From: Dethiobacter sp.
GTDB taxonomy: Bacteria; Bacillota; Dethiobacteria; Dethiobacterales; Dethiobacteraceae
DNA: 64,000 bases
Reading direction: 5' to 3'
Assembly (NCBI GenBank): GCA_018333635.1
Contig: JAGXTL010000060.1
Span: forward strand, 1-64,000
Under the pieces are notes generated by a model. It saw nothing but the letters and a program-made list of their open reading frames with translations, searched no databases and had not been told where the DNA came from. Position numbers and translations under genes: made by a program. Shown in pieces: positions 1 to 64,000 of the stretch. Within the stretch, counting starts at the first letter, position 1. Every line of letters starts with the position of its first letter.

Positions 1-1158
1 AACAAGAACGCTTCTCATTTGCATGGTGCCTAACATCGCACGAAGAGTGGCAATAGGAAGATTGCTATGTTCGCTCCTGGTAATCCTCAGGCTCCCGTTC
101 TCATTCATAACAAACGTGCCGTCAGCTCGTCTGCTAATAAATTCCAGCGCTATGCTGCCCAATACCCTCCTGCCGCTTGAGTTTCTTTCCTCCGATATTT
201 GCAAGTCAGAGATAGCAACAATTTTCAGCTCTAAACCGGTAAAACCATTGCGGGCTAACCATAACCTGAGATTGTTTGCGATCACTAAATCTCTTTCATT
301 GACGCTGCTCCACCATGATGCCGGATTCGTCAGCTCTCGGCCGGCCAAATCTATTTGCTGTCTGTGCAAAGTGACTGCCCAGCCGTTTTGCGGATCAAAG
401 GGGTCTGTTTGGCTTGGCAAATATGTAAGCTGAGCCCCTCCCCAGACATTGATATTGCTCTCCGTAAATCCTCCGTTACTGGAAGAATACAGCGTCTCCG
501 CTAAAGCATTGTTGAAAAACAACACTTGCCCGCGAGTTTCCTCAACTGCCAAGGAGGTCCTGGACTCCCGGGGAAAACCTCCGTAAACCTGAAACTGCTG
601 CGTATCACCAATAACCTGATTTACGCGCCGCAAAGCAAAAGTCCGCGCGGCGACCGCCTGAGCCTTCAACGCCTCAATCGGCCAAGAGGCCGGCATTTCT
701 CGCGGCACAACGCCTTTGAGATAATCTTCCAATGGAAGCCTATTTATCGGGCGAATAAATTGCCCACTTTCAATAGTAAAAGTAATTTCTCCCAGATAAT
801 CAAGAATGGCAGTTGGGCTCTCAATTGTAATAAATGAATTAGTGTTATAGCTTAGAGGCCTTACTGTAAACGAATTCCCGTAACTGCCCAATCTTTCGCT
901 TCCCCTAAAAAGCACGAGTTCCGAGTTCTCTCTCCTCACCGTAAATCTCACATTTTGCTCCAGTCGGAGATTGTCGGCGCTGATTATATACTCGCCCACA
1001 ACGGCAAAAGTGACTGCTTCCCGATTTCCTAAAAAATTACTTAATCTCACCGCAATTTGAGGGTCGGAAGCAGCCACGCTTGCTTCCGCCTTTACAGTTA
1101 GGAGAAATGGGAACACAAGAATCACTGCCAGGAAAAATGAAACAACAGCCCTTTTCAT
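1..1158 (-). CDS. SpoIID/LytB-domain secreted protein, C-terminus cut by window edge
   Basis: About 386 codons are visible, read from ATG 1158 (ribosome site AGAGGGG just upstream) to base 1. The N-terminus is a signal peptide: MKR followed by a long hydrophobic stretch ending near AEA. The middle carries the SpoIID/LytB signature: LPLEDYLKGVVPREMPASWP, then EALKAQAVAARTFAL, then a later region with SSSNGG. In the family these proteins bind or cleave denuded peptidoglycan (SpoIID is a lytic transglycosylase in spore engulfment; LytB-type members modify amidases). This copy could be a vegetative or cortex-related paralogue. Nothing in the neighbourhood identifies it as spoIID itself. The family call is firm; the exact role is open. 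Confidence 0.85.
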   Translation of the reverse strand, partial: MKRAVVSFFLAVILVFPFLLTVKAEASVAASDPQIAVRLSNFLGNREAVTFAVVGEYIISADNLRLEQNVRFTVRRENSELVLFRGSERLGSYGNSFTVRPLSYNTNSFITIESPTAILDYLGEITFTIESGQFIRPINRLPLEDYLKGVVPREMPASWPIEALKAQAVAARTFALRRVNQVIGDTQQFQVYGGFPRESRTSLAVEETRGQVLFFNNALAETLYSSSNGGFTESNINVWGGAQLTYLPSQTDPFDPQNGWAVTLHRQQIDLAGRELTNPASWWSSVNERDLVIANNLRLWLARNGFTGLELKIVAISDLQISEERNSSGRRVLGSIALEFISRRADGTFVMNENGSLRITRSEHSNLPIATLRAMLGTMQMRSVLV

Positions 1159-1217
1159 AATACTGCTTCCCCTCTCTTACACACCTTTAACAAGCATTCT
1201 CAACAAGACAATCCCAC

Positions 1218-1835
1218 TTAACGTAAAAAAGGATTATATTTTTTTTCGTCGGCAATAGTCGTTTCCGGGCCGTGGCCTGGATAAGCAATGGTCAAATCTG
1301 GAAAAATGAGCAGTTTTTCTTTGATGGAAGAGATTAATTCCCCGTGGGAGCCGCCGGGCAGGTCGGTGCGGCCAACGGAACCGGAAAAAAGCGTATCACC
1401 GGTAAATAGTTTGCCATCCGCCAGCAAAGTAATCGAGCCTTTGGTATGTCCCGGCGTTTCAATCACATCCACCGTCAAATTTCCTACGGTAAGCTTATCC
1501 CCTTCTTTAATAAAACGATCCGGTTCGGCCAACTGCAATTTGCCGATAAAAACCGAAAGGCTGGCATGCGGTTTCTTGCACATTTCCCCGTCGGCTTCAT
1601 GGATCAGAATGGGCGCTCCGGTTGCTTGGCGCACTTCCTCATTAGCGCCTACATGGTCTACATGGCCATGGGTATTGACAATATATTTAACTGTTACGGC
1701 TGCATCTTCCACCATTTTTAAAATTTGCTTAGCCTCCGCGCCGGGATCAATGATTATACCTTCTTTAGTTTCAGCGCAGGCAATCAAATAACAATTAGCG
1801 GCAAAAGAACCTACTTCTCTTCTCCATAAAAGCAT
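1218..1835 (-). CDS. MBL-fold metallo-hydrolase, glyoxalase II-like
   Basis: A 205-residue hydrolase with the two-zinc metallo-beta-lactamase motif THGHVDH, the second ligand region GHTKGS, the bridging aspartate in FTGDTLF, and the last histidine in YPGHGPETT. Proteins of this compact YcbL/GloB-like type hydrolyse thioesters such as S-lactoylglutathione or related substrates, but the substrate cannot be read here. An upstream in-frame start exists. ATG 1835 is chosen because AGGGAGG lies 5 bases before it and the homologous region begins there. It follows metY on the same strand with about 120 bases between them. Confidence 0.85.
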   Translation of the reverse strand: MLLWRREVGSFAANCYLIACAETKEGIIIDPGAEAKQILKMVEDAAVTVKYIVNTHGHVDHVGANEEVRQATGAPILIHEADGEMCKKPHASLSVFIGKLQLAEPDRFIKEGDKLTVGNLTVDVIETPGHTKGSITLLADGKLFTGDTLFSGSVGRTDLPGGSHGELISSIKEKLLIFPDLTIAYPGHGPETTIADEKKYNPFLR

Positions 1836-1958
1836 GGCGGCCTCCCTGAGACAAAAATGAATTTGCAAGCCAAAGCGGATAAAATGGCTTTGCTAAAGTA
1901 TTTCCACAACCACAAGAAAAACCCTTTTTTCTTGACAAAAAGGAAGCAAATCCTGCTA

Positions 1959-3242
<1,284 letters not shown>

Positions 3243-3516
3243 TTATATTCCTCCTTGTTTGTTGACGTTTATTGGCAATAAGTAAACCTCTCTCGGAGAG
3301 AAGAGGCTGTGTTTCCTATCTGTTTACTATGTTAACAGCCGTTTAAGCTGCTGTCAAATATCTTTTTGCGCAGCCGATCGAACGAAAGACTGCCGGCTTC
3401 ATCCTGCCTTCAAGCAGTGAGCCGCTAAAAATATATCCGCAAAAAAAGAGATTCTTGCGGTATTTTATCAACTTAGATTATAATAAAAAGAAATTCTCCT
3501 AACTGGAGGTATTAAA
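3243..3516. promoter_or_regulatory. Divergent intergenic region, metY / serC
   Basis: This region separates two divergently read amino-acid genes. Visible items are an imperfect hairpin at 3287-3306 (CCTCTC...GAGAAGAGG) in the metY leader and a sigma-A type promoter for serC on the other side. No riboswitch consensus (S-box, T-box) was found by eye. The hairpin has no adjoining T-run toward metY, so it is not an obvious terminator. Confidence 0.4.
3455..3484 (+). promoter_or_regulatory. Probable sigma-A promoter of serC
   Basis: TTGCGG at 3455-3460 and a perfect TATAAT at 3479-3484 are separated by 18 bases. They lie about 30 bases before the serC start, with ribosome site TGGAGGT at 3504-3510. 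The assignment is by consensus only. Confidence 0.55.
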
Positions 3517-4599
3517 ATGGACCGTGTTTACAATTTCAACCCAGGCCCGGCCGCTCTCCCGCTTGCCGTGCTTGAAAAGGCTCATTCCACCTTTTTAAAC
3601 TATCGTGACACAGGCATGTCGGTGCTGGAGATATCTCACCGTTCAAAAGAATTCGAAGAGATTATCTACAGCGCGGAAGCACTATTTAAAGAACTGGCCG
3701 GTGTGGGAGACGATTACCGCGTGCTTTTTCTCCAAGGCGGTGCCAGCCTCCAGTTTAGCATGATCCCTCTAAACTTCCTCCGCGGCAAATCTGCAGATTA
3801 TGTGCTTACAGGACAGTTTGCGGAAAAAGCCTATGAAGAGGCCAAAAAAATCGCTGAAATTCGCGTGGCTGCTACGACGGCGGCCCAAAACTTTACCGAA
3901 ATTCCCCGTCAAAACGAATTGGCGCTAGACAGAGATGCTGCTTACCTGCATATTACCACCAACAACACTATTTTTGGCACTGAGTGGCACTACATTCCGG
4001 AGACATGCGGCGTCCCTTTAATAGCCGATATGTCCAGCGATATTTTTTCCCGCCCGCTTGATTACAGCAAATTTGCCTTAGTCTATGCAGGCGCCCAAAA
4101 AAATCTTGGTCCGGCCGGAGTAACCGTAGTATTGATCCGCAAAGAACTGCTCGAACAGGTACCCTCATCGCTGCCGAGCATGCTTCGCTATGATATTTAT
4201 GCTAAAAACGATTCCCTCTACAATACCCCGCCCACCTTTGGCGTCTATCTACTGAAACTGGTGCTGGAATGGCTGAAAGAAAAGGGCGGGCTAGCCTATA
4301 TCGGCAAATTTAATGCAGAAAAAGCGGCGCTTATTTATGAAGGAATTGACAGCAGCAATAATTTCTATCAGGGGCACGCCCGGCAAGACAGCCGCTCCTT
4401 AATGAACATTACCTTTCGTCTGCCGACGGCAGAGCTGGAAAAGCAATTCTTAACGCAAGCGGCGGCGGTGAAGCTTGTTGGGCTAAAAGGTCACCGCTCT
4501 GTTGGAGGCATACGTGCTTCCGTCTATAATGCCATGAGCAGTGAAGGCTGCGAAAAACTTGCTGAATTCATGGAAAGATTTCGTAAGCACCATGGCTGA
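3517..4599 (+). CDS. serC: Phosphoserine aminotransferase
   Basis: A 360-residue class V aminotransferase that converts 3-phosphohydroxypyruvate and glutamate to phosphoserine in serine synthesis. The family start YNFNPGPAALP is intact. The PLP lysine is at about residue 195 in YAGAQKNLGPAG, and the C-terminus has KGHRSVGGIRASVYNA, typical of SerC. The ATG has a good ribosome site. aspB follows 46 bases after its stop, so the two aminotransferases are probably co-transcribed. Unusually for this side of the origin, the pair is read against the presumed direction of the replication fork. No serA is present nearby. Confidence 0.95.
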   Translation: MDRVYNFNPGPAALPLAVLEKAHSTFLNYRDTGMSVLEISHRSKEFEEIIYSAEALFKELAGVGDDYRVLFLQGGASLQFSMIPLNFLRGKSADYVLTGQFAEKAYEEAKKIAEIRVAATTAAQNFTEIPRQNELALDRDAAYLHITTNNTIFGTEWHYIPETCGVPLIADMSSDIFSRPLDYSKFALVYAGAQKNLGPAGVTVVLIRKELLEQVPSSLPSMLRYDIYAKNDSLYNTPPTFGVYLLKLVLEWLKEKGGLAYIGKFNAEKAALIYEGIDSSNNFYQGHARQDSRSLMNITFRLPTAELEKQFLTQAAAVKLVGLKGHRSVGGIRASVYNAMSSEGCEKLAEFMERFRKHHG

Positions 4600-4645
4600 C
4601 AATAGGCACATTGACAAAAGCCCCGCAAAGGAGAGTGCGTACCCG

Positions 4646-5836
4646 ATGCTGTCAAGAAAAGCGCTGTCAATCACTCCCTCACCTACGCTGGCCATCGACG
4701 CCAAGGCAAAGCAGCTAAAAAGTGAGGGGATTGATGTAATCGGCTTTGGAGCCGGCGAACCGGACTTTGATACCCCGGATCATATTAAGGAAGCAGCTAT
4801 TAAAGCAATTGCCGGCGGCTTCACCAAGTATACCCCAGTCGCCGGTTCGCTTGATTTGCAGCAGGCGATTTGTCGAAAACTCCTGGAGGATAACGGCTTA
4901 TCTTATCAACCCGCCGAAATTGTCGTGAGCAATGGGGCAAAGCACTCCCTGACCAATATTTTTGCCGCGCTTCTAAATCCGGGCGACCAGGTGATTATTC
5001 CTGCGCCGTACTGGGTCAGCTATTCGGAGATAGTCAAACTAAACGACGGGGTGCCCGTAATTGTACAAACGCAGAAAAAGAATAGCTTTAAGCTTACCCG
5101 TCAGGAATTACTTGGCGCTCTAACGGAAAAAACTAAAGCGATTCTGATTAACAGCCCCAATAATCCCACAGGACAAGTCTATACCCGGGAAGAACTGGAA
5201 GCGGTGGCCGACGTTGCCGTGTCCCACAATTTATATGTAATCTCAGATGAAATCTACGAGAAATTAATCTACGGCAATTTTGCACATGTGAGCATCGCCT
5301 CCCTCAACGAGAAAATAAAAGATCTTACCATCGTGGTCAACGGTGTCTCCAAAACCTACTCTATGACCGGCTGGCGCATCGGCTATACCGCCTCCCGCAG
5401 GGAAATTGCCCAGATAATGAGCAGCGTACAAAGCCACGCCACCAGCAACCCTAATTCCATCGCCCAGAAGGCAGCGCTGGCTGCCATCACCGGCTCGCAG
5501 CAATGCGTGGCAGAGATGAGGACCGCGTTTGCCAAGCGACGAGACTATCTGGTGCAGCAAATTGCCTCCATCCCAGGACTCTCCTGTATTGAGCCGACCG
5601 GCGCTTTCTATGTTTTGATGGACACAAGCAGTCTGCTGGGCCGCAATTTTTTAGATAAGCAACTGACTGACAGCGCAAAATTCGCCGAGCTGCTTTTGGA
5701 ACACTTTCAGGTGGCAGTAGTGCCCGGCATCAGTTTCGCCGCCCCTACTTATGTGCGCCTGTCTTACACCGTTAGCATGGAGCAGCTCGTAAAAGGCATG
5801 GAGCGAATCGCCTCTTTTGTCAGAGCTCTCTCTTAA
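4646..5836 (+). CDS. aspB: Aspartate aminotransferase, class I
   Basis: A 396-residue fold-type I PLP aminotransferase beginning MLSRKALSITPSPT, the usual start of Bacillus/thermophile-type AspB. It has the substrate motif NSPNNPTG, the PLP lysine at about residue 236 in NGVSKTYSMTGWRIGY, and the C-terminal arginine in TYVRLSY. It transfers amino groups between aspartate/glutamate and their keto acids. Earlier in-frame ATGs at 4541 and 4592 overlap serC. ATG 4646 is preferred because AAGGAGA lies about 11 bases upstream and the family alignment starts there. The stop codon abuts a 48-bp palindrome that probably terminates transcription. Confidence 0.92.
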   Translation: MLSRKALSITPSPTLAIDAKAKQLKSEGIDVIGFGAGEPDFDTPDHIKEAAIKAIAGGFTKYTPVAGSLDLQQAICRKLLEDNGLSYQPAEIVVSNGAKHSLTNIFAALLNPGDQVIIPAPYWVSYSEIVKLNDGVPVIVQTQKKNSFKLTRQELLGALTEKTKAILINSPNNPTGQVYTREELEAVADVAVSHNLYVISDEIYEKLIYGNFAHVSIASLNEKIKDLTIVVNGVSKTYSMTGWRIGYTASRREIAQIMSSVQSHATSNPNSIAQKAALAAITGSQQCVAEMRTAFAKRRDYLVQQIASIPGLSCIEPTGAFYVLMDTSSLLGRNFLDKQLTDSAKFAELLLEHFQVAVVPGISFAAPTYVRLSYTVSMEQLVKGMERIASFVRALS

Positions 5837-5884
5837 CCATGGGGACGGTTCTGGTGGTTTCAACCACCAGAACCGTCCCCATGG
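5837..5884. repeat. Perfect 48-bp palindrome (REP-like family A)
   Basis: Two perfect 23-base arms run CCATGGGGACGGTTCTGGTGG... and its complement, around a 2-base centre at 5860-5861. It starts at the base after the aspB stop and contains the last codons and the stop of the convergent thiI. A partial copy of the same motif lies at 17200-17219. It can fold into a very strong hairpin on either strand and may serve as a bidirectional terminator, though no T-run follows. It resembles the REP-type palindromes that some tyrosine transposases mobilise; that link is an inference, and no such transposase is in this window. Confidence 0.8.
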
Positions 5885-7041
5885 TATAGGTAAACCTCTA
5901 CATTTGTCAGACTATTTTCTATTAGAGATTCAACGTCTAAAACAGTCTCTGCTTCTTCTACCTCAGCCAACTGCGGACGTGTGACAGGATATTCCGGCAA
6001 AAAAACGGTGCAGCAGTCTTCATAGGGAAGAACAGAAATTGGGTAGGTGTTAATCCGCTGGGCGATAATAACTATTTCTGTTTTATCGAGCGCAATAAGC
6101 GGACGAAAAACCGGCATGACTGTAACCCGCTCAATCACATTAATGCTTTCCATCGTCTGGCTGGCCACCTGCCCCAAGCTCTCTCCCGTGATCAGCGCTA
6201 AAGCGCCCTGCTGTTCCGCCAGCCGCTCTGCAATCCGCAGCATCATCCGGCGCATTAAGGTGATTGTCAGCCGCTCCGGCGTTTTCAAACGCAGTTCGCT
6301 TTGGATTTCTGTAAAGTGAACTAGATGCAGCTTAATCTTTCCACCGTAACGAGTCAGTTCGCGACACAAATCAAAAACTTTCTCCTTGGCTCGTTCACTG
6401 GTGAACGGATGACTGTGAAAATGAACGGCTTCCAGAGTAACCCCGCGTTTAAGCGCTAACCAGCCGGCCACCGGGCTGTCAATGCCGCCGGAAAGCAACA
6501 GCAGACCTTTGCCGGCAACCCCCACCGGCAGGCCGCCGGGACCCGGAATAGTTTGAGTGTAGAGATAGGCCTCGTGCTCCCGGATCTCAACCTCCAGCAC
6601 CGCCTCGGGAGTACGCACGTCTACCACCAAATCTGCCATCTCTGTCAACAGGTAAGCCCCCACTTCCCTGCTCACTTCCGGTGATTTTAGCGGAAACTGT
6701 TTGTTGGCCCTCCTTGTCTCCACCTTAAAACGCAAGCCAGGCCGTGCCACCGCAGCAAACTCCCGAAGCGCAACCAGTTTAATTGCCTCCAGCTCTAACG
6801 CGGCTATGGCCACCGGGCTAATGGAAACAATCCCAAATATTTGGGTTAAGCGGTTAAGCACGAGAGCCGGATCTCCGTCCAGCACTGCCACAAAATTACG
6901 ACTATGGGTTTGGTAAACTTTGCAGCGCGCCACCGTTTGCAAAGCTCTTTTTATGTTGGCGGTCAATCTATTTTCAAAAAATTTGCGGTTCTTTCCTTTT
7001 AGGCCGATTTCACCGTAACGAACCAGATACAATTCTTTCAT
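5860..7041 (-). CDS. thiI: tRNA 4-thiouridine synthase / sulfurtransferase ThiI
   Basis: A 393-residue enzyme that activates U8 of tRNA with ATP and accepts sulfur from a cysteine desulfurase. It also often feeds thiazole synthesis. It opens with LVRYGEIGLKGKNR of the ferredoxin-like N-terminal domain, followed by a THUMP domain. The PP-loop is SGGIDSPVAGW, with EDCCTVF later. It lacks the C-terminal rhodanese domain of the E. coli enzyme, as is usual in Firmicutes. iscS ends 9 bases upstream, giving the familiar sulfur-donor/acceptor pair. The last codons (HGDGSGG and the stop) are supplied by the 48-bp palindrome, so the natural C-terminus has been replaced. Confidence 0.95.
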   Translation of the reverse strand: MKELYLVRYGEIGLKGKNRKFFENRLTANIKRALQTVARCKVYQTHSRNFVAVLDGDPALVLNRLTQIFGIVSISPVAIAALELEAIKLVALREFAAVARPGLRFKVETRRANKQFPLKSPEVSREVGAYLLTEMADLVVDVRTPEAVLEVEIREHEAYLYTQTIPGPGGLPVGVAGKGLLLLSGGIDSPVAGWLALKRGVTLEAVHFHSHPFTSERAKEKVFDLCRELTRYGGKIKLHLVHFTEIQSELRLKTPERLTITLMRRMMLRIAERLAEQQGALALITGESLGQVASQTMESINVIERVTVMPVFRPLIALDKTEIVIIAQRINTYPISVLPYEDCCTVFLPEYPVTRPQLAEVEEAETVLDVESLIENSLTNVEVYLYHGDGSGG

Positions 7042-7050
7042 CCTGCCTGC

Positions 7051-8205
7051 CTACCTCCGCGTCACTCTCCGGATGCTCAAAACAGCAGCCTGTAGTTTCT
7101 CCAGCGCATAAACCAGCGCTTCTTCAGTATTTAACGGCGAGAAGCTAAAGCGCAGCGCCGCTTCAACATCTTTCTCCTTACGGCCCATGGCCAGCAGCAC
7201 ATGGCTTAACTCCGGTCGCCGCGAGTGACAAGCGGCGCCAGTAGAAATATAAACGCCCTCTTCTGCCAAGGCATGAACCAACACTTCACCCCGCGTACCT
7301 GCCACGCTAATATTAAGGATATGAGGGGCGCCTTCCTCCGAACTGTTCCAGCAGATATCCGGGATTGCCGCCAATATTCCCGCAGAAAAGTTCTTTTTCA
7401 GCTTGCTAAGGGCTAAGGCATGAGCAGACAGTTTGGCTGTGGCTAGGCGGGCTGCCTCGGCAAACCCTCCAATGCCGGCCATATTTTCCGTTCCGGGCCG
7501 CAAACCATCCTCCTGACCCCCGCCATGAAAAAAGGGCTCCATGTGAACTGCTTGGCGCTTGTATAAAGCGCCAACTCCTTTAGGACCGTGAAGTTTATGG
7601 GCAGAAAAAGTCACTAAATCTGCCTGCCAAAGTAGCGGTTGTACCGGTAATTTACCAAAGGACTGAACTGCATCAACATGAAAAAGCGTCTCGCTATTAT
7701 TCTTTTTAATCAGCGCGCCAATTTCCGCAAGCGGCTGAATTGCGCCCACTTCATTGTTAACGTGCATTACACTGACTAGCAGAGTGTCGGCTCGCATGGC
7801 ATCTGCGACCGCAGCAGGCGAGACTATGCCCTCTCTATCTACCGGCAGATAAGTAAGAGCAAACCCTTCCTGCTCCAGCAAGCGGCAGGCATAAAGCACT
7901 GACGGATGCTCCACCTGAGTAGTAACCAAGTGCAGACCTCGGCGCCGCAGGCGCCGAGCCACACCCATTACTGCCAAATTGTTTGCTTCCGTTCCGCCGG
8001 AGGTAAAGTAAATCTCACTTTCTTTAACACTGCAAGCGTCTGCCAGCGTACGCCGTGCCCTTCTTTTGATTTTTTCCGCCTCCACACCCATCCGGTGCAG
8101 CGAAGAAGGGTTGCCGTAGGTATCGGTGTGAATTTTGTGCATTACAGCAGCTACTTCCGGCAACACCGGTGTGGTAGCGCTATTATCCAGGTAAACCTCA
8201 CGCAT
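7051..8205 (-). CDS. iscS: Cysteine desulfurase, IscS/NifS family
   Basis: A 384-residue PLP enzyme that removes sulfur from cysteine as a persulfide. Seen: YLDNSATTPV at the start, EVGAIQP, the PLP lysine in FSAHKLHGPKG, and the persulfide-carrying cysteine in ISTGAACHS. The short loop around that cysteine fits the NifS-like class paired with ThiI. ATG 8205 is chosen because GGAGG lies 10 bases before it; the in-frame extension to 8262 is unsupported. It lies between the cyclophilin gene and thiI on the same strand, so it most likely supplies sulfur for tRNA thiolation. Confidence 0.94.
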   Translation of the reverse strand: MREVYLDNSATTPVLPEVAAVMHKIHTDTYGNPSSLHRMGVEAEKIKRRARRTLADACSVKESEIYFTSGGTEANNLAVMGVARRLRRRGLHLVTTQVEHPSVLYACRLLEQEGFALTYLPVDREGIVSPAAVADAMRADTLLVSVMHVNNEVGAIQPLAEIGALIKKNNSETLFHVDAVQSFGKLPVQPLLWQADLVTFSAHKLHGPKGVGALYKRQAVHMEPFFHGGGQEDGLRPGTENMAGIGGFAEAARLATAKLSAHALALSKLKKNFSAGILAAIPDICWNSSEEGAPHILNISVAGTRGEVLVHALAEEGVYISTGAACHSRRPELSHVLLAMGRKEKDVEAALRFSFSPLNTEEALVYALEKLQAAVLSIRRVTRR

Positions 8206-8279
8206 GGCGAAAGTTCCTCCAAAAGGCTGTAAGCTGTTCTCACAAAAGCCTTCTGCCGACATTAACTGAGCCTTTTCGG

Positions 8280-8807
8280 TTAGCTTTTTGCCAGCTTCTC
8301 TACTTGCCCATAATCGGCGCCGAAGGTCTCCACAGTAATCTTTTTGATTTGCTGATCCTCCAGCGGCTTATCAGCATAATCCCGCTTGACAGACACTATC
8401 CGGTCCACCACGTCCATTCCCTCGCTCACTTTGCCAAAGGCCGCATACTGTCCGTCTAGATGCGACGAGTCGGCCACCATAATAAAAAACTGTGACCCGG
8501 CTGAATTTGGAGCTGCCGTACGGGCCATGGAAATCACGCCCCGCTTATGCAGTATTGGATTAGGAACGCCGTTTTTGCTAAACTCCCCTTTAATGGTATA
8601 ACCAGGCCCACTCATCCCGGAACCTTGCGGGCAGCCCCCCTGGAGCATAAAGCCTGGAATAACACGATGAAAGATCAACCCATCATAGAAACCGTCTTTT
8701 GCAAGCGCAATAAAATTTTTTACTGTATTGGCAGCCGCCTGAATATCCAGCTCAACCGTAATAACGCCTCCGTCTGCCATTTCAATAGTTGCCACGGGGT
8801 TTTGCAC
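8280..8807 (-). CDS. Peptidyl-prolyl cis-trans isomerase, cyclophilin type
   Basis: About 175 residues of a single cyclophilin domain: TVKNFIALAKDGFYDGLIFHRVIPGFMLQGG, then GSQFFIMVAD and the FGKVSEGMDVVD segment, all conserved in the family. No signal peptide is seen, so it is probably cytoplasmic and acts on proline bonds during protein folding. The start is uncertain: GTG 8807 has GAGAGG nine bases upstream and is preferred; GTG 8816 touches the ribosome site. It reads toward iscS with about 75 bases between. Confidence 0.9.
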   Translation of the reverse strand: MQNPVATIEMADGGVITVELDIQAAANTVKNFIALAKDGFYDGLIFHRVIPGFMLQGGCPQGSGMSGPGYTIKGEFSKNGVPNPILHKRGVISMARTAAPNSAGSQFFIMVADSSHLDGQYAAFGKVSEGMDVVDRIVSVKRDYADKPLEDQQIKKITVETFGADYGQVEKLAKS

Positions 8808-8848
8808 ATTATCCACCCTCTCGCGTGATATTGCTAATTATTTGCCCC

Positions 8849-10273
8849 TTATTTTTGGGGGCGGCGGCCTCGTCCGACTGGCCTGGGTTTCCCTCCGTTA
8901 TTGTGCCGGTTATTTTTGAATCCTTCTCTTGGAAACTGTTGCGGCTTATTCGTCCAACGAGGCGCCTCTTCCGTCAGTTTAACCGGCGTGCTGTCAGGCT
9001 CCTTGGTAACCATCTTCAACGCAGCCGCCAGAAGAGTTGTTGCAGAATGTTCCTGCAGCAGTTCTTCTGCCAGCGGATTGTAAAAGGTTAACTCCTCACC
9101 TTCAATAATTCTCAGCAGTTTTTCCACTGCCAGACGCTGCTGCCCCTCTATTGCTTGCTGCATGGTGGGAACAGGGAGACGGGCAATTTTGCGCCTTGTC
9201 CCGTGCTCGATGGCTCTCAGCTGATTCCCTTCACGAGGGGTAACAAACGTCACCGCCATCCCGCTCTTGCCGGCGCGTCCTGTACGGCCGACGCGATGCA
9301 CATAGCTTTCCGGATCTTGAGGGATATCAAAGTTATAGACATGGGTGACACCGCTGATATCCAAGCCCCTGGCGGCCACATCGGTAGCTACTAACACATC
9401 AATGCTGCCGTCCCTGAATTGACGCATCACGCTGTCTCGGCGAGCTTGTGTCATATCTCCATGAATGCCCTCAGCAGAGTACCCCCGCTTATTTAATGCT
9501 TCATACAATTCATCTACCCGTCGCTTAGTCCGGCCAAAAACGATGGCAAGATCCGGAGACTGGGTATCTAAAAGCCGGCAAAGCACGTCAAACTTTTGTC
9601 TCTCCTCCAGAACCAAATGACTCTGCTCAGTATTAGGCACCGTTACTTCCTGCGAACGCACCGTAATCAGCTTAGCGTCTCGCATAAAGCGCCGGGCCAA
9701 CTGTTGAATTGCCGTCGGAATAGTAGCGGAAAACAGCAATGTCTGCCTATCCGTCGGCGTTTCCTTTAAAATAGCCTCAATGTCTTCGATAAAGCCCATA
9801 TTTAGCATTTCATCGGCTTCATCCAAGATTACTACTTTAATGTCGCTCAAACGAATTGTCCGGCGACGGATATGATCAAGCAGCCGACCCGGAGTTCCCG
9901 TAATAATCTGCGGATTCTTTTGTAACCCGCGAATTTGCCTGTTAATCTCCTGACCACCGTAAACCGGCAGCGTGCGAATTCCTTTGAACTGACCCAACTT
10001 GTTCAATTCTTCCGCCACCTGCACCGCCAACTCCCTGGTGGGAGTAACCACCAAAGCCTGCACAGATAAAACATTCCGCTGGAGCTTTTCTATCAGCGGC
10101 ACACCAAAAGCGGCTGTTTTACCGGTACCCGTATGTGCCTGTCCAATCAGGTCACGCCCTTCCAGCGCCGCCGGAATGGCCTGTTCCTGAATGGGGGTGG
10201 CTTCTTCGAAGCCCATCATGCTAACTGCCTTTAGTACTTCACTGCTTAGATTAAACTGTGAAAATAATGGCAT
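8849..10273 (-). CDS. DEAD-box ATP-dependent RNA helicase
   Basis: A 474-residue helicase with all DEAD-box motifs: Q motif [13 protein letters not shown], Walker [34 protein letters not shown] and [11 protein letters not shown] basic, Gly/Arg/Asn-rich tail ends in GRGRRPQK, as in CshA/DeaD-like enzymes that remodel ribosomal RNA or mRNA, often in the cold. It probably has its own transcript: a terminator for thrC lies just upstream, and the ribosome site GAGGGAGG precedes ATG 10273. It is placed as CshA-like by domain layout only. Confidence 0.92.
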
Positions 10274-10348
10274 CTTTATTCCTCCCTCTAACTTTAAATT
10301 CTTCGCACACTGTGAAGTCAGTGACTGAAACTATGTCTGTCTGACCGG

Positions 10349-10375
10349 CAAAACCCCTCCGCACACGGGAGGGGC
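10349..10375 (-). terminator. Rho-independent terminator after thrC
   Basis: Seven-base GC stem CCCCTCC/GGAGGGG (10354-10360 with 10368-10374) followed on the minus strand by TTTTG. It lies 7 bases beyond the thrC stop codon. Confidence 0.8.
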
Positions 10376-10381
10376 CTGCTC

Positions 10382-11875
10382 TTACAGTCCGAGAATACTT
10401 TCAACCACAAGCTGCATTTCAGCTTTTTTGCATACTCTCTTATGCAGAACCGGTCGGCTTGCCAGACCTCTCACTACCGCTGGCACGGGAACAGCCGTTA
10501 TTTTTTCCATCTCGGCGAAAAGGGCAAAATCTTCTCCGTCAGCGTATTGCGGATTCAGCGCTTGCATTACATCCTTGGTAAACTTATAGGGGCTGGCCGT
10601 AGAAACTACTACTGCCGGCGTCTTGCTGCCGGTTTTTTGCCGGTATTTTTCCCAGACGTTATATGCCACAGCCGTATGCGGATCCAACAGATAGCCAGCC
10701 GTCTCATGGACCTGACGAATGGCCTGAGACGTTTCTTCTTCCGTAGCATGACCGCCTACAAAGTCCGTCAGATTTCTCTTCATCGCCTCACTAATCTGAT
10801 AACGTCCTAAAGAAGCAAGCTGCTGCATCAGGTCGGTTACTTGCGCGGACGATTTCCCGCAAATCTGCCAGAGCAAGCGCTCCAAATTGCTGGAAACCAA
10901 GATATCCATCGACGGTGAGCTGGTTAAATAAAATTCCCGCTCCTTATTATATACGCCGGACGCAAAAAAATCAGACAAAACCCTGTTTTCATTCGAGGCA
11001 CAAATTAACGTCCCTACCGGCAGGCCCATCATTTTTGCATAGTATCCTGCCAAAATGTTACCAAAATTACCTGTCGGCACTGCAAAATCGAGCGGTTCGC
11101 CTGCCTGTACTCCTCCGTCTGCCATGACCCGCAGATATGCGTGCCAATAATAGACTACTTGCGGGATCAGACGACCTATATTGATGGAATTAGCCGAAGA
11201 AAAAACCAAGTCCTTCCCTGCCATGGCGTCAAGCAGCTTTCTGTCAGTAAACAGCTGTTTGACACCGCTTTGCGCATCGTCAAAGTTGCCTTCTATTCCT
11301 ATTACAAAGGTATTATTTCCTGCCTGCGTCACCATTTGCTGCTTCTGCACCGGACTAACGCCTTGTTCGGGGAAGAAAACAATAATCCTTGTCCCCTCTA
11401 CTCCGGCAAACGCTTCCAACGCTGCTTTACCGGTGTCTCCCGATGTGGCTGTAAGAATAACCACCTCTTTATCAAGCCCAGTTTTTCTGGCCGCCAGTTT
11501 CATCAGGTAAGGCAGGAGCGCGAGAGCCATATCTTTGAAGGCCAAGGTTGGGCCGTGAAAAAGCTCCAGGTAGCGAACGCCGCCATGCTCCACTACCGGC
11601 GCAATTTCCGCAGTGTCAAAGCGATTGTTATAGGCAGCGGCCACGGCCTCCCGCAATTCTTCCTCGGTAAAATCTGTCAGAAACAAACGCAACACAGAAA
11701 CAGCCAATTGCTGGTAGTCCAGTTGAGCAAGTTCGTGTAAGGGCGTTGTCAGCAGAGGGATTTCTGCAGGCACATACAAACCGCCGTCAGCGGCAATGCC
11801 GGAGAGAATTGCCTCAGCGGCAGTTACAGCCAGATCGTCGCCACGGGTACTGTGATAGATAAGTTGCGCCATCAT
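10382..11875 (-). CDS. thrC: Threonine synthase
   Basis: A 497-residue PLP enzyme of the long, E. coli/yeast-like class. It has the N-terminal domain motif YHSTRGD, DGGLYVP, the PLP lysine in FHGPTLAFKDMALALLP and the phosphate-binding TATSGDTGKAALEAF. It converts O-phosphohomoserine to threonine. Its start ATG overlaps the stop of the upstream phosphomutase-family gene as ATGA, so the two are translationally coupled. That supports the idea that the partner makes its substrate. No thrB of the GHMP kinase family or homoserine dehydrogenase gene is seen in the window. Confidence 0.95.
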   Translation of the reverse strand: MMAQLIYHSTRGDDLAVTAAEAILSGIAADGGLYVPAEIPLLTTPLHELAQLDYQQLAVSVLRLFLTDFTEEELREAVAAAYNNRFDTAEIAPVVEHGGVRYLELFHGPTLAFKDMALALLPYLMKLAARKTGLDKEVVILTATSGDTGKAALEAFAGVEGTRIIVFFPEQGVSPVQKQQMVTQAGNNTFVIGIEGNFDDAQSGVKQLFTDRKLLDAMAGKDLVFSSANSINIGRLIPQVVYYWHAYLRVMADGGVQAGEPLDFAVPTGNFGNILAGYYAKMMGLPVGTLICASNENRVLSDFFASGVYNKEREFYLTSSPSMDILVSSNLERLLWQICGKSSAQVTDLMQQLASLGRYQISEAMKRNLTDFVGGHATEEETSQAIRQVHETAGYLLDPHTAVAYNVWEKYRQKTGSKTPAVVVSTASPYKFTKDVMQALNPQYADGEDFALFAEMEKITAVPVPAVVRGLASRPVLHKRVCKKAEMQLVVESILGL

Positions 11876-13095
11876 TTTCCCTCCGTCTTCCGCAGAAATA
11901 AATCCATCAACCGATAGCCTTCCCCCAGATAGAAACCGGAATCCTTGGCTGACTGTTCATCAAAACCGTGAGAAATTCCGTCTTGCTCGTGCTGACTGTC
12001 ATAGATCAAAAACGGTACCGGGTCGGCGGTATGTGTACGCAGAGAAAGAGGTGTGGCATGGTCCGGCAAGATCATAAGGCGATACGGTTCTCCCAGACGA
12101 TCAAGACCGGCTTTCAGCGTTTTAACCGTAAGGCTGTCAATAAGCTCGATTGATTTTACTTTATTTTCCGTTTCCTGACGGTGAGCGCATTCATCCGGTG
12201 CCTCAATATGCAGATAGACGAAATCTATGCCATCTTGCAAGGCAGCCAAAGCTGCTTCCGCCTCTGCGCGGAAGTCAGTATCTAAATTGCCGGTAGATCC
12301 CGCCACATGGATCAGCTTCATCCCGGCACAGACGCCGATTCCCTTGAGGAGATCAACAGCGGAGATAACGGCTCCCTTTAAGCCATACTTATGATTGAAA
12401 GATACTAACTGCGCCTTTTTCCCTTCACCCCACAGCCAAATGGCGTTGGCAGGACGCAACCCGCGTGCTACCCGAGCCAGGTTCAGCGGGTGGCGAGGTA
12501 AAATATGAGCACTCTCAATCAACAGCTCATTAATAATGCCGGCAGACGTGCCGCCGGGAAGATGGTCTCCCACAGCCTTGCCTAAAATATCATGAGGCGG
12601 CGTAAGGCGCCAATCTAAAGGCGCACCCCGCCAGACCATTAAGTGCCTATAGCTAACACCGGGATAAAAGCGAATGTCTTGGGTAGACAAGCAGCGGCTC
12701 ACTTCCCCCAGAAGAATACCGGCCTCCTCCGTAGAGATTTCATCAGCGCTATGATCCACCATAATCTTATCGCCGTATGACTCGCCCTCAGAAAGTGTGA
12801 CTAAATTACAGCGGAAGGCGACATCTTCTTCAGCCAAAACTACGCCCATGCTTGCCGCCTCAAACGGCGAACGCCCACTATAATATTTCCTGGGGTCATA
12901 ACCCAGAACGGCTAAATTTGCCGTGTCACTGCCTGGCACCATGCCGTCAGGAATTGTTTTGACAAGCCCCAATATTCCTTTTTTTGCCAGGGCATCTATC
13001 TGTGGCTTATTTGCTGCCTGCAGGGGCGTTTTCCCCCCCAGCGCAGCCACCGGGTAATCCGCCATCCCATCCCCAAGCACTACAATATATTTCAC
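11872..13095 (-). CDS. ApgM-family phosphomutase, probable alternative homoserine kinase
   Basis: A 407-residue alkaline-phosphatase-superfamily protein of the archaeal-type cofactor-independent phosphoglycerate mutase group. It has the metal/serine motifs VVLGDGMADYP and GSDTANLAVLGYDP and the later HIEAPDECAH and LPDHATP. A sister group of ApgM adjacent to threonine synthase is classed as a proposed homoserine kinase (TIGR02535 type). The 4-base overlap with thrC here argues for that role over glycolysis, but this is inference. GTG 13095 is chosen as start: GGGGAGAG lies upstream, and KYIVVLGDGM is where the family begins. Confidence 0.8.
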   Translation of the reverse strand: MKYIVVLGDGMADYPVAALGGKTPLQAANKPQIDALAKKGILGLVKTIPDGMVPGSDTANLAVLGYDPRKYYSGRSPFEAASMGVVLAEEDVAFRCNLVTLSEGESYGDKIMVDHSADEISTEEAGILLGEVSRCLSTQDIRFYPGVSYRHLMVWRGAPLDWRLTPPHDILGKAVGDHLPGGTSAGIINELLIESAHILPRHPLNLARVARGLRPANAIWLWGEGKKAQLVSFNHKYGLKGAVISAVDLLKGIGVCAGMKLIHVAGSTGNLDTDFRAEAEAALAALQDGIDFVYLHIEAPDECAHRQETENKVKSIELIDSLTVKTLKAGLDRLGEPYRLMILPDHATPLSLRTHTADPVPFLIYDSQHEQDGISHGFDEQSAKDSGFYLGEGYRLMDLFLRKTEGK

Positions 13096-13248
13096 GCCGT
13101 CTCTCCCCTTAAACAAGCTGCAGACTATCCTGCTAAACTTATACCACAATTTCAAGCAAAAGACCAGAGAAAACCTGCTCTGCGTAATTCTGCCCTAGCC
13201 CCACAGAGCAAGGCTTTAATCCAGCAATTTTGTTAATTTCATACACCC

Positions 13249-14631
13249 CTAGGGTAAGCGCCCGCTAATGACGCGAGCGACATGAACTCCGCTTGCGCTG
13301 GCCTGGGATAAACCCCGGGTAATTCCCGCTCCATCGCCCACGGCAAACATCTTGGGAATTTCCGTTTCTAATTCTTCCGTCAGTTTTAGCCGAGAGCTAT
13401 AGAATTTTACTTCTACCCCATAAAGCAGTGTATCACTGTTAGCAGTTCCCGGTGCAATTTTATCCAATGCATGAATCATTTCAATGATATTGTCGAGATG
13501 CCGCTTTGGCAGCACCAAACTTAAATCGCCGGCCGTAGCTTCCAGCGTAGGCCTGGTAAAGCTTTTTGCCAACCTATGTTCATTAGTTCTGCGACCCTTG
13601 AGCAGATCCCCGAAGCGCTGCAGTAGAACGCCGCCGCCCAGCATATTAGAAAAAGAGGCAATCAGTTTCCCGTATTGAAGCGGCTCTTTAAAAGGTTCGG
13701 TGAAACGGTTGCTTACCAACAGGGCAAAATTGGTGTTTTTGCTCTGTAACGCCTCATCCCGGTAGCTATGGCCATTTACCGTTACAATCCCGTCAGTGTT
13801 TTCGGTAACCACATAACCTTTAGGGTTCATGCAAAACGTGCGGACTAAGTCTCCGTACGTTTTAGTGCGATAAATTAACTTTGCTTCATATACTTCATCG
13901 GTAATATGTTGGAAGACATCAGCCGGAAGCTCCAACCGCACACCTACATCAACCTGATTATTAATCAGTTCCAGTCGCAATTTTTTGCACTGCTCCACAA
14001 ACCATTCGGAACCGGCCCGTCCCGGAGCCGCAATCAGGTATTCGGCGGCTACCTTCCGGCGCTGACCTTTAATTTGCAGTTCAAACTCAGCAGCCTGGTT
14101 TGTTATCTCCTCAACATGGGTGTTAAAAAACATATCACACTTTTCTTTAAGAAATTCAAACATCTTCTTTAAAATCAGCAGATTATTTTCCGTACCCAAG
14201 TGTCGCACCCTGGCCTTCAGCAAATGCAAATCAAAGGCGAGCGCCCGACGCCCCAGACTGCTGTTTTCCGTACTGAAACACTGTTCAGGAGCACCGTAGT
14301 CCAAATTAATCTGATCAACATACTCTATCAGCTTCATCACTTCTTCTTCAGGCAGATACTCATTAAGCCAGCCGCCAAACTTAGCCGTAAAATTAAATTT
14401 ACCATCGGAAAAAGCGCCGGCGCCGCCAAAACCGCGCATCACATCACAAGAGTGACACTTAACGCAGCGAAGAACCTTTTTCTCGGCAATGGGACAACTG
14501 CGCCGATAAATATCATTCCCTGCCTCAAACATGGCTACATGCAAACCGGGATTTTTGCTCACCAGCTCGTATGCTGCGTAAATAGCTGCCGGTCCAGCCC
14601 CAATAATTAGCACATCATATTTCTCTTGCAA
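13249..14631 (-). CDS. FAD-dependent dehydrogenase of unknown substrate (COG2509 type)
   Basis: About 460 residues with an N-terminal dinucleotide fold (DVLIIGAGPAAIYAAYEL) and a C-terminal FAD-binding segment (MFAVGDGAGITRGLSQASASG). Between residues 50 and 70 lies a cysteine cluster: a CP pair, then CVKCHSC, followed by RGFGGAGAFSDGK. This matches widespread uncharacterised FAD-dependent dehydrogenases. The cysteines could hold a metal or act in redox chemistry, but that is not shown. A TTG start at 14631 is preferred because GGGAGGGG lies 6 bases upstream; an ATG at 14655 has no such site. It is probably monocistronic. Confidence 0.8.
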   Translation of the reverse strand: MQEKYDVLIIGAGPAAIYAAYELVSKNPGLHVAMFEAGNDIYRRSCPIAEKKVLRCVKCHSCDVMRGFGGAGAFSDGKFNFTAKFGGWLNEYLPEEEVMKLIEYVDQINLDYGAPEQCFSTENSSLGRRALAFDLHLLKARVRHLGTENNLLILKKMFEFLKEKCDMFFNTHVEEITNQAAEFELQIKGQRRKVAAEYLIAAPGRAGSEWFVEQCKKLRLELINNQVDVGVRLELPADVFQHITDEVYEAKLIYRTKTYGDLVRTFCMNPKGYVVTENTDGIVTVNGHSYRDEALQSKNTNFALLVSNRFTEPFKEPLQYGKLIASFSNMLGGGVLLQRFGDLLKGRRTNEHRLAKSFTRPTLEATAGDLSLVLPKRHLDNIIEMIHALDKIAPGTANSDTLLYGVEVKFYSSRLKLTEELETEIPKMFAVGDGAGITRGLSQASASGVHVARVISGRLP

Positions 14632-14684
14632 AGCAATCCCCTCCCGCGTCAGCATAAAATTTTGCCGTCAAGCAACAAGTTTAC

Positions 14685-14723
14685 ATAAAATCAGGGCATT
14701 CCCGTTTGTCGGAAATACCCTGA
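14685..14723 (-). terminator. Terminator after the cold-shock gene
   Basis: On the minus strand TCAGGG...CCCTGA (14691-14723, partly extended by TTTCC/GGGAA pairing) is followed by TTTTATG. It lies 25 bases past the csp stop. Confidence 0.75.
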
Positions 14724-14748
14724 CTTGCTGACAATTGTTTAGTTTATA

Positions 14749-14949
14749 CTAGATACGAACAACGTTGGCCGCTTGCGGTCCACGATTGCCCTCTACTACA
14801 TCAAACTCAACTTCTTGTCCTTCCTCCAGAGACTTGAATCCTTCGCTCTGGATTGCGGAAAAGTGCACAAACACGTCTCCACTGCCATCATTTTTCTCGA
14901 TAAAACCAAATCCCTTTTCTGCGTTAAACCATTTTACTCTTCCTTGCAT
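14749..14949 (-). CDS. csp: Cold-shock protein, CspA family
   Basis: A 66-residue single cold-shock domain with RNP1 KGFGFIE and RNP2 VFVHF, beginning [13 protein letters not shown]. These small beta-barrels bind single-stranded RNA/DNA and act as RNA chaperones. The gene stands alone, with its own promoter about 120 bases upstream and its own terminator. The long untranslated leader is typical of csp mRNAs that sense temperature through folding. The ribosome site AGGAGG precedes the ATG by a short spacer. Confidence 0.97.
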
Positions 14950-15066
14950 GTGTTAAAGGCCTCCTACAAAATAATTTGCATCAAAAAGAAGAATACGTCA
15001 AAACTCTCAGCCACTTCAAGAAGTCAAACCGTTCGAGCGTTTCATTCTTTTTAACCACTGCTGATA

Positions 15067-15095
15067 ATTATAGCAAAGCGTTGGCAGAAAAGCAA
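15067..15095 (-). promoter_or_regulatory. Sigma-A promoter of csp with long leader
   Basis: On the minus strand TTGCTT (15095-15090), a 17-base spacer and a perfect TATAAT (15072-15067). This predicts a leader of about 110 nt before the csp ATG. Further upstream, to 15200, only an inverted repeat TTAACG...CGTTAA is visible. Confidence 0.65.
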
Positions 15096-15203
15096 GCAGA
15101 ACTTGGCAAAGTATTGAAATTGGCCTGAACTTAACGGCTTTGACGTTAAAACTTCCTCGATTGTCTGCTAGTATGCCCTACCGACAGAAAAATATACAAC
15201 CGT

Positions 15204-15230
15204 GGGACAAAGGGACAGGTGATTTGTCCC
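15204..15230. repeat. REP-like family B palindrome, single copy
   Basis: A 27-base unit with 8-base arms GGGACAAA / TTTGTCCC around an 11-base loop. It begins 2 bases beyond the rlmH stop. The same unit recurs at 40281, 40327 and (inverted) 40581. Confidence 0.8.
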
Positions 15231-15232
15231 AG

Positions 15233-15712
15233 TTATTTATGATACGGTTCGCCGCGGTTAATTTTTAGGGCGCGATAGATTTGCTCCAGAAGCATTAACC
15301 GGAAAAGCTGATGGGGAAAGGTCATGGCCGAGAAGGAAAGGCACAAGTCTGCTCTCTGGCGCAGCCTAGGCGAAAGACCAAGGCTGCCGCCGACAATAAA
15401 AGTAAGGTGACTTTTGCCGGCTGTGGCTAAGCTATCCAACCGAGCAGCAAGCTGCAGGGAAGTTAGCTGTCCGCCAGCCAAGTCGAGGACAATTAAATAA
15501 GTACCCGATTTAATCAACGCCTCGAGACGCCCTGCTTCTTCTTCAAGCAGTTGTGCTTCAGCTGCAACAGAAATACCCTCCGGCGCTTTTTCCGCTTTAA
15601 CTTCACGGATAATTACATTGGCATAAGAACTGAGCCGCTTTAAATACTCCGCAATGCCGGCGGCAAGATACTGCTCTTTAATTTTGCCTACAGTCAGAAT
15701 TTCTATCTGCAT
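15233..15712 (-). CDS. rlmH: 23S rRNA (pseudouridine1915-N3)-methyltransferase
   Basis: A 159-residue SPOUT methyltransferase that methylates Psi1915 in helix 69 of 23S rRNA. It starts MQIEILTVGKIKEQYL. It has the SAM-binding knot region TFIVGGSLGLSP, and the conserved tail HQLFRLMLLEQIYRALKINRGEPYHK is intact. It overlaps the 3' end of the CxxH/CxxC gene by 10 bases. The htrA - small protein - rlmH order is the same as in Bacillus near the Wal operon. The in-frame extension to 15757 lies inside the upstream gene and is not used. Confidence 0.96.
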   Translation of the reverse strand: MQIEILTVGKIKEQYLAAGIAEYLKRLSSYANVIIREVKAEKAPEGISVAAEAQLLEEEAGRLEALIKSGTYLIVLDLAGGQLTSLQLAARLDSLATAGKSHLTFIVGGSLGLSPRLRQRADLCLSFSAMTFPHQLFRLMLLEQIYRALKINRGEPYHK

Positions 15713-15894
15713 ACAGAGCCACTTTGTGAGAGCCGATAAAGGGCGGGCGCAGCGCAAAGCCGACAGTTAACCGCAAAGCCTGCTTCGGCGACTTCGCCCT
15801 CAACCCGACTCAAATCAGGCGAGGTCTCATATTGATCCACAAATTCATCAATTAGCTGTTCAATATGCTCGGCACAAGCAAGATATATGCTCAT
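15703..15894 (-). CDS. CxxH/CxxC small protein
   Basis: A 63-residue protein with CAEH near residue 7 and CRLC near residue 45, spaced as in the CxxH/CxxC protein family found between htrA and rlmH in Bacillus (TIGR04129 type). The two pairs could bind a metal, but the function is unknown. Its ATG overlaps the htrA stop (TAATG) and its 3' end runs into rlmH, so it is translated as part of that operon. The acidic middle (EFVDQYETSPDL) also fits the family. Confidence 0.8.
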   Translation of the reverse strand: MSIYLACAEHIEQLIDEFVDQYETSPDLSRVEGEVAEAGFAVNCRLCAAPALYRLSQSGSVCR

Positions 15895-17051
15895 TACTCA
15901 GGGAGTACAGCTAAAGTAACGGAGAGCTTCAATTCCTGTCCGTCACGGATTATAGTAAGTTCAACTTCAGCGCCAACTTCATATTCAAAAATCGTCCTGC
16001 GCAAATCATTGAAATTGGCAATTTTTTTGCCACCCATGGCGATAATCACATCGCCGCGGCGAATTCCTGCTTGTGCCGCCGGACTTCCTTCCGCGGCCCC
16101 CTGAATTAAAACGCCGTATGTTACCGGCAACTGCAACTGCTTAGAGAGCGCTTCGTCCACATCGCCACCCCAATAAACACCTATCCAAGGACGAATAATC
16201 CGACCATGAACAATCAGGTCGCGCGTAATATTTTTCACTGTGTTGGCAGGAATAGCAAAACCCATCCCTTCCACTCCTGGGATTTTGATTTTGGCAGTAT
16301 TGATGCCGATGACTTCGCCCTTTAGATTTACCAGCGGCCCGCCGCTGTTGCCATTGTTAATGGCAGCATCTGTCTGGATGAAAGTAAAGTTATGTTCATT
16401 AATTGTAACCGTTCTTTGCTTGGCGCTAATGACACCTACGGTTACTGTCTGGGAAAAAGTAAGTCCGAGCGGGTTGCCGATGGCAATGGCGCCCTCTCCC
16501 ACAGCAAGATCGTTAGAATCGCCAAAATGGGCCACAGGCAAGTTGCTTTTCTCTATTTTTATCACCGCCAAATCGGTGGCGGCATCAGAACCGATTAAAC
16601 GCGCCGGATATTCCACGCCGTCGCCTAAGGTAACTCTTAACTCCGTGGCTCCCTCAATAACGTGGTTATTGGTGACAATGTGACCCTGCGCATCGATAAT
16701 AACGCCTGTTCCGGTAGCACGTTCGCGGAGAATGGAACGGCCATCGAATATGTCCTGGACTAAAGCTTTATTGGTAATTCCAACCACAGTAGGCAGAACC
16801 CGTTCTGTGGCTCGAACGATAGCCGTATTTTGATGTTCTGGCAAATCCCTTGCCTCAAAAGGAACTTCTTGAAGTGCAGCAGGTGGCTGCATGGGCTGCG
16901 GCAGCTCTTGTGACGCGCTAGGTGCGACATAGCGCAGAACGACAAAGGCTACCAAGGAACCGCCGAGTACGGCACCGACAATGGCAGCAAAAAGCAGACC
17001 GGCAAAACCCGTCCGCTTGGGTGGTTGATAGAAACCGTTGAAAAAGTCCAC
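15894..17051 (-). CDS. htrA: HtrA/DegP-type membrane-anchored serine protease
   Basis: About 385 residues. A short cytoplasmic N-terminus and one membrane helix (about residues 16-40) are followed by a trypsin-like domain with triad His130 (TNNHVIEG), Asp160 (ATDLAVIK) and Ser236 (GNSGGPL), then one C-terminal PDZ domain. It degrades misfolded proteins outside the membrane. GTG 17051 is preferred over 17108 because AAAGGGGGAAGGG precedes it. It is the usual downstream member of the Wal operon in Firmicutes (YyxA/HtrC position). The 174-base gap from walJ holds a repeat element. Confidence 0.94.
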   Translation of the reverse strand: MDFFNGFYQPPKRTGFAGLLFAAIVGAVLGGSLVAFVVLRYVAPSASQELPQPMQPPAALQEVPFEARDLPEHQNTAIVRATERVLPTVVGITNKALVQDIFDGRSILRERATGTGVIIDAQGHIVTNNHVIEGATELRVTLGDGVEYPARLIGSDAATDLAVIKIEKSNLPVAHFGDSNDLAVGEGAIAIGNPLGLTFSQTVTVGVISAKQRTVTINEHNFTFIQTDAAINNGNSGGPLVNLKGEVIGINTAKIKIPGVEGMGFAIPANTVKNITRDLIVHGRIIRPWIGVYWGGDVDEALSKQLQLPVTYGVLIQGAAEGSPAAQAGIRRGDVIIAMGGKKIANFNDLRRTIFEYEVGAEVELTIIRDGQELKLSVTLAVLPE

Positions 17052-17169
17052 AAACCCTTCCCCCTTTAAACAATAGTCTAAAGTTAATATAACAAGAAGT
17101 TGTGACAAAAGTATGAAGTTAAAAGGAAATTTACATATTCTAAACCAAGATTATCCCCTGAGAATGCGC

Positions 17170-17249
17170 GATTATGCCAACCGAGCGTTGCAACTTGCAA
17201 CCACCAGAACCGTCCCCCTGGTTGATTATGCCAGACGGACGTTGCAACT
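17170..17249. repeat. Partial family A palindrome flanked by 26-base direct repeats
   Basis: Two 26-base direct copies (17170-17195 and 17224-17249, 22 of 26 identical by eye) share GATTATGCCA and CGTTGCAACT. Between them lies one arm of the family A palindrome (CCACCAGAACCGTCCCC). The copy at 17224 is the 3' end of walJ, including its stop. The other copy is a decayed duplicate outside the gene. This looks like the footprint of an insertion or slippage event. Confidence 0.7.
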
Positions 17250-18023
17250 GGGGCTGTGGCGCTCAGCAACCTGCACAGAAAGACGACGGCCGGGGTGGGG
17301 GCCGGCAATGGCTAGCTTCTCGCAGACAGTCTCAAAAGCAATCTGCGGCAAATTATTGTGTTCACTTAGATGAGCAAGCACCACATGAGTAGTTGCCGGG
17401 CAAACGACGCTTGCCAGTGCTTCCGCTGCCAAAACGTTTGAAAGATGGCCACTGTTCCCCAAAATCCGCTTCTTCAGCGACCAAGGGTATGGACCGTCCA
17501 ACAGCATTTTTTCATCATGGTTGGCTTCCATCACCAGGCAATTAACGCCTCTCATTCGCTCTAAAATAGCTGGCGTTACGACACCCAAGTCTGTCACAAG
17601 AGCAATGGCTGCCTTGGCGGTGCGAAAAATAAAACCTACCGGCCCGGCTGCGTCGTGCGGTACAGGAAAAGTTTCCACTGTAAGATCTGCAAAAGCAATG
17701 CTGCCACAACTGGGGAGCAGCCGGCAGATTGTTTGCGGTATAGGCCCCATTTTACAGGCTGCTGCCCGCCATGTTGGGTCTGTGGCATAAAGCGGCATTT
17801 TATAGCGACGCGCCATGATCCCCGCGCCGCAAGTATGGTCATTATGGTCATGAGACAGGAGCAGACCACTAAGGGAAAAAGGATCGACACCGATTTCTCC
17901 CAGCGCGGCAGCAAGCCGCTTACCACTAAGGCCGGCATCAATCAACAGTCGAGTGTTTTCTGTGGCTATGTAGACAGCATTCCCAGAGCTGCCGCTGGAC
18001 AACATCCATAATTCAAGCATCAT
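17226..18023 (-). CDS. walJ: WalJ/YycJ-type MBL-fold hydrolase
   Basis: A 265-residue metallo-beta-lactamase-fold protein starting LELWMLSSGSSGNAVYI, with the zinc motif SHDHNDH and further ligands in FPVPHDA, TDLG and AHLSEHN. In Bacillus and Streptococcus the walJ/vicX gene belongs to the WalRK operon and affects cell division and DNA-replication coordination. It is related to exonuclease-like MBL proteins. It overlaps the histidine phosphatase gene by 11 bases, indicating coupling. The last codons lie in a sequence duplicated just downstream. Confidence 0.9.
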   Translation of the reverse strand: MMLELWMLSSGSSGNAVYIATENTRLLIDAGLSGKRLAAALGEIGVDPFSLSGLLLSHDHNDHTCGAGIMARRYKMPLYATDPTWRAAACKMGPIPQTICRLLPSCGSIAFADLTVETFPVPHDAAGPVGFIFRTAKAAIALVTDLGVVTPAILERMRGVNCLVMEANHDEKMLLDGPYPWSLKKRILGNSGHLSNVLAAEALASVVCPATTHVVLAHLSEHNNLPQIAFETVCEKLAIAGPHPGRRLSVQVAERHSPSCNVRLA

Positions 18024-18636
18024 TCTCTCCCGTCAGATGGCATTCTTCATTAAAGGTAAGCAGCCGACGCCGACCGCCTGACGCTTCTAAAACAGTAACA
18101 GCAGCAGAAGCGAAGGAAAAAGGCCAAGGCCCGTTAAAATCTAAACCAAGAAAGTCTACCACCAGGGCGTTGAGATAACGGCCGTGCCCGACAAGAGCGA
18201 CTGCTGATGGGCCGCCTTTATCCAGCAGCAGCGCCAAACCTTGCTGCAAGCGTTGCCGAAACTCATGGGGAGGTTCCTGTCCGGGAATTTCGGCGCCCCG
18301 CAGGTCATGCCCCAATTTAGAAAAAAGAGCAGGATGATCTTTCTCTATTTCCAGCCAAGTTAGGCCCTCCAGCACACCCCAGCTGTACTCCCGAAAAATC
18401 GGGGAAGCGATCGGCTCCACATCGAGCAGGCGGGCGGCAGGGCGGGCGGTTGCAATACTGCGGCTCAAGTCACTGGTATAAATACGACCCGGTTGCCACT
18501 GAAAGAGCAGGCGCGCCAGCCTGGCAGCCTGCCTGTGCCCTTCTTCATTGAGCGGACAATCAAGATGCCCCTGGAAGCGTTTTTCCGCGTTTGCTGCCGT
18601 CTGCCCGTGACGGGCTAAAAGGATTCGCATTTTCAT
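18013..18636 (-). CDS. Histidine phosphatase family protein
   Basis: A 207-residue phosphoglycerate-mutase-fold phosphatase with the catalytic LARHGQTAAN motif near the N-terminus, a conserved arginine in SDLSRSIATA, and the second histidine in VGHGRYLNALV. Members dephosphorylate sugars, cobalamin or folate precursors; the substrate is not predictable. It sits between murA (6 bases upstream) and walJ (11-base overlap), so it is co-expressed with cell-wall genes. That position is not typical of the Bacillus operon. Confidence 0.88.
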   Translation of the reverse strand: MKMRILLARHGQTAANAEKRFQGHLDCPLNEEGHRQAARLARLLFQWQPGRIYTSDLSRSIATARPAARLLDVEPIASPIFREYSWGVLEGLTWLEIEKDHPALFSKLGHDLRGAEIPGQEPPHEFRQRLQQGLALLLDKGGPSAVALVGHGRYLNALVVDFLGLDFNGPWPFSFASAAVTVLEASGGRRRLLTFNEECHLTGENDA

Positions 18637-18642
18637 CAGTCC

Positions 18643-19899
18643 TTAATCAATTTCCTCTAATTCAGCACCGAGAGCATTAAGTTTTTCGCAAATTTTTTCA
18701 TAGCCGCGGTAAATATGTTCAATCTCACTGATAACTGTCTCACCTTGAGCAATTAAACCGGCAATAATAAATGATGCACCGGCTCGCAAATCGGTAGCGC
18801 TCACCGGAGCGCCAGAAAGTCGCCTGCATCCAGTCACAATGGCAGTACGGCCCTCAACTTTAACACAGGCGCCCATCCGTTTTAATTCGTCTACATGCTT
18901 AAAGCGTCCTTCAAAAACATTTTCGGAAATCACACTGCTGCCTTTTGCCTGGGTCAATAAAACCATCGCCAGAGATTGCAAATCTGTCGGAAATCCCGGA
19001 TAAGGAAAAGTCTTAATATTTACGGCTTGAGGCTCGTAATTACCTATTACGCGAATTTGGTCATCAAAGACATCCACCGTCATACCCATTTCTCGCAGTT
19101 TGGCCGTGACAGGCTCAAGATGCTTTGGGATCACGTCACTAAGCAGCACATTTCCCCCGGAAGCAGCCGCCGCAATCATATACGTCCCGGCCTCAATCCG
19201 GTCAGGAATCACGCAGTGAGTGGCAGAAAAAAGCTCGTCCACACCTGTCACTTTAATGACATCGGTGCCGGCGCCGCGGACATGAGCGCCCATGGCATTG
19301 AGAAAATTGGCCACATCAACAATTTCCGGCTCTTTTGCCGCATTCTCAATAACTGTTTTTCCTTTTGTGCGGACGGCGGCGAGCATAATATTAATGGTTG
19401 CACCTACACTGACGATGTCCAGATAAATATTTGCTCCCTGCAACCTCTTTCCCTCCACCTTAACCAGGCCGTGCTCCACCTCAATTTTAGCTCCCATACC
19501 GGCCAGTCCTTTGATGTGCTGATCAATCGGGCGCGGCCCAAGATCACAGCCGCCAGGTATTGGCACCTCTGCACGGCCAAATCGCCCAACTAAAGCACCA
19601 ATCAGATAGTAGGAGGCCCGCATTTTTTTCACAAGCTCATAGGGTGCCCGCACTTTTCGCAATGTGGAAGCGTCAATCAGCAAAGTGGAGGGCGTCTCCC
19701 ATGCAACCTGTACTCCCAATTCTGCGATGATTTCCACTAAAATTCGAATATCGTTAATATCCGGCAAGTTTTCAATCCGAACGGGGGCAGCTGCCAGCAG
19801 TGCCGCCGGAATAATAGCAACGGCCGCGTTTTTAGCGCCGCTAATTTTAACTGTGCCGCTAAGCGGTTGACGTCTGCCGCGCACAAGCAATCTGGGCAT
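18643..19899 (-). CDS. murA: UDP-N-acetylglucosamine 1-carboxyvinyltransferase
   Basis: A 418-residue enoylpyruvate transferase of the first committed step of peptidoglycan synthesis. It opens with the family motif RQPLSGTVKISGAKNA. The catalytic cysteine is present at about residue 118 (IPGGCDLGPRP), so the fosfomycin-target form is retained. The late motifs GASFIIAGLIAQGET and IYRGYEKI are also present. It lies 108 bases after yycI and 6 bases before the histidine phosphatase. Placing murA inside the Wal operon ties wall precursor supply to the wall-stress regulon. Confidence 0.96.
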   Translation of the reverse strand: MPRLLVRGRRQPLSGTVKISGAKNAAVAIIPAALLAAAPVRIENLPDINDIRILVEIIAELGVQVAWETPSTLLIDASTLRKVRAPYELVKKMRASYYLIGALVGRFGRAEVPIPGGCDLGPRPIDQHIKGLAGMGAKIEVEHGLVKVEGKRLQGANIYLDIVSVGATINIMLAAVRTKGKTVIENAAKEPEIVDVANFLNAMGAHVRGAGTDVIKVTGVDELFSATHCVIPDRIEAGTYMIAAAASGGNVLLSDVIPKHLEPVTAKLREMGMTVDVFDDQIRVIGNYEPQAVNIKTFPYPGFPTDLQSLAMVLLTQAKGSSVISENVFEGRFKHVDELKRMGACVKVEGRTAIVTGCRRLSGAPVSATDLRAGASFIIAGLIAQGETVISEIEHIYRGYEKICEKLNALGAELEEID

Positions 19900-20007
19900 A
19901 ATTTTAGCCTCCTGAATCTCTCTGCCAACAACATTTATCAGTATACATGATTAAGTCCGCAATGAGAATATATTCTTGCTGAAAAACAAAATTCCTGTAA
20001 AACTCTT

Positions 20008-20868
20008 TTATTTTAATACGCTTGTTTCCACCTCCCCGTTAAAAGCGTTAATATAAACGGCAGTTCCATCAACACCGGCAATCCGCCAAACCGGGACTGT
20101 CTCCCAGCGCTCTGCATCGTAATCCTCACTGAAGTAGCCTAGAGAAATATCCGTAATCTTTTGTGCCGGCATAACGGAAGGCTGTTCAACAAAGATCTGC
20201 ACCGCTTCCAGCGCAGAAATGACTTGGACTTCTTTTGAGCTAAACCCTTGAGATGCAACCCGGTAAATCGTCACCTCACGCACCTGCCCGGCGGCCACCA
20301 GCACTTCCACCGTGCTGAAAAAAAGAGGAAAACCATGATATGTTTGCACAAAACGAAAAAAACTGTCGCCCTTAGCACCGCGTGACCGGAAAAAATCAAG
20401 CTTTAAGTCTTCCCGCCAAAGGCCACGCTCCTGCAAAAAGAGCTCTGCCAGTTGCCTGTTCTCCTCCATGCTTGCTAAGCTGTTCTTCCTTTTAGCAGCG
20501 CTGCGAAAAACAACCTGTCCGCTCGGAGTTACAGTAACACTGTTTCCTTCTTTAGCAAAAACGGTGAGCCCGTTTGTCGTAACTGACTCCGCAACGTCGG
20601 CACCCAAAAACATTTCTACCAAAGCGTCAGACTGCTGCGGCTCGCGGTAAACGTGCAGCAATGAAAGTCGTGGCGCCTGCCTGGGTATGGGCGCAGCCAG
20701 TTCATATCCGGCAGCCGTCAACAGAACGCGGACTTTTTCCAGATCTTCGCCGCTTAAGGAGCGGCCTGCCTGTAGCGGTTGCGGGCTAAACCAGAGACGA
20801 TAACTCAAAAATAAATTGAGCAACAGAAAAGCTAAAATCAAAATGTTTTTTGCTTTAGACAGATCCAA
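20008..20868 (-). CDS. yycI: Two-component regulatory protein YycI/WalI
   Basis: A 286-residue membrane protein with one N-terminal helix (NILILAFLLLNLFLSYRLW) and an external YycI domain. In Bacillus, YycI together with YycH forms a membrane complex that controls WalK kinase activity. The sequence is diverged, but its position directly after yycH and the short N-in/C-out layout fit. A TTG start at 20868 with AGGTGA upstream is used, 16 bases after the yycH stop. Confidence 0.88.
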   Translation of the reverse strand: MDLSKAKNILILAFLLLNLFLSYRLWFSPQPLQAGRSLSGEDLEKVRVLLTAAGYELAAPIPRQAPRLSLLHVYREPQQSDALVEMFLGADVAESVTTNGLTVFAKEGNSVTVTPSGQVVFRSAAKRKNSLASMEENRQLAELFLQERGLWREDLKLDFFRSRGAKGDSFFRFVQTYHGFPLFFSTVEVLVAAGQVREVTIYRVASQGFSSKEVQVISALEAVQIFVEQPSVMPAQKITDISLGYFSEDYDAERWETVPVWRIAGVDGTAVYINAFNGEVETSVLK

Positions 20869-20884
20869 TCCTCTGTCACCTCAC

Positions 20885-22180
20885 CTAATTTGATGCAAGA
20901 ATTTGACCTGTGTGTCCCTGGACAAACACCGTTTGTCCGTGCTTAAACAAAAAAACCCACGCCGGCTGCGCCGTGCCATGTCCGACATAGTAAGCCGGAT
21001 ATACTTGTATAAGCCTGCCGACAGTAGTCTCTGCTTTTAAATACTCGGCTACAGACTGAACCGCCTGCCGCGGATCAATCAACGCTCTCTCTGCGCCAAG
21101 GGGACTGTCCAGCAAAACAATCTGCCGTTTATAATCTATAACCCCACGATCTGAAAAAAGGAGCTTTACTGCCGGCTCGGCAGCCAGCAGACGCATTCCT
21201 TCTTGCACGGAGACCAGAGAAATTGTTTCCACCTGCCCCTGCAGGTGGCTCCCTGGCAGATTTTGCGCGGCAGAAAAAGGATCAACCCACAAGTGGACAG
21301 GCCAGCCCCCCATAAATTGCAGATACTGAGCCGCCCGCCGCAAAGCTTGTCCTAATTCCATGGCTTCCTGTCCAGGCTCACTTTTGGGTGATGTATAGCC
21401 TATTTGACCTGAGGGAAACAAACGTAACCCCCGCTGACCGTCTGTATAAATCACTGCGCCGTCCCGCTCCTCAATCCGTCTGACCATAGCCTGGTTTATA
21501 AAAATGCTGCGCAACAATTTTTCCGTATCCAGCATTTCGGAGCGAATTGAAAATGGGGCAAGATATGGCAAATCCTCAGGAATTAATATTTTATCCTCTC
21601 CATCCACAACCAGGGGCTCCCATTCAGCCGCTGACCATAGACGATGCCGAACCCCACCGGCAAAGGCATTCATAAACTGTTCCTCCCACCCGTCAGGAAG
21701 AAGCGAAAGCTCGGATGTCAGCCAAGAACCTTGATGGTCTTTAAACCAAATCTTCAGCGGCTCTTGAGCAAACCAGGCCACTTCTGCCACCCGCAGTTCA
21801 GCAGGAAGGGAGGCTGACAGCCAAAGACGGGCTTTCACAGGCATCGCAAAGAAGGCATGGGCAGCCGTCCCTGTCATTTTGTGTGGGGGCGCTGCGCCTT
21901 CAGGCGGCTTGCCGGCGTGAATAAGTTCGAGCAGCAGCGCCCATGCGGTGCTCTGCCCTTCATCCCAAGGCTCAAGAACCCACCAGGCATCTTCTGCGCC
22001 TAAGCGCAAGCGTGGGACAAGTTGCTCCGTAGGCGGCCGCAATTCACCAAAAGTCAAGCGCTCATAGGCAGGCGGCAACGCAGTTTCCAGCGCGGGTTGC
22101 CCAAACAAGAGACGCCCGGTCAGGATGATACTTATGCCAACCAATAGGAGCAGTAAGCCTGTTTTTACGCGCTCTCGCAC
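20885..22180 (-). CDS. yycH: Two-component regulatory protein YycH/WalH
   Basis: A 431-residue protein with a single N-terminal membrane helix (TGLLLLLVGISIILTGRLL) and a long extracytoplasmic region, matching YycH in size, topology and position. It modulates the WalK sensor from outside the membrane. The GTG start at 22180 lies inside the 3' end of walK (16-base overlap) with GGCGGAGAAGA upstream, so translation is coupled to the kinase. Sequence conservation in this family is low; identification rests largely on gene order. Confidence 0.85.
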   Translation of the reverse strand: MRERVKTGLLLLLVGISIILTGRLLFGQPALETALPPAYERLTFGELRPPTEQLVPRLRLGAEDAWWVLEPWDEGQSTAWALLLELIHAGKPPEGAAPPHKMTGTAAHAFFAMPVKARLWLSASLPAELRVAEVAWFAQEPLKIWFKDHQGSWLTSELSLLPDGWEEQFMNAFAGGVRHRLWSAAEWEPLVVDGEDKILIPEDLPYLAPFSIRSEMLDTEKLLRSIFINQAMVRRIEERDGAVIYTDGQRGLRLFPSGQIGYTSPKSEPGQEAMELGQALRRAAQYLQFMGGWPVHLWVDPFSAAQNLPGSHLQGQVETISLVSVQEGMRLLAAEPAVKLLFSDRGVIDYKRQIVLLDSPLGAERALIDPRQAVQSVAEYLKAETTVGRLIQVYPAYYVGHGTAQPAWVFLFKHGQTVFVQGHTGQILASN

Positions 22181-23973
22181 TCTTCTCCGCCCCCTTCCGC
22201 CTGCGCATACGGCAAGCTAATCCGCACTTCTGTCCCCGACTCCGGTTGGCTTCTCAGCGCAATTGTGCCTCCATGTGCCTCAACTATCTCCCGCGCAATC
22301 GCCAGCCCGAGGCCTGTACCGCCAAAATCTCGGGAACGCGCCTTATCCACCCGATAGAAACGCTGGAAAACCCGCTCTACATCCTCAGGCGGAATCCCGA
22401 TACCATTGTCTTTAACAAGAATTGTGATCACAGAGCCCCTTTCCTCCAACAAGACAGCAACTTTCCCATCTTGGGCGGTAAATTTAAAGGCATTCTGAAT
22501 CACATTAAGCAGCACCTGCTTCATTTTATCTCTATCAAAACAGTAACATAGCGGTCTCTCAGGCAGCGTTACAAGCATGCCCGGCCGCTCTGCTCCGAAC
22601 TCAATTTCCAACTCGTTAACTACTTCCAGCACCAGTTCATCTAAGCGTTGGCAAAAAAGACGCCAGGCAACCTGCTGAAAATCTAATTGTGACAGCACCA
22701 GCAAGTCTTTCACCAGGCGAACCATCCGCTCCGTTTCTTTTTCCATTGTTGTAAGAAAGGAAAAACACGTATCCGTTTGATACATTGCTCCTTCCAAAAG
22801 TGTTTCGGTATAGCTTTTCAGTGTAGTAAGAGGCGTCCGCAATTCATGGGACACATTGGCCACAAATTCCTGTTGAATACGAACGAGTTCCCGTTCCTTG
22901 CTGATATCGTGCAAAATAATCAACACACCTGAGGATAGGTCGCAAGCTGAGTGTTCCTGAGTGTGGAACGGCACATAACTTGCCAAAATAGTCCTTTTAT
23001 GAGGCGCCAGGAAAATTTCACGGCTCTGCTGCTTGCCGTTGTTTAGTAGCTCCGCCAAATCAACCTGGGCCAGCAGCTGCCTCAGCACTGCCGCCGGTGG
23101 CTCTTCCCCGGGAGAAAGTTCCAGTAAGCTGTGACCTGTTGGATTTAAATGTACTACCTTCCCTTCACGATCCAAAGCGACAATGCCATCTGTCATATGG
23201 CTGAGAATTGCTGCCATCTTTCCTTTTTCCGATGACATTTCCTGCAATGTAGCATCTAACTGCAAAGAGAGGTAATTAAACATTTCTCCAAGGCGTCCTA
23301 TCTCATCGTGAGAGCGCACATCAATTTTTTGGCTAAAATCGCCGTGAGCAATTTGAGCCGCTTTGGCGGTAACTTCCTGAATAGGGCCGGTAATGCTTCT
23401 GGCTAAGAAAAATCCGAGCAAAACTGTTACGCCAATGACTAAGACGGCGCCTGTGAGAAAAATGAGCTGGATTTCCCGCAGTGTAGCATATAGGGGTTCC
23501 AGTGAGCCGCTTAAATAGACAACACCCATCGTTTTCTCGCCGGATCGCACCGGTAACGCCAGATGCTTTACCCGTTCTCTCGTCTCCGGATTAAGACGTA
23601 TTTCACCGCTGCGGCTGCCGGTTAGAGCACGGGTAATTTCTTCCTGAATAATCCGTTGTCCCTGCAGCCCGGCTTCCGTGCGAGAAGAAGAAATGAGCCG
23701 CCCGAAACTGTCCAGCACCATAATATCAGTAATCCCGGCATGGCGGGAGTATTCCAGCACAAGTCCGTCAATAGCGCTGTTTTCATCTGTGCCCGTCAAA
23801 TATCGTTCCAGAAAGCTGGCCAGAAGTAATCCCTGAGCCTCCAAATTGCGCGAATATGTACGGAGATAGTACTGCTCCAGCGACTGAGTGAGAAAAACAA
23901 CGAAAAACTGCATAGCAAAAAGAATCAGCAGGGCATAAGTAAAGGCAATTTTCCATTGCACACTCCTAAGCAT
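22165..23973 (-). CDS. walK: Sensor histidine kinase WalK/YycG
   Basis: A 602-residue kinase: helix 1 (about 8-30), an external sensor region of about 130 residues, helix 2 (about 170-192), HAMP, PAS (about 250-350), HisKA with His376 in NVSHELRTPLTT, and an ATPase domain with DNGIGIPPEDVERVF and GGTGLGLAI. This layout is that of the cell-wall sensor WalK. ATG 23973 is chosen because AGGAGAGAGAG lies upstream and the helix begins there; the longer frame runs inside walR. It overlaps walR by 8 bases. It phosphorylates WalR in response to wall status. Confidence 0.95.
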   Translation of the reverse strand: MLRSVQWKIAFTYALLILFAMQFFVVFLTQSLEQYYLRTYSRNLEAQGLLLASFLERYLTGTDENSAIDGLVLEYSRHAGITDIMVLDSFGRLISSSRTEAGLQGQRIIQEEITRALTGSRSGEIRLNPETRERVKHLALPVRSGEKTMGVVYLSGSLEPLYATLREIQLIFLTGAVLVIGVTVLLGFFLARSITGPIQEVTAKAAQIAHGDFSQKIDVRSHDEIGRLGEMFNYLSLQLDATLQEMSSEKGKMAAILSHMTDGIVALDREGKVVHLNPTGHSLLELSPGEEPPAAVLRQLLAQVDLAELLNNGKQQSREIFLAPHKRTILASYVPFHTQEHSACDLSSGVLIILHDISKERELVRIQQEFVANVSHELRTPLTTLKSYTETLLEGAMYQTDTCFSFLTTMEKETERMVRLVKDLLVLSQLDFQQVAWRLFCQRLDELVLEVVNELEIEFGAERPGMLVTLPERPLCYCFDRDKMKQVLLNVIQNAFKFTAQDGKVAVLLEERGSVITILVKDNGIGIPPEDVERVFQRFYRVDKARSRDFGGTGLGLAIAREIVEAHGGTIALRSQPESGTEVRISLPYAQAEGGGEECESA

Positions 23974-24664
23974 GACTCTCTCTCCTGATGAAATAGCCGG
24001 CTCCCCGTCTTGTGCGAATGTAACGCGGCTGACTGGGATCTTCCTCAATCTTTTCCCGTAAACGGCGTATAGCCACATCCACAGTTCTTTCATCACCGTA
24101 AAAGTCATAGCCCCAGACTTCTGACAATAACTTTTCCCGGGAAATTACGTATCCGGCGTTATCCATTAAATAGACTAGCAGCAGATATTCCCGATATGTC
24201 AGGTCAATGACCCGACCTGCCTTCAGCACTTCCATTCGTCCGGTATCCACCTGCAAATCATGACAAAATATTAGCTCTGCAGCCACCAGCTCCTTAGATT
24301 GGTTGCGACGCAACTGGGCTTTCACTCGAGCGACAACCTCTCGTGCCGAAAACGGCTTTGTGACATAGTCATCGGCTCCCAGCTCCAGCCCCAAAACTTT
24401 ATCCAACTCCGTGTCTTTCGCCGTCAGCATAATTACGGGCACATTGCTGATTCGCCGGATTTCCCGGCAAGCAGCAAAACCATCCAGCTTCGGCAGCATA
24501 ATATCCAGCAGGATTAGATCCGGTTGCTGCATTTTTGTCTGCCGCACAGCCTGCTCTCCGTCGTAAGTTACAATCACGGTAAATCCTTCCTGCTCGAGAT
24601 TATAACGAAGTATTTCTGCAATAGGCTTTTCATCATCGACTACTAATATTTTTCCCCGCGTCAT
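23966..24664 (-). CDS. walR: Response regulator WalR/YycF
   Basis: About 232 residues: a receiver domain with the acidic pocket VVDDEKP, phospho-acceptor aspartate in LILLDIMLP and conserved TAKD and KPF, then an OmpR-type winged helix (REYLLLVYLMDNAGYVISREKLLSEVWGYDF...ERTVDVAIRRLREK). The last part matches the very conserved WalR recognition helix. ATG 24664 is preferred to GTG 24667 on spacing from GAGGTG. It should activate or repress wall hydrolase genes through TGTWAH-N5-TGTWAH sites; one such site lies 1.1 kb upstream. An 8-base inverted repeat lies just before the gene. Confidence 0.95.
   Translation of the reverse strand: MTRGKILVVDDEKPIAEILRYNLEQEGFTVIVTYDGEQAVRQTKMQQPDLILLDIMLPKLDGFAACREIRRISNVPVIMLTAKDTELDKVLGLELGADDYVTKPFSAREVVARVKAQLRRNQSKELVAAELIFCHDLQVDTGRMEVLKAGRVIDLTYREYLLLVYLMDNAGYVISREKLLSEVWGYDFYGDERTVDVAIRRLREKIEEDPSQPRYIRTRRGAGYFIRRESHA
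24132..24145. promoter_or_regulatory. Noc-binding-site-like 14-mer inside walR
   Basis: On the minus strand ATTTCCCGGGAAAA, 13 of 14 identical to the Bacillus subtilis Noc consensus ATTTCCCGGGAAAT. It lies in codons for a conserved ISREK segment, so coding constraint could explain part of it. The Noc homologue at 44571-45455 has the residues associated with this specificity. Confidence 0.5.
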
Positions 24665-24684
24665 CACGGCACCTCATCACGCTT

Positions 24685-24707
24685 TTTAACTATAGCTTCT
24701 AGTTAAA
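24685..24707. promoter_or_regulatory. 8-bp inverted repeat before walR
   Basis: TTTAACTA (24685-24692) and its perfect complement TAGTTAAA (24700-24707) are separated by 7 bases, between the peptidase gene and walR. There is no T-run, so it is a poor terminator. It may be an operator or an mRNA processing hairpin. Confidence 0.4.
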
Positions 24708-24770
24708 GGGTTTATTTCCTGCTTCACGAAAGAGCTGGACTGCCGCATTTATGTGGCTAAGCTGACAAAC

Positions 24771-25643
24771 TTAACCGGTCCGGTACCAGCGTTCATCCTG
24801 GCCGAACCAAACCTCCCAGCCCTGAAGAAAACTTTCCCTGTCCAAACCATAAATCTGTTGCAGAGCCTGATAGAAGCTCTCGCCCCTCCCCAGCTTATCT
24901 ATGAGCTGATTAAGACCTGCCAGCCCCTGCAGCGTTTCCAGGTAGCTGACCATACTCAATGCCTGTCGGTAAGCAAGCGCCTGGCGAGGGAGCGCATCAA
25001 ACGAGTGATCTAGCGCCTCCAGGGAATAAAGGCGATTTGCCAGGGAACTGTCTGCTTCCAGCCACTCATAGCCTAAAAGATGGTATTCCGTCAGCTGGGC
25101 AAGCCCCTCGCTAAACCAGCGCGGATAATTTCCTTTTGCCCGCAGCTCTAAAGCAAAGTGAGTATATTCATGAATAAGCGGCCCCTGGCTGGCAAAGACA
25201 TACCAACGTTTGGACTCAGGATACCAATGCCACGCCCTGGGCGAAAGAATTTTTATTGTATCTGCCAAATAGACACCTAACGCGCCTGTTTCACGCCCCC
25301 AGCCAAAAGCTTCTTGCAATATCTCTTGGCTGGGGACGACAATGAGCCAGGGCCTTTTTTCCCCGGCTGAATGCGGAATCAACTCAGCAACTCTTCTTAC
25401 AGCCATGTCTGCTTCTTTAGCAATTTTTTCAGCCAAAATTTGGTCTTCCGGTACATAGCGCAGCTGAAAATATTTGCTTTCCAGGGATGACCACGTCAGA
25501 TAATGACGGCGCACAGAGATAAGCGTGGCAGCCTGCCAAACAGCATGAAGAGCATGTGAGAGATACGGGCTGAGCGACAGCAGCAAAATAAGAGCTGAAG
25601 CTATAATTACTCTCTTTCTTATCCCAACTCCACTTACCGGCAA
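24771..25643 (-). CDS. Peptidase MA-family metallohydrolase, membrane-anchored or secreted
   Basis: A 290-residue protein with an N-terminal hydrophobic segment (VIIASALILLLSLSPYL) and a gluzincin active site HEYTH followed by a downstream glutamate in RWFSEGLAQLTEYHLL. That arrangement is the peptidase MA-like group. It would act outside the membrane. A TTG start at 25643 has GGAGAG eight bases upstream; no better start is seen. It lies between an M23 endopeptidase and walR, downstream of a WalR-box promoter, so a role in wall homeostasis is likely but unproven. Substrate unknown. Confidence 0.75.
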   Translation of the reverse strand: MPVSGVGIRKRVIIASALILLLSLSPYLSHALHAVWQAATLISVRRHYLTWSSLESKYFQLRYVPEDQILAEKIAKEADMAVRRVAELIPHSAGEKRPWLIVVPSQEILQEAFGWGRETGALGVYLADTIKILSPRAWHWYPESKRWYVFASQGPLIHEYTHFALELRAKGNYPRWFSEGLAQLTEYHLLGYEWLEADSSLANRLYSLEALDHSFDALPRQALAYRQALSMVSYLETLQGLAGLNQLIDKLGRGESFYQALQQIYGLDRESFLQGWEVWFGQDERWYRTG

Positions 25644-25732
25644 AGCTTACACTCTCCTCTCCCCACCAGCATCATAACAGATTCGCCCTGCTCTTTCACT
25701 GGAAATGGCAAGCATCAAATGCAAAAACAGAC

Positions 25733-25760
25733 AGAAAAAGAACGTGGAAGCCCACGTTCA
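25733..25760 (-). terminator. Rho-independent terminator upstream of the MA-peptidase gene
   Basis: On the minus strand an 8-base stem GAACGTGG/CCACGTTC with a 4-base loop (25759-25740) is followed by TTTTTCTG. It could end the M23 endopeptidase transcript. Because the WalR-box promoter starts upstream of it, it may also act as a leader attenuator. Confidence 0.75.
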
Positions 25761-25798
25761 AGAAAAAAATAGATTAAGAGGGGGTCAAACTTACTCTT

Positions 25799-25831
25799 AT
25801 TATATCGTGCCAATATTACAGACAGATTACA
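25799..25831 (-). promoter_or_regulatory. WalR box with -10 element
   Basis: Minus strand TGTAAT-CTGTC-TGTAAT (25831-25815) matches the WalR/YycF consensus TGTWAH-N5-TGTWAH exactly. A perfect TATAAT (25804-25799) follows 10 bases later. The -35 position has no recognisable hexamer. The promoter reads toward the MA-peptidase and walRK genes. Confidence 0.7.
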
Positions 25832-25913
25832 GAAAGATTGATTTTAGATGACACCGGCACCTAGAAAGCGACAACACGTCACAAAATTCCGTCCGATTCT
25901 GTAGCTAGCATTT

Positions 25914-27332
25914 TTAGAAAAACTGCAGTGGGTTAACCTGCGACCCGTTGCGATGCACCTCGAAATGGACGTGTGGGCCGGTGGAGTTGCCTGTGCTGCC
26001 AATCCGGGCGATTTGCTGTCCACGCTGCACCCGCTGCCCCACAGAGACTAGATTTGATGAATTGTGGGCGTACAGAGTAGAGGTGCCGTTGCCGTGGTCA
26101 ATGGCAATCATGATGCCAAATCCGCCATTCCAGCCTGCTGCCGTAACTACTCCGCTGTCGGCCGCCAGAATGGCGGTACCGTGGGCTGCGGCAATATCTA
26201 CACCTGCGTGGAAACTCCTGCCTCGCTGACCAAAAGGAGAGGAAATTCTCCCGCCTGAAACCGGCCAGAGAAAACGCCCTGTTCCCACTTGGGGAGGGAC
26301 GGCAGCCGTTCCGCGAGCGACAATCTGATCCAGAGGCTCTCTAATAACTACTTCGTCTATAACTTCGCGCAGCACTTCATTACCGTTTGTCTGCGTAATG
26401 CTTACAGTCACTTCTTTTATACCAACTTGACCGGGTTGAACAACCCTTGTGTTTCCTCGAAACAGCTTACTGTCATTTTGATATCTTGTCGCAAAGGGAA
26501 TCTGTTTCTGCAGCGCTACTTCCTGGGTAACAGAAACATCAACCAAAGGTTCTGCCACCACTAGGCTAATTTCTTCACCCGGTTTAATCCGCTCGGAGCT
26601 TGCCAGCTGAGGATTAGCTTCTTGAATCTCGTCGACAGTCATATTGTTCTGGCGGGCAATCGTCCAGAGGGAATCACCACGTGATACCAGGTATACCTCC
26701 CGCCTGTCTGTCCCCCGGCGCAAAACCTCGGCTGCCCTGTCCACAGTATAGAGGGCGGCAGGATCTACCAGCGTCTTCCGTGCCCCCACATTATCATCAA
26801 TCACGATGGCACGGATAACTGCATTTTCCTTGCCGCTGGCATAAGCCGCTTTTAACTCCCCGATAACTTTTTCGTAATCCTCATACCGTCGCACAGCCAG
26901 CGTATCTTTGCCGTTTACTGTAATCACATAGGCGTAAACATCATAAATTAAAGCCTGCCTTACCTGGTCCCTTACTGCCCAGTCATTAGGCTCGGCATCT
27001 CTGCGCTGCTCGCGTTCAACCCGCACCTCCTGGACAGCCCTGACTTGCAAAGCATAACGCTCCTCTGCCTGCGCCGCCAACTCTGCCACAAAAGCCAAAA
27101 ACTCTGTGTCGCTAGACACATAGCCCTTTTCTTCCCCATCAAGGTACACCACGTATGTAAAAGATTCCAAATGGGCATAAACCCCAACCGACCCCACAGT
27201 CAGCATCAATATTACCATCAAAAACATAACGCGTTTAGCCGAATTATTTGTGCGACCGCGCAAGAGAGCAAGCCTTTTCAGCAGCTTCTGCTTTATTGCT
27301 TGCACCATGGCCACCAGTAGTTGTTTTCGCAT
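25914..27332 (-). CDS. Secreted M23 endopeptidase with LysM and G5 domains
   Basis: About 472 residues. A basic N-terminus and membrane helix (about 35-55) lead into a long external N-terminal region, a LysM peptidoglycan-binding domain (YLVSRGDSLWTIARQNNMTVDEI), a G5 domain (IPFATRYQNDSKLFRGNTRV to EVIDEVVIREP), and a C-terminal M23 domain with zinc ligands in FHAGVDIAAAHGT and HVHFEVH. It should cut peptide cross-links in peptidoglycan. ATG 27332 with GAGGTG is preferred over 27392. Enzymes of this kind are classical WalR targets, and it lies next to the Wal operon. Confidence 0.92.
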   Translation of the reverse strand: MRKQLLVAMVQAIKQKLLKRLALLRGRTNNSAKRVMFLMVILMLTVGSVGVYAHLESFTYVVYLDGEEKGYVSSDTEFLAFVAELAAQAEERYALQVRAVQEVRVEREQRRDAEPNDWAVRDQVRQALIYDVYAYVITVNGKDTLAVRRYEDYEKVIGELKAAYASGKENAVIRAIVIDDNVGARKTLVDPAALYTVDRAAEVLRRGTDRREVYLVSRGDSLWTIARQNNMTVDEIQEANPQLASSERIKPGEEISLVVAEPLVDVSVTQEVALQKQIPFATRYQNDSKLFRGNTRVVQPGQVGIKEVTVSITQTNGNEVLREVIDEVVIREPLDQIVARGTAAVPPQVGTGRFLWPVSGGRISSPFGQRGRSFHAGVDIAAAHGTAILAADSGVVTAAGWNGGFGIMIAIDHGNGTSTLYAHNSSNLVSVGQRVQRGQQIARIGSTGNSTGPHVHFEVHRNGSQVNPLQFF

Positions 27333-27477
27333 CTTACACCTCGCTAAGACTCTGAGGAAGAAACTATCCTTCCAGATTTTTCTGATGTTCATTTCTATAA
27401 TTATATGTTTTTTTTTTAATAATTCTGCGCATCTTTTAATATTCCTGCAAAAAATTAATAATTTTATTAACTTTTCT

Positions 27478-27509
27478 TAAAAAAATAAAGAGACCTTAAT
27501 CTGGTCTCT
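27478..27509 (-). terminator. Terminator after tRNA-Lys
   Basis: On the minus strand a 7-base stem AGAGACC/GGTCTCT (27509-27489) is followed by TTATTTTTTT. It ends transcription coming from purA and tRNA-Lys. Confidence 0.75.
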
Positions 27510-27601
27510 AAATAATTTTGGTAACAACTGAAAAATTCAAGCTCCGTTTTCGGCGTGAAAGGCCTCTCTCGTGAGCGCTTGAACAAGGGGCCTGATTTGA
27601 T

Positions 27602-27677
27602 TGGTGAGCCATGATGGATTCGAACCATCGACACCCTGATTAAAAGTCAGGTGCTCTACCGACTGAGCTAATGGCTC
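27602..27677 (-). tRNA. tRNA-Lys (UUU)
   Basis: A 76-base cloverleaf on the minus strand: acceptor stem GAGCCAT/ATGGCTC, D-arm GCTC...GAGC, anticodon arm CCTGA/TCAGG with loop CTTTTAA (anticodon TTT), T-arm GATGG-TTCGAAT-CCATC, and an encoded CCA end. It lies 65 bases after purA and is probably processed from that transcript or a short one of its own. Confidence 0.97.
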
Positions 27678-27742
27678 ACAACTCCTACGGGAGTTTATGT
27701 TACTATATTAACGGCTTACTGTCAACGACCAGGCGTCGCCTG

Positions 27743-29026
27743 TTAAAATATTTCATGCAAAACTTTCGTCTGCAAACGCTCCGGGCCGACCGATACGAGG
27801 GCTACCGGCACACCGAGTAATTGTGCAACACGGCGAACATATGCTTTAGCTGTTTCCGGAAAATCCTCAAACCGTACTACGCCAGATAAGTCTTCCTGCC
27901 AGCCGGGCAGCTCCTCAAAAACAGGCTCACAAGACTCCAGTGCCTTCAAACTGGCCGGGACATGAGTAATAAGCTCACCGCGGAGGCGGTAAGCGGTACA
28001 AATTTTTATTGTCTCAAATCCGGCAAGGACATCAAGCAAAGTCAGCGCCAGAAAACTCAGTCCGTTAATGCGACAGGCATGGCGCAAAACGACCGTGTCC
28101 AGCCATCCGATTCTGCGCGGCCGACCGGTCGTAGTGCCGTATTCTCTGCCGATTTTCCGAATTCTGTCAGCCGTGGCCCCTGTAATTTCTGAGGGGAAAG
28201 GTCCGTCGCCAACGCGGGTGGTATATGCCTTGGCAACACCCACCACATGTTTGATTCGCAGCGGACCGATTCCTGTTCCGCTGCAAGCTCCGCCGGCAGT
28301 TGGTGACGAAGAAGTGACGTAAGGATATGTTCCGTGATCAAGATCCAACATCGTCCCTTGAGCCCCTTCAAACAATACCTTTTTATTCTCGAGGATTAAC
28401 GCTTCCAGCAGCACGCTGGTATCAGTAATATATGGCCGCAGGATCTCGGCATACTGCCTGAACTCCTCCACAATCCGTTCTAAGTTAACAGGCTCTTCAC
28501 CATAAACTTTGGCGAGAAGCATATTTTTGACTTCCAAAACGGCAGAAAGCTTCTCCCTGAGGTCCAGCTCGTCCAGCAAGTCTGCCACACGCATACCGAC
28601 ACGATTCACTTTGTCCATGTAGGCTGGGCCGATTCCGCGCAGAGTGGTGCCGATTTTGCCTTCTCCGCGTTGCTTCTCGTCCAGTTCATCCAGCAATTTA
28701 TGGTAGGGCATTACCAGATGAGCCCGATCACTAATCCGCAGCTGTGCAAGATCAATATTTCGCTCCTGCAGTCCAGTCATTTCCTTAACCAGCGCAGCAG
28801 GATCGAGCACTACCCCGTTGCCAATCACACATATTTTCCCCGGATAAAGAATTCCGGAGGGAATCAGGTGCAGCTTAAATACTTGCTCTGCCACATTGAG
28901 TGTGTGGCCCGCATTTGTGCCTCCCTGGTAGCGGACGACAACATCGGCCTTTTCGGCAAGAAAATCTGTAACTTTCCCCTTGCCTTCATCTCCCCATTGC
29001 GCACCGATTAAAACAACTGTCGACAT
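27743..29026 (-). CDS. purA: Adenylosuccinate synthetase
   Basis: A 427-residue GTP-dependent enzyme that joins IMP and aspartate in AMP synthesis. Seen: GAQWGDEGKGKVTD at the N-terminus, GGTNAGHT, KIGTTLRGIGPAYMDK and the C-terminal GPERLQT. Length and motifs are normal. It lies about 50 bases downstream of dnaB, as in many Firmicutes near the origin. The ribosome site AAAGGAG precedes the ATG. Confidence 0.97.
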   Translation of the reverse strand: MSTVVLIGAQWGDEGKGKVTDFLAEKADVVVRYQGGTNAGHTLNVAEQVFKLHLIPSGILYPGKICVIGNGVVLDPAALVKEMTGLQERNIDLAQLRISDRAHLVMPYHKLLDELDEKQRGEGKIGTTLRGIGPAYMDKVNRVGMRVADLLDELDLREKLSAVLEVKNMLLAKVYGEEPVNLERIVEEFRQYAEILRPYITDTSVLLEALILENKKVLFEGAQGTMLDLDHGTYPYVTSSSPTAGGACSGTGIGPLRIKHVVGVAKAYTTRVGDGPFPSEITGATADRIRKIGREYGTTTGRPRRIGWLDTVVLRHACRINGLSFLALTLLDVLAGFETIKICTAYRLRGELITHVPASLKALESCEPVFEELPGWQEDLSGVVRFEDFPETAKAYVRRVAQLLGVPVALVSVGPERLQTKVLHEIF

Positions 29027-29075
29027 ACAGCCTCACTCCTTTAGCCATCCTCAATTTTTCAAAAGTCTGCCTGCT

Positions 29076-30434
29076 TCAGCAAGCATCAGACTGTTTTTCA
29101 TGGGCATGCTCCCGAGAAACGCTAAGGAATTTATTATGGTTTTCCTTAAAGAAGAGATGGATATTACCCACCGGGCCGTTACGCTGTTTGGCAATGATAA
29201 TCTCAGTATCATTTCTATTTTCCGAATTCTGATTATAATAACTTTCACGGTAAATAAATGCCACGATATCGGCGTTTGCTTCAATGCCGCCTGATTCCAA
29301 CAAATCGCTAAGGACGGGACGTTTTTTCTCACGCTGTTCCACCGCCCGAGACAACTGAGAAAGTGCGACTACCGGCACATCCAATTCTTTGGCCAACGCT
29401 TTCAACGAACGAGAAATCGCCGAGATTTCCTGCTGCCTGTTTTCCGTACGTTCACTGCCGCGCATTAGCTGCAGATAGTCAATAAAAATGGCGGAAAGGC
29501 CATGTTCCGCCTTCAGCCTGCGCGCTTTAGCGCGCACCTCCATCACAGAGATGGCGGGCGTATCGTCAATAAAAAGCGGCGCTTCCGCCAAAGGCCCGGC
29601 AGCCTTAGTTAACCTGGGATAATCTTCATCAGAGAGAAAGCCGCGGCGCAGGCGCTGAGCATCGATATTGGCTTGGGCACATAAAATTCGCTGTACCAGC
29701 TGCTCTTTTGACATTTCCAACGAGAACACTGCTACCGGCAGCTTTTCATTTACGGCAATATGCTGGGCGATATTCAGCGCTAAAGTGGTTTTACCCATGC
29801 TGGGACGGGCCGCCAAAATAATTAGGTCTGCATTTTGAAAACCGCAAGTAATGTTGTCAAGGTCGGGGAACCCGGTCGGGACGCCAGTTACGCCACCTTT
29901 ATTGCCCCATAATTTGTCAATCCGGTCAAAGGCGCCCTTCAAAACCTCTTTCATACTGGCAAAACCCTGCGGGCTCGAGCGCTGAGAAACTTCAAAAATG
30001 GCACGCTCCGCCTCATCGAGAATTTCATCCACTTCCTCTTTCGCCTCAAAACAACGGGTCACAATGCGGGTCGCTGTACTAATCAACGAGCGGAGCACCG
30101 CTTTCTCCCGCACAATCTGTGCATAGTAGCCCACATTAGCCGCGGTGGGCACAGTATTTGCTAGAACTGTAAGGTAGCCCATGCCGCCAACTGATTCTAA
30201 TTGGTTCTGACCGCGCAGTTCTTCCGGCAGCGTAACTAAATCCACCGGTTCCCCCCTTTCGCTGAGAGCGACAACGGCCTGGAATATTTTCCGATGACCT
30301 TCGCGGTAAAAATCTCCGAACCTCAACAGCTCAATGGCTGTTATAATGGCATCCTTATCAAGAAGCATGGCTCCCAGAACAGACTGTTCTGCCTCCATGT
30401 TTTGCGGCGGAATACGCTCCAAGGCTTGACTCAT
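29076..30434 (-). CDS. dnaB: Replicative DNA helicase DnaB
   Basis: A 452-residue RecA-fold hexameric helicase: N-terminal primase-interaction domain (PPQNMEAEQSVLGAMLLD), linker, and ATPase with Walker A ARPSMGKTTLALN, Walker B AIFIDYLQLMRG and the SRAVEQRE.KRP.LSDLLESG segment. This is the helicase called DnaC in Bacillus. It follows lonC and rplI, the common Firmicute order. It unwinds the fork loaded at oriC about 22 kb away. Confidence 0.97.
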   Translation of the reverse strand: MSQALERIPPQNMEAEQSVLGAMLLDKDAIITAIELLRFGDFYREGHRKIFQAVVALSERGEPVDLVTLPEELRGQNQLESVGGMGYLTVLANTVPTAANVGYYAQIVREKAVLRSLISTATRIVTRCFEAKEEVDEILDEAERAIFEVSQRSSPQGFASMKEVLKGAFDRIDKLWGNKGGVTGVPTGFPDLDNITCGFQNADLIILAARPSMGKTTLALNIAQHIAVNEKLPVAVFSLEMSKEQLVQRILCAQANIDAQRLRRGFLSDEDYPRLTKAAGPLAEAPLFIDDTPAISVMEVRAKARRLKAEHGLSAIFIDYLQLMRGSERTENRQQEISAISRSLKALAKELDVPVVALSQLSRAVEQREKKRPVLSDLLESGGIEANADIVAFIYRESYYNQNSENRNDTEIIIAKQRNGPVGNIHLFFKENHNKFLSVSREHAHEKQSDAC

Positions 30435-30458
30435 TCGTTTACCTCTTCTCTAAGCAAC

Positions 30459-32399
30459 TTAGGCCTCTCTCCCGGCAATTTCCTTTTCCCTGCCACCGAA
30501 CAAATAGGGAAGCGCCTCATCCACCGTAGCAACCGGAACTACAGTAACTCCTCCAGGCAAAGCCGGAATGTTGTCTTTGTTTTCCAGCGGGACGATTACA
30601 ATCGGAATGCCGGCTAGGCGGGCACCGTAAATCTTTTCTGAAATTCCTCCCACCGGTCGCACATGCCCCTGCAAGGAAACTTCACCTGTGACTGCCACCT
30701 GTTGCGCCACAGGCCAGCCTTTAATTGCACTCAGCAGCGCGACAACTACCGCAAGGCCGGCTGACGGGCCGTCAATCCTGCCCCCACCAATCACATTTAC
30801 ATGCAGATCAAAGTTCTGCAAATCATCCCCGGTCAAACGGCGGATAACTGCTGCCGCATTAAAAACAGAGTCACGGGCCATGCTTCCGGCCGTCTCATTA
30901 AAACGCAGAACTCCCTTACCCTGTTGGCGGGCAGGAAAAGCCACCGCCTCTATTTCAAGCACACCGCCTAAATAACCGCTGACTCCCAGTCCAAACACTT
31001 TGCCGGAAAGTTCTCCGGCAGCATTTTTTTGTGGCGCATTAGAAATGTAGCGACCGGCCCGCAAAGATTCGAGCACAAGCTCTCTCTCGATCAGCACCGC
31101 CCCGTTTTCAGCGGTGTGGGCCTTCCTCAGCAATGCTAAGCCAAAGGCATCGGCAACCAGATTAACTGCCTGTCGTCCTTCTGTGGTGTAATCACTGATG
31201 ATGCGCGCCACACCATCTGCCAGCTGCACCTTCAGTTTTTGCGCAGCTTCTGTAACGATTTTTTCCACGTCTGCCGGCGTCAACGGTTCAAAGAAGACGG
31301 CTGTACAACGTGAACGCAGCGCGGGATTTATATCCTCGGGCAAACGAGTGGTAGCGCCAATCAACACAAAATCAGCCGGAGCACCTTCATCAAAAAGTTT
31401 GCGGATATATTGAGGAACGTGGCTATCAGAGGGATCATAATAAGCAGAATCAAACTGAACTTTTTTATCTTCCAGTACTTTTAACAGCTTGCTCTGCAGG
31501 TGGATATCCAATTCGCCAATCTCATCAATAAAGAGAATGCCGCCATGGGCCTCTGTTACCAGACCAGGTTTTGGCTCAGGAACGCCGCCGTCCACTAAAT
31601 CTCTTTTTGCTCCCTGATAAATCGGATCGTGCACAGAGCCTAAAAGCGGATTAGTCGTCTCCCGGGGATCCCAGCGCAGCGTGGTGCCGTCGACTTCCAC
31701 AAACGGTGCCTGCGCAGCAAAAACACTTTGCCTCATGCTTTTAGCCGCTTCAAGTGCCAAGCGAGCCGCCGTAGTCTTTCCGACCCCGGGCGGGCCGTAA
31801 ATAATCATATGCTGAGGATAGGGAGAAGCCAACTTGGCCATTAAGGCCTGGACAGCCGCCTCCTGTCCTACAATTTCCGAGAGAACAGCCGGGCGCAGTA
31901 TCTCCATTGCTGAGCTGTTTAATTTCACACTTCTCATCTTTTCAAGTCGAGCATATTTTTTTAAAGTCTGAGGGTTTTCCGACCCTCCTTGTTCTTTAAT
32001 TAACTGACGCTTCACTTCTAAAATATATTCCTCATGCTTTTCCTGCATTTTTTCAGCCACTTTACGCTCAAGAGACTCTTCCACTGCGCGGCGGGCAATT
32101 TGGTCTGCCAGTTCGTCGTAGAGCTCCTGCAACGCCAGTGGCAGCTCCTCTAGGCTAGGCGGCTGGTCTAACGCAGGGTTTTCATAAACAATCCGTTGCA
32201 GACCCAAAACCCGCTCTTCTATAGTGCGTGAGCGGATTAAGGTCAGAGCTTCCAGTTTCCCTGCCTTCAGAATTAACTTATCTGCCCCCAGCATATTTGC
32301 AAGCAAGGCATAGACCGCATTAATTTCTCGCTTCAATTGCGCGTTGCTATCTCGGCCGGCTGTCTTCTGTGAGATTCTTGATGTCATTAGTTTGCTCAT
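30459..32399 (-). CDS. lonC: Lon-family ATP-dependent protease, sporulation-associated LonC type
   Basis: A 646-residue protein: an N-terminal coiled region, an AAA+ domain with Walker A GPPGVGKTTAARL and Walker B GGILFIDEIGELD, and a C-terminal Lon peptidase domain with catalytic Ser in GPSAGLAVV and Lys in GGISEKIYGA. It lacks the Lon N-terminal substrate domain. It matches the 'spore_lon_C' group of spore-forming Clostridia, which lies between rplI and dnaB, as here. Role in sporulation is by family association. AAGGAG precedes ATG 32399. Confidence 0.88.
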   Translation of the reverse strand: MSKLMTSRISQKTAGRDSNAQLKREINAVYALLANMLGADKLILKAGKLEALTLIRSRTIEERVLGLQRIVYENPALDQPPSLEELPLALQELYDELADQIARRAVEESLERKVAEKMQEKHEEYILEVKRQLIKEQGGSENPQTLKKYARLEKMRSVKLNSSAMEILRPAVLSEIVGQEAAVQALMAKLASPYPQHMIIYGPPGVGKTTAARLALEAAKSMRQSVFAAQAPFVEVDGTTLRWDPRETTNPLLGSVHDPIYQGAKRDLVDGGVPEPKPGLVTEAHGGILFIDEIGELDIHLQSKLLKVLEDKKVQFDSAYYDPSDSHVPQYIRKLFDEGAPADFVLIGATTRLPEDINPALRSRCTAVFFEPLTPADVEKIVTEAAQKLKVQLADGVARIISDYTTEGRQAVNLVADAFGLALLRKAHTAENGAVLIERELVLESLRAGRYISNAPQKNAAGELSGKVFGLGVSGYLGGVLEIEAVAFPARQQGKGVLRFNETAGSMARDSVFNAAAVIRRLTGDDLQNFDLHVNVIGGGRIDGPSAGLAVVVALLSAIKGWPVAQQVAVTGEVSLQGHVRPVGGISEKIYGARLAGIPIVIVPLENKDNIPALPGGVTVVPVATVDEALPYLFGGREKEIAGREA

Positions 32400-32414
32400 A
32401 GTTTGGAAAACTCC

Positions 32415-32858
32415 TTATTTTGAAGTAACAATAATTTCTAAAGTTGCTTCTACATTTGAGTGCAGCTTTACACGCGCAGGAAACGTACCTAACGATTTAA
32501 GCTGTTCGGGCAACTCAATTTTGCGCTTATCCACGGAAAAGCCCTGTTTTTTTAGCGCTGCTGCCACATCGGCACTGGTTACGGAACCAAAAAGTCGGCC
32601 GCCTTCTCCTGCCTGGGCAGTAATTTCCACTTTGATCCCGGCCATTTTTGCAGCAACCGCTTGCGCGGCAGCTAAAACCTTTGCTTTTTTTCCGGCTGCA
32701 GCCTCTGCCTGTTGTTGGTGTTGTTTCAAATGTCCCGCGCTTGCTTCCACAGCCAAGCCGCGAGGCAGCAGAAAGTTGCGAGCATAACCTTCCGCTACTT
32801 CTTTGATTTCACCCGTTTTACCCAACGCCTTGACATCCTGCAATAAGATCACTTTCAC
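32415..32858 (-). CDS. rplI: 50S ribosomal protein L9
   Basis: A 147-residue protein with the L9 signature [35 protein letters not shown] at the N-terminus, a long connecting helix and a C-terminal rRNA-binding domain. GTG 32858 is the start: GAGGAGG precedes it, and the protein begins there in the family. lonC follows after 15 bases. The preceding 300 bases hold a terminator and a hairpin motif. Confidence 0.97.
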
Positions 32859-33015
32859 TTGAAAAACCTCCTCATTCAGCCCTATGCACAAATCATGACA
32901 GCTAACTGTTACCTTGTTCTGCAAGCCGTCAGCAATTTCCTGCCTGCGCATGCCGGCTATCTTTTGCTAATTTTGATAGTTTGCGTCATAATTTCCTGCG
33001 CAGGGATTGCTAAGA

Positions 33016-33035
33016 GGGGGATTCCCCCTTATTCT
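33016..33035. repeat. GGGGGATTCCCCC hairpin motif, copy 1
   Basis: A 13-base palindrome followed by TTATTCT, in the 302-base gap between rplI and rpsR. The same palindrome followed by TTACTCT occurs in the dnaA leader at 52515-52534. The gap holds no gene; apart from this motif and the rpsR terminator nothing else is recognised, and a promoter for rplI could not be placed confidently. Confidence 0.5.
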
Positions 33036-33096
33036 CGCGGGGTTGCTCCGGACCGCCACGTCAGCCGAAAGGTTGACAACCTCTGGGCACGCCGCA

Positions 33097-33137
33097 AATA
33101 AAAAGGTGTCTCAAATATTGCTTTGAGACACCTTTTA
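33097..33137 (-). terminator. Strong terminator after rpsR
   Basis: A 12-base stem AGGTGTCTCAAA/TTTGAGACACCT (33104-33115 with 33122-33133). On the minus strand it is followed by TTTTTATTT. It closes the rpsF-ssb-rpsR transcript 24 bases after rpsR. Confidence 0.9.
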
Positions 33138-33160
33138 TGTGTTTAGCTACAGCCCCGTTG

Positions 33161-33391
33161 TTACTCCGCGCTGTAAGGCAATAGCGCGATATTACGGGCT
33201 CTTTTAATAGCAATAGTCAACTGGCGCTGGTGCTTAGCACAGTTGCCGGAGATCCGCCGAGGTAAAATCTTCCCCCGCTCCGTAATAAAGCGAGCCATCT
33301 TACTAATCACTTTGTAATCGATAAATTCAGCTTTATCAACACAAAAGTTACAGACTTTCCGTTTGCCTCTACGACCACGATCTTTACGCAT
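33161..33391 (-). CDS. rpsR: 30S ribosomal protein S18
   Basis: A 76-residue protein with the zinc-ribbon-like N-terminus KVCNFC and the core [48 protein letters not shown]. Two N-terminal cysteines plus a later Cys/His suggest a zinc-binding (C+) paralogue. ATG 33391 has GAGGAGG upstream. It is the last gene of the rpsF-ssb-rpsR operon. Confidence 0.97.
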
Positions 33392-33451
33392 ACAAAAACC
33401 TCCTCTGCCGGAAGTAAAATTCAACGCCCTCAAGCGTCGTTGCTATTTAAA

Positions 33452-33844
33452 TTAAAAGGGGACATCTTCTTCTCCGAGCATGGAGCCCTCAAATGCGGGT
33501 GTCTGATCTAACGAGCGCTTTTCCTTGCTATCCAAGAACTGAACACTGTCAGCCACAACTTCAGTGGCCGTCCGGCGCTGTCCCTCCCGATCTTCATAAG
33601 AACGAATCTGCAAGCGACCGTCTACTGCTACCAGACTTCCCTTCCCTAAAAACTTGGCGCAGTTTTCCGCCTGAGCCTGCCAGACAACAATAGGAATAAA
33701 ATCTGTTTCCTTTTGCTGCCCCTGCTGAGAGAACCGCCGATTAACAGCCAGCGTAAAGGTGGCAACCGCAACACCTTTTGCCGGCGTATATTTTAGTTCG
33801 GGATCCTTTGTTAAGCGGCCAATAAGCACGATACGATTAAGCAC
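33452..33844 (-). CDS. ssb: Single-stranded DNA-binding protein
   Basis: A 130-residue OB-fold protein starting [20 protein letters not shown], with the acidic partner-binding tip EEDVPF at the C-terminus. It coats single-stranded DNA at the fork and recruits repair proteins through that tip. The linker is short. GTG 33844 follows GGTGGTGGA. It lies between rpsF and rpsR, the conserved Firmicute arrangement. Confidence 0.97.
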
Positions 33845-33865
33845 TTCATTCCACCACCCACAAGA

Positions 33866-34156
33866 TCATTCTCCTTCTTTTACAATGAGGTAACGAATAA
33901 CATCGTCAGAAATTTTGAAGTTCCGTTCCAACTCAGCGGTTACACCCGCTGCAGCAGAATAGTTGAAGAGCACATAATACCCTTCACGAAACTTCTTCAT
34001 TACCTCATAGGCCAGTTTACGACGTCCCATGCGATTAACGTTCGTCACTTCGCCATTTTGCGCCTCGATAATGCCTTTAAATTTTTCTACCAACGCATCA
34101 TAAGCTTCATTTTCCTGCTCGGGCCTCAAAATAAACATGGTTTCGTATTTTAGCAA
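33866..34156 (-). CDS. rpsF: 30S ribosomal protein S6
   Basis: A 96-residue protein with the S6 core YETMFILRPEQE, GRRKLAYEVMKKFREGYYVLFNY and a typical end VIRYLIVKEGE. A TTG start at 34156 is used, with AGGAGGTGA upstream. It heads the rpsF-ssb-rpsR operon, with a promoter at 34225-34253 and a small leader hairpin that could be the site where S6:S18 regulates the operon. Confidence 0.96.
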   Translation of the reverse strand: MLKYETMFILRPEQENEAYDALVEKFKGIIEAQNGEVTNVNRMGRRKLAYEVMKKFREGYYVLFNYSAAAGVTAELERNFKISDDVIRYLIVKEGE

Positions 34157-34189
34157 GGCCTATTCACCTCCTCCCTATGGTCTATGGCC

Positions 34190-34253
34190 TCCGTCAAATA
34201 CGGAAGCAGGGAAGTACATCCTACATAGTACCATAATCAGCCAGCCATTACAA
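34190..34253 (-). promoter_or_regulatory. rpsF promoter and leader hairpin
   Basis: Minus strand TTGTAA (34253-34248), 17-base spacer, TACTAT (34230-34225). In the following leader a hairpin TCCGT-ATTTG-ACGGA (34204-34190) precedes the ribosome site. Bacterial rpsF leaders often carry an S6:S18-binding hairpin; whether this is one was not tested. Confidence 0.55.
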
Positions 34254-34308
34254 GCCCACCTGCAACTCTTAACTGGTCTGAAACAGAGCTTTCTCATTTA
34301 TGCACAAG

Positions 34309-34503
34309 CTATCCTGTTACTGTCGTCTTAACGACTTCCCGCACGCCTTTTTCAAACTTAGCGCGGGGGAGCATTAAGCTTCGTCCGCACTGGACACATT
34401 TAATCCGAAAATCCATGCCGATCCGGACAACTTCCCATATCTCACTGCCACAAGGATGCGGTTTTTTCATGCGAACTCTCTGACCAACGGCAAAATCAGC
34501 CAA
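34309..34503 (-). CDS. DUF951 family small protein
   Basis: A 64-residue protein matching the DUF951 family: VGQRVRMKKPHPCGSEIWEVVRIGMDFRIKCVQCGRSLMLPR. It contains a CG...CVQCG cysteine arrangement suggestive of one bound metal. The family is common near rpsF/ychF in Firmicutes and has no known role; the fold is likely a small beta-barrel. A TTG start follows AAGGGGGAG. It lies between the MscS channel gene and rpsF. Confidence 0.85.
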   Translation of the reverse strand: MADFAVGQRVRMKKPHPCGSEIWEVVRIGMDFRIKCVQCGRSLMLPRAKFEKGVREVVKTTVTG

Positions 34504-34561
34504 CTATACGCTCCCCCTTGTCGTTGTTGCAGCATAACTGCCCCTTCTGCTGGCAGGGAAT

Positions 34562-35377
34562 TTAAATGCCTTTTTCAGCGAACTTCTTTTTGATTAACCG
34601 GCGCATCTCACGCTCCACTTGCCATTGCTTCATTGCCACAGTATGGGCGGCAATACTAATTTGCACAAAAGCATCGCTTAAGTCTGTCACACCCAACACG
34701 GTAGGTCCCTCCACCACGCTAGGCTCACCTTGCGCATATTCGCGCATCAATTCTGCTAGAAGCGCCAGAACTTCGTCAACATCCTTATCATGGGAGATCC
34801 TTACGTCAATCATCGCACGCATATTGCCGCGTGTTCTGTTGGTTACCGCTTCTATTCTGCCATTCGGTATAATATGGACCTCGCCGCTGAAGTCACGAAT
34901 TTTAGTAATCCGCAGCCCCAACTCTTCCACCTCCCCGCTAAAAGCGCCGACGGTAATAAAATCGCCTACGGAAAACTGGTCTTCCAGTATCAGGAAAAAA
35001 CCGGAAATAACGTCCCTGACCAAATTCTGTGCGCCGAAACCTACAGCCAAACCGACAATCCCCGCTCCCGCCAGAATGGGGCCTATATCCATAATCTGTA
35101 AGCGACTTAGCACCGTTACCACAGTCAGCGCATAAACGGTATAGCGCCAGATAGATTTAAGCAGCGGCACTAGGGTTTTTGCCTTGCCTTCCTTAATCAC
35201 AAGTGAGGGGGCAAGGAGCTTTTCGATGAAGGCATGGCCAAAATGAAGAGCAAAACGGGCAAAAACAATAATTACCAGCACAGCAAAAACTCTTGCTCCC
35301 CAAGAAAGAGCAAGAGGGAGCAGAAACTGCTCAGCCGATGCACGAGACAAGTCCAGTTGTTGCAATTCTTGAACCAT
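34562..35377 (-). CDS. Mechanosensitive ion channel, MscS family
   Basis: A 271-residue membrane protein with three helices (about residues 30-130). The third is the pore helix and runs into the MscS signature VGLAVGFGAQNLVRDVISGFFLILEDQFSVGDFITV, followed by a soluble beta domain. It is of the short YkuT-like type. It releases solutes on osmotic downshock. The gene lies between adk and DUF951 with short gaps; ribosome site GGGAGATG precedes the ATG. Confidence 0.92.
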   Translation of the reverse strand: MVQELQQLDLSRASAEQFLLPLALSWGARVFAVLVIIVFARFALHFGHAFIEKLLAPSLVIKEGKAKTLVPLLKSIWRYTVYALTVVTVLSRLQIMDIGPILAGAGIVGLAVGFGAQNLVRDVISGFFLILEDQFSVGDFITVGAFSGEVEELGLRITKIRDFSGEVHIIPNGRIEAVTNRTRGNMRAMIDVRISHDKDVDEVLALLAELMREYAQGEPSVVEGPTVLGVTDLSDAFVQISIAAHTVAMKQWQVEREMRRLIKKKFAEKGI

Positions 35378-35404
35378 GCCATCTCCCTGTTTTACGAATT
35401 ATCT

Positions 35405-36094
<690 letters not shown>

Positions 36095-36167
36095 CTAACC
36101 TATTCTGCCCAAGACTGGCAAACTCCTGCATCAGCTACAATAAAAAAGACGCTGTTTTATCAAATCG

Positions 36168-36189
36168 GCAGGGCGGGTTGTGGCCCTGC
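36168..36189. repeat. Hairpin after the CvpA gene
   Basis: Seven-base arms GCAGGGC/GCCCTGC around an 8-base loop, 17 bases past the cvpA-like stop. No adjoining T-run; a weak terminator or mRNA-stabilising hairpin. Confidence 0.4.
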
Positions 36190-36205
36190 GTACCTATTCT
36201 CGTTC

Positions 36206-36847
36206 CTAGAGGATAAACGCCAAAACATGGGCTGTAACCAGATATAGATAAGATCCGCTCAGATCCTGCCCCAGAAAGGCGCTAGCCGTAAAGATGGAGA
36301 GCGCATCCAAGAGAACACAGCAGAGCAAAGAAAGCAGCAACCCGCAGAGTGAACCGATTATCAGTCCGGAAAAACGTTGCGACTCCGTGATGTTGTTGCA
36401 TTTAAGCTTTTGGCGCCCAACTCTTAAAATCAAAGTGAAGGCGACTGCCAAAAAATAAAAAAATACTATTACAGCTAAAAATCGTATCATCATTTCCCCC
36501 ACCGCCTGAGAAGCGGCTACCTGGCTGAAGGCTGCTATTGTCTCTGGCTCTTCCGCCAGACGCTGCATCACAGCGCCGGCCAAGGGCGGCAACTGAAAGT
36601 CAAAAGAACCTGTTGCACCCACATGTAAAAGCTCCGCCAGAGAACGGGAAATTAATCTGCCAAAAAATCTCTCAGCCTGCCACTCTAGGCTTAAATACAG
36701 GGAAAATGGTTTTTGTAAATAGAGCGCCACCAACAGCGCTGCAACCAGGCCGCAAAACCTGAGAACCATCTGTCTGCCCCCAAGCAGATACCCATTAGCA
36801 GAATGCCAGAGCATCACTGTCAGCGCGGCAAGATCAACCCAGGACAT
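36206..36847 (-). CDS. CvpA-family membrane protein
   Basis: A 213-residue integral membrane protein with about four helices, starting MSWVDLAALTVMLWHSANGYLLGG and ending with a hydrophobic C-terminus. The spacing and the opening helix with a Gly-rich turn resemble the CvpA/colicin V production family. Sequence support is moderate because these proteins diverge quickly. ATG 36847 has AGGAGG upstream. It is divergent from the neighbouring yyaC. Confidence 0.65.
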   Translation of the reverse strand: MSWVDLAALTVMLWHSANGYLLGGRQMVLRFCGLVAALLVALYLQKPFSLYLSLEWQAERFFGRLISRSLAELLHVGATGSFDFQLPPLAGAVMQRLAEEPETIAAFSQVAASQAVGEMMIRFLAVIVFFYFLAVAFTLILRVGRQKLKCNNITESQRFSGLIIGSLCGLLLSLLCCVLLDALSIFTASAFLGQDLSGSYLYLVTAHVLAFIL

Positions 36848-36981
36848 GAAAACGCCTCCTGCCGATTTTGATGCCGCCTCCCGGGAAACAACATAGTCCC
36901 CCGCTATCTTTCCTCTGCAACACATAATGCGAAGATAAAGTTAGTATACTATGGCATAATTATTCTTAGCGGAGGTTCAAT

Positions 36982-37596
36982 ATGTCCAGCTTCAGAAAGC
37001 TCTTTTCAAGCGAGGAGAAAAAACCGTCTCGCGTGGCAGGCTCAGATCCATTTGCCGTTCAAAAAGTCAAAAGAACCTTGCAACGTCTGATGCGGGAAAA
37101 CTTTCGGCAAGAGGTGGACCAGCTTGTGGTACTATGCATCGGCACTGATCGTTCTACCGGCGATGCTTTGGGACCGCTGATTGGCACAAAACTCAGCCGT
37201 CTGCAGCCGAAAATGGTTTTTGTCTATGGCACACTTGAAGAACCGGTCCATGCCGTAAACTTACTGGAAACTATAAACAAAATTAAAAAAATCTATGCCA
37301 GTCCCTTTATTATTGCCATAGACGCCTGCCTTGGTCGCCTAGAAAGCGTGGGATCTATCGATGTCGGGGCAGGTTCACTGCGCCCCGGCGCAGGGGTCAA
37401 TAAGGACTTGCCCAGCGTTGGCAATATTTATATTAGCGGTATTGTAAACGTATGCGGTTTTCTGGAATATTTCGTCCTGCAAAACACCCGCCTAAGCCTG
37501 GTAATGCACTTAGCCGAAACCATAGCCCGTGCCCTCTACTTCAGCTTCGAAGACAATGAACATATAGAATCAATGAAGAAATCCGTCCTGACATAA
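36982..37596 (+). CDS. yyaC: Spore protease YyaC (DUF1256)
   Basis: A 204-residue protein of the YyaC/GPR-like family. It has LVVLCIGTDRSTGDALGPLIGTKL, the aspartates in IIAIDACLGR, and GAGSLRPGAGVNKDLPSVGNIYISGIVN. It is found only in endospore formers and is related to the germination protease GPR. ATG 36982 has GGAGG upstream. The gene lies alone on the plus strand, as in Bacillus where it is near the origin. A sporulation sigma-factor promoter could not be assigned with confidence. Its presence supports a spore-forming host. Confidence 0.92.
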   Translation: MSSFRKLFSSEEKKPSRVAGSDPFAVQKVKRTLQRLMRENFRQEVDQLVVLCIGTDRSTGDALGPLIGTKLSRLQPKMVFVYGTLEEPVHAVNLLETINKIKKIYASPFIIAIDACLGRLESVGSIDVGAGSLRPGAGVNKDLPSVGNIYISGIVNVCGFLEYFVLQNTRLSLVMHLAETIARALYFSFEDNEHIESMKKSVLT

Positions 37597-37670
37597 TACG
37601 CTGAACCAAGGTATTTACGTCCGTCAGATTATTGAACGCGCGCTTCTGCGCTGGCAATTACCCTGTCTAC

Positions 37671-39047
37671 CTACTCCGGTGCTTTTTGTAGAATAACACG
37701 AAAAGTACTGCCTTGATAGAGTTCGCTTGCCACATCGACGGAGCCGCCCATGGCTTCTGCCAGTTCTTTTACGATGGCAAGGCCGATGCCGGTATCACCA
37801 GTGACGCGAGTGCGGGAAGGATCGACACGATAGAAGCGCTCAAAAATGTGGGGTAGATGTTCTTTGGCTATGCCGCATCCGTTATCAACTACCGCTACAC
37901 CAGCACCGGTGCCTTGTTCGAAAACAGAAACAGTGACTTTCCCGCCCGCAGGCGTATACTTATAAGCATTCACCAACAGATTGCCCAAGACTCTGCCAAG
38001 CAGCGCTTCATCTGCCGTGATGCAGACCGGGGTATTTTTTATTTGTACTTGGAATTCAATGCCTTTTTGCGCTAACATAGGCTTGATACGTTCTGTTTCT
38101 TTCAGCGTGAAATCATTGAGCTCTAAAACGGATAATTCCGCTGATTTAGTCCGGCATTCGACGGTGGTCAGTTCCTGTAGGTCGCTAACTAGGCGGCCTA
38201 AGCGGCGGGACTCTTCAAGAATGGTCTTAACGCTTTGTTCATCGGGTACCATGACGTCGTCTAAAAATGCTTCCAGGTAGCTTTGAATAGTGGTTAGTGG
38301 AGTGCGCAATTCATGGGAGATGTCACCAGTTAGTTTTTTACGCAGATTACTTTGTTCCTCAAGGCGGTGAGCCATGCGGTTCATGGTTTCACCCAAGACG
38401 GTCAGTTCATCGTCGCCATCCACATCTACCCGGGCATTAAAGTGGCCATGCCCCCATTTTTCAGCGGCACTAGTTAGCCCGATGAAACGGGAGGTAAGGC
38501 GTCGGGAAAGAAGACTTCCCACCAATCCTGCAGCAAGTATAAAGGTAAGGCCGGTAAAGAGCGCGCTTTCCATGACAGTACGACGAAACACCTGCGCTTC
38601 TCCAGTCCAGAGGCCTTGCTGGCCTAAATGTGTGATTTCCACAGCACCAATCCGCTGTTCATTAACATGGAGCGGATAGGTATACGCTTGGCCGCGGACT
38701 ATCTGTGCCCTCTGCCAGCGGCGTCCTTGCTTCCCTTGCATCATGCCGGGGAGAGAATCGGCGATGATTCTCTCCCCGTTGTCGAAGACACGAATTTGTG
38801 TGCTGGTTGTAGAGCCTACATGTATGGTGGATCGGCGAACTTCCGTCCACGAAGTAGCTTCTGCATAGAGTTCTGCCAATGTTTCAACGATACGACGGTT
38901 TTGCTCCTCCTGCACACTTCGTAAATAGCGGTTAAAATTCCAGGATAAAAAGAGGTTTGTAATGATTACGGTTAGCAGAATTCCGCTCACAGCCAACGTT
39001 ACCATGGCCATAGTAATTTTCTTGGAGAGGCTATTTTTCATGGTCAT
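37671..39047 (-). CDS. Sensor histidine kinase (BaeS/CpxA-like layout)
   Basis: A 458-residue kinase: helix 1 (about 12-33), an external domain of about 130 residues, helix 2 (about 165-185), HAMP, HisKA with the phospho-histidine in DISHELRTPLTTIQ, and an ATPase domain with DNGCGIAKEHLPHIFERFYR and TGIGLAIVKELAEAMGG. Its ATG overlaps the response regulator stop as ATGA. The signal is unknown; the neighbouring secreted DUF2680 protein is a candidate input. Confidence 0.9.
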   Translation of the reverse strand: MTMKNSLSKKITMAMVTLAVSGILLTVIITNLFLSWNFNRYLRSVQEEQNRRIVETLAELYAEATSWTEVRRSTIHVGSTTSTQIRVFDNGERIIADSLPGMMQGKQGRRWQRAQIVRGQAYTYPLHVNEQRIGAVEITHLGQQGLWTGEAQVFRRTVMESALFTGLTFILAAGLVGSLLSRRLTSRFIGLTSAAEKWGHGHFNARVDVDGDDELTVLGETMNRMAHRLEEQSNLRKKLTGDISHELRTPLTTIQSYLEAFLDDVMVPDEQSVKTILEESRRLGRLVSDLQELTTVECRTKSAELSVLELNDFTLKETERIKPMLAQKGIEFQVQIKNTPVCITADEALLGRVLGNLLVNAYKYTPAGGKVTVSVFEQGTGAGVAVVDNGCGIAKEHLPHIFERFYRVDPSRTRVTGDTGIGLAIVKELAEAMGGSVDVASELYQGSTFRVILQKAPE

Positions 39048-39736
39048 TCACCTGCGAATTTGTAGCCGATGCCATAGACCGTCCGCACAAAACGCGGCTC
39101 TTCCGGGCTAGGTTCTAACTTTTGCCGTAAGTTTTTGATATGGCTGTCAATGGTGCGGTCAAAACCGGTGGCCAACGCTCCTTGGGCAATCTCCAAGAGT
39201 TCACCCCGTGTAAAGACTCGTCCTGGTTTTCTTGCCATGGCAGTGAGCAATTTATATTCAGTGGCTGTAAGATCTAGCTTTTTATTTTGGAAGCTAACTT
39301 CATGACGCAGTGTATCGACGATCAACTCACCGTCAGCGAAGTCGAGCACATCGGCCAGCAAACCAGGCTTTGTCCGGAAGCGACGCAATACAGCTTGCAC
39401 GCGGGCAACTAATTCACCGGGGCTAAAAGGCTTCACAACATAGTCGTCAGCGCCAAGTCCCAACCCTAATATCTTTTCCTCTTCCGCCCCTTTGGCAGTA
39501 AGCATAATAACAGGAATGGTATTCTCATGGCGTCGCAGACGTCTACAAACATCTTCACCAGAGAGTTCGGGTAGCATTAAATCTAAAATCATTAAGTCAT
39601 AACCGCCGACTTGGGCAAGCTCCAGTGCCGTTTTCCCGTCATGTGCCTCGGTGACGGCAAAACCCTCTTTTTCCAGGTAAGCACGAATGACACGCGTGAT
39701 TTTCTCCTCATCGTCCACTACTAGTATCTTTTCCAT
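39044..39736 (-). CDS. OmpR-family response regulator
   Basis: About 230 residues: a receiver domain (VVDDEEK, phospho-Asp in LMILDLMLPELSG, TAKG, KPF) and a winged-helix DNA-binding domain (ATEYKLLTAMARKPGRVFTRGELLEIAQ...RTIDSHIKNLRQKLEPSPEEPRFVRTVYGIGYKF). It pairs with the downstream kinase by a 4-base overlap. ATG 39736 has GGAGGTG upstream. A terminator separates it from the DUF2680 gene, so it may have its own promoter or depend on read-through. Confidence 0.93.
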   Translation of the reverse strand: MEKILVVDDEEKITRVIRAYLEKEGFAVTEAHDGKTALELAQVGGYDLMILDLMLPELSGEDVCRRLRRHENTIPVIMLTAKGAEEEKILGLGLGADDYVVKPFSPGELVARVQAVLRRFRTKPGLLADVLDFADGELIVDTLRHEVSFQNKKLDLTATEYKLLTAMARKPGRVFTRGELLEIAQGALATGFDRTIDSHIKNLRQKLEPSPEEPRFVRTVYGIGYKFAGE

Positions 39737-39787
39737 CAAAACACCTCCGCGATTTACCCTTATTGCTATTGTAATGTAATGATATTT

Positions 39788-39826
39788 AAAAAGAAAGCCG
39801 GACCACATGGGTTCGGCTTTCTTTGT
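39788..39826 (-). terminator. Terminator between the DUF2680 gene and the response regulator
   Basis: An 11-base stem AAAGAAAGCCG/CGGCTTTCTTT (39790-39800 with 39814-39824), followed on the minus strand by TTTAAAT. It lies 6 bases past the DUF2680 stop and about 50 bases before the regulator start. Confidence 0.85.
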
Positions 39827-39831
39827 TCTTC

Positions 39832-40182
39832 TTATAGTGCGGGTGCTTCTTCAGCTACCGGGCAGTTTCCACAGCCACGACCGCCAAACCCGCGGCCTTT
39901 GCCACCACCACGACCGAAGCCGAAGCTGTAATCACCCTCAGTCATACGCTGTTTTTGTGCTTCCCAGCGCTCCTGCATCCGCTCTTTAAAAAGGTTTGCA
40001 TCTTCGGTCTCTACTAAACCGACTTCTACTTGCGTCTCCAGAATCTGCAGTCGTAGTTGATGTTGCTGTTCGTACAGCTTTTCCAACTCAACCTTCTGGT
40101 TGTCGTTAAGAGCTAATGCAGACGGCACTGCCAGAGCCAGAACCAAAGCTACCATTAAAGCAATTAACATGCTTCTTTTCAT
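39832..40182 (-). CDS. Secreted DUF2680/CpxP-like protein with Gly-rich tail
   Basis: A 116-residue protein: signal peptide (MKRSMLIALMVALVLALAVPSALA), then a helical segment LNDNQKVELEKLYEQQHQLRLQILETQVEVGLVE typical of DUF2680 and similar in layout to LTxxQ proteins such as CpxP/Spy, then a Gly/Arg-rich tail with CGNC near the end. It is exported. It lies directly upstream of a two-component system on the same strand, so it could be its target or a feedback chaperone. The cysteine pair in the tail could bind metal. Ribosome site GGAGGTGAG precedes the ATG. Confidence 0.75.
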   Translation of the reverse strand: MKRSMLIALMVALVLALAVPSALALNDNQKVELEKLYEQQHQLRLQILETQVEVGLVETEDANLFKERMQERWEAQKQRMTEGDYSFGFGRGGGKGRGFGGRGCGNCPVAEEAPAL

Positions 40183-40279
40183 TTTTCTCACCTCCATTCT
40201 GCGTTTTAAGTACAACCTTATCTTACGCCAAAGATTTGCAGAATTGATGTAGGAAATATGGAGATGTTATGAAGAAATT

Positions 40280-40371
40280 TGGGACAAGGGGACAGGTGAT
40301 TTGTCCCATGTTTTGCAGCAGTCATTGGGACAAGGGGACAGGTGATTTGTCCCATGTTTTGCAGCAGTCAT
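40280..40371. repeat. Two tandem 46-bp units, each with a family B palindrome
   Basis: Within the 378-base gap between dagK and the DUF2680 gene, two identical 46-base units follow one another (palindromes at 40281-40307 and 40327-40353). Each begins with GGGACAAGGGGACAGG and ends TTTTGCAGCAGTCAT. The rest of the gap is AT-rich and shows no gene. Confidence 0.85.
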
Positions 40372-40560
40372 CAAAGCCAAAATAGCGCAATACCCTGCAA
40401 ACATAGAGTTCGCAGAGTATTTTTTTGTTATTGCCATTAGCCACTTCAACTAAGCAATCGAGGAAATGAATCGAAAAGCATCCGAAGAAAAAGTTAACAT
40501 GGAAAAATGAAAATGCAGAACTGGGGGATAATGTAAACAACTGACAATCCTAACTAAACA

Positions 40561-41529
40561 TTATCCCAACCCATTAAAATGGGACAAATCACCTGTCCCT
40601 TTGTCCCGAGGCACTTTCAATCTAACGGCATGCCTTTCCATCACAATAGTTAACGGTGTTGTGCCATACAAATCGCCGTCTGCGTGAACAAAGAGCGGCT
40701 TTTTGCTGACTACGGTTATCTGAGCGCTCCGAAACAGTTTTACTGCCGAGTGCCCTACATGCCTGCCGCTGTAAACCAAGGGAAACAAGCTTAAAAATCG
40801 GAGCCGATGAAGATTTTCCACGACAATAACATCAGCCAGCCCATCCTGAGGATCTGCCATAGGCGCCACTTTCATGCCACTGCCATAATAACGGGCATTG
40901 GCCACCGTCACAAACCAGGCTTTTGTCCTAAAAACATTGCTGTCAAGTCGAATCTCCATCTCCATCGGCTGAAAAAAAATAAGTTGCTTGAGCAAGGAAA
41001 GAAAATAACCCAGGGAGCCGGCAAATTTTTTAAATAAACGGTTAGCATCCACGACTACTGCCGCATCCAGTCCCGCACCCACCACATTAAGAAACATCCG
41101 TCCGTTCATACGTCCCACGTCTAACGGCACAGTCAACCCTTGAAGCAGAACCGCGCAAGCCTCCGAGGGGCTTACAGGAATTCTGAAGCTGCGAGCAAAG
41201 TCATTTCCCGTGCCGGCAGGAATAACACCAAGAACGGCTTCGGTACCTACCAGCGCATCTGCAATCCGAGAAAGCGTCCCGTCTCCGCCAACTCCCGCCA
41301 CAACGGCACCAGCTTCTGCCGCTGCCAGGCGTGAAAGCCGCTCAATATCATCGCCATCTTGACTGAACGCAACTCGGTACGGAATCTTCTCAGAACTAAG
41401 CCACGATGCCAATGCTGTCCATGTTTCTTGCGCTCTTCCGTTGTTAGCAGCCGGATTTACGATGAAATAAAGGGGTTCTTTCGTCGGCGTCATGCTGCTG
41501 CCACACTCTGTAAAGCCGGCGCTATTCAT
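40561..41529 (-). CDS. dagK: Diacylglycerol/lipid kinase family protein
   Basis: A 322-residue lipid kinase of the DagK/YegS fold: NPAANNGRA near the N-terminus, the nucleotide motif VAGVGGDGTLSRIADAL, GTGNDFARSF, and a C-terminal beta domain ending HADGDLYG. It probably phosphorylates diacylglycerol for lipid recycling; sphingoid or other lipids are possible. The start ATG overlaps the DUF4446 stop (ATGA). The last 15 or so residues (RDKGTGDLSHF...) are encoded by an inserted family B palindrome and adjoining hairpin, not by ancestral sequence. Confidence 0.9.
   Translation of the reverse strand: MNSAGFTECGSSMTPTKEPLYFIVNPAANNGRAQETWTALASWLSSEKIPYRVAFSQDGDDIERLSRLAAAEAGAVVAGVGGDGTLSRIADALVGTEAVLGVIPAGTGNDFARSFRIPVSPSEACAVLLQGLTVPLDVGRMNGRMFLNVVGAGLDAAVVVDANRLFKKFAGSLGYFLSLLKQLIFFQPMEMEIRLDSNVFRTKAWFVTVANARYYGSGMKVAPMADPQDGLADVIVVENLHRLRFLSLFPLVYSGRHVGHSAVKLFRSAQITVVSKKPLFVHADGDLYGTTPLTIVMERHAVRLKVPRDKGTGDLSHFNGLG
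40581..40607. repeat. Family B palindrome inside the dagK 3' end (inverted copy)
   Basis: The same 27-base unit as at 15204, in opposite orientation, read in frame as part of the dagK C-terminus. A small hairpin CCCAT-TAAA-ATGGG lies next to it at 40570-40583. Confidence 0.85.
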
Positions 41530-42035
41530 CTCTTTTCTTTTCTCCCTGTATCTGGAAACAAAGGCTGAAGCGCTTCGCTTGCTTTACGAATAGCTTCCTG
41601 TTCTTCGCTCCCTAAGTGATAGGCAGACTGCCCACCCTCTAAAGGTTTTGCGTATGTCCGCGACTCCTCGCGGCCGTAAATACTGCTGATTACCACGCCA
41701 TTTTTCTCAGCATCTAAAAACGCTACGGCAAAGCTTAAATCGCTGCCGGTTTCCTGAAAGGCATTAAAGCGCACCACACCAACGCCTCTTGTGGCAGTGT
41801 CCAACACCTTGGCCAATTCTTGGATTCGTCCCCGGTTTGCCACTATTTCTCCGTCCATAGCCTTGATCTCGGTGTGCAAGCTCTCAAGACTAGTCTCCAA
41901 ACTAAGCCCGTTAGCACCCAGCATAAAAGCTTTATATCGCTTTGCAAGATAAGACAGCTTGCAATAGAGAACTAAACAGATGACCAACAAGGCCGCGATC
42001 GCAATAAAAAAATATAACTGGTAAGACTCCTCCAT
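41526..42035 (-). CDS. DUF4446 family membrane-anchored protein
   Basis: A 169-residue protein with one N-terminal helix (LYFFIAIAALLVICLVLYC), a coiled region (SLHTEIKAMDGEIVANRGRIQEL) and a globular part GVGVVRFNAFQETGSDLSFAVAFLDAEKNGVVISSIYGREESRTYAKP. This matches DUF4446, a Firmicute family found near the chromosome partition genes. Function unknown. ATG 42035 with GGGGGTG is preferred over GTG 42038. Confidence 0.88.
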   Translation of the reverse strand: MEESYQLYFFIAIAALLVICLVLYCKLSYLAKRYKAFMLGANGLSLETSLESLHTEIKAMDGEIVANRGRIQELAKVLDTATRGVGVVRFNAFQETGSDLSFAVAFLDAEKNGVVISSIYGREESRTYAKPLEGGQSAYHLGSEEQEAIRKASEALQPLFPDTGRKEKR

Positions 42036-42060
42036 CACCGCACCCCCATAACCGCATTAT

Positions 42061-42771
42061 TTAAAATAGTGTGGGCAGGACCCCTACCCAGACCAGTACC
42101 ACTAAAAAAGCAGGCAAAAAATTGGCTACCTTAATTTCCTGTAATTCCAGCATATTTAACCCGACCGCCAGAATCAGCAACCCGCCAACCCCGGACAACT
42201 CACGAACCACATTGGCTCCCAGGAAAGGTTGCAGCGAACCTGCAGCCAAGGCGATTGACCCCTGATAAAGGACTATCGGCACTGCGGAAAGACTGACTCC
42301 TATCCCCATGGATGCGGCCAATGCCACACTGGTGGTACCGTCCAAAACAGCTTTAACATAAAGAATCTGGTGCCGGCCTAACAAACCGCTTTCTAAGGCA
42401 CCCATTACTGCCATGGAGCCAACGCCATAAAGGAGTGTGGCAAAAACAAAGGCCTTAGCCATACCCGACCCGCTCTTTGATACCTGCAACTCCAGCCAAT
42501 CCCCTATTTTTTTCAGCCAGGCATCAATTCCCAGCAACTCGCCCGCAATCCCGCCAATTACAATGCTAAACACTACCACCAACATGTTTTGCGTCTCAAG
42601 CGCCATTTTGATCCCAATTAACAATACTGCCAAGGCTATCCCCTGGAGCACGCGCTGCTTTACGCGCTCAGGAATACGGTTGCCAAGCAAGACACCAAGC
42701 ACGCCCCCGGTCAGAATGGCGGCTCCGTTTACCGCCGTGCCCAGGAGCGCGTAACTCCATGATACATCCAT
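42061..42771 (-). CDS. DUF554 family membrane protein
   Basis: A 236-residue protein with about seven helices and Gly-rich segments (GAAILTGGVLGVLLGNRIPERVKQRVLQGIALAVLLIGIKMAL, VIGGIAGELLGID, GVGSMAVMGALESGL). This matches the DUF554/YdfK-YqgA family, thought to be transporters but uncharacterised. It commonly lies beside spo0J in Firmicutes, as here, with the two parS sites in between. AGGTG precedes the ATG. Confidence 0.9.
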   Translation of the reverse strand: MDVSWSYALLGTAVNGAAILTGGVLGVLLGNRIPERVKQRVLQGIALAVLLIGIKMALETQNMLVVVFSIVIGGIAGELLGIDAWLKKIGDWLELQVSKSGSGMAKAFVFATLLYGVGSMAVMGALESGLLGRHQILYVKAVLDGTTSVALAASMGIGVSLSAVPIVLYQGSIALAAGSLQPFLGANVVRELSGVGGLLILAVGLNMLELQEIKVANFLPAFLVVLVWVGVLPTLF

Positions 42772-42795
42772 TGCTGCACCTCATTAGTAAAATAT

Positions 42796-42811
42796 TGTTT
42801 CACGTGAAACA
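42796..42811. promoter_or_regulatory. parS: parS site 1
   Basis: TGTTTCACGTGAAACA, a perfect copy of the Firmicute parS palindrome bound by ParB/Spo0J, in the gap between DUF554 and parB. Confidence 0.97.
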
Positions 42812-42823
42812 ATGCTGCTTAAA

Positions 42824-42839
42824 TGTTTCACGTGAAACA
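42824..42839. promoter_or_regulatory. parS: parS site 2
   Basis: A second perfect TGTTTCACGTGAAACA, 28 bases centre to centre from the first (close to three helical turns) and 3 bases from the parB stop. Confidence 0.97.
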
Positions 42840-42842
42840 ATG

Positions 42843-43679
42843 TCAAAACAACAGCTCGCACAGTCTTTCCAGCTCGCCTAAATCATGGAACTGAATCTCC
42901 AGCTTGCCTCCAGCCTTGCCCATCATTCTCACATGCACTGCTGTGCCACATGCTTGACGCAACCGATCTTCCAGGTCGGCAAGATAGACGTCTTTATCCG
43001 GCTTTTTTTCGCGCTCACTTCTGGCTTTCGGCAGCTGGTTCGTCAGCCGCTCAGTCTCCCGCACGGACAACCCCAGTTCAATCGCCCTTCTGGCTGCATC
43101 AGCCTGTTTCTCCAGAGAGAGAGCAAGAATCGCCCGGGCATGTCCCTCGCTAAGGCGACCACTCGCCAGCTCGCCCCGAACGTCGGGGTGCAGAGCAAGC
43201 AAGCGCAAGGTGTTTGCCACTGCTGAACGACTTTTCCCTATCCGCTCTGCCAATTGCTCTTGGGTGTAACCATACTCATCCTGCAGTCTCTTGTATGCCT
43301 CAGCCTCTTCCAACGGGTTTAAATCTTCCCGCTGCAGGTTTTCAATCAAGGCCATTTCCATCATTTCGCGATCTGAGAGCAATTTTACCACGACCGGCAC
43401 CTGTTCCAACCCTGCAATGCCGGCTGCTCGCAATCGTCTTTCGCCGGCGACCAACTCAAAACTCTGCCCCGCGGGGCGGACTATTAGCGGTTGTAAAATT
43501 CCGTGCTGCCCTACCGATCTGGCCAGCTCCGCCAATTTTTCCTCATTAAATGTCTTGCGTGGTTGGTACGGGTTAAGTTGGATTTGGGTTATTGGGAGTT
43601 CCAGCGCTTCTGCCATAGGCGCGTCCTCAATTTCTGGAATTAGCGCCTGCAATCCTTTACCCAGCCGTTTCCTGATCAT
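42843..43679 (-). CDS. parB: Chromosome partition protein ParB/Spo0J
   Basis: A 278-residue CTP-dependent DNA clamp: N-terminal box LNPYQPRKTFNEEKLAELA and GERRLRAA, then the helix-turn-helix GKSRSAVANTLRLLA...LSEGHARAIL and a C-terminal dimerisation domain. The residues tied to parS specificity in ParB (Arg, Thr, Ala, Gly of the R-T-A-G set) are present. It overlaps parA by 23 bases. It loads at the adjacent parS sites and recruits SMC. Confidence 0.96.
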   Translation of the reverse strand: MIRKRLGKGLQALIPEIEDAPMAEALELPITQIQLNPYQPRKTFNEEKLAELARSVGQHGILQPLIVRPAGQSFELVAGERRLRAAGIAGLEQVPVVVKLLSDREMMEMALIENLQREDLNPLEEAEAYKRLQDEYGYTQEQLAERIGKSRSAVANTLRLLALHPDVRGELASGRLSEGHARAILALSLEKQADAARRAIELGLSVRETERLTNQLPKARSEREKKPDKDVYLADLEDRLRQACGTAVHVRMMGKAGGKLEIQFHDLGELERLCELLF

Positions 43680-44433
43680 TCGCGATCACTTCCTTTGCCA
43701 ACTGGATATACATTTCCGCTCCTTTGGACCGCTCATCATAGATGATTATTGGTTGACCATGGCTTGGAGCCTCACTGAGTCGAACATTGCGCGGAATCAC
43801 CGCCTTAAACACTTTGCTGCCAAAATATTTATGTACCTCCTCCGCCACCTGAGCTGCCAAATTAGTGCGCGCGTCATACATAGTAAGCAAAACGCCTTCG
43901 TAGTCTAAGCGGCTGTTTAAATGTCTTTGCACTAGCTTAACTGTGTTCGTCAACTGGCTAAGACCCTCTAAGGCATAGTACTCACACTGAATCGGCACTA
44001 AAACGGTGTCTGCCGCTGTGAGCGCGTTAATAGTTAACAGCCCAAGTGAAGGCGGGCAATCGATGATCACATACTCATAATTCTCCCTAATCTCCTCTAA
44101 TACGCGGCGCAACCGCACCTCCCGGGACATAGTAGGAACCAGCTCAATTTCAGCTCCCGCCAGTTGAATGGTAGCAGGCACTACCTCCACCCTGTCCAGA
44201 GGCGGCTTCAAGACAACTTTTTTAAGAGGAATGTCATTAATCAGCGCATCATAAATGCACATCTTGATATTCTTTTTCTCCAGTCCGATGCCACTAGTCG
44301 CATTTCCTTGCGGGTCGATATCTAAAAGAAGAACCGCTTTACCCACCGCAGCCAAGCAAGCGCTTAGGTTGACGGAGGTGGTCGTCTTGCCAACGCCTCC
44401 TTTTTGATTTGCCACCGCAATAACACGAGCCAT
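43657..44433 (-). CDS. parA: Chromosome partition ATPase ParA/Soj
   Basis: A 258-residue deviant Walker ATPase starting MARVIAVANQKGGVGKTTTSVNLSACLA, with DIDPQGNATSG and DCPPSLGLLTINALTAAD. With ParB it segregates origins and, in spore formers, influences initiation through DnaA. ATG 44433 with GGTGGAAGG upstream is the start; the longer in-frame extension has no support. noc ends about 140 bases upstream. Confidence 0.97.
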   Translation of the reverse strand: MARVIAVANQKGGVGKTTTSVNLSACLAAVGKAVLLLDIDPQGNATSGIGLEKKNIKMCIYDALINDIPLKKVVLKPPLDRVEVVPATIQLAGAEIELVPTMSREVRLRRVLEEIRENYEYVIIDCPPSLGLLTINALTAADTVLVPIQCEYYALEGLSQLTNTVKLVQRHLNSRLDYEGVLLTMYDARTNLAAQVAEEVHKYFGSKVFKAVIPRNVRLSEAPSHGQPIIIYDERSKGAEMYIQLAKEVIANDQETAG

Positions 44434-44570
44434 CCTTCCACCCCGTTTCTGTGCAATACACTTAGGTATTCGCGCATTTGCTGCCGTCTCCTGCCACAAA
44501 GAGATTTTTTTGTTAGCAGACGGCAAACGTTGTCGAAAAAGAGCGTTGTTATTGCCTGGGAAATAGCTGC

Positions 44571-45455
44571 TTAATTAATCACTGCCTTAGCAGGGGCAGC
44601 AAGAAATTTTTCGCTTCTTTTCTTCTGTTTGGACATGCTAATAGTTATTTCAATGTTCTCACCCAAATCCTGCTCCATAATCTTTATCGCTACCCCTCCC
44701 GCTTCTAAGATGGACGCAGCCTGCCGAACTGTATTGAGAAAGATGCGAACATCCTGGATAATCACCTTGCGTCGCTCCTTGCTGGGAGGGGGGTTTAGTT
44801 TAAGCAGATAATCGGCTACCCGTTTCTCCGTCTGTTGGACCGTATACTGCAAATTTATTACTTCTTGAAGCACCCGTAGCTGGGCATGCTCATCAGGCAG
44901 CTTAAGCAATGCCCTGGCATGACGTTCTGTCACTTCGTCGGCAACCAGCTTTTCCTTAACCAGTTCCGGCAGTTTCAGTAACCTCAATTTATTGGCGATG
45001 GTAGACTGTGATTTGCCCAAGCGTTGCGCCAACACTTCCTGCGTAACTTTTGGCTTGAACTCCTGCAAAATTTTATCGTAGGCCAACGCCTCCTCCAGAA
45101 AAGTAAGGTTTTCCCGCTGCAAATTTTCAATCAGAGCAACCGTAGCCATGCCGCTGTTTGATAATCGCTTAACAATGGCCGGTATTTCACTCCAGCCTAA
45201 AATCTGGCAGGCCATTAGTCGCCGATGACCTGCCACTAGTTCGTAATCGTGCTGGTGGCTTTCTCTCACAATCACAGGCTGCAAGAGACCGTATGTTCTC
45301 ACTGACTGAGCCAATTCCTGAACTTTTTCCAAATCAATCTGCTTTCTCGGCTGATAAGGATTTGGTCGAATATTTTCTATGAAAACGTGACGGATTTCTC
45401 CCTGTTCACCTTCTTTGCTTTCAATATCAATCAGTGTTTTTAAGTCGTCTCTCAT
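44571..45455 (-). CDS. noc: Nucleoid occlusion protein Noc (ParB family)
   Basis: A 294-residue ParB paralogue: IRPNPYQPRKQIDLEKVQELAQSV, AGHRRLMA and helix-turn-helix GKSQSTIANKLRLLK...VTERHARALL. The four positions that separate Noc from ParB specificity read Gln, Lys, Lys, Arg here, the Noc set. Noc binds its own sites across the chromosome and blocks septation over DNA. The Bacillus amphipathic membrane helix at the very N-terminus is not obvious. ATG 45455 with GGAGGGG upstream. Confidence 0.92.
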   Translation of the reverse strand: MRDDLKTLIDIESKEGEQGEIRHVFIENIRPNPYQPRKQIDLEKVQELAQSVRTYGLLQPVIVRESHQHDYELVAGHRRLMACQILGWSEIPAIVKRLSNSGMATVALIENLQRENLTFLEEALAYDKILQEFKPKVTQEVLAQRLGKSQSTIANKLRLLKLPELVKEKLVADEVTERHARALLKLPDEHAQLRVLQEVINLQYTVQQTEKRVADYLLKLNPPPSKERRKVIIQDVRIFLNTVRQAASILEAGGVAIKIMEQDLGENIEITISMSKQKKRSEKFLAAPAKAVIN

Positions 45456-45540
45456 GTTTTCCCCTCCATAAATATTGTAGTCACCTTCTGAATTTTTCGA
45501 CATTGAAATGGAATATCCTGCCAAAAATTTTCCGGCCCAT

Positions 45541-45566
45541 AAAAAAAGACGTCCACTAGGACGGTC
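45541..45566 (-). terminator. Terminator between rsmG and noc
   Basis: Minus strand stem GACCGTCC/GGACGTC with 4-base loop (45566-45548) followed by an unbroken run of T. It ends the mnmE-mnmG-rsmG transcript before noc. Confidence 0.85.
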
Positions 45567-45612
45567 TCATCTGAGAAGCAGGGCCAGGGGCGGGGCTCCT
45601 CCAGGGGGAGGC

Positions 45613-45731
45613 AACCACCCCGCCCTATCGGGCACCCCTCCAAGGGAGGGGAATTGGGATGCACAGTTTGAAAGCAAAGCAGAGGGGAATTCCCCTCCTG
45701 AGGAGGGGTGGCGCAATGCGCCGGGGTGGTT
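45613..45731. mobile_element. MITE-like GC-rich element, copy 1
   Basis: About 119 bases bounded by perfect 10-base terminal inverted repeats AACCACCCCG / CGGGGTGGTT. Inside are several small hairpins (CCCCTCC-AA-GGGAGGGG, CCCCTCC-TGA-GGAGGGG, GCCC-TATC-GGGC, GCGC-AAT-GCGC). It is non-coding and much more GC-rich than its surroundings. Confidence 0.75.
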
Positions 45732-45791
45732 TTATTGCAAAGGGTTCCGTCTTTTTAAGATTTTTTATCTGTGAACCTTATGTGTATCATG

Positions 45792-45913
45792 CGACCACCC
45801 CGCCCTATCGGGCACCCCTCCAAGGGAGGGGAATTGGGATGTGCGGTTTGAAAGCACAAAGCAGAGGGTTAATTCCCCTCCTGAGGAGGGGTGGCGCAAA
45901 GCGCCGGGGTGAT
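45792..45913. mobile_element. MITE-like GC-rich element, copy 2
   Basis: A second copy in the same orientation, about 90 percent identical to copy 1 by eye, with CGACCACCCCG / CGGGGTGATCG ends (one mismatch). It stops 2 bases before the rsmG stop codon. Sixty bases of AT-rich sequence separate the copies. Confidence 0.75.
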
Positions 45914-45915
45914 CG

Positions 45916-46623
45916 TCAAAGAGGTCTCTTCTCTGGAATCCCTGCTTTGCGCGGATATTTTGCCGGTGTCGTCCTCTCTTTTTTGATTAGGATCAGCAGT
46001 CGCTGACCCATGTTCAGGGGGAGAGTGTAGGGCCAAACAACTTCATCCCGACCACCCAGCTTCATTAGGGCTGTTTGAGCCTCAGCCAACTCTGCAACCC
46101 CATCCGGACCCTTGTAGGCGACAAAATATCCGCCCGGCTCCACAAAGGGCAAGCAAAGTTCACATAAAACGTTTAGCCTGGCAACAGCCCGGGAAACAAC
46201 TAACGGAAATTGCTCACGATAAGTTTGATTACGGCCGAAATCCTCGGCCCGCCCGTGTAAAGCCGTCACCTGCCCAAGCCCCAGCTCTCGGGCTGCTTCC
46301 TGTAAAAAATTCACCCGCTTACGCGATGAATCCAGCAGCGTCAAAGAGAGTTCCGGACAGACAGCCTTCAACGGCAAGCCTGGCAATCCTGCGCCGCTGC
46401 CCACATCAAGGAGAGATCCGCTCAACTTTCTGCGCCAAGTAAGCAGCTCCAAAGAATCAAGAAAATGCTTAATAAAAACTTCCTGCCGCTCAGTTATGTT
46501 TGTCAAATTGATCTTTTCATTGGCGCTAATCAAAAGTTCATAATAGCGCTCAAAGAGAGGGGCTGCCGCAGCAGGCAACTCAATGCCTCTAGCAAGAAGA
46601 TATTCCGCCAGTTTATTCCCCAT
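45916..46623 (-). CDS. rsmG: 16S rRNA (guanine527-N7)-methyltransferase
   Basis: A 235-residue Rossmann methyltransferase: [22 protein letters not shown], the SAM motif [15 protein letters not shown] and VSRAVARLN. It methylates G527 of 16S rRNA; loss gives low-level streptomycin resistance in other bacteria. The start ATG lies inside the mnmG end (11-base overlap). The stop codon touches a repeat element, and the C-terminal tail is long and basic. Confidence 0.96.
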
Positions 46624-48514
46624 GGCTCAGCTCTCCTTTGCGCCGCCGCTGTTCAAGCCAAACATGCAATACAGCAATATCCGCCGGCGACACGCCAGAG
46701 ATACGGCTGGCTTGACCTAAGGAGCGCGGTCTTATTTTCGCCAGTTTTTCTGCAGCTTCACGTGAGAGGGCCTCCAGCTTGCAATAGGACCCGTCGTCAG
46801 GTAATAGTTTGTTTTCCATCTTCCTGTATCTGTCGATCTGTTGCTGCTGTTTCACTATATAACCTTCATATTTCAGCTGGGTTTCGACTTGCTCCGCTAC
46901 TTCCCGGGATAATTGGCTGGTTTCCTGCAACAAGAACAGCAGCTTTTCGTAAGTTATTTCAGGCCGCCTCAAGAGCTGACTGGCCCATACAGACCCGCTC
47001 AATGGACTGCTGCCCAAGGAAGCTAACATAGTATTTGTCTGGTGATTAGCAGTGATATTAACTTTTGCTAACCGTTCCTTTTCCCGCTCTACAGCTTGAT
47101 ATTTTTGCTCAAAGCGAAGGTAGCGCTCCTGCGAAATCAGGCCAACTCTGTAACCCAGAGGGGTAAGTCTCAAATCGGCATTATCCTGACGCAAAAGTAA
47201 GCGATATTCAGCTCTTGAAGTCATGATCCGATATGGTTCCAGTGTTCCCTTTGTCACCAGGTCATCTATCAGTACGCCGATGTATGCCTCCGAGCGATCT
47301 ATGGTCAATGGTTCCTTGCCCGCAACAAGTAAAGCGGCATTGATGCCGGCCAAAATTCCCTGCGCAGCCGCTTCCTCATAGCCGGAAGAACCGTTAATCT
47401 GCCCAGCGCTAAAGAGTCCGCCTACTTCTTTTGCTTCAAGGGTAAGGCTTAGCTGCAAGGGATTGAGGCAATCATATTCAATTGCATAACCCGGTCTCAT
47501 CATCATCACCCGTTCCAGTCCCGGGATTGTACGCAGTATCTTTAACTGCACATCTTCGGGAAGACTAGTGGACAGGCCCTGGACATAATATTCGGCGGTA
47601 TTCCGTCCTTCAGGCTCCAGAAAAACTTGATGTGATGACCGCTGACCAAAACGAACCACCTTATCCTCAATTGAAGGGCAATACCGTGGACCAACACCTT
47701 TGATTTCACCGCCATAGAGCGGAGAGCGGTGGAGATTTTCCTTGATTATAGCGTGTGTCTCCGCCGTAGTATGAGTCAGCCAACAAGGGAGCTGTTCGGT
47801 TTTTGCCGCCTTTTCCGCAAAAGAAAAATAAAGCGCGTCCTCATCGCCAGGCTGAATGCTTGTCCGGGAAAAATCAATAGTATCTCTGTGAACACGCGGC
47901 GGAGTCCCCGTTTTAAAACGCAGCAATTCCAGGCCCAACTGCTGCAGATTGGCAGATAATCCCTTGCTCGCCTGCTGCCCGTTTGGCCCTCCGGAATACT
48001 GCACATTCCCCAAAATTATGCTGCCGCGCAGATAAGTTCCTGCCGTCAATACTACTGCCCCAGCCTGGTAAGAAGCGCCGTTTTGTGTAATCACGCCGCA
48101 AACCCGGCCCCCTTTGACTTGTAAGCTCTCCACCATTGCTTGCTGCAAGTGCAAATTAGCTGTTTCTTCCAGCACCTGACGCATAGTTTGCTGATAGAGC
48201 CACTTGTCGGCTTGTGCCCGTAACGCATAGACTGCCGGTCCTTTAGCAGTATTTAGCATGCGAATCTGAATTTTTGTTTGATCAATTGTTCTGCCCATTT
48301 GCCCGCCTAAAGCGTCTATTTCTCGAACCAAGTGCCCCTTGGCAGGCCCGCCGATAGCTGGGTTGCATGGCATAAGAGCTACCGCATCCAGGTTGATGGT
48401 CAAAAGCAATGTATTGCAGCCCATTCGGGCAGCAGCTAAAGCTGCTTCACAGCCGGCATGGCCTGCTCCAATAACAATAACGTCATACTCTCCAGCCAAA
48501 TAAATCATCATCAT
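46613..48514 (-). CDS. mnmG: tRNA uridine-5-carboxymethylaminomethyl modification enzyme MnmG
   Basis: A 633-residue FAD enzyme: [44 protein letters not shown], and a C-terminal helical domain with [18 protein letters not shown] and [19 protein letters not shown]. It works with MnmE to modify U34 of several tRNAs. Three ATGs in a row open the gene; the third (48508) is best spaced from GGAG. The order mnmE-mnmG-rsmG is the usual one left of the origin. Confidence 0.97.
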
Positions 48515-48529
48515 TCACTCCAGCCCAAA

Positions 48530-49915
48530 TTACTTCCCGACACAGAAATTGCGAAATATTTCTTCTGTTAAATCGGCAGCTACCGACTCTCCGGTAATTT
48601 CCCCCAGCGCTTCCACTGCGGTGTGCAAGTCGATGGCGAGCAAATCGGGCGCGTATCCTGCCGCCAAAGCTGCCAACAGTTCCTCCAGGGCTTGGCTGGT
48701 TCGCTTAAGCGCATCCTTATGCCGCGCAGTTGTCACCATGGCAGACTGCGGAACATACACAGACCCCTGAAAAATCAAAGAAATAATCGTCTGCTCCAGC
48801 AACTCCAACCCCTGTCCCTCCAAGAGCGACATCCCCACAAAAGGAAACGGCGGCAGCTCACCGGCAAATTTGCCTGCCAACTCTTGGACATCGGCTACTA
48901 AGTCTGTTTTATTTCCGACAAGAATACAAGGCTTCTCCTGTATTGATGCTAAAATTTCCCTATCTTCCATATCGACTTCCGCAGACAAATCAAGCACATA
49001 CAAAATCAAATCCGCATTCCTCAATGCCTTTTTTGCCCGCTCCACACCAATTTTTTCTGCCTCATCCGCTGTTTCTCTAATGCCTGCGGTATCTACTATA
49101 GTTAATGCCACGCCGCCCAAATTGATGCTTTCCTCCAAAACATCACGGGTAGTACCAGGCACGGCAGTTACAATAGCACGTTGTTCACCTAACAAGGCAT
49201 TTAAAAGTGAGCTTTTGCCTACATTTGGCCTACCGATTATCGCGGTGCGCACTCCTTCCCGCATAATCCGCCCCTGATCAGCCGTCTGTAATAATGTTTC
49301 CGTTTCTGCCAGAGCTGCTGTTATGCCGCTGCGCAATTCCTGCAGCGCCAAATCCTCCACATCATGATGTTCCGGAAAATCAATAGCTGCCTCCAGGTGG
49401 GAGAGCAACCTCAAAAGCGACTGACGGACTGCCCTCACTTGTTTTGAAAGGCGGCCCTGCAGCTGTGCCAAGCTCAGCTCCATAGCCTGCTCTGTTTTGG
49501 CTCGAATAATCTGGATAACGGCCTCTGCTTGCGCCAAATCAATCCGGCCATTGAGAAAAGCCCGCTGGGTAAACTCGCCCGGCTGCGCCAGCCGTGCTCC
49601 TGCTGCTAAAACCAATTCCAATATCTTAGCCAGCGGCATGATTCCACCGTGGCAGTTAATTTCCACCACATCTTCCCGGGTATAGGTATGCGGTGCCTGC
49701 ATAAAAGCAACAAGCGCCTCATCAACTGCGCGCCCGTCTGCGGGATTAACTACATGGCCATAATAGAGCCGGTGTGATTTTGGTTTAAGCACTTGCCGGC
49801 TGAAGCGAAAGAGAGACAGCCCAATGGCGTAAGCTGCAGAGCCGCTGATCCGGACGATGCCGATACCGCCTTCTCCGGGAGGTGTGGCAACAGCAGCTAT
49901 GGTCTCTTCTGACAC
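48530..49915 (-). CDS. mnmE: tRNA modification GTPase MnmE
   Basis: A 461-residue protein with the N-terminal tetrahydrofolate-binding domain (TIAAVATPPGEGGIGIVRISG), a helical domain, an inserted G domain (GRPNVGKSSLLNALLG, DTAGIRET, NKTD) and the catalytic C-terminal cysteine in NFCVGK. It activates the wobble-uridine modification done by MnmG. It lies 15 bases upstream of mnmG. A terminator for jag precedes it. Confidence 0.97.
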   Translation of the reverse strand: MSEETIAAVATPPGEGGIGIVRISGSAAYAIGLSLFRFSRQVLKPKSHRLYYGHVVNPADGRAVDEALVAFMQAPHTYTREDVVEINCHGGIMPLAKILELVLAAGARLAQPGEFTQRAFLNGRIDLAQAEAVIQIIRAKTEQAMELSLAQLQGRLSKQVRAVRQSLLRLLSHLEAAIDFPEHHDVEDLALQELRSGITAALAETETLLQTADQGRIMREGVRTAIIGRPNVGKSSLLNALLGEQRAIVTAVPGTTRDVLEESINLGGVALTIVDTAGIRETADEAEKIGVERAKKALRNADLILYVLDLSAEVDMEDREILASIQEKPCILVGNKTDLVADVQELAGKFAGELPPFPFVGMSLLEGQGLELLEQTIISLIFQGSVYVPQSAMVTTARHKDALKRTSQALEELLAALAAGYAPDLLAIDLHTAVEALGEITGESVAADLTEEIFRNFCVGK

Positions 49916-49928
49916 AAAACCACCTCTT

Positions 49929-49960
49929 AAAAAAACCGCTGCCTCAGGCCGCGGTTTTTA
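49929..49960 (-). terminator. Terminator after jag
   Basis: Minus strand stem AACCGC...GCGGTT with inner GCCTGAGGC pairing, followed by TTTTTTT. It closes the rpmH-to-jag operon. Confidence 0.85.
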
Positions 49961-49999
49961 TGTTTTTTAGAGCATAGGAAACTTTCATGCTTCTTTTTC

Positions 50000-50623
50000 T
50001 TATTTTTTAGGCGCTATCACTACTTTACGGAAAGGTTCTTCTCCCTGGCTAAAGGTGGAAACGGCTGCGTTATCCTGCAATGCGGTATGGATAATCCGCC
50101 TTTCTTGTGCCGTCATAGGCTCGAGCACCACTTCCTGGCAGTAACGCGCCGCCTTTTTGGCCAGATTCAAAGCCAGCGTTCGCAGTGTTTCCTCACGCTT
50201 TAACCGATAATCTTCCACATCGAGCACTATACGGCAATCATCCCCGGGGAAACGGCGATGATACGCCACATTGAGGAGATATTGCAACGCATTAAGCGTC
50301 TGTCCGCGTTTACCAATTAGTATCCCCATTTTACTGCCACTAACATTTATTTTTAAAATATCTTCTTCCCTTTTCGTGTCCACATCGCCGCTAATATTCA
50401 TATGCTGCATAATTCCTGCCAAAAAATCACTCATATGTTTATCCGGTGTTACTATTTCAGAAACACGCACTTTAGCATATTTAGAGCCAAAAAGGCCAAA
50501 AAGGCCGCTGCTTGCCTCGGCTATAACCTCTACTGATACATCCTCCCGCGGAAGATTTAATGCTGCTAATGCTTTTTGGGTTGCTTCTTCAACCGTCTTC
50601 CCCGCAGCTTCCATCATTCTCAT
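50000..50623 (-). CDS. jag: RNA-binding protein Jag/KhpB
   Basis: A 207-residue protein: Jag N-terminal domain (KTVEEATQKALAALNLPREDVSVEVIAE...GLFGLFGSKYAKV), KH domain with LIGKRGQTLNALQYL and C-terminal R3H domain with ERRIIHTAL. Known in streptococci as KhpB, an RNA chaperone tied to elongation of the cell wall. Its ATG overlaps the yidC stop (ATGA). Confidence 0.95.
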   Translation of the reverse strand: MRMMEAAGKTVEEATQKALAALNLPREDVSVEVIAEASSGLFGLFGSKYAKVRVSEIVTPDKHMSDFLAGIMQHMNISGDVDTKREEDILKINVSGSKMGILIGKRGQTLNALQYLLNVAYHRRFPGDDCRIVLDVEDYRLKREETLRTLALNLAKKAARYCQEVVLEPMTAQERRIIHTALQDNAAVSTFSQGEEPFRKVVIAPKK

Positions 50624-51291
50624 TTTTCAGTCACCGCTCCCTTCGCTGGCTGTCTGTTAATCAGAAGATGATGGACAATGGATAGCACGTTATTAACTAC
50701 CCAGTAAAGAACAAGTCCGGCGGGAAACTGAAGACTAAAATACAAGAGCATTATCGGCATAAAAATCAGCAAAGCTTGTTGGGACTTGTCGGTCATCATC
50801 ATTTTCTGCTGAATAAATGTAGTTATTCCTGAGAGAGCAACAAGAAAATAATAGCCCAGCGCTGCTAATGAGAAAGCCAGCCCCGCAGCCTGCAAGTCGT
50901 TAACGGAAAGTCGCATATCAATACCTAACAAGATAAAATTCTGCACTTCCAGCGGAGGTTCTCTCAAAACATTAAACATGGCCCAAAGAATAGGCATCTG
51001 TATCAAAAGGGGCAGACAGCCCGCTGCAGGATTAACCTTATGCTTCTTCCATAACTCCATAGTTTCTGCATTCAGTTTTTCCTTATCGTTTTTATATTTC
51101 TCCTGCAATTTTTTGATTTCCGGTTGTAGTTCTTGCACTGCTTTTGCGGAAGCCAACTGCTTGTTCGTCAGTGGCCACGTAACGAGCCTTACTAAAAGTG
51201 TCAGAAGCACAATTGCTAACGCATAATTTCCAGTAAAACGATCAAAAGTTAACAAGATCTGATTTAAAATATCTCCTATGGCGGTTATCAT
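50620..51291 (-). CDS. yidC: Membrane protein insertase YidC/Oxa1
   Basis: A 223-residue short-form insertase with five helices and the conserved LPLLIQMPILWAMFNVLRE and FPAGLVLYWVVNN segments. The helix-1 region carries the conserved arginine in LLVRLVTWPL. No lipoprotein cysteine is seen at the N-terminus, so it is the form without a cleaved signal. ATG 51291 with GAGGGGG is preferred over the TTG before it. Confidence 0.95.
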   Translation of the reverse strand: MITAIGDILNQILLTFDRFTGNYALAIVLLTLLVRLVTWPLTNKQLASAKAVQELQPEIKKLQEKYKNDKEKLNAETMELWKKHKVNPAAGCLPLLIQMPILWAMFNVLREPPLEVQNFILLGIDMRLSVNDLQAAGLAFSLAALGYYFLVALSGITTFIQQKMMMTDKSQQALLIFMPIMLLYFSLQFPAGLVLYWVVNNVLSIVHHLLINRQPAKGAVTEK

Positions 51292-51314
51292 CAAATATCC
51301 CCCTCTAAGTCAAT

Positions 51315-51524
51315 TCATTCTACCGGGTCGTAACCGCCGGGATGGAACGGATGGCAACGACATATTCTTTTGAGTCCCCTCCACGTTCCGCTAATAGCTC
51401 CATATCGCTCCAAGGCCTCCAGCGCATATTGGGAACAGGTCGGATAAAAACGGCAACTCGTTCTTTTTAACGGAGAAATAAACTTCCTATAAAGGCAAAC
51501 AAAAAAGATCAGACAGTATTTCAC
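51315..51524 (-). CDS. yidD: Membrane protein insertion efficiency factor YidD
   Basis: A 69-residue protein with the YidD signature [31 protein letters not shown] and ...[17 protein letters not shown] small peripheral membrane protein that assists YidC. GTG 51524 follows AGGTGATG and is 7 bases after the rnpA stop. Confidence 0.97.
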
Positions 51525-51531
51525 TATATCA

Positions 51532-51900
51532 TCACCTTTTATTCTCAGCCTGGGTTTTTCCTGAAATAACTTTAAAAAGGCCGCCCCTTTTTAATACACG
51601 TTCCATCTCGGTGGCGGCCTGCGTAAAATCAAATGTTGCTGCCGGTGCTCTGGCGATAAAGACCAAATCATAGCCCTTGGTCAGCTCACTTGCATAATAA
51701 CGGTATGCTTCTTTTAAAAGTCTTTTAATACGATTGCGTATCACGGCATTGCCGTTCTTTTTGCTGACGACAAACCCGGCCCGATTTTCAATCTGACCAT
51801 TCTCAGCTCTATACAACACAAGCCACCGGGTTGCTACAGACGCGCCGCATGCAAAAACTTGCCGGTATTCACAATTTTTCGTTAATCGTCCTTTTTTCAT
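51532..51900 (-). CDS. rnpA: Ribonuclease P protein component
   Basis: A 122-residue basic protein: the conserved [26 protein letters not shown] helix (here [28 protein letters not shown]) and [11 protein letters not shown]. It binds the RNase P RNA and matures tRNA 5' ends. It starts 33 bases after rpmH; the ribosome site is weak, as often seen when rnpA is translated from the rpmH message. Confidence 0.96.
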
Positions 51901-51933
51901 CTACTCAATCTCGCTTTCAAACTTTTCTGAAAG

Positions 51934-52068
51934 CTATGCAGACAACTTCTTGCGTCCTTTTGCCCTTCTTCTTTTTATCACTAACCGCCCTGCCGCTGTG
52001 GACATGCGACTAAGAAAACCGTGAATCCGTTTTCTTTTTCTTACTTTTGGTTGATATGTCCGTTTCAA
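51934..52068 (-). CDS. rpmH: 50S ribosomal protein L34
   Basis: A 44-residue, highly basic protein starting at TTG 52068: [21 protein letters not shown], then [22 protein letters not shown]. Every conserved L34 position is present. AGGAGGTG lies just upstream and a consensus promoter 60 bases further. It heads the operon to jag. Confidence 0.97.
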
Positions 52069-52127
52069 TTCCCTACACCTCCTGCCTTAAAAACTCACCT
52101 TTTGCTTTCGTTGCCTATTTCAAACAG

Positions 52128-52156
52128 ATTATAACTTTTTCAATACTTAATGTCAA
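52128..52156 (-). promoter_or_regulatory. Consensus promoter of rpmH
   Basis: Minus strand TTGACA (52156-52151), a 17-base spacer and TATAAT (52133-52128): a perfect sigma-A promoter, about 60 bases before the rpmH start. Confidence 0.92.
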
Positions 52157-52216
52157 TATCTGCTCATCAAGAGAAAGCCTTATGTTGCTTGCTCTGTTGC
52201 TTGCTTTGTCGTCGCT

Positions 52217-52505
52217 TTATCCACAATCGCTATTGCAGCTTGCAGCAGATTTTGTTAAGATGGTGTTGGTTTTACTTTCATATTTTTCTACATAGCGGAG
52301 TTTATTGTGAAATTTTTTTCAGGAGAAGCCTTGTTTGTTCAACTTGTGTATAAGTTTATAGTTAATCATAACTCAAAGCGCTTGCCAAACCGGTTCATCT
52401 TTTTATTCACAATTTTTGTGGATAAGTTTAAAATTTTGTGGACAACTTTGTTTTTCCCCTATAATAATGAATTTAACCATTAAATTATCTAGTTTTTTTG
52501 CATTA
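52217..52505. other. oriC: oriC, part 1 (rpmH-dnaA region)
   Basis: DnaA boxes by consensus TTATNCACA: 52217-52225 (plus), 52345-52353 (minus, TTATACACA), 52403-52411 (plus, TTATTCACA), 52417-52425 (minus, TTATCCACA) and the near-match 52437-52445 (minus, TTGTCCACA). An AT-rich stretch follows at about 52450-52505. Together with the boxes after dnaA this gives a bipartite origin like that of Bacillus. Confidence 0.88.
52436..52465 (+). promoter_or_regulatory. Probable dnaA promoter overlapped by a DnaA box
   Basis: TTGTGG (52436-52441), an 18-base spacer and TATAAT (52460-52465). The DnaA box at 52437-52445 covers the -35, which suggests that DnaA represses its own gene. Confidence 0.65.
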
Positions 52506-52514
52506 CGTTTGTAG

Positions 52515-52534
52515 GGGGGATTCCCCCTTACTCT
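52515..52534. repeat. GGGGGATTCCCCC hairpin motif, copy 2 (dnaA leader)
   Basis: The same palindrome as at 33016, followed by TTACTCT, here in the predicted dnaA leader about 30 bases before the start codon. Confidence 0.55.
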
Positions 52535-52565
52535 TGTCTTAACATAGTTTTTAGGAGGTTCGCCC

Positions 52566-53930
52566 ATGGAACAGGAACTGCTGGAAATTTGGCAGGCCAC
52601 CCTCAACAAGATTGAAAAAAAAATGACCAAGCCCAGTTTTGAAACTTGGTTAAAGACCACTCGTCCTGTCTCGCTTACTGATGACACCTTAGTAATCAGT
52701 GTTCCTAATGATTTCACGCGCGACTGGTTACAAGACCGTTATGCCGGTCTGATCGGTGACGCATTAAAAGATGTTTCAAATAAAAATTACCAAGTTCACT
52801 TCACAACACCACGGATCAACGAAAATGAAAGTTTTGATACATCTTCCCAAGATGTCTCTTTACACCGTCTGCAAAACAGCGAAAAGAAAATCTTTAATGC
52901 TTCTTCTTGGCTTAATCCAAAATATACGTTCGACACCTTTGTAATCGGTCTTAGCAATCGTTTTGCTCATGCTGCTTCCTTGGCTGTTTCTGAAGCGCCG
53001 TCTAGAGCATATAACCCTCTTTTTATTTATGGGGGCGTAGGACTTGGTAAAACGCATCTAATGCATGCCATCGGGCATCATGTCCTGGAAAGTACACCTT
53101 CTTATCGAGTTCTCTATATTTCCTCAGAAAAATTCACTAATGAATTTATTAATTCCATCAGAGACAATAAAACTGTCGATTTCCGGAATAAATACAGAAA
53201 TATTGATGTTTTACTCATAGATGATATTCAATTCTTAGCAGGGAAAGAACAAACGCAGGAGGAATTTTTCCATACTTTTAATTCCTTACATGAAAACAAT
53301 AAGCAAATTATTATTTCCAGTGACAGACCTCCCAAAGAAATTCCTACGTTGGAAGATCGTCTTCGTTCACGTTTTGAATGGGGCTTAATTACGGATATTC
53401 AATCCCCCGATTTAGAGACGAGGATTGCTATTTTAAGAAAAAAATCTTTCTCGGAGAAAATAAGCGTTGATGATGACGTTATGCTCTACATCGCCAATAA
53501 TATTGTAACAAATATTCGAGAACTAGAAGGCGCTTTTATCCGTGTTATTGCCTATTCTTCTCTGACTAATAAAAAAATCGATCTATCTTTAACAGAGGAA
53601 GCTCTTAAAGTTATTCTATCTAAACCTGATAAGCCAAAATTTATTACTATCGAAAAAATTCAACAAGAAACGGCTAAACATTTTTCATTGAAAATCGAAG
53701 AGTTAAAAGCAAAAAAAAGAACGCAAAATGTAGCTTTGCCTCGTCAAATAGCCATGTATCTTTCTCGTGAATTAACAGATTCTTCACTGCCAAAAATAGG
53801 TGAGGAGTTTGGCGGGCGAGACCACACGACAGTAATGCATGCTCATAAAAAAATCAATACGGATCTGCGCGATAATCGTAAATTAAAAACATCCATCGAA
53901 CAAATCATCGAGAAAATCAACAAGTGTTGA
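52566..53930 (+). CDS. dnaA: Chromosomal replication initiator DnaA
   Basis: A 454-residue initiator: N-terminal domain I ([31 protein letters not shown]), a short linker, AAA+ domain with Walker [15 protein letters not shown] and Walker [15 protein letters not shown], and the domain IV signature [15 protein letters not shown]. It melts the origin and loads the helicase. AGGAGG precedes the ATG. The coding sequence is clearly AT-rich relative to most genes of the window. It is flanked on both sides by DnaA boxes. Confidence 0.98.
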
Positions 53931-53935
53931 TAAAT

Positions 53936-54098
53936 TGTGGATAAACTAATAAAAAAACACTCGTTCATTATTTTATAAACTTGGCTTTTAAGAAAGCAGT
54001 GCAAACCGTGGAAAAAAGATTTTTTTATCCACTGCTTTATCCTCAAGAAAAAACTTAAACAGCGCCTCTTTTTTTCTGCTTTATCCACAGTATCCACA
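53936..54098. other. oriC: oriC, part 2 (dnaA-dnaN region)
   Basis: DnaA boxes at 53936-53944 (minus, perfect TTATCCACA), 54025-54033 (plus, one mismatch), 54081-54089 (plus, perfect) and 54090-54098 (GTATCCACA). The surrounding 230 bases are AT-rich with runs of A and T, suitable for unwinding. Confidence 0.85.
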
Positions 54099-54159
54099 CG
54101 CCCTACTACTTTTACTACTATTTTTTAAAATATCTTAAGTCTTGGAGGTAAAGATAATC

Positions 54160-55263
54160 ATGCGTTTGTTTATTCCTCGCTCTCTCTTAGCGGAACAATT
54201 GCAAATTGTAGCTAAGGCAGTTCCAAGCAAAAGCAATCTCTCAATGCTGGAAGGAATTCTTTTCACGTGCGATGGAAACAGTATGACTCTTTCTGCCACC
54301 AATTTAGAATTAGGAATAAGTTCGACGTTTGCAATAGAGCAGCAGGAAGTGGGTAAAGTGATCCTGCCGTCAAAAATAGTGGATATAATGCGTAAGCTGC
54401 CGGGAGAGACTGTGCAATTAACGATTAATCCAGAAAATTATCTTACTGAGGTTGTCAGTGGGCAATCTGAATTCCAGTTATATGGTTTTAATCCGGAAGA
54501 ATATCCTTCTTCTCCACAGATTTCTGCGCAAACAGTCGAATTCAGTTTTAATGTAAAAGTGGCTGATTTTCGCAGAGCATTAAGACAAACATTGTTTTGC
54601 GTCTCTAATGATGAGCGAAAACCGGCTTTTAACGGTTTATTGTTTTCACTCCAGGAAGAAAGATTAACATTGTCTGCTTCAGATACCTTTAGACTGGCTA
54701 CGACAAACTGTCGGGTAAATAAAGCTGTTAACGCCGGCAAATTTCTGGTTCCTGCAAAAAATTTGCAAGAAGTACTGCGCATTTTTACTGAAGAAGAAGA
54801 AACTATTCATGTTCTTGTGTCACAAAACCAAATATTATTAAGTTGCAGAAACAAGAGAATTACTTCCCGTTTGCTGGAAGAAAATTTTCCTGATGTGGAA
54901 AGAGTAATTCCTCAGGAGTTTACTGGAAGAGTTTCTTTTGATTGTTTAAAATTTATGCAGGCTGTTGAAAGATCCTCGCTTTTGTCAGAAGCTGCCAGTA
55001 ATGTAGTACGGTTTTTCATCAGTAAAGATTGCTTGGTAATGAGAACGTCTTCTAAATATGGAAAAACCCAAGAGAAGGTTTCGGCGGAACTAGAGGGCGA
55101 AGATATGGAAATTTCTTTAAATTCTCGTTTTATTCTTGAAATGCTGAAAATTTCTGAAGGAGAAAAGTGCATGATCGAGCTTACAGGTCCTAATAAGCCT
55201 TGTATATTCAGGGATTCCCTCCATGATGATTACCTTTATCTTGTTTTGCCGATTAAAATCTGA
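54160..55263 (+). CDS. dnaN: DNA polymerase III beta clamp
   Basis: A 367-residue sliding clamp of three similar domains, with the N-terminal MRLFIPRSLLAEQLQIVAKAVPSKSNLSMLEGIL, ERKPAFNGLLFSL in the middle and the tail DDYLYLVLPIKI. ATG 54160 is used because GGAGG lies upstream and the clamp sequence begins there. recF follows after 19 bases without the S4-domain gene (rlbA/yaaA) that often lies between them. Confidence 0.97.
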   Translation: MRLFIPRSLLAEQLQIVAKAVPSKSNLSMLEGILFTCDGNSMTLSATNLELGISSTFAIEQQEVGKVILPSKIVDIMRKLPGETVQLTINPENYLTEVVSGQSEFQLYGFNPEEYPSSPQISAQTVEFSFNVKVADFRRALRQTLFCVSNDERKPAFNGLLFSLQEERLTLSASDTFRLATTNCRVNKAVNAGKFLVPAKNLQEVLRIFTEEEETIHVLVSQNQILLSCRNKRITSRLLEENFPDVERVIPQEFTGRVSFDCLKFMQAVERSSLLSEAASNVVRFFISKDCLVMRTSSKYGKTQEKVSAELEGEDMEISLNSRFILEMLKISEGEKCMIELTGPNKPCIFRDSLHDDYLYLVLPIKI

Positions 55264-55282
55264 ACTGTGTAAGGAGAATCCT

Positions 55283-56389
55283 TTGAGAATAGAAGGACTT
55301 AAACTTATTCATTTTCGCAATTATTCTCAGCTTGAATTAGAGTTAGATAAAAATCTGAATTTGTTTGTAGGAGCTAATGGGCAAGGTAAAACAAATTTAC
55401 TAGAGGCAATTTCTTTTTTAGCTTCAGGATCTTCTTTTAGGACACATCATGAAAGTGAATTCGTTTTTTGGGGAAAAAAGAGTTGTCTTGTTTCAGGGAT
55501 AGTCAGTAAACGTTTTGGAAAACAGACGCAGCAAGTTTGTTATGAGTCAGAAAAGAGAAGAAAGATATATAAAAATGAAGGTGTGCTTGTAGAAAGAAGA
55601 AAATATTTAGGTCAATTAATTCCGGTTTTATTTACTCCTGAAGATTTAACTTTAGTAAAAGGGCAGCCTCAGGGAAGAAGACGCTTTTTAGATGAAGAGA
55701 TAGCAAAAGTTTCCCCAGTATACGAATATGAACTGGGGCGTTATCAACAGATTGTGAAGCAACGCAATTTTTTACTAAAAAAATATCGGGAGAAAATAAT
55801 TGGTTCGCAGGAAATAGAAAGTTGGAATGAACAATTAGTTCTGCAGGCCGTCAAAATTTTGACAAAAAGAATGGCGGCTCTTCACCGGATCAGTCTTTTA
55901 GCCAGGTTGGCACATCGCAAATTGACAGGAAGCCGTGAAAATTTGGATATAAATTATGCGTCTTTACCGACTCATCAGGAAGGTTCTCATCCTGAACAGA
56001 TACGTCAATCACTTCTGGAAAGCTTAGAAGAAAGAAAACAAGAAGAAGTGCGCTGGGGTCAAACATTGGTAGGCCCCCATCGGGATGATATTCTCTTTTT
56101 TATTAACGGTAAAAATGCAAAAATGTATGCTTCTCAAGGACAGCAGCGAACATTAGTACTTGCTTTGAAATTGGCGGAATTGGAGTATGTGAAAGGAGAA
56201 ACTGGTGAATATCCGGTCTTATTATTTGACGATGTATTTTCTGAGTTGGATGAGAGTCGCCGGCGATTTTTAGTGGAAACGATAGAAGGACGGGTTCAAA
56301 CATTTATTACCGGTACGGAAGCAGAAAGACTGGGAAATTTCAGGCATGCCGGCAGAATATTTACCGTTTCCCGCGGCGAGGTGTTATAA
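55283..56389 (+). CDS. recF: DNA replication and repair protein RecF
   Basis: A 368-residue SMC-like ATPase: RIEGLKLIHFRNYSQLELEL, Walker A GANGQGKTNLLEAI, the signature region YASQGQQRTLVLALKLAE and Walker B LLFDDVFSELDESRR. It loads RecA at gaps. A TTG start at 55283 follows AAGGAG; an in-frame ATG at 55223 lies inside dnaN. The sequence is AT-rich like its neighbours. Confidence 0.96.
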   Translation: MRIEGLKLIHFRNYSQLELELDKNLNLFVGANGQGKTNLLEAISFLASGSSFRTHHESEFVFWGKKSCLVSGIVSKRFGKQTQQVCYESEKRRKIYKNEGVLVERRKYLGQLIPVLFTPEDLTLVKGQPQGRRRFLDEEIAKVSPVYEYELGRYQQIVKQRNFLLKKYREKIIGSQEIESWNEQLVLQAVKILTKRMAALHRISLLARLAHRKLTGSRENLDINYASLPTHQEGSHPEQIRQSLLESLEERKQEEVRWGQTLVGPHRDDILFFINGKNAKMYASQGQQRTLVLALKLAELEYVKGETGEYPVLLFDDVFSELDESRRRFLVETIEGRVQTFITGTEAERLGNFRHAGRIFTVSRGEVL

Positions 56390-56971
56390 TTGATTCCCAT
56401 AGAGCAACTGCTTGTTAAAACGTTGAAAAAACTTCCCAATGCTAAACAGATTAAAGGGCAAATGCTTATTGATGCCTGGTCTGAGGTGGTGGGCTGGCAG
56501 ATTGCTGCTAAAGCAAAAGCAACCATGTTTGAAAATGGTATCCTTTTTGTGTGGGTGCGGGATTCTGTTTGGGCTCAGCATTTGTCTTTACAGAAAAAAC
56601 AAATTATTGGCTCTTTGAACAAAGCTGTAAGAACAAACATTCTTACAAATATTCACTTTCAAGTTGGCGGAAAAGAACCGATTTTAATACAAGCCAACCA
56701 GCCGGAAAAAAAAGAAAACTGGCGAGAACAGCAGCTGGAAGGGCAAAATTTGCAGCGTATAGAAAAAGCGTTTGAAAATGTTACTTTGACACAAGATCTG
56801 GAAAAGATAATCAAGAGTTTTTTTATTTCTCAGCAAAAAAGAATTCAATGGTATAGGCAGCAGGGGTATCCTTTATGCACTGTCTGTGGTATGCCGGTAG
56901 TAACAGCCCAAAGGGAGGAAATTTGTCTTTGCTGTAAAACAGAGAGTACTGGGCAAACTACAATCAACTAA
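56390..56971 (+). CDS. DciA-like DUF721 protein with C-terminal cysteine pairs
   Basis: A 193-residue protein. Residues 1-90 are a DUF721/DciA domain (IDAWSEVVGWQIAAKAKATMFENGILFVWVRDSVWAQHLSLQKKQII). DciA proteins act as helicase operators in bacteria without a phage-type loader. A linker of charged residues follows, then a zinc-ribbon-like tail CTVCG...CLCC. The TTG start abuts the recF stop (zero spacing), so translation is coupled. Location between recF and gyrB is standard for this gene in Clostridia and Actinobacteria. Function in Firmicutes is unknown. Confidence 0.82.
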   Translation: MIPIEQLLVKTLKKLPNAKQIKGQMLIDAWSEVVGWQIAAKAKATMFENGILFVWVRDSVWAQHLSLQKKQIIGSLNKAVRTNILTNIHFQVGGKEPILIQANQPEKKENWREQQLEGQNLQRIEKAFENVTLTQDLEKIIKSFFISQQKRIQWYRQQGYPLCTVCGMPVVTAQREEICLCCKTESTGQTTIN

Positions 56972-56992
56972 AATTTCACGAGGAGGGGTTGG

Positions 56993-59196
<2,204 letters not shown>

Positions 59197-59213
59197 ACGG
59201 GAGGTGATGCCAG

Positions 59214-61661
59214 ATGAATTTTACACACGGGAGAATTATCCCAATTCCTATTCATGAAGAAATAAAAGGGTCTTTTTTAGATTATGCCATGAGTGTTATT
59301 GTCAGTCGTGCCTTGCCTGACGTGCGCGATGGATTAAAGCCCGTACACCGGCGCATTTTATATGCAATGCATGATTTGGGTATGTCGCCGGATAAACCTC
59401 ATAAAAAGTCGGCCCGTCTTGTTGGTGAAGTTTTGGGTAAGTATCATCCCCATGGCGATACGGCAGTTTATGATGCCATGGTGCGTTTAGCGCAGGATTT
59501 TTCCAGCCGCTATCCGTTGGTTGACGGGCATGGCAATTTTGGTTCTGTGGACGGCGACCCGGCTGCAGCTATGCGTTATACTGAGGCTAGAATGGCAAAA
59601 ATAACTGTGGAAATGCTCTCCGATATTCAAAAGGAAACGGTCGATTTTCGGTCCAACTTTGATGATACGCTGGAAGAACCGTCCGTCTTGCCTTCCCGTT
59701 TTCCTAATTTGCTCCTAAATGGTTCTACTGGTATTGCTGTGGGCATGGCTACCAATATCCCGCCACATAACTTGCGGGAAGTGGTCGATGCCCTGGTACA
59801 CATCATTGATAACCCGGAGTGTGATGATAAAGAGATTTTCCAGCGGATTAGCGGGCCGGACTTTCCTACGGGAGGTTTGATTTTGGGTCGTGAGGGGATT
59901 CGCACCGCCTACAGAACAGGAAGGGGCATTGTAAAAATCCGCGCCATCACCCAGATCGAAAGGATGGAGAACGGGAAATCCCGGATTGTGGTTACTGAAT
60001 TGCCCTTTCAGGTAAACAAAGCGAAAACAATTGAAACGATAGCCGTGCTTGTCCGTGAAAAAAAGCTCGAAGGGATTACAGACTTGCGTGATGAGTCGGA
60101 CCGGAACGGCATGCGAATGGTAGTGGAACTGAAAAAGGAAACTAATCCCCAAGTGTTGCTTAATCAGTTGTTCAAGTTTACTCAACTGCAGCAAACATTT
60201 GGGATTATTATGCTGGCCTTGGTGGACAACAAGCCGCGGGTACTAAAGCTGCGAGAAATGTTGACCTATTATTTGCGGCACCAAGTAGAAGTAGTAACGA
60301 GAAGAACCCAGTATGATCTGCGCAAGGCCGAGGAACGCGCCCACATCTTGGAAGGATTGCGCATTGCCCTTAGTCATCTAGATGAGGTGATTAAGTTAAT
60401 TCGTGCCTCCGGCACCACCGAAGAAGCACGGACGGCATTGATTGAAAAATTTGCTCTCAGCCAGCTCCAGGCTCAAGCTATTCTCGATATGCGTCTGCAA
60501 AGGCTCACCGGTCTAGAGCGTGAAAAGTTGGAAGCCGAATATCTGGAGTTAATTAAAAAGATCGCTTATTATAAAGAAATTTTGCTCAATGAACGGCTGA
60601 TCTACCAAATCATTAAAGACGAACTGGCAGTAATCCGTGCTAAATACGGCGATGCCCGCCGGACACAAATTATGGACCATGAAGATGATTTTTGTGTGGA
60701 GGATCTGATTGCACAGGAAGACATGGTAGTTACGCTGACTCACAATGGGTACATCAAAAGGCTGCCCGTAACGACCTATCGGGTGCAGCGGCGCGGCGGA
60801 CGCGGCGTTACAGCCATGTCAACTAAAGGCGATGATTTTGTGGAACATGTATTTGTGGCATCAACCCATGATTATTTATGTTGCTTTACTAACCGGGGGA
60901 GGATGTTTAGACGGAAGGTGTTTGAAATACCAGAGGCCGGCCGTCAGGCAAGAGGAACAGCTATAATCAACCTATTGGCGGTTGAGCCGGGGGAATTGGT
61001 CACCGCGGTTATCCCGGTTAAAGATTTTTCAGCAGGACAATACCTCTTTATGGCCACGCGTGGCGGCTATGTGAAAAAAACGCCTTTGGAGGAGTTTTCT
61101 AATGCCCGTAAAGGGGGGTTGATTGCAGTCTCCTTGGAAGAGGCCGACGAGTTGATTGATGTGAGGCTGACTGACGGTAAATACGAAGTGGCACTGGTTA
61201 CCCATAACGGTTTAGCCATTCGCTTTTCAGAGAAAGATGTTCGCGCTATGGGCAGGGCAACCCGGGGCGTACGTGGAATTAGCCTGAAAAAAGATGATAA
61301 AGTAATGGCTCTTGAAGTAGTATCGCCGGAAATGGAGCGCGAAGCGGAGCTGCTTGTGGTAACAGAACATGGCTTTGGTAAACGTACCCCTTTCTCAGAG
61401 TATCGCGTCCAGAGCAGGGGCGGCAAGGGAATTTATACCATCCGTGTTTTAGACAAAAATGGGCCGGTCATGGGCGTAAAACTAACACGGCCCGGTGATG
61501 AAGTGATGATCATTACAGCTCGCGGCGTCGTTATTCGTCAAGATGTAACTAAAATCTCGCAGCAGGGACGCCATACCCAGGGAGTAACCTTAATCCGCTT
61601 GGATAAGGATGACAGAGTGGTAAGCATTGCCCGTGTAATGGCCGAGGAAAACGAAGTATAA
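59214..61661 (+). CDS. gyrA: DNA gyrase subunit A
   Basis: An 815-residue subunit with the breakage-reunion domain, active Tyr122 in [14 protein letters not shown], and the quinolone-region sequence [19 protein letters not shown]. The C-terminal wrapping domain carries the GyrA box QRRGGRG, which separates it from ParC. Thr83 and Asp87 (E. coli numbering) are ordinary residues for these positions. GGGAGGTGATG precedes the ATG. Confidence 0.97.
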
Positions 61662-61673
61662 GCAGGTGAGTTC

Positions 61674-63008
61674 ATGCCTGGAAGAAGAAAAACTGGGGCT
61701 GTACCTTTCTTGCAGGTTTTTATCCTGTTAGCGGTGATTGTATTTTTGCTGGGAAGTTTTTCTCTGCAGCGCAGTGATTATCAGTACCCGCCGCTGCCGC
61801 GAAGTGCGGATGTGATCGTCTTGGGCAGCGGGATTTCCGGCGCAAGCGCAGCCCTTTCTGCGGCAGAAGCAGGAGTGGATGTTTTTTATCTATACGAAGA
61901 TGAGTCAGACAAAGGTGGTTTTCCTGCTTTTAGTCCGGCCTTTTGGGTTTCCGGCGCCCCGGCTCAGCAAGAGGCAAAGCTCGATTATCCGGCAGAAATT
62001 ATGGCCGCCGCTATTTACGAGCGTACTCAGGAGACGGGGAATGCCAGTCTTATTTTAAGTTTCAGCGAGCGCAGCAGCTTAAGCCTGTCATGGCTGGAAA
62101 AAAAAACAGGTGTACCCTTTACCGTGTTTGCTGACGCGGAAAGCAATCCCGGGTTGCTTTTGCCCCAACGTGGAGAAGCAGCCGCATTTGTGAATCAGGC
62201 ATTATTGGCACAGGTGGCAGTCAGTGCCGTTGAGTTTAGCGGCAGTTTTCAGCCCGTAGAATTGCTGATTGAAAACGGCCGGGTGCAAGGTTTGGTTGTG
62301 CGGTCTGCAGCTGGCGAACAACTAACAATATATGCTCGCGCTATAATCCTGGCAGACGGCGGCTACGGAGCTAACATGAAATTGCTCGCAGAATTGGCTG
62401 ACATCAGCGAAGTGACACCTAGACTGGAAGGTGGTCATCACGGCACAGGCTTGCTGCTCGCGATGGCTGCAGGCGCAAAGACGGAAAATCTGGACAGCGT
62501 CACACTGCTGCCGGTTTTTTTGCCGGCAGGAGTACCTGTCAACCAAGAAGTGTTTTCCGCTGCCGTAGTTCTTAATGCCAATGGGGAGATAGTTGCGCCC
62601 GGGGATAATCTGGCCCAAACGATAATTGACGCCGGGGGCAGGCTGTTTATTATCCATGGCTCACAAACGCCGCAGTCAGAGCGAAACTTTAATCAAATTA
62701 AGGATGTGCAATCTTTAGCCAGCGGACTTGGCCTGGGGCTAGAAAAGACGACTGCCTTAGTAGGGGAACTTACTGCTCCCTATTTTGTAGCGGTGGCAGC
62801 ATCGGTGGCGCTGACACCGGGCGGACTGGTAGTTGACAGGCAAATGAGAGTGCTTGCAGCCGACGGAGCAGTAGAGGGGCTTTATGCCGCTGGTGAAATC
62901 ATAGCTGGATTACATGGAAAAAAAACGATTAGCAGTCTTGTCTTCAGCGAAGCGATCACAACCGGCCTGCTTGCCGGTGAGCAGGCGGCAGCATGGGCGC
63001 GCAGATAA
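61674..63008 (+). CDS. Membrane-anchored FAD flavoprotein (fumarate-reductase-like)
   Basis: A 444-residue protein with an N-terminal helix (FLQVFILLAVIVFLLGSFSL) that should place the flavin domain outside the membrane. The FAD-binding Rossmann motif is VIVLGSGISGASAALSAAEAG. Later come ILADGGYGAN, HHGTGLLLAMAAGA and AGEIIAGLHG...LAGEQAAAW, as in the fumarate reductase / succinate dehydrogenase flavoprotein family. The usual GxRFxxE catalytic segment is replaced by NANGEIVAPGD and the NRLGGN arginine by lysine. So reduction of fumarate is doubtful and the substrate unknown. Confidence 0.75.
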   Translation: MPGRRKTGAVPFLQVFILLAVIVFLLGSFSLQRSDYQYPPLPRSADVIVLGSGISGASAALSAAEAGVDVFYLYEDESDKGGFPAFSPAFWVSGAPAQQEAKLDYPAEIMAAAIYERTQETGNASLILSFSERSSLSLSWLEKKTGVPFTVFADAESNPGLLLPQRGEAAAFVNQALLAQVAVSAVEFSGSFQPVELLIENGRVQGLVVRSAAGEQLTIYARAIILADGGYGANMKLLAELADISEVTPRLEGGHHGTGLLLAMAAGAKTENLDSVTLLPVFLPAGVPVNQEVFSAAVVLNANGEIVAPGDNLAQTIIDAGGRLFIIHGSQTPQSERNFNQIKDVQSLASGLGLGLEKTTALVGELTAPYFVAVAASVALTPGGLVVDRQMRVLAADGAVEGLYAAGEIIAGLHGKKTISSLVFSEAITTGLLAGEQAAAWARR

Positions 63009-63095
63009 GCTGGTGAGTATTGAAAGTGGAAAGTCAAAATGATATATTGGCAATATATGTGAATCATCCGCCACTGTTAAAGAGGAGGAGAGCCG

Positions 63096-64000
63096 ATGAG
63101 AGAGAAAAAACGTGTGAAAATTACCGACACGTCTTTTCGCGATGCTCACCAGTCATTGATGGCTACCCGTATGAAGACAGATCATATGCTGGGGATTGCG
63201 GAATTGCTGGATAGAGTCGGCTTTCACTCCATGGAAGTTTGGGGTGGAGCTACATTTGACAGTTGTATGCGTTTTTTAGATGAGGACCCTTGGGAGCGTT
63301 TGCGTAAACTGCGGAGCGCTATCAAGACTACCAAGCTACAGATGCTGCTGCGAGGTCAAAACTTAGTGGGATACCGCCACTATGCCGATGATGTGGTAGA
63401 GGAATTTATTAAAAAGGCTGTTAGCAACGGAATTGATATTATCCGCATCTTTGATGCTTTAAACGATGTGCGCAATATGAGTAAAGCTCTGGCTGTAACG
63501 CGTCAGGCAGGAGCCCATGCTCAGGCTACACTCTCCTATACTCTTTCTCCGGTGCATAACTTGGATTATTTTGTCAGCTTAGCCCAGGAACTGGTTGATT
63601 TGGGCGCCGATTCAATTGCTGTTAAAGATATGGCAGGCCTGATCTCACCTTATGATTGCTATAATTTGGTCACCAGTCTAAAAAAGGTGGGCGTGCCGAT
63701 CCAGCTCCATTGTCACTACACCAGTGGCATGGCATCTATGTCATACCTCAAGGCTATTGAAGCAGGCTTAGATGTGATTGATACTGCCTGTTCCCCGCTG
63801 GCGCTGGGCACATCACAACCGCCAACGGAAAGCTTGGTAGCGGCCCTGCAGGGGACGCCGTATGATACAGGCTTGAGTTTAGCTTTATTGTCGGAGGCTG
63901 CAGAGTTTTTTAAAGAAGTTCGTAAAAATTACTATATTCCGCTTGATATTGCTTTGGGTGTAGATACAAATGTGCTCAATTATCAAATTCCAGGTGGGAT
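63096..64000 (+). CDS. Biotin-dependent carboxyltransferase (OadA/PycB type), 3' end cut
   Basis: The first 301 codons are visible. The carboxyltransferase barrel opens with KITDTSFRDAHQSLMATRM and contains EVWGGATFDSCMRFLDEDPWERL, the carboxylated lysine in SIAVKDMAGL and the metal site QLHCHYTSGMA. It matches the alpha subunit of oxaloacetate decarboxylase and subunit B of pyruvate carboxylase; which of the two cannot be decided without the C-terminus and partner genes. AGAGGAGGAG precedes the ATG. The window edge cuts the gene. Confidence 0.9.
   Translation, partial: MREKKRVKITDTSFRDAHQSLMATRMKTDHMLGIAELLDRVGFHSMEVWGGATFDSCMRFLDEDPWERLRKLRSAIKTTKLQMLLRGQNLVGYRHYADDVVEEFIKKAVSNGIDIIRIFDALNDVRNMSKALAVTRQAGAHAQATLSYTLSPVHNLDYFVSLAQELVDLGADSIAVKDMAGLISPYDCYNLVTSLKKVGVPIQLHCHYTSGMASMSYLKAIEAGLDVIDTACSPLALGTSQPPTESLVAALQGTPYDTGLSLALLSEAAEFFKEVRKNYYIPLDIALGVDTNVLNYQIPGG

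Follow-up and report, generated by a model that had tools for sequence, protein, structure and literature searches.

The locus

The window analysed, 64,000 nucleotides of DNA from Dethiobacter sp., carries on its minus strand walR/yycF (23,966-24,667; NF040534 is the best family, at a score slightly under its cut-off), followed by walK (22,165-24,108) and then yycH-like and yycI genes. On the other side of walR, on the same strand, is a gene for a Peptidase_MA_2 family protein with the motif HEYTH (24,771-25,643). A preliminary description of the region 5' of the peptidase gene listed a WalR box, a 10-bp gap, a TATAAT and a terminator, with no -35 hexamer, and all of these were located as claimed, again on the minus strand. 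The core operator is an exact match to the WalR-type word, TGTAAT-CTGTC-TGTAAT (TGTAAT-N5-TGTAAT; 25,815-25,831), and is separated by exactly 10 bp, ATTGGCACGA, from the -10 element TATAAT (25,799-25,804). The rho-independent terminator (25,735-25,759) consists of a hairpin at 25,759-25,740 with an 8-bp stem, GAACGTGG/CCACGTTC, and a T tail, and lies ~33-57 nt past a start inferred near 25,792. The operator proved to be longer than the box described, with extra half-sites at a periodicity of 11 bp: a distal TGTCAT (25,848-25,853, minus strand) stands 22 bp (2 x 11) 5' of the first TGTAAT, and a weak middle half-site, ATCAAT (25,837-25,842, minus strand; consensus AATAAC/AATAAA), is 11 bp from either neighbour.

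Taken on its own the box is no better than chance. In the 64-kb window 0.32 matches were expected and at least one occurred in 26 of 100 shuffles, while the whole-genome motif scan that had been proposed gave 14 matches against 11 with the reversed pattern and was uninformative. The companion scan of relatives did find the box conserved, and it is because of this conservation, not the count of the bare motif, that the box is significant. Relatives with the same gene order that lack the box had been envisaged; the opposite was found, the box being intact in 17/17 same-family loci that retain the operator-terminator unit. A functionless co-occurrence of box-like, -10-like and terminator sequences would fit the random expectation for the bare box, but with the sequence, spacing and covarying structure of the unit conserved in 85 genomes this explanation can for practical purposes be set aside.

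A predicted small RNA gene

Across the family loci conservation goes beyond the box itself and is greatest in the transcribed stretch. This corresponds to a small RNA (sRNA) gene of ~58 nt (25,735-25,792, minus strand; start placed 7 nt past the -10 element), supported by the covariance models R1 and R2 and by class-wide conservation. Alignments and folding show an invariant, single-stranded C-rich seed, GTTTGACCCCCTCTT (25,776-25,790, minus strand), followed by an A/U-rich linker, AATCTATTTTTTTCTT (25,760-25,775, minus strand), and the terminator. An alignment of 17 loci reads AAG-GTTTGACCCCCTCTT-A/U-rich-ACGTGG..CCACGT-TTTTTT, with 34 of ~62 columns invariant, and the predicted fold amounts to little more than the terminator hairpin, the C-rich stretch being unpaired or almost so. 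When 35 diverse copies were compared the seed was unchanged and the terminator stem, which covaries between families, was altered by compensatory pairs; double changes were found in 8/8 pairs, with a covariation score of 0.634 compared to at most 0.226 for slid structures. No ORF with a start codon is conserved across the alignment. A short ORF, TTG-ACC-CCC-TCT-TAA, was considered and rejected, as it occurs in some families only, is absent from family f3 and has no ribosome site. The unit has its own promoter, its own terminator, no conserved ORF and an autonomous position, as expected of a trans-acting sRNA with intrinsic termination.

A pattern scan detected the unit in Dethiobacter and related MAGs of the class Dethiobacteria. 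The model R1, built from 17 same-family sequences, matched 85 of the 98 genomes of the class and 46 of its 49 genera; E-values from R1 and from the broader model R2 are rough. Among the covariance model hits, L110, L111, L265 and L266 look like chance matches, and L263 and L267 have a related seed with a different promoter layout. A further locus (L113, G141:C100) holds an sRNA-like unit with the seed GACTCCCCCTTTAATATAAA and without a TGTAAY operator. Outside the class the unit was found directly 5' of walR in Natranaerobius thermophilus and two relatives, and conservation of the sRNA probably extends beyond the Dethiobacteria. A cmscan search of the window and relatives against 4227 Rfam families gave no relevant family at the curated threshold and no match to the RsaE/RoxS, FsrA or LhrC models, and miRNA and SurA hits scored far under the cut-off. 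The same search matched the Rfam cspA thermoregulator at 14,690-15,015 of the window (minus strand; 84.5 bits, gathering threshold 78), in a non-enteric Bacillota genome, and this match may reflect cold-shock coding sequence. As judged from sequence, the unit is an sRNA gene not listed in Rfam, distributed class-wide and preceded by a WalR-type promoter.

Promoter geometry

The combination of box and -10 element at fixed spacing gave 66 matches in the 98 class genomes, against none for the reversed pattern. When the 109 distinct regions 5' of the seed word were examined, 97 had two half-sites N5 apart (about half of the remaining 12 are not sRNA genes), and the distance from operator to -10 was exactly 10 bp in 97/97 scorable copies. 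An extra half-site 22 bp upstream is present in most copies, with a weak one at 11; at position -22, most of 95 distinct promoters have TGTAAT, TGTAAC, TGTCAT or TGTTAC. It had been proposed as one option that the box replaces the -35 as an activator site, and the geometry agrees, being of the activator type, with no -35; the site is kept in relatives that share the gene order.

All except eight of the 66 strict matches overlap the sRNA by coordinates. Five of the eight stand 5' of an M23 wall hydrolase gene in other genera, and one stands 5' of an sRNA variant with another seed. This variant (L204, G048:C118) is a paralogue with an intact WalR-type operator and a seed altered to TTTGACCTCCTTTT, which suggests seed diversification. 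M23 peptidase genes of family f3 with the sRNA-type operator (L197-L201; N-terminus KRCFTIM) are likely to be direct WalR targets.

The regulator

The promoter carries TGTWAH-N5-TGTWAH, exact and conserved, as expected for the WalR regulon, and walR of the window is the likely regulator gene. WalR and WalK are encoded in nearly all of the sRNA-bearing genomes, where the WalR helix is RTVDV(T/A)(V/I)RRLREK; a second regulator, RR2, has RTVDVHIRHLREK. All genomes examined carry further OmpR-type regulators, and other OmpR-family proteins of the genome could recognise this word. The possibility has to be weighed that the main reader of the operator is a different member of the OmpR/PhoB family, PhoP-like or RR2, and that the RNA reports phosphate or some other signal. 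The WalR and PhoP words are mutual reverse complements, and one of the 14 genomic 'WalR boxes' is a pstS Pho box read backwards; moreover, the unit is far from walR in Bacillus relatives. However, within this clade the repeats in front of pstS are TTAACA/TTTACA (TT(A/T)ACA-N5-TT(A/T)ACA) in the opposite sense, which is the PhoP word. The Pho regulon was rejected as the explanation on account of this distinct box, and a difference from the Pho box is what would be expected of a WalR-regulon operator. A scan of 20 relatives gave no match for pstS in nine, the majority of which retain the sRNA. The M23 hydrolase genes preceded by the sRNA-type operator and the adjacency of the unit to walR in two GTDB classes also argue for WalR, and another regulator as the main reader is considered unlikely.

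One fragmented MAG of the same genus (G003) bears on this question. In it walRK-yycHI is deleted between the peptidase gene and murA, the M23 gene is cut to its last 29 residues, the peptidase gene is frameshifted and the sRNA unit is gone, yet RR2 is kept. This co-loss is suggestive of a link between WalR and the RNA, as far as one fragmented MAG allows. The region concerned (L386, G003:C11, 2948-5537) lacks walR, walK, yycH and yycI, and may be a natural instance in which a system that is usually essential has been lost. In several other MAGs without the sRNA the contigs end at walK (G020, G025) or WalK is missing; G020 and G025 were rejected as walRK-lacking genomes as their contigs stop at walK. 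A few genomes (e.g. G038) have WalR and no detected RNA.

Independence from the neighbouring genes

The preliminary description took the unit as a possible attenuated leader of a peptidase-walRK operon, in which transcripts from a WalR promoter would sometimes read through the terminator and WalR would thereby regulate itself. It is true that several families and Natranaerobius have the unit on the walR strand, 100-150 bp ahead of that gene, and simple readthrough would need no alternative antiterminator fold. Several observations run counter to this. The peptidase gene has a separate promoter, CCAGTGAAAG..TGTTATGAT (25,671-25,702, minus strand; 9/12, extended -10), which lies 3' of the terminator, is conserved in 17/18 loci as CCAGTG..TGTTAYRAT and is retained in G003 despite the absence of the WalR unit there. 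At L019 an insertion of ~160 bp lies between the unit and this promoter. A scan of 60 relatives found the peptidase itself in 18, which all belong to a single family, whereas the unit is class-wide; families f4, f5 and f13 have the unit near walR and no peptidase. In family f3 the unit lies far from walR among unrelated genes and its neighbours vary (among them, as identified by sequence, birA-bioY, glutamate dehydrogenase, valS and a UspA-like gene), some genomes having two copies, while walR occupies another site, next to M23 and walK genes of its own. TATAAT-like promoters 5' of walR are also present in f4 and at L250. Finally, what is most conserved is the single-stranded seed, not an alternative helix, and no fold was predicted much beyond the terminator. 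The unit is therefore an independent gene and not a leader, as it is separable from walR and the peptidase gene and the latter has its own promoter; an attenuated leader is considered quite improbable. The feedback of WalR on its own operon through the peptidase that had been suggested found no specific support. Where the RNA gene is directly 5' of walR, readthrough from time to time could contribute to walRK expression. Base pairing of the RNA might also provide a feedback on walRK. The site described is real, and its meaning is different from and larger than the one first given.

Relatives beyond the class

The broader model R2 gave weaker hits in other Bacillota, including the trxB-yvcI gap of Bacillus-type genomes, B. 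pumilus among them. When 60 offsets of TGTAA upstream of the -10 were compared in the distant hits, the four best were 0, 11, 22 and 33, and since these 11-bp offsets persist although the operator was not used in the search, the distant hits are likely to belong to this system or to a closely parallel one. In the Bacillus-type genomes (L249, L251, L252, L253, L256 and L258) a C-rich sRNA-like unit with 11-bp half-sites lies between trxB and a nudix gene (yvcI), far from walR, and its seed differs from that of the Dethiobacteria RNA in ending in CCCCCTTTT. RNA-seq of B. licheniformis revealed an independent 52-nt transcript, BLi_r2828, in the trxB-yvcI gap (PMC3871023), and an independent transcript from the same gap was reported in B. 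amyloliquefaciens (PMC4634765). These RNAs come from the intergenic gap in which the R2 hits lie and are likened to them by location, not by sequence. It may be proposed, tentatively and with some doubt, that across much of the Bacillota WalR has this RNA as its chief direct output, and has had it since ancestral times. The RNA would then be an arm of WalRK comparable to RsmY/Z under GacA, with its gene next to walR in the Dethiobacteria and in Natranaerobius and between trxB and yvcI in Bacillus, and would be lost together with walRK.

Proposed mechanism and targets

The favoured reading, which is considered probable, is that the box serves as the operator for an autonomous gene that encodes a WalR-activated, C-rich, base-pairing sRNA of ~58 nt. 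Phosphorylated WalR would bind the tandem half-sites 11 bp apart and contact RNA polymerase from where a -35 would otherwise stand, so activating transcription, and the transcript would stop at the intrinsic terminator, ahead of the peptidase gene. The RNA, with its unpaired C-rich 5' segment GUUUGACCCCCUCUU, A/U-rich linker and terminator hairpin, would act in trans, most likely on mRNAs, to whose G-rich Shine-Dalgarno regions it would base-pair, and the outcome would be a negative post-transcriptional arm for WalRK. That the seed should pair with such sites is expected by analogy with csRNAs and LhrC.

Attempts to identify targets gave single candidate sites and no enrichment. Duplex energies calculated for 747 genes (0.89 Mb of the genome) showed a complementarity to Shine-Dalgarno regions no higher than for permuted C-rich seeds, and full-length complements of the seed before ATG were rare in the 98 genomes and in large part represented the RNA gene read backwards. 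Single strong seed-complement sites were found at yidC, gyrB and a SpoIID-domain gene in the window, at a GDPD-like gene in G096 and at a NikR-like gene (L312). The site in G096 (L223, G096:C143:615-631) is in the Shine-Dalgarno region of a glycerophosphodiester phosphodiesterase-like gene, TCAAGAGGGGGTCAAAGATG, which is a long complement of the seed and makes the gene a candidate target. An RNA whose C-rich, anti-Shine-Dalgarno-like segment titrates a protein or a component of the ribosome, instead of pairing with mRNA, would account for the lack of enriched targets among the 747 genes and for a class-wide seed invariance that exceeds what is expected of a seed tracking varied targets. However, base-pairing sRNAs are usually built as a seed followed by an A/U linker and a terminator, and C-rich seeds of the UCCC type in low-GC Gram-positives (LhrC, RsaE, FsrA and others) act at Shine-Dalgarno sites (PMC4132741). 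Titration is accordingly held to be an unlikely mode of action compared to pairing.

Comparison with known systems

The closest parallels are with sRNAs under other two-component systems. The CiaR-dependent csRNAs of streptococci (CiaRH) have promoters with a hexamer-N5-hexamer operator 10 bp before the -10, which are the strongest of the regulon (PMC3091779, PMC8186281). The Dethiobacteria RNA resembles them in being a terminated small RNA with an OmpR-family-type N5/N10 promoter and multiple copies in some genomes. It differs in its TGTAAY half-sites, the CiaR operator TTTAAG-N5-TTTAAG not being found at the unit, in its longer tandem operator and in a different, usually essential two-component system, and there is no demonstrated sequence relation between the two. 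The LhrC sRNAs of Listeria (LisRK) are multicopy, C-rich and act on Shine-Dalgarno regions (PMC4132741). The present RNA is likewise C-rich, multicopy and under an envelope two-component system, putatively WalRK, but has one linear seed in ~58 nt in place of several UCCC sites in loops. LhrC is ~110 nt in length. RsaE/RoxS and FsrA of the Bacillales are also sRNAs with C-rich seeds, which block translation starts, and differ in sequence, structure and regulator; RoxS is under an OmpR-family regulator. The known WalR regulon promoters of B. subtilis, S. aureus and C. difficile share the TGTWAH-N5-TGTWAH word and there too include those of wall hydrolase genes, whereas the target here is a small RNA. 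The WalR regulon papers examined list protein-coding genes alone as targets and name no WalR-driven sRNA.

WalRK is conserved among Gram-positive bacteria, where it maintains wall homeostasis and is usually essential; the sequence evidence suggests that its control of the cell wall also acts via a regulatory RNA. The sRNA forms a new family for RNA databases, with a clear seed, structure and promoter, and can be tested in cultivated Natranaerobius thermophilus or at trxB-yvcI in Bacillus. A conserved sRNA with a WalR-type promoter would extend WalRK by a post-transcriptional arm and offer a candidate explanation of its pleiotropic effects.
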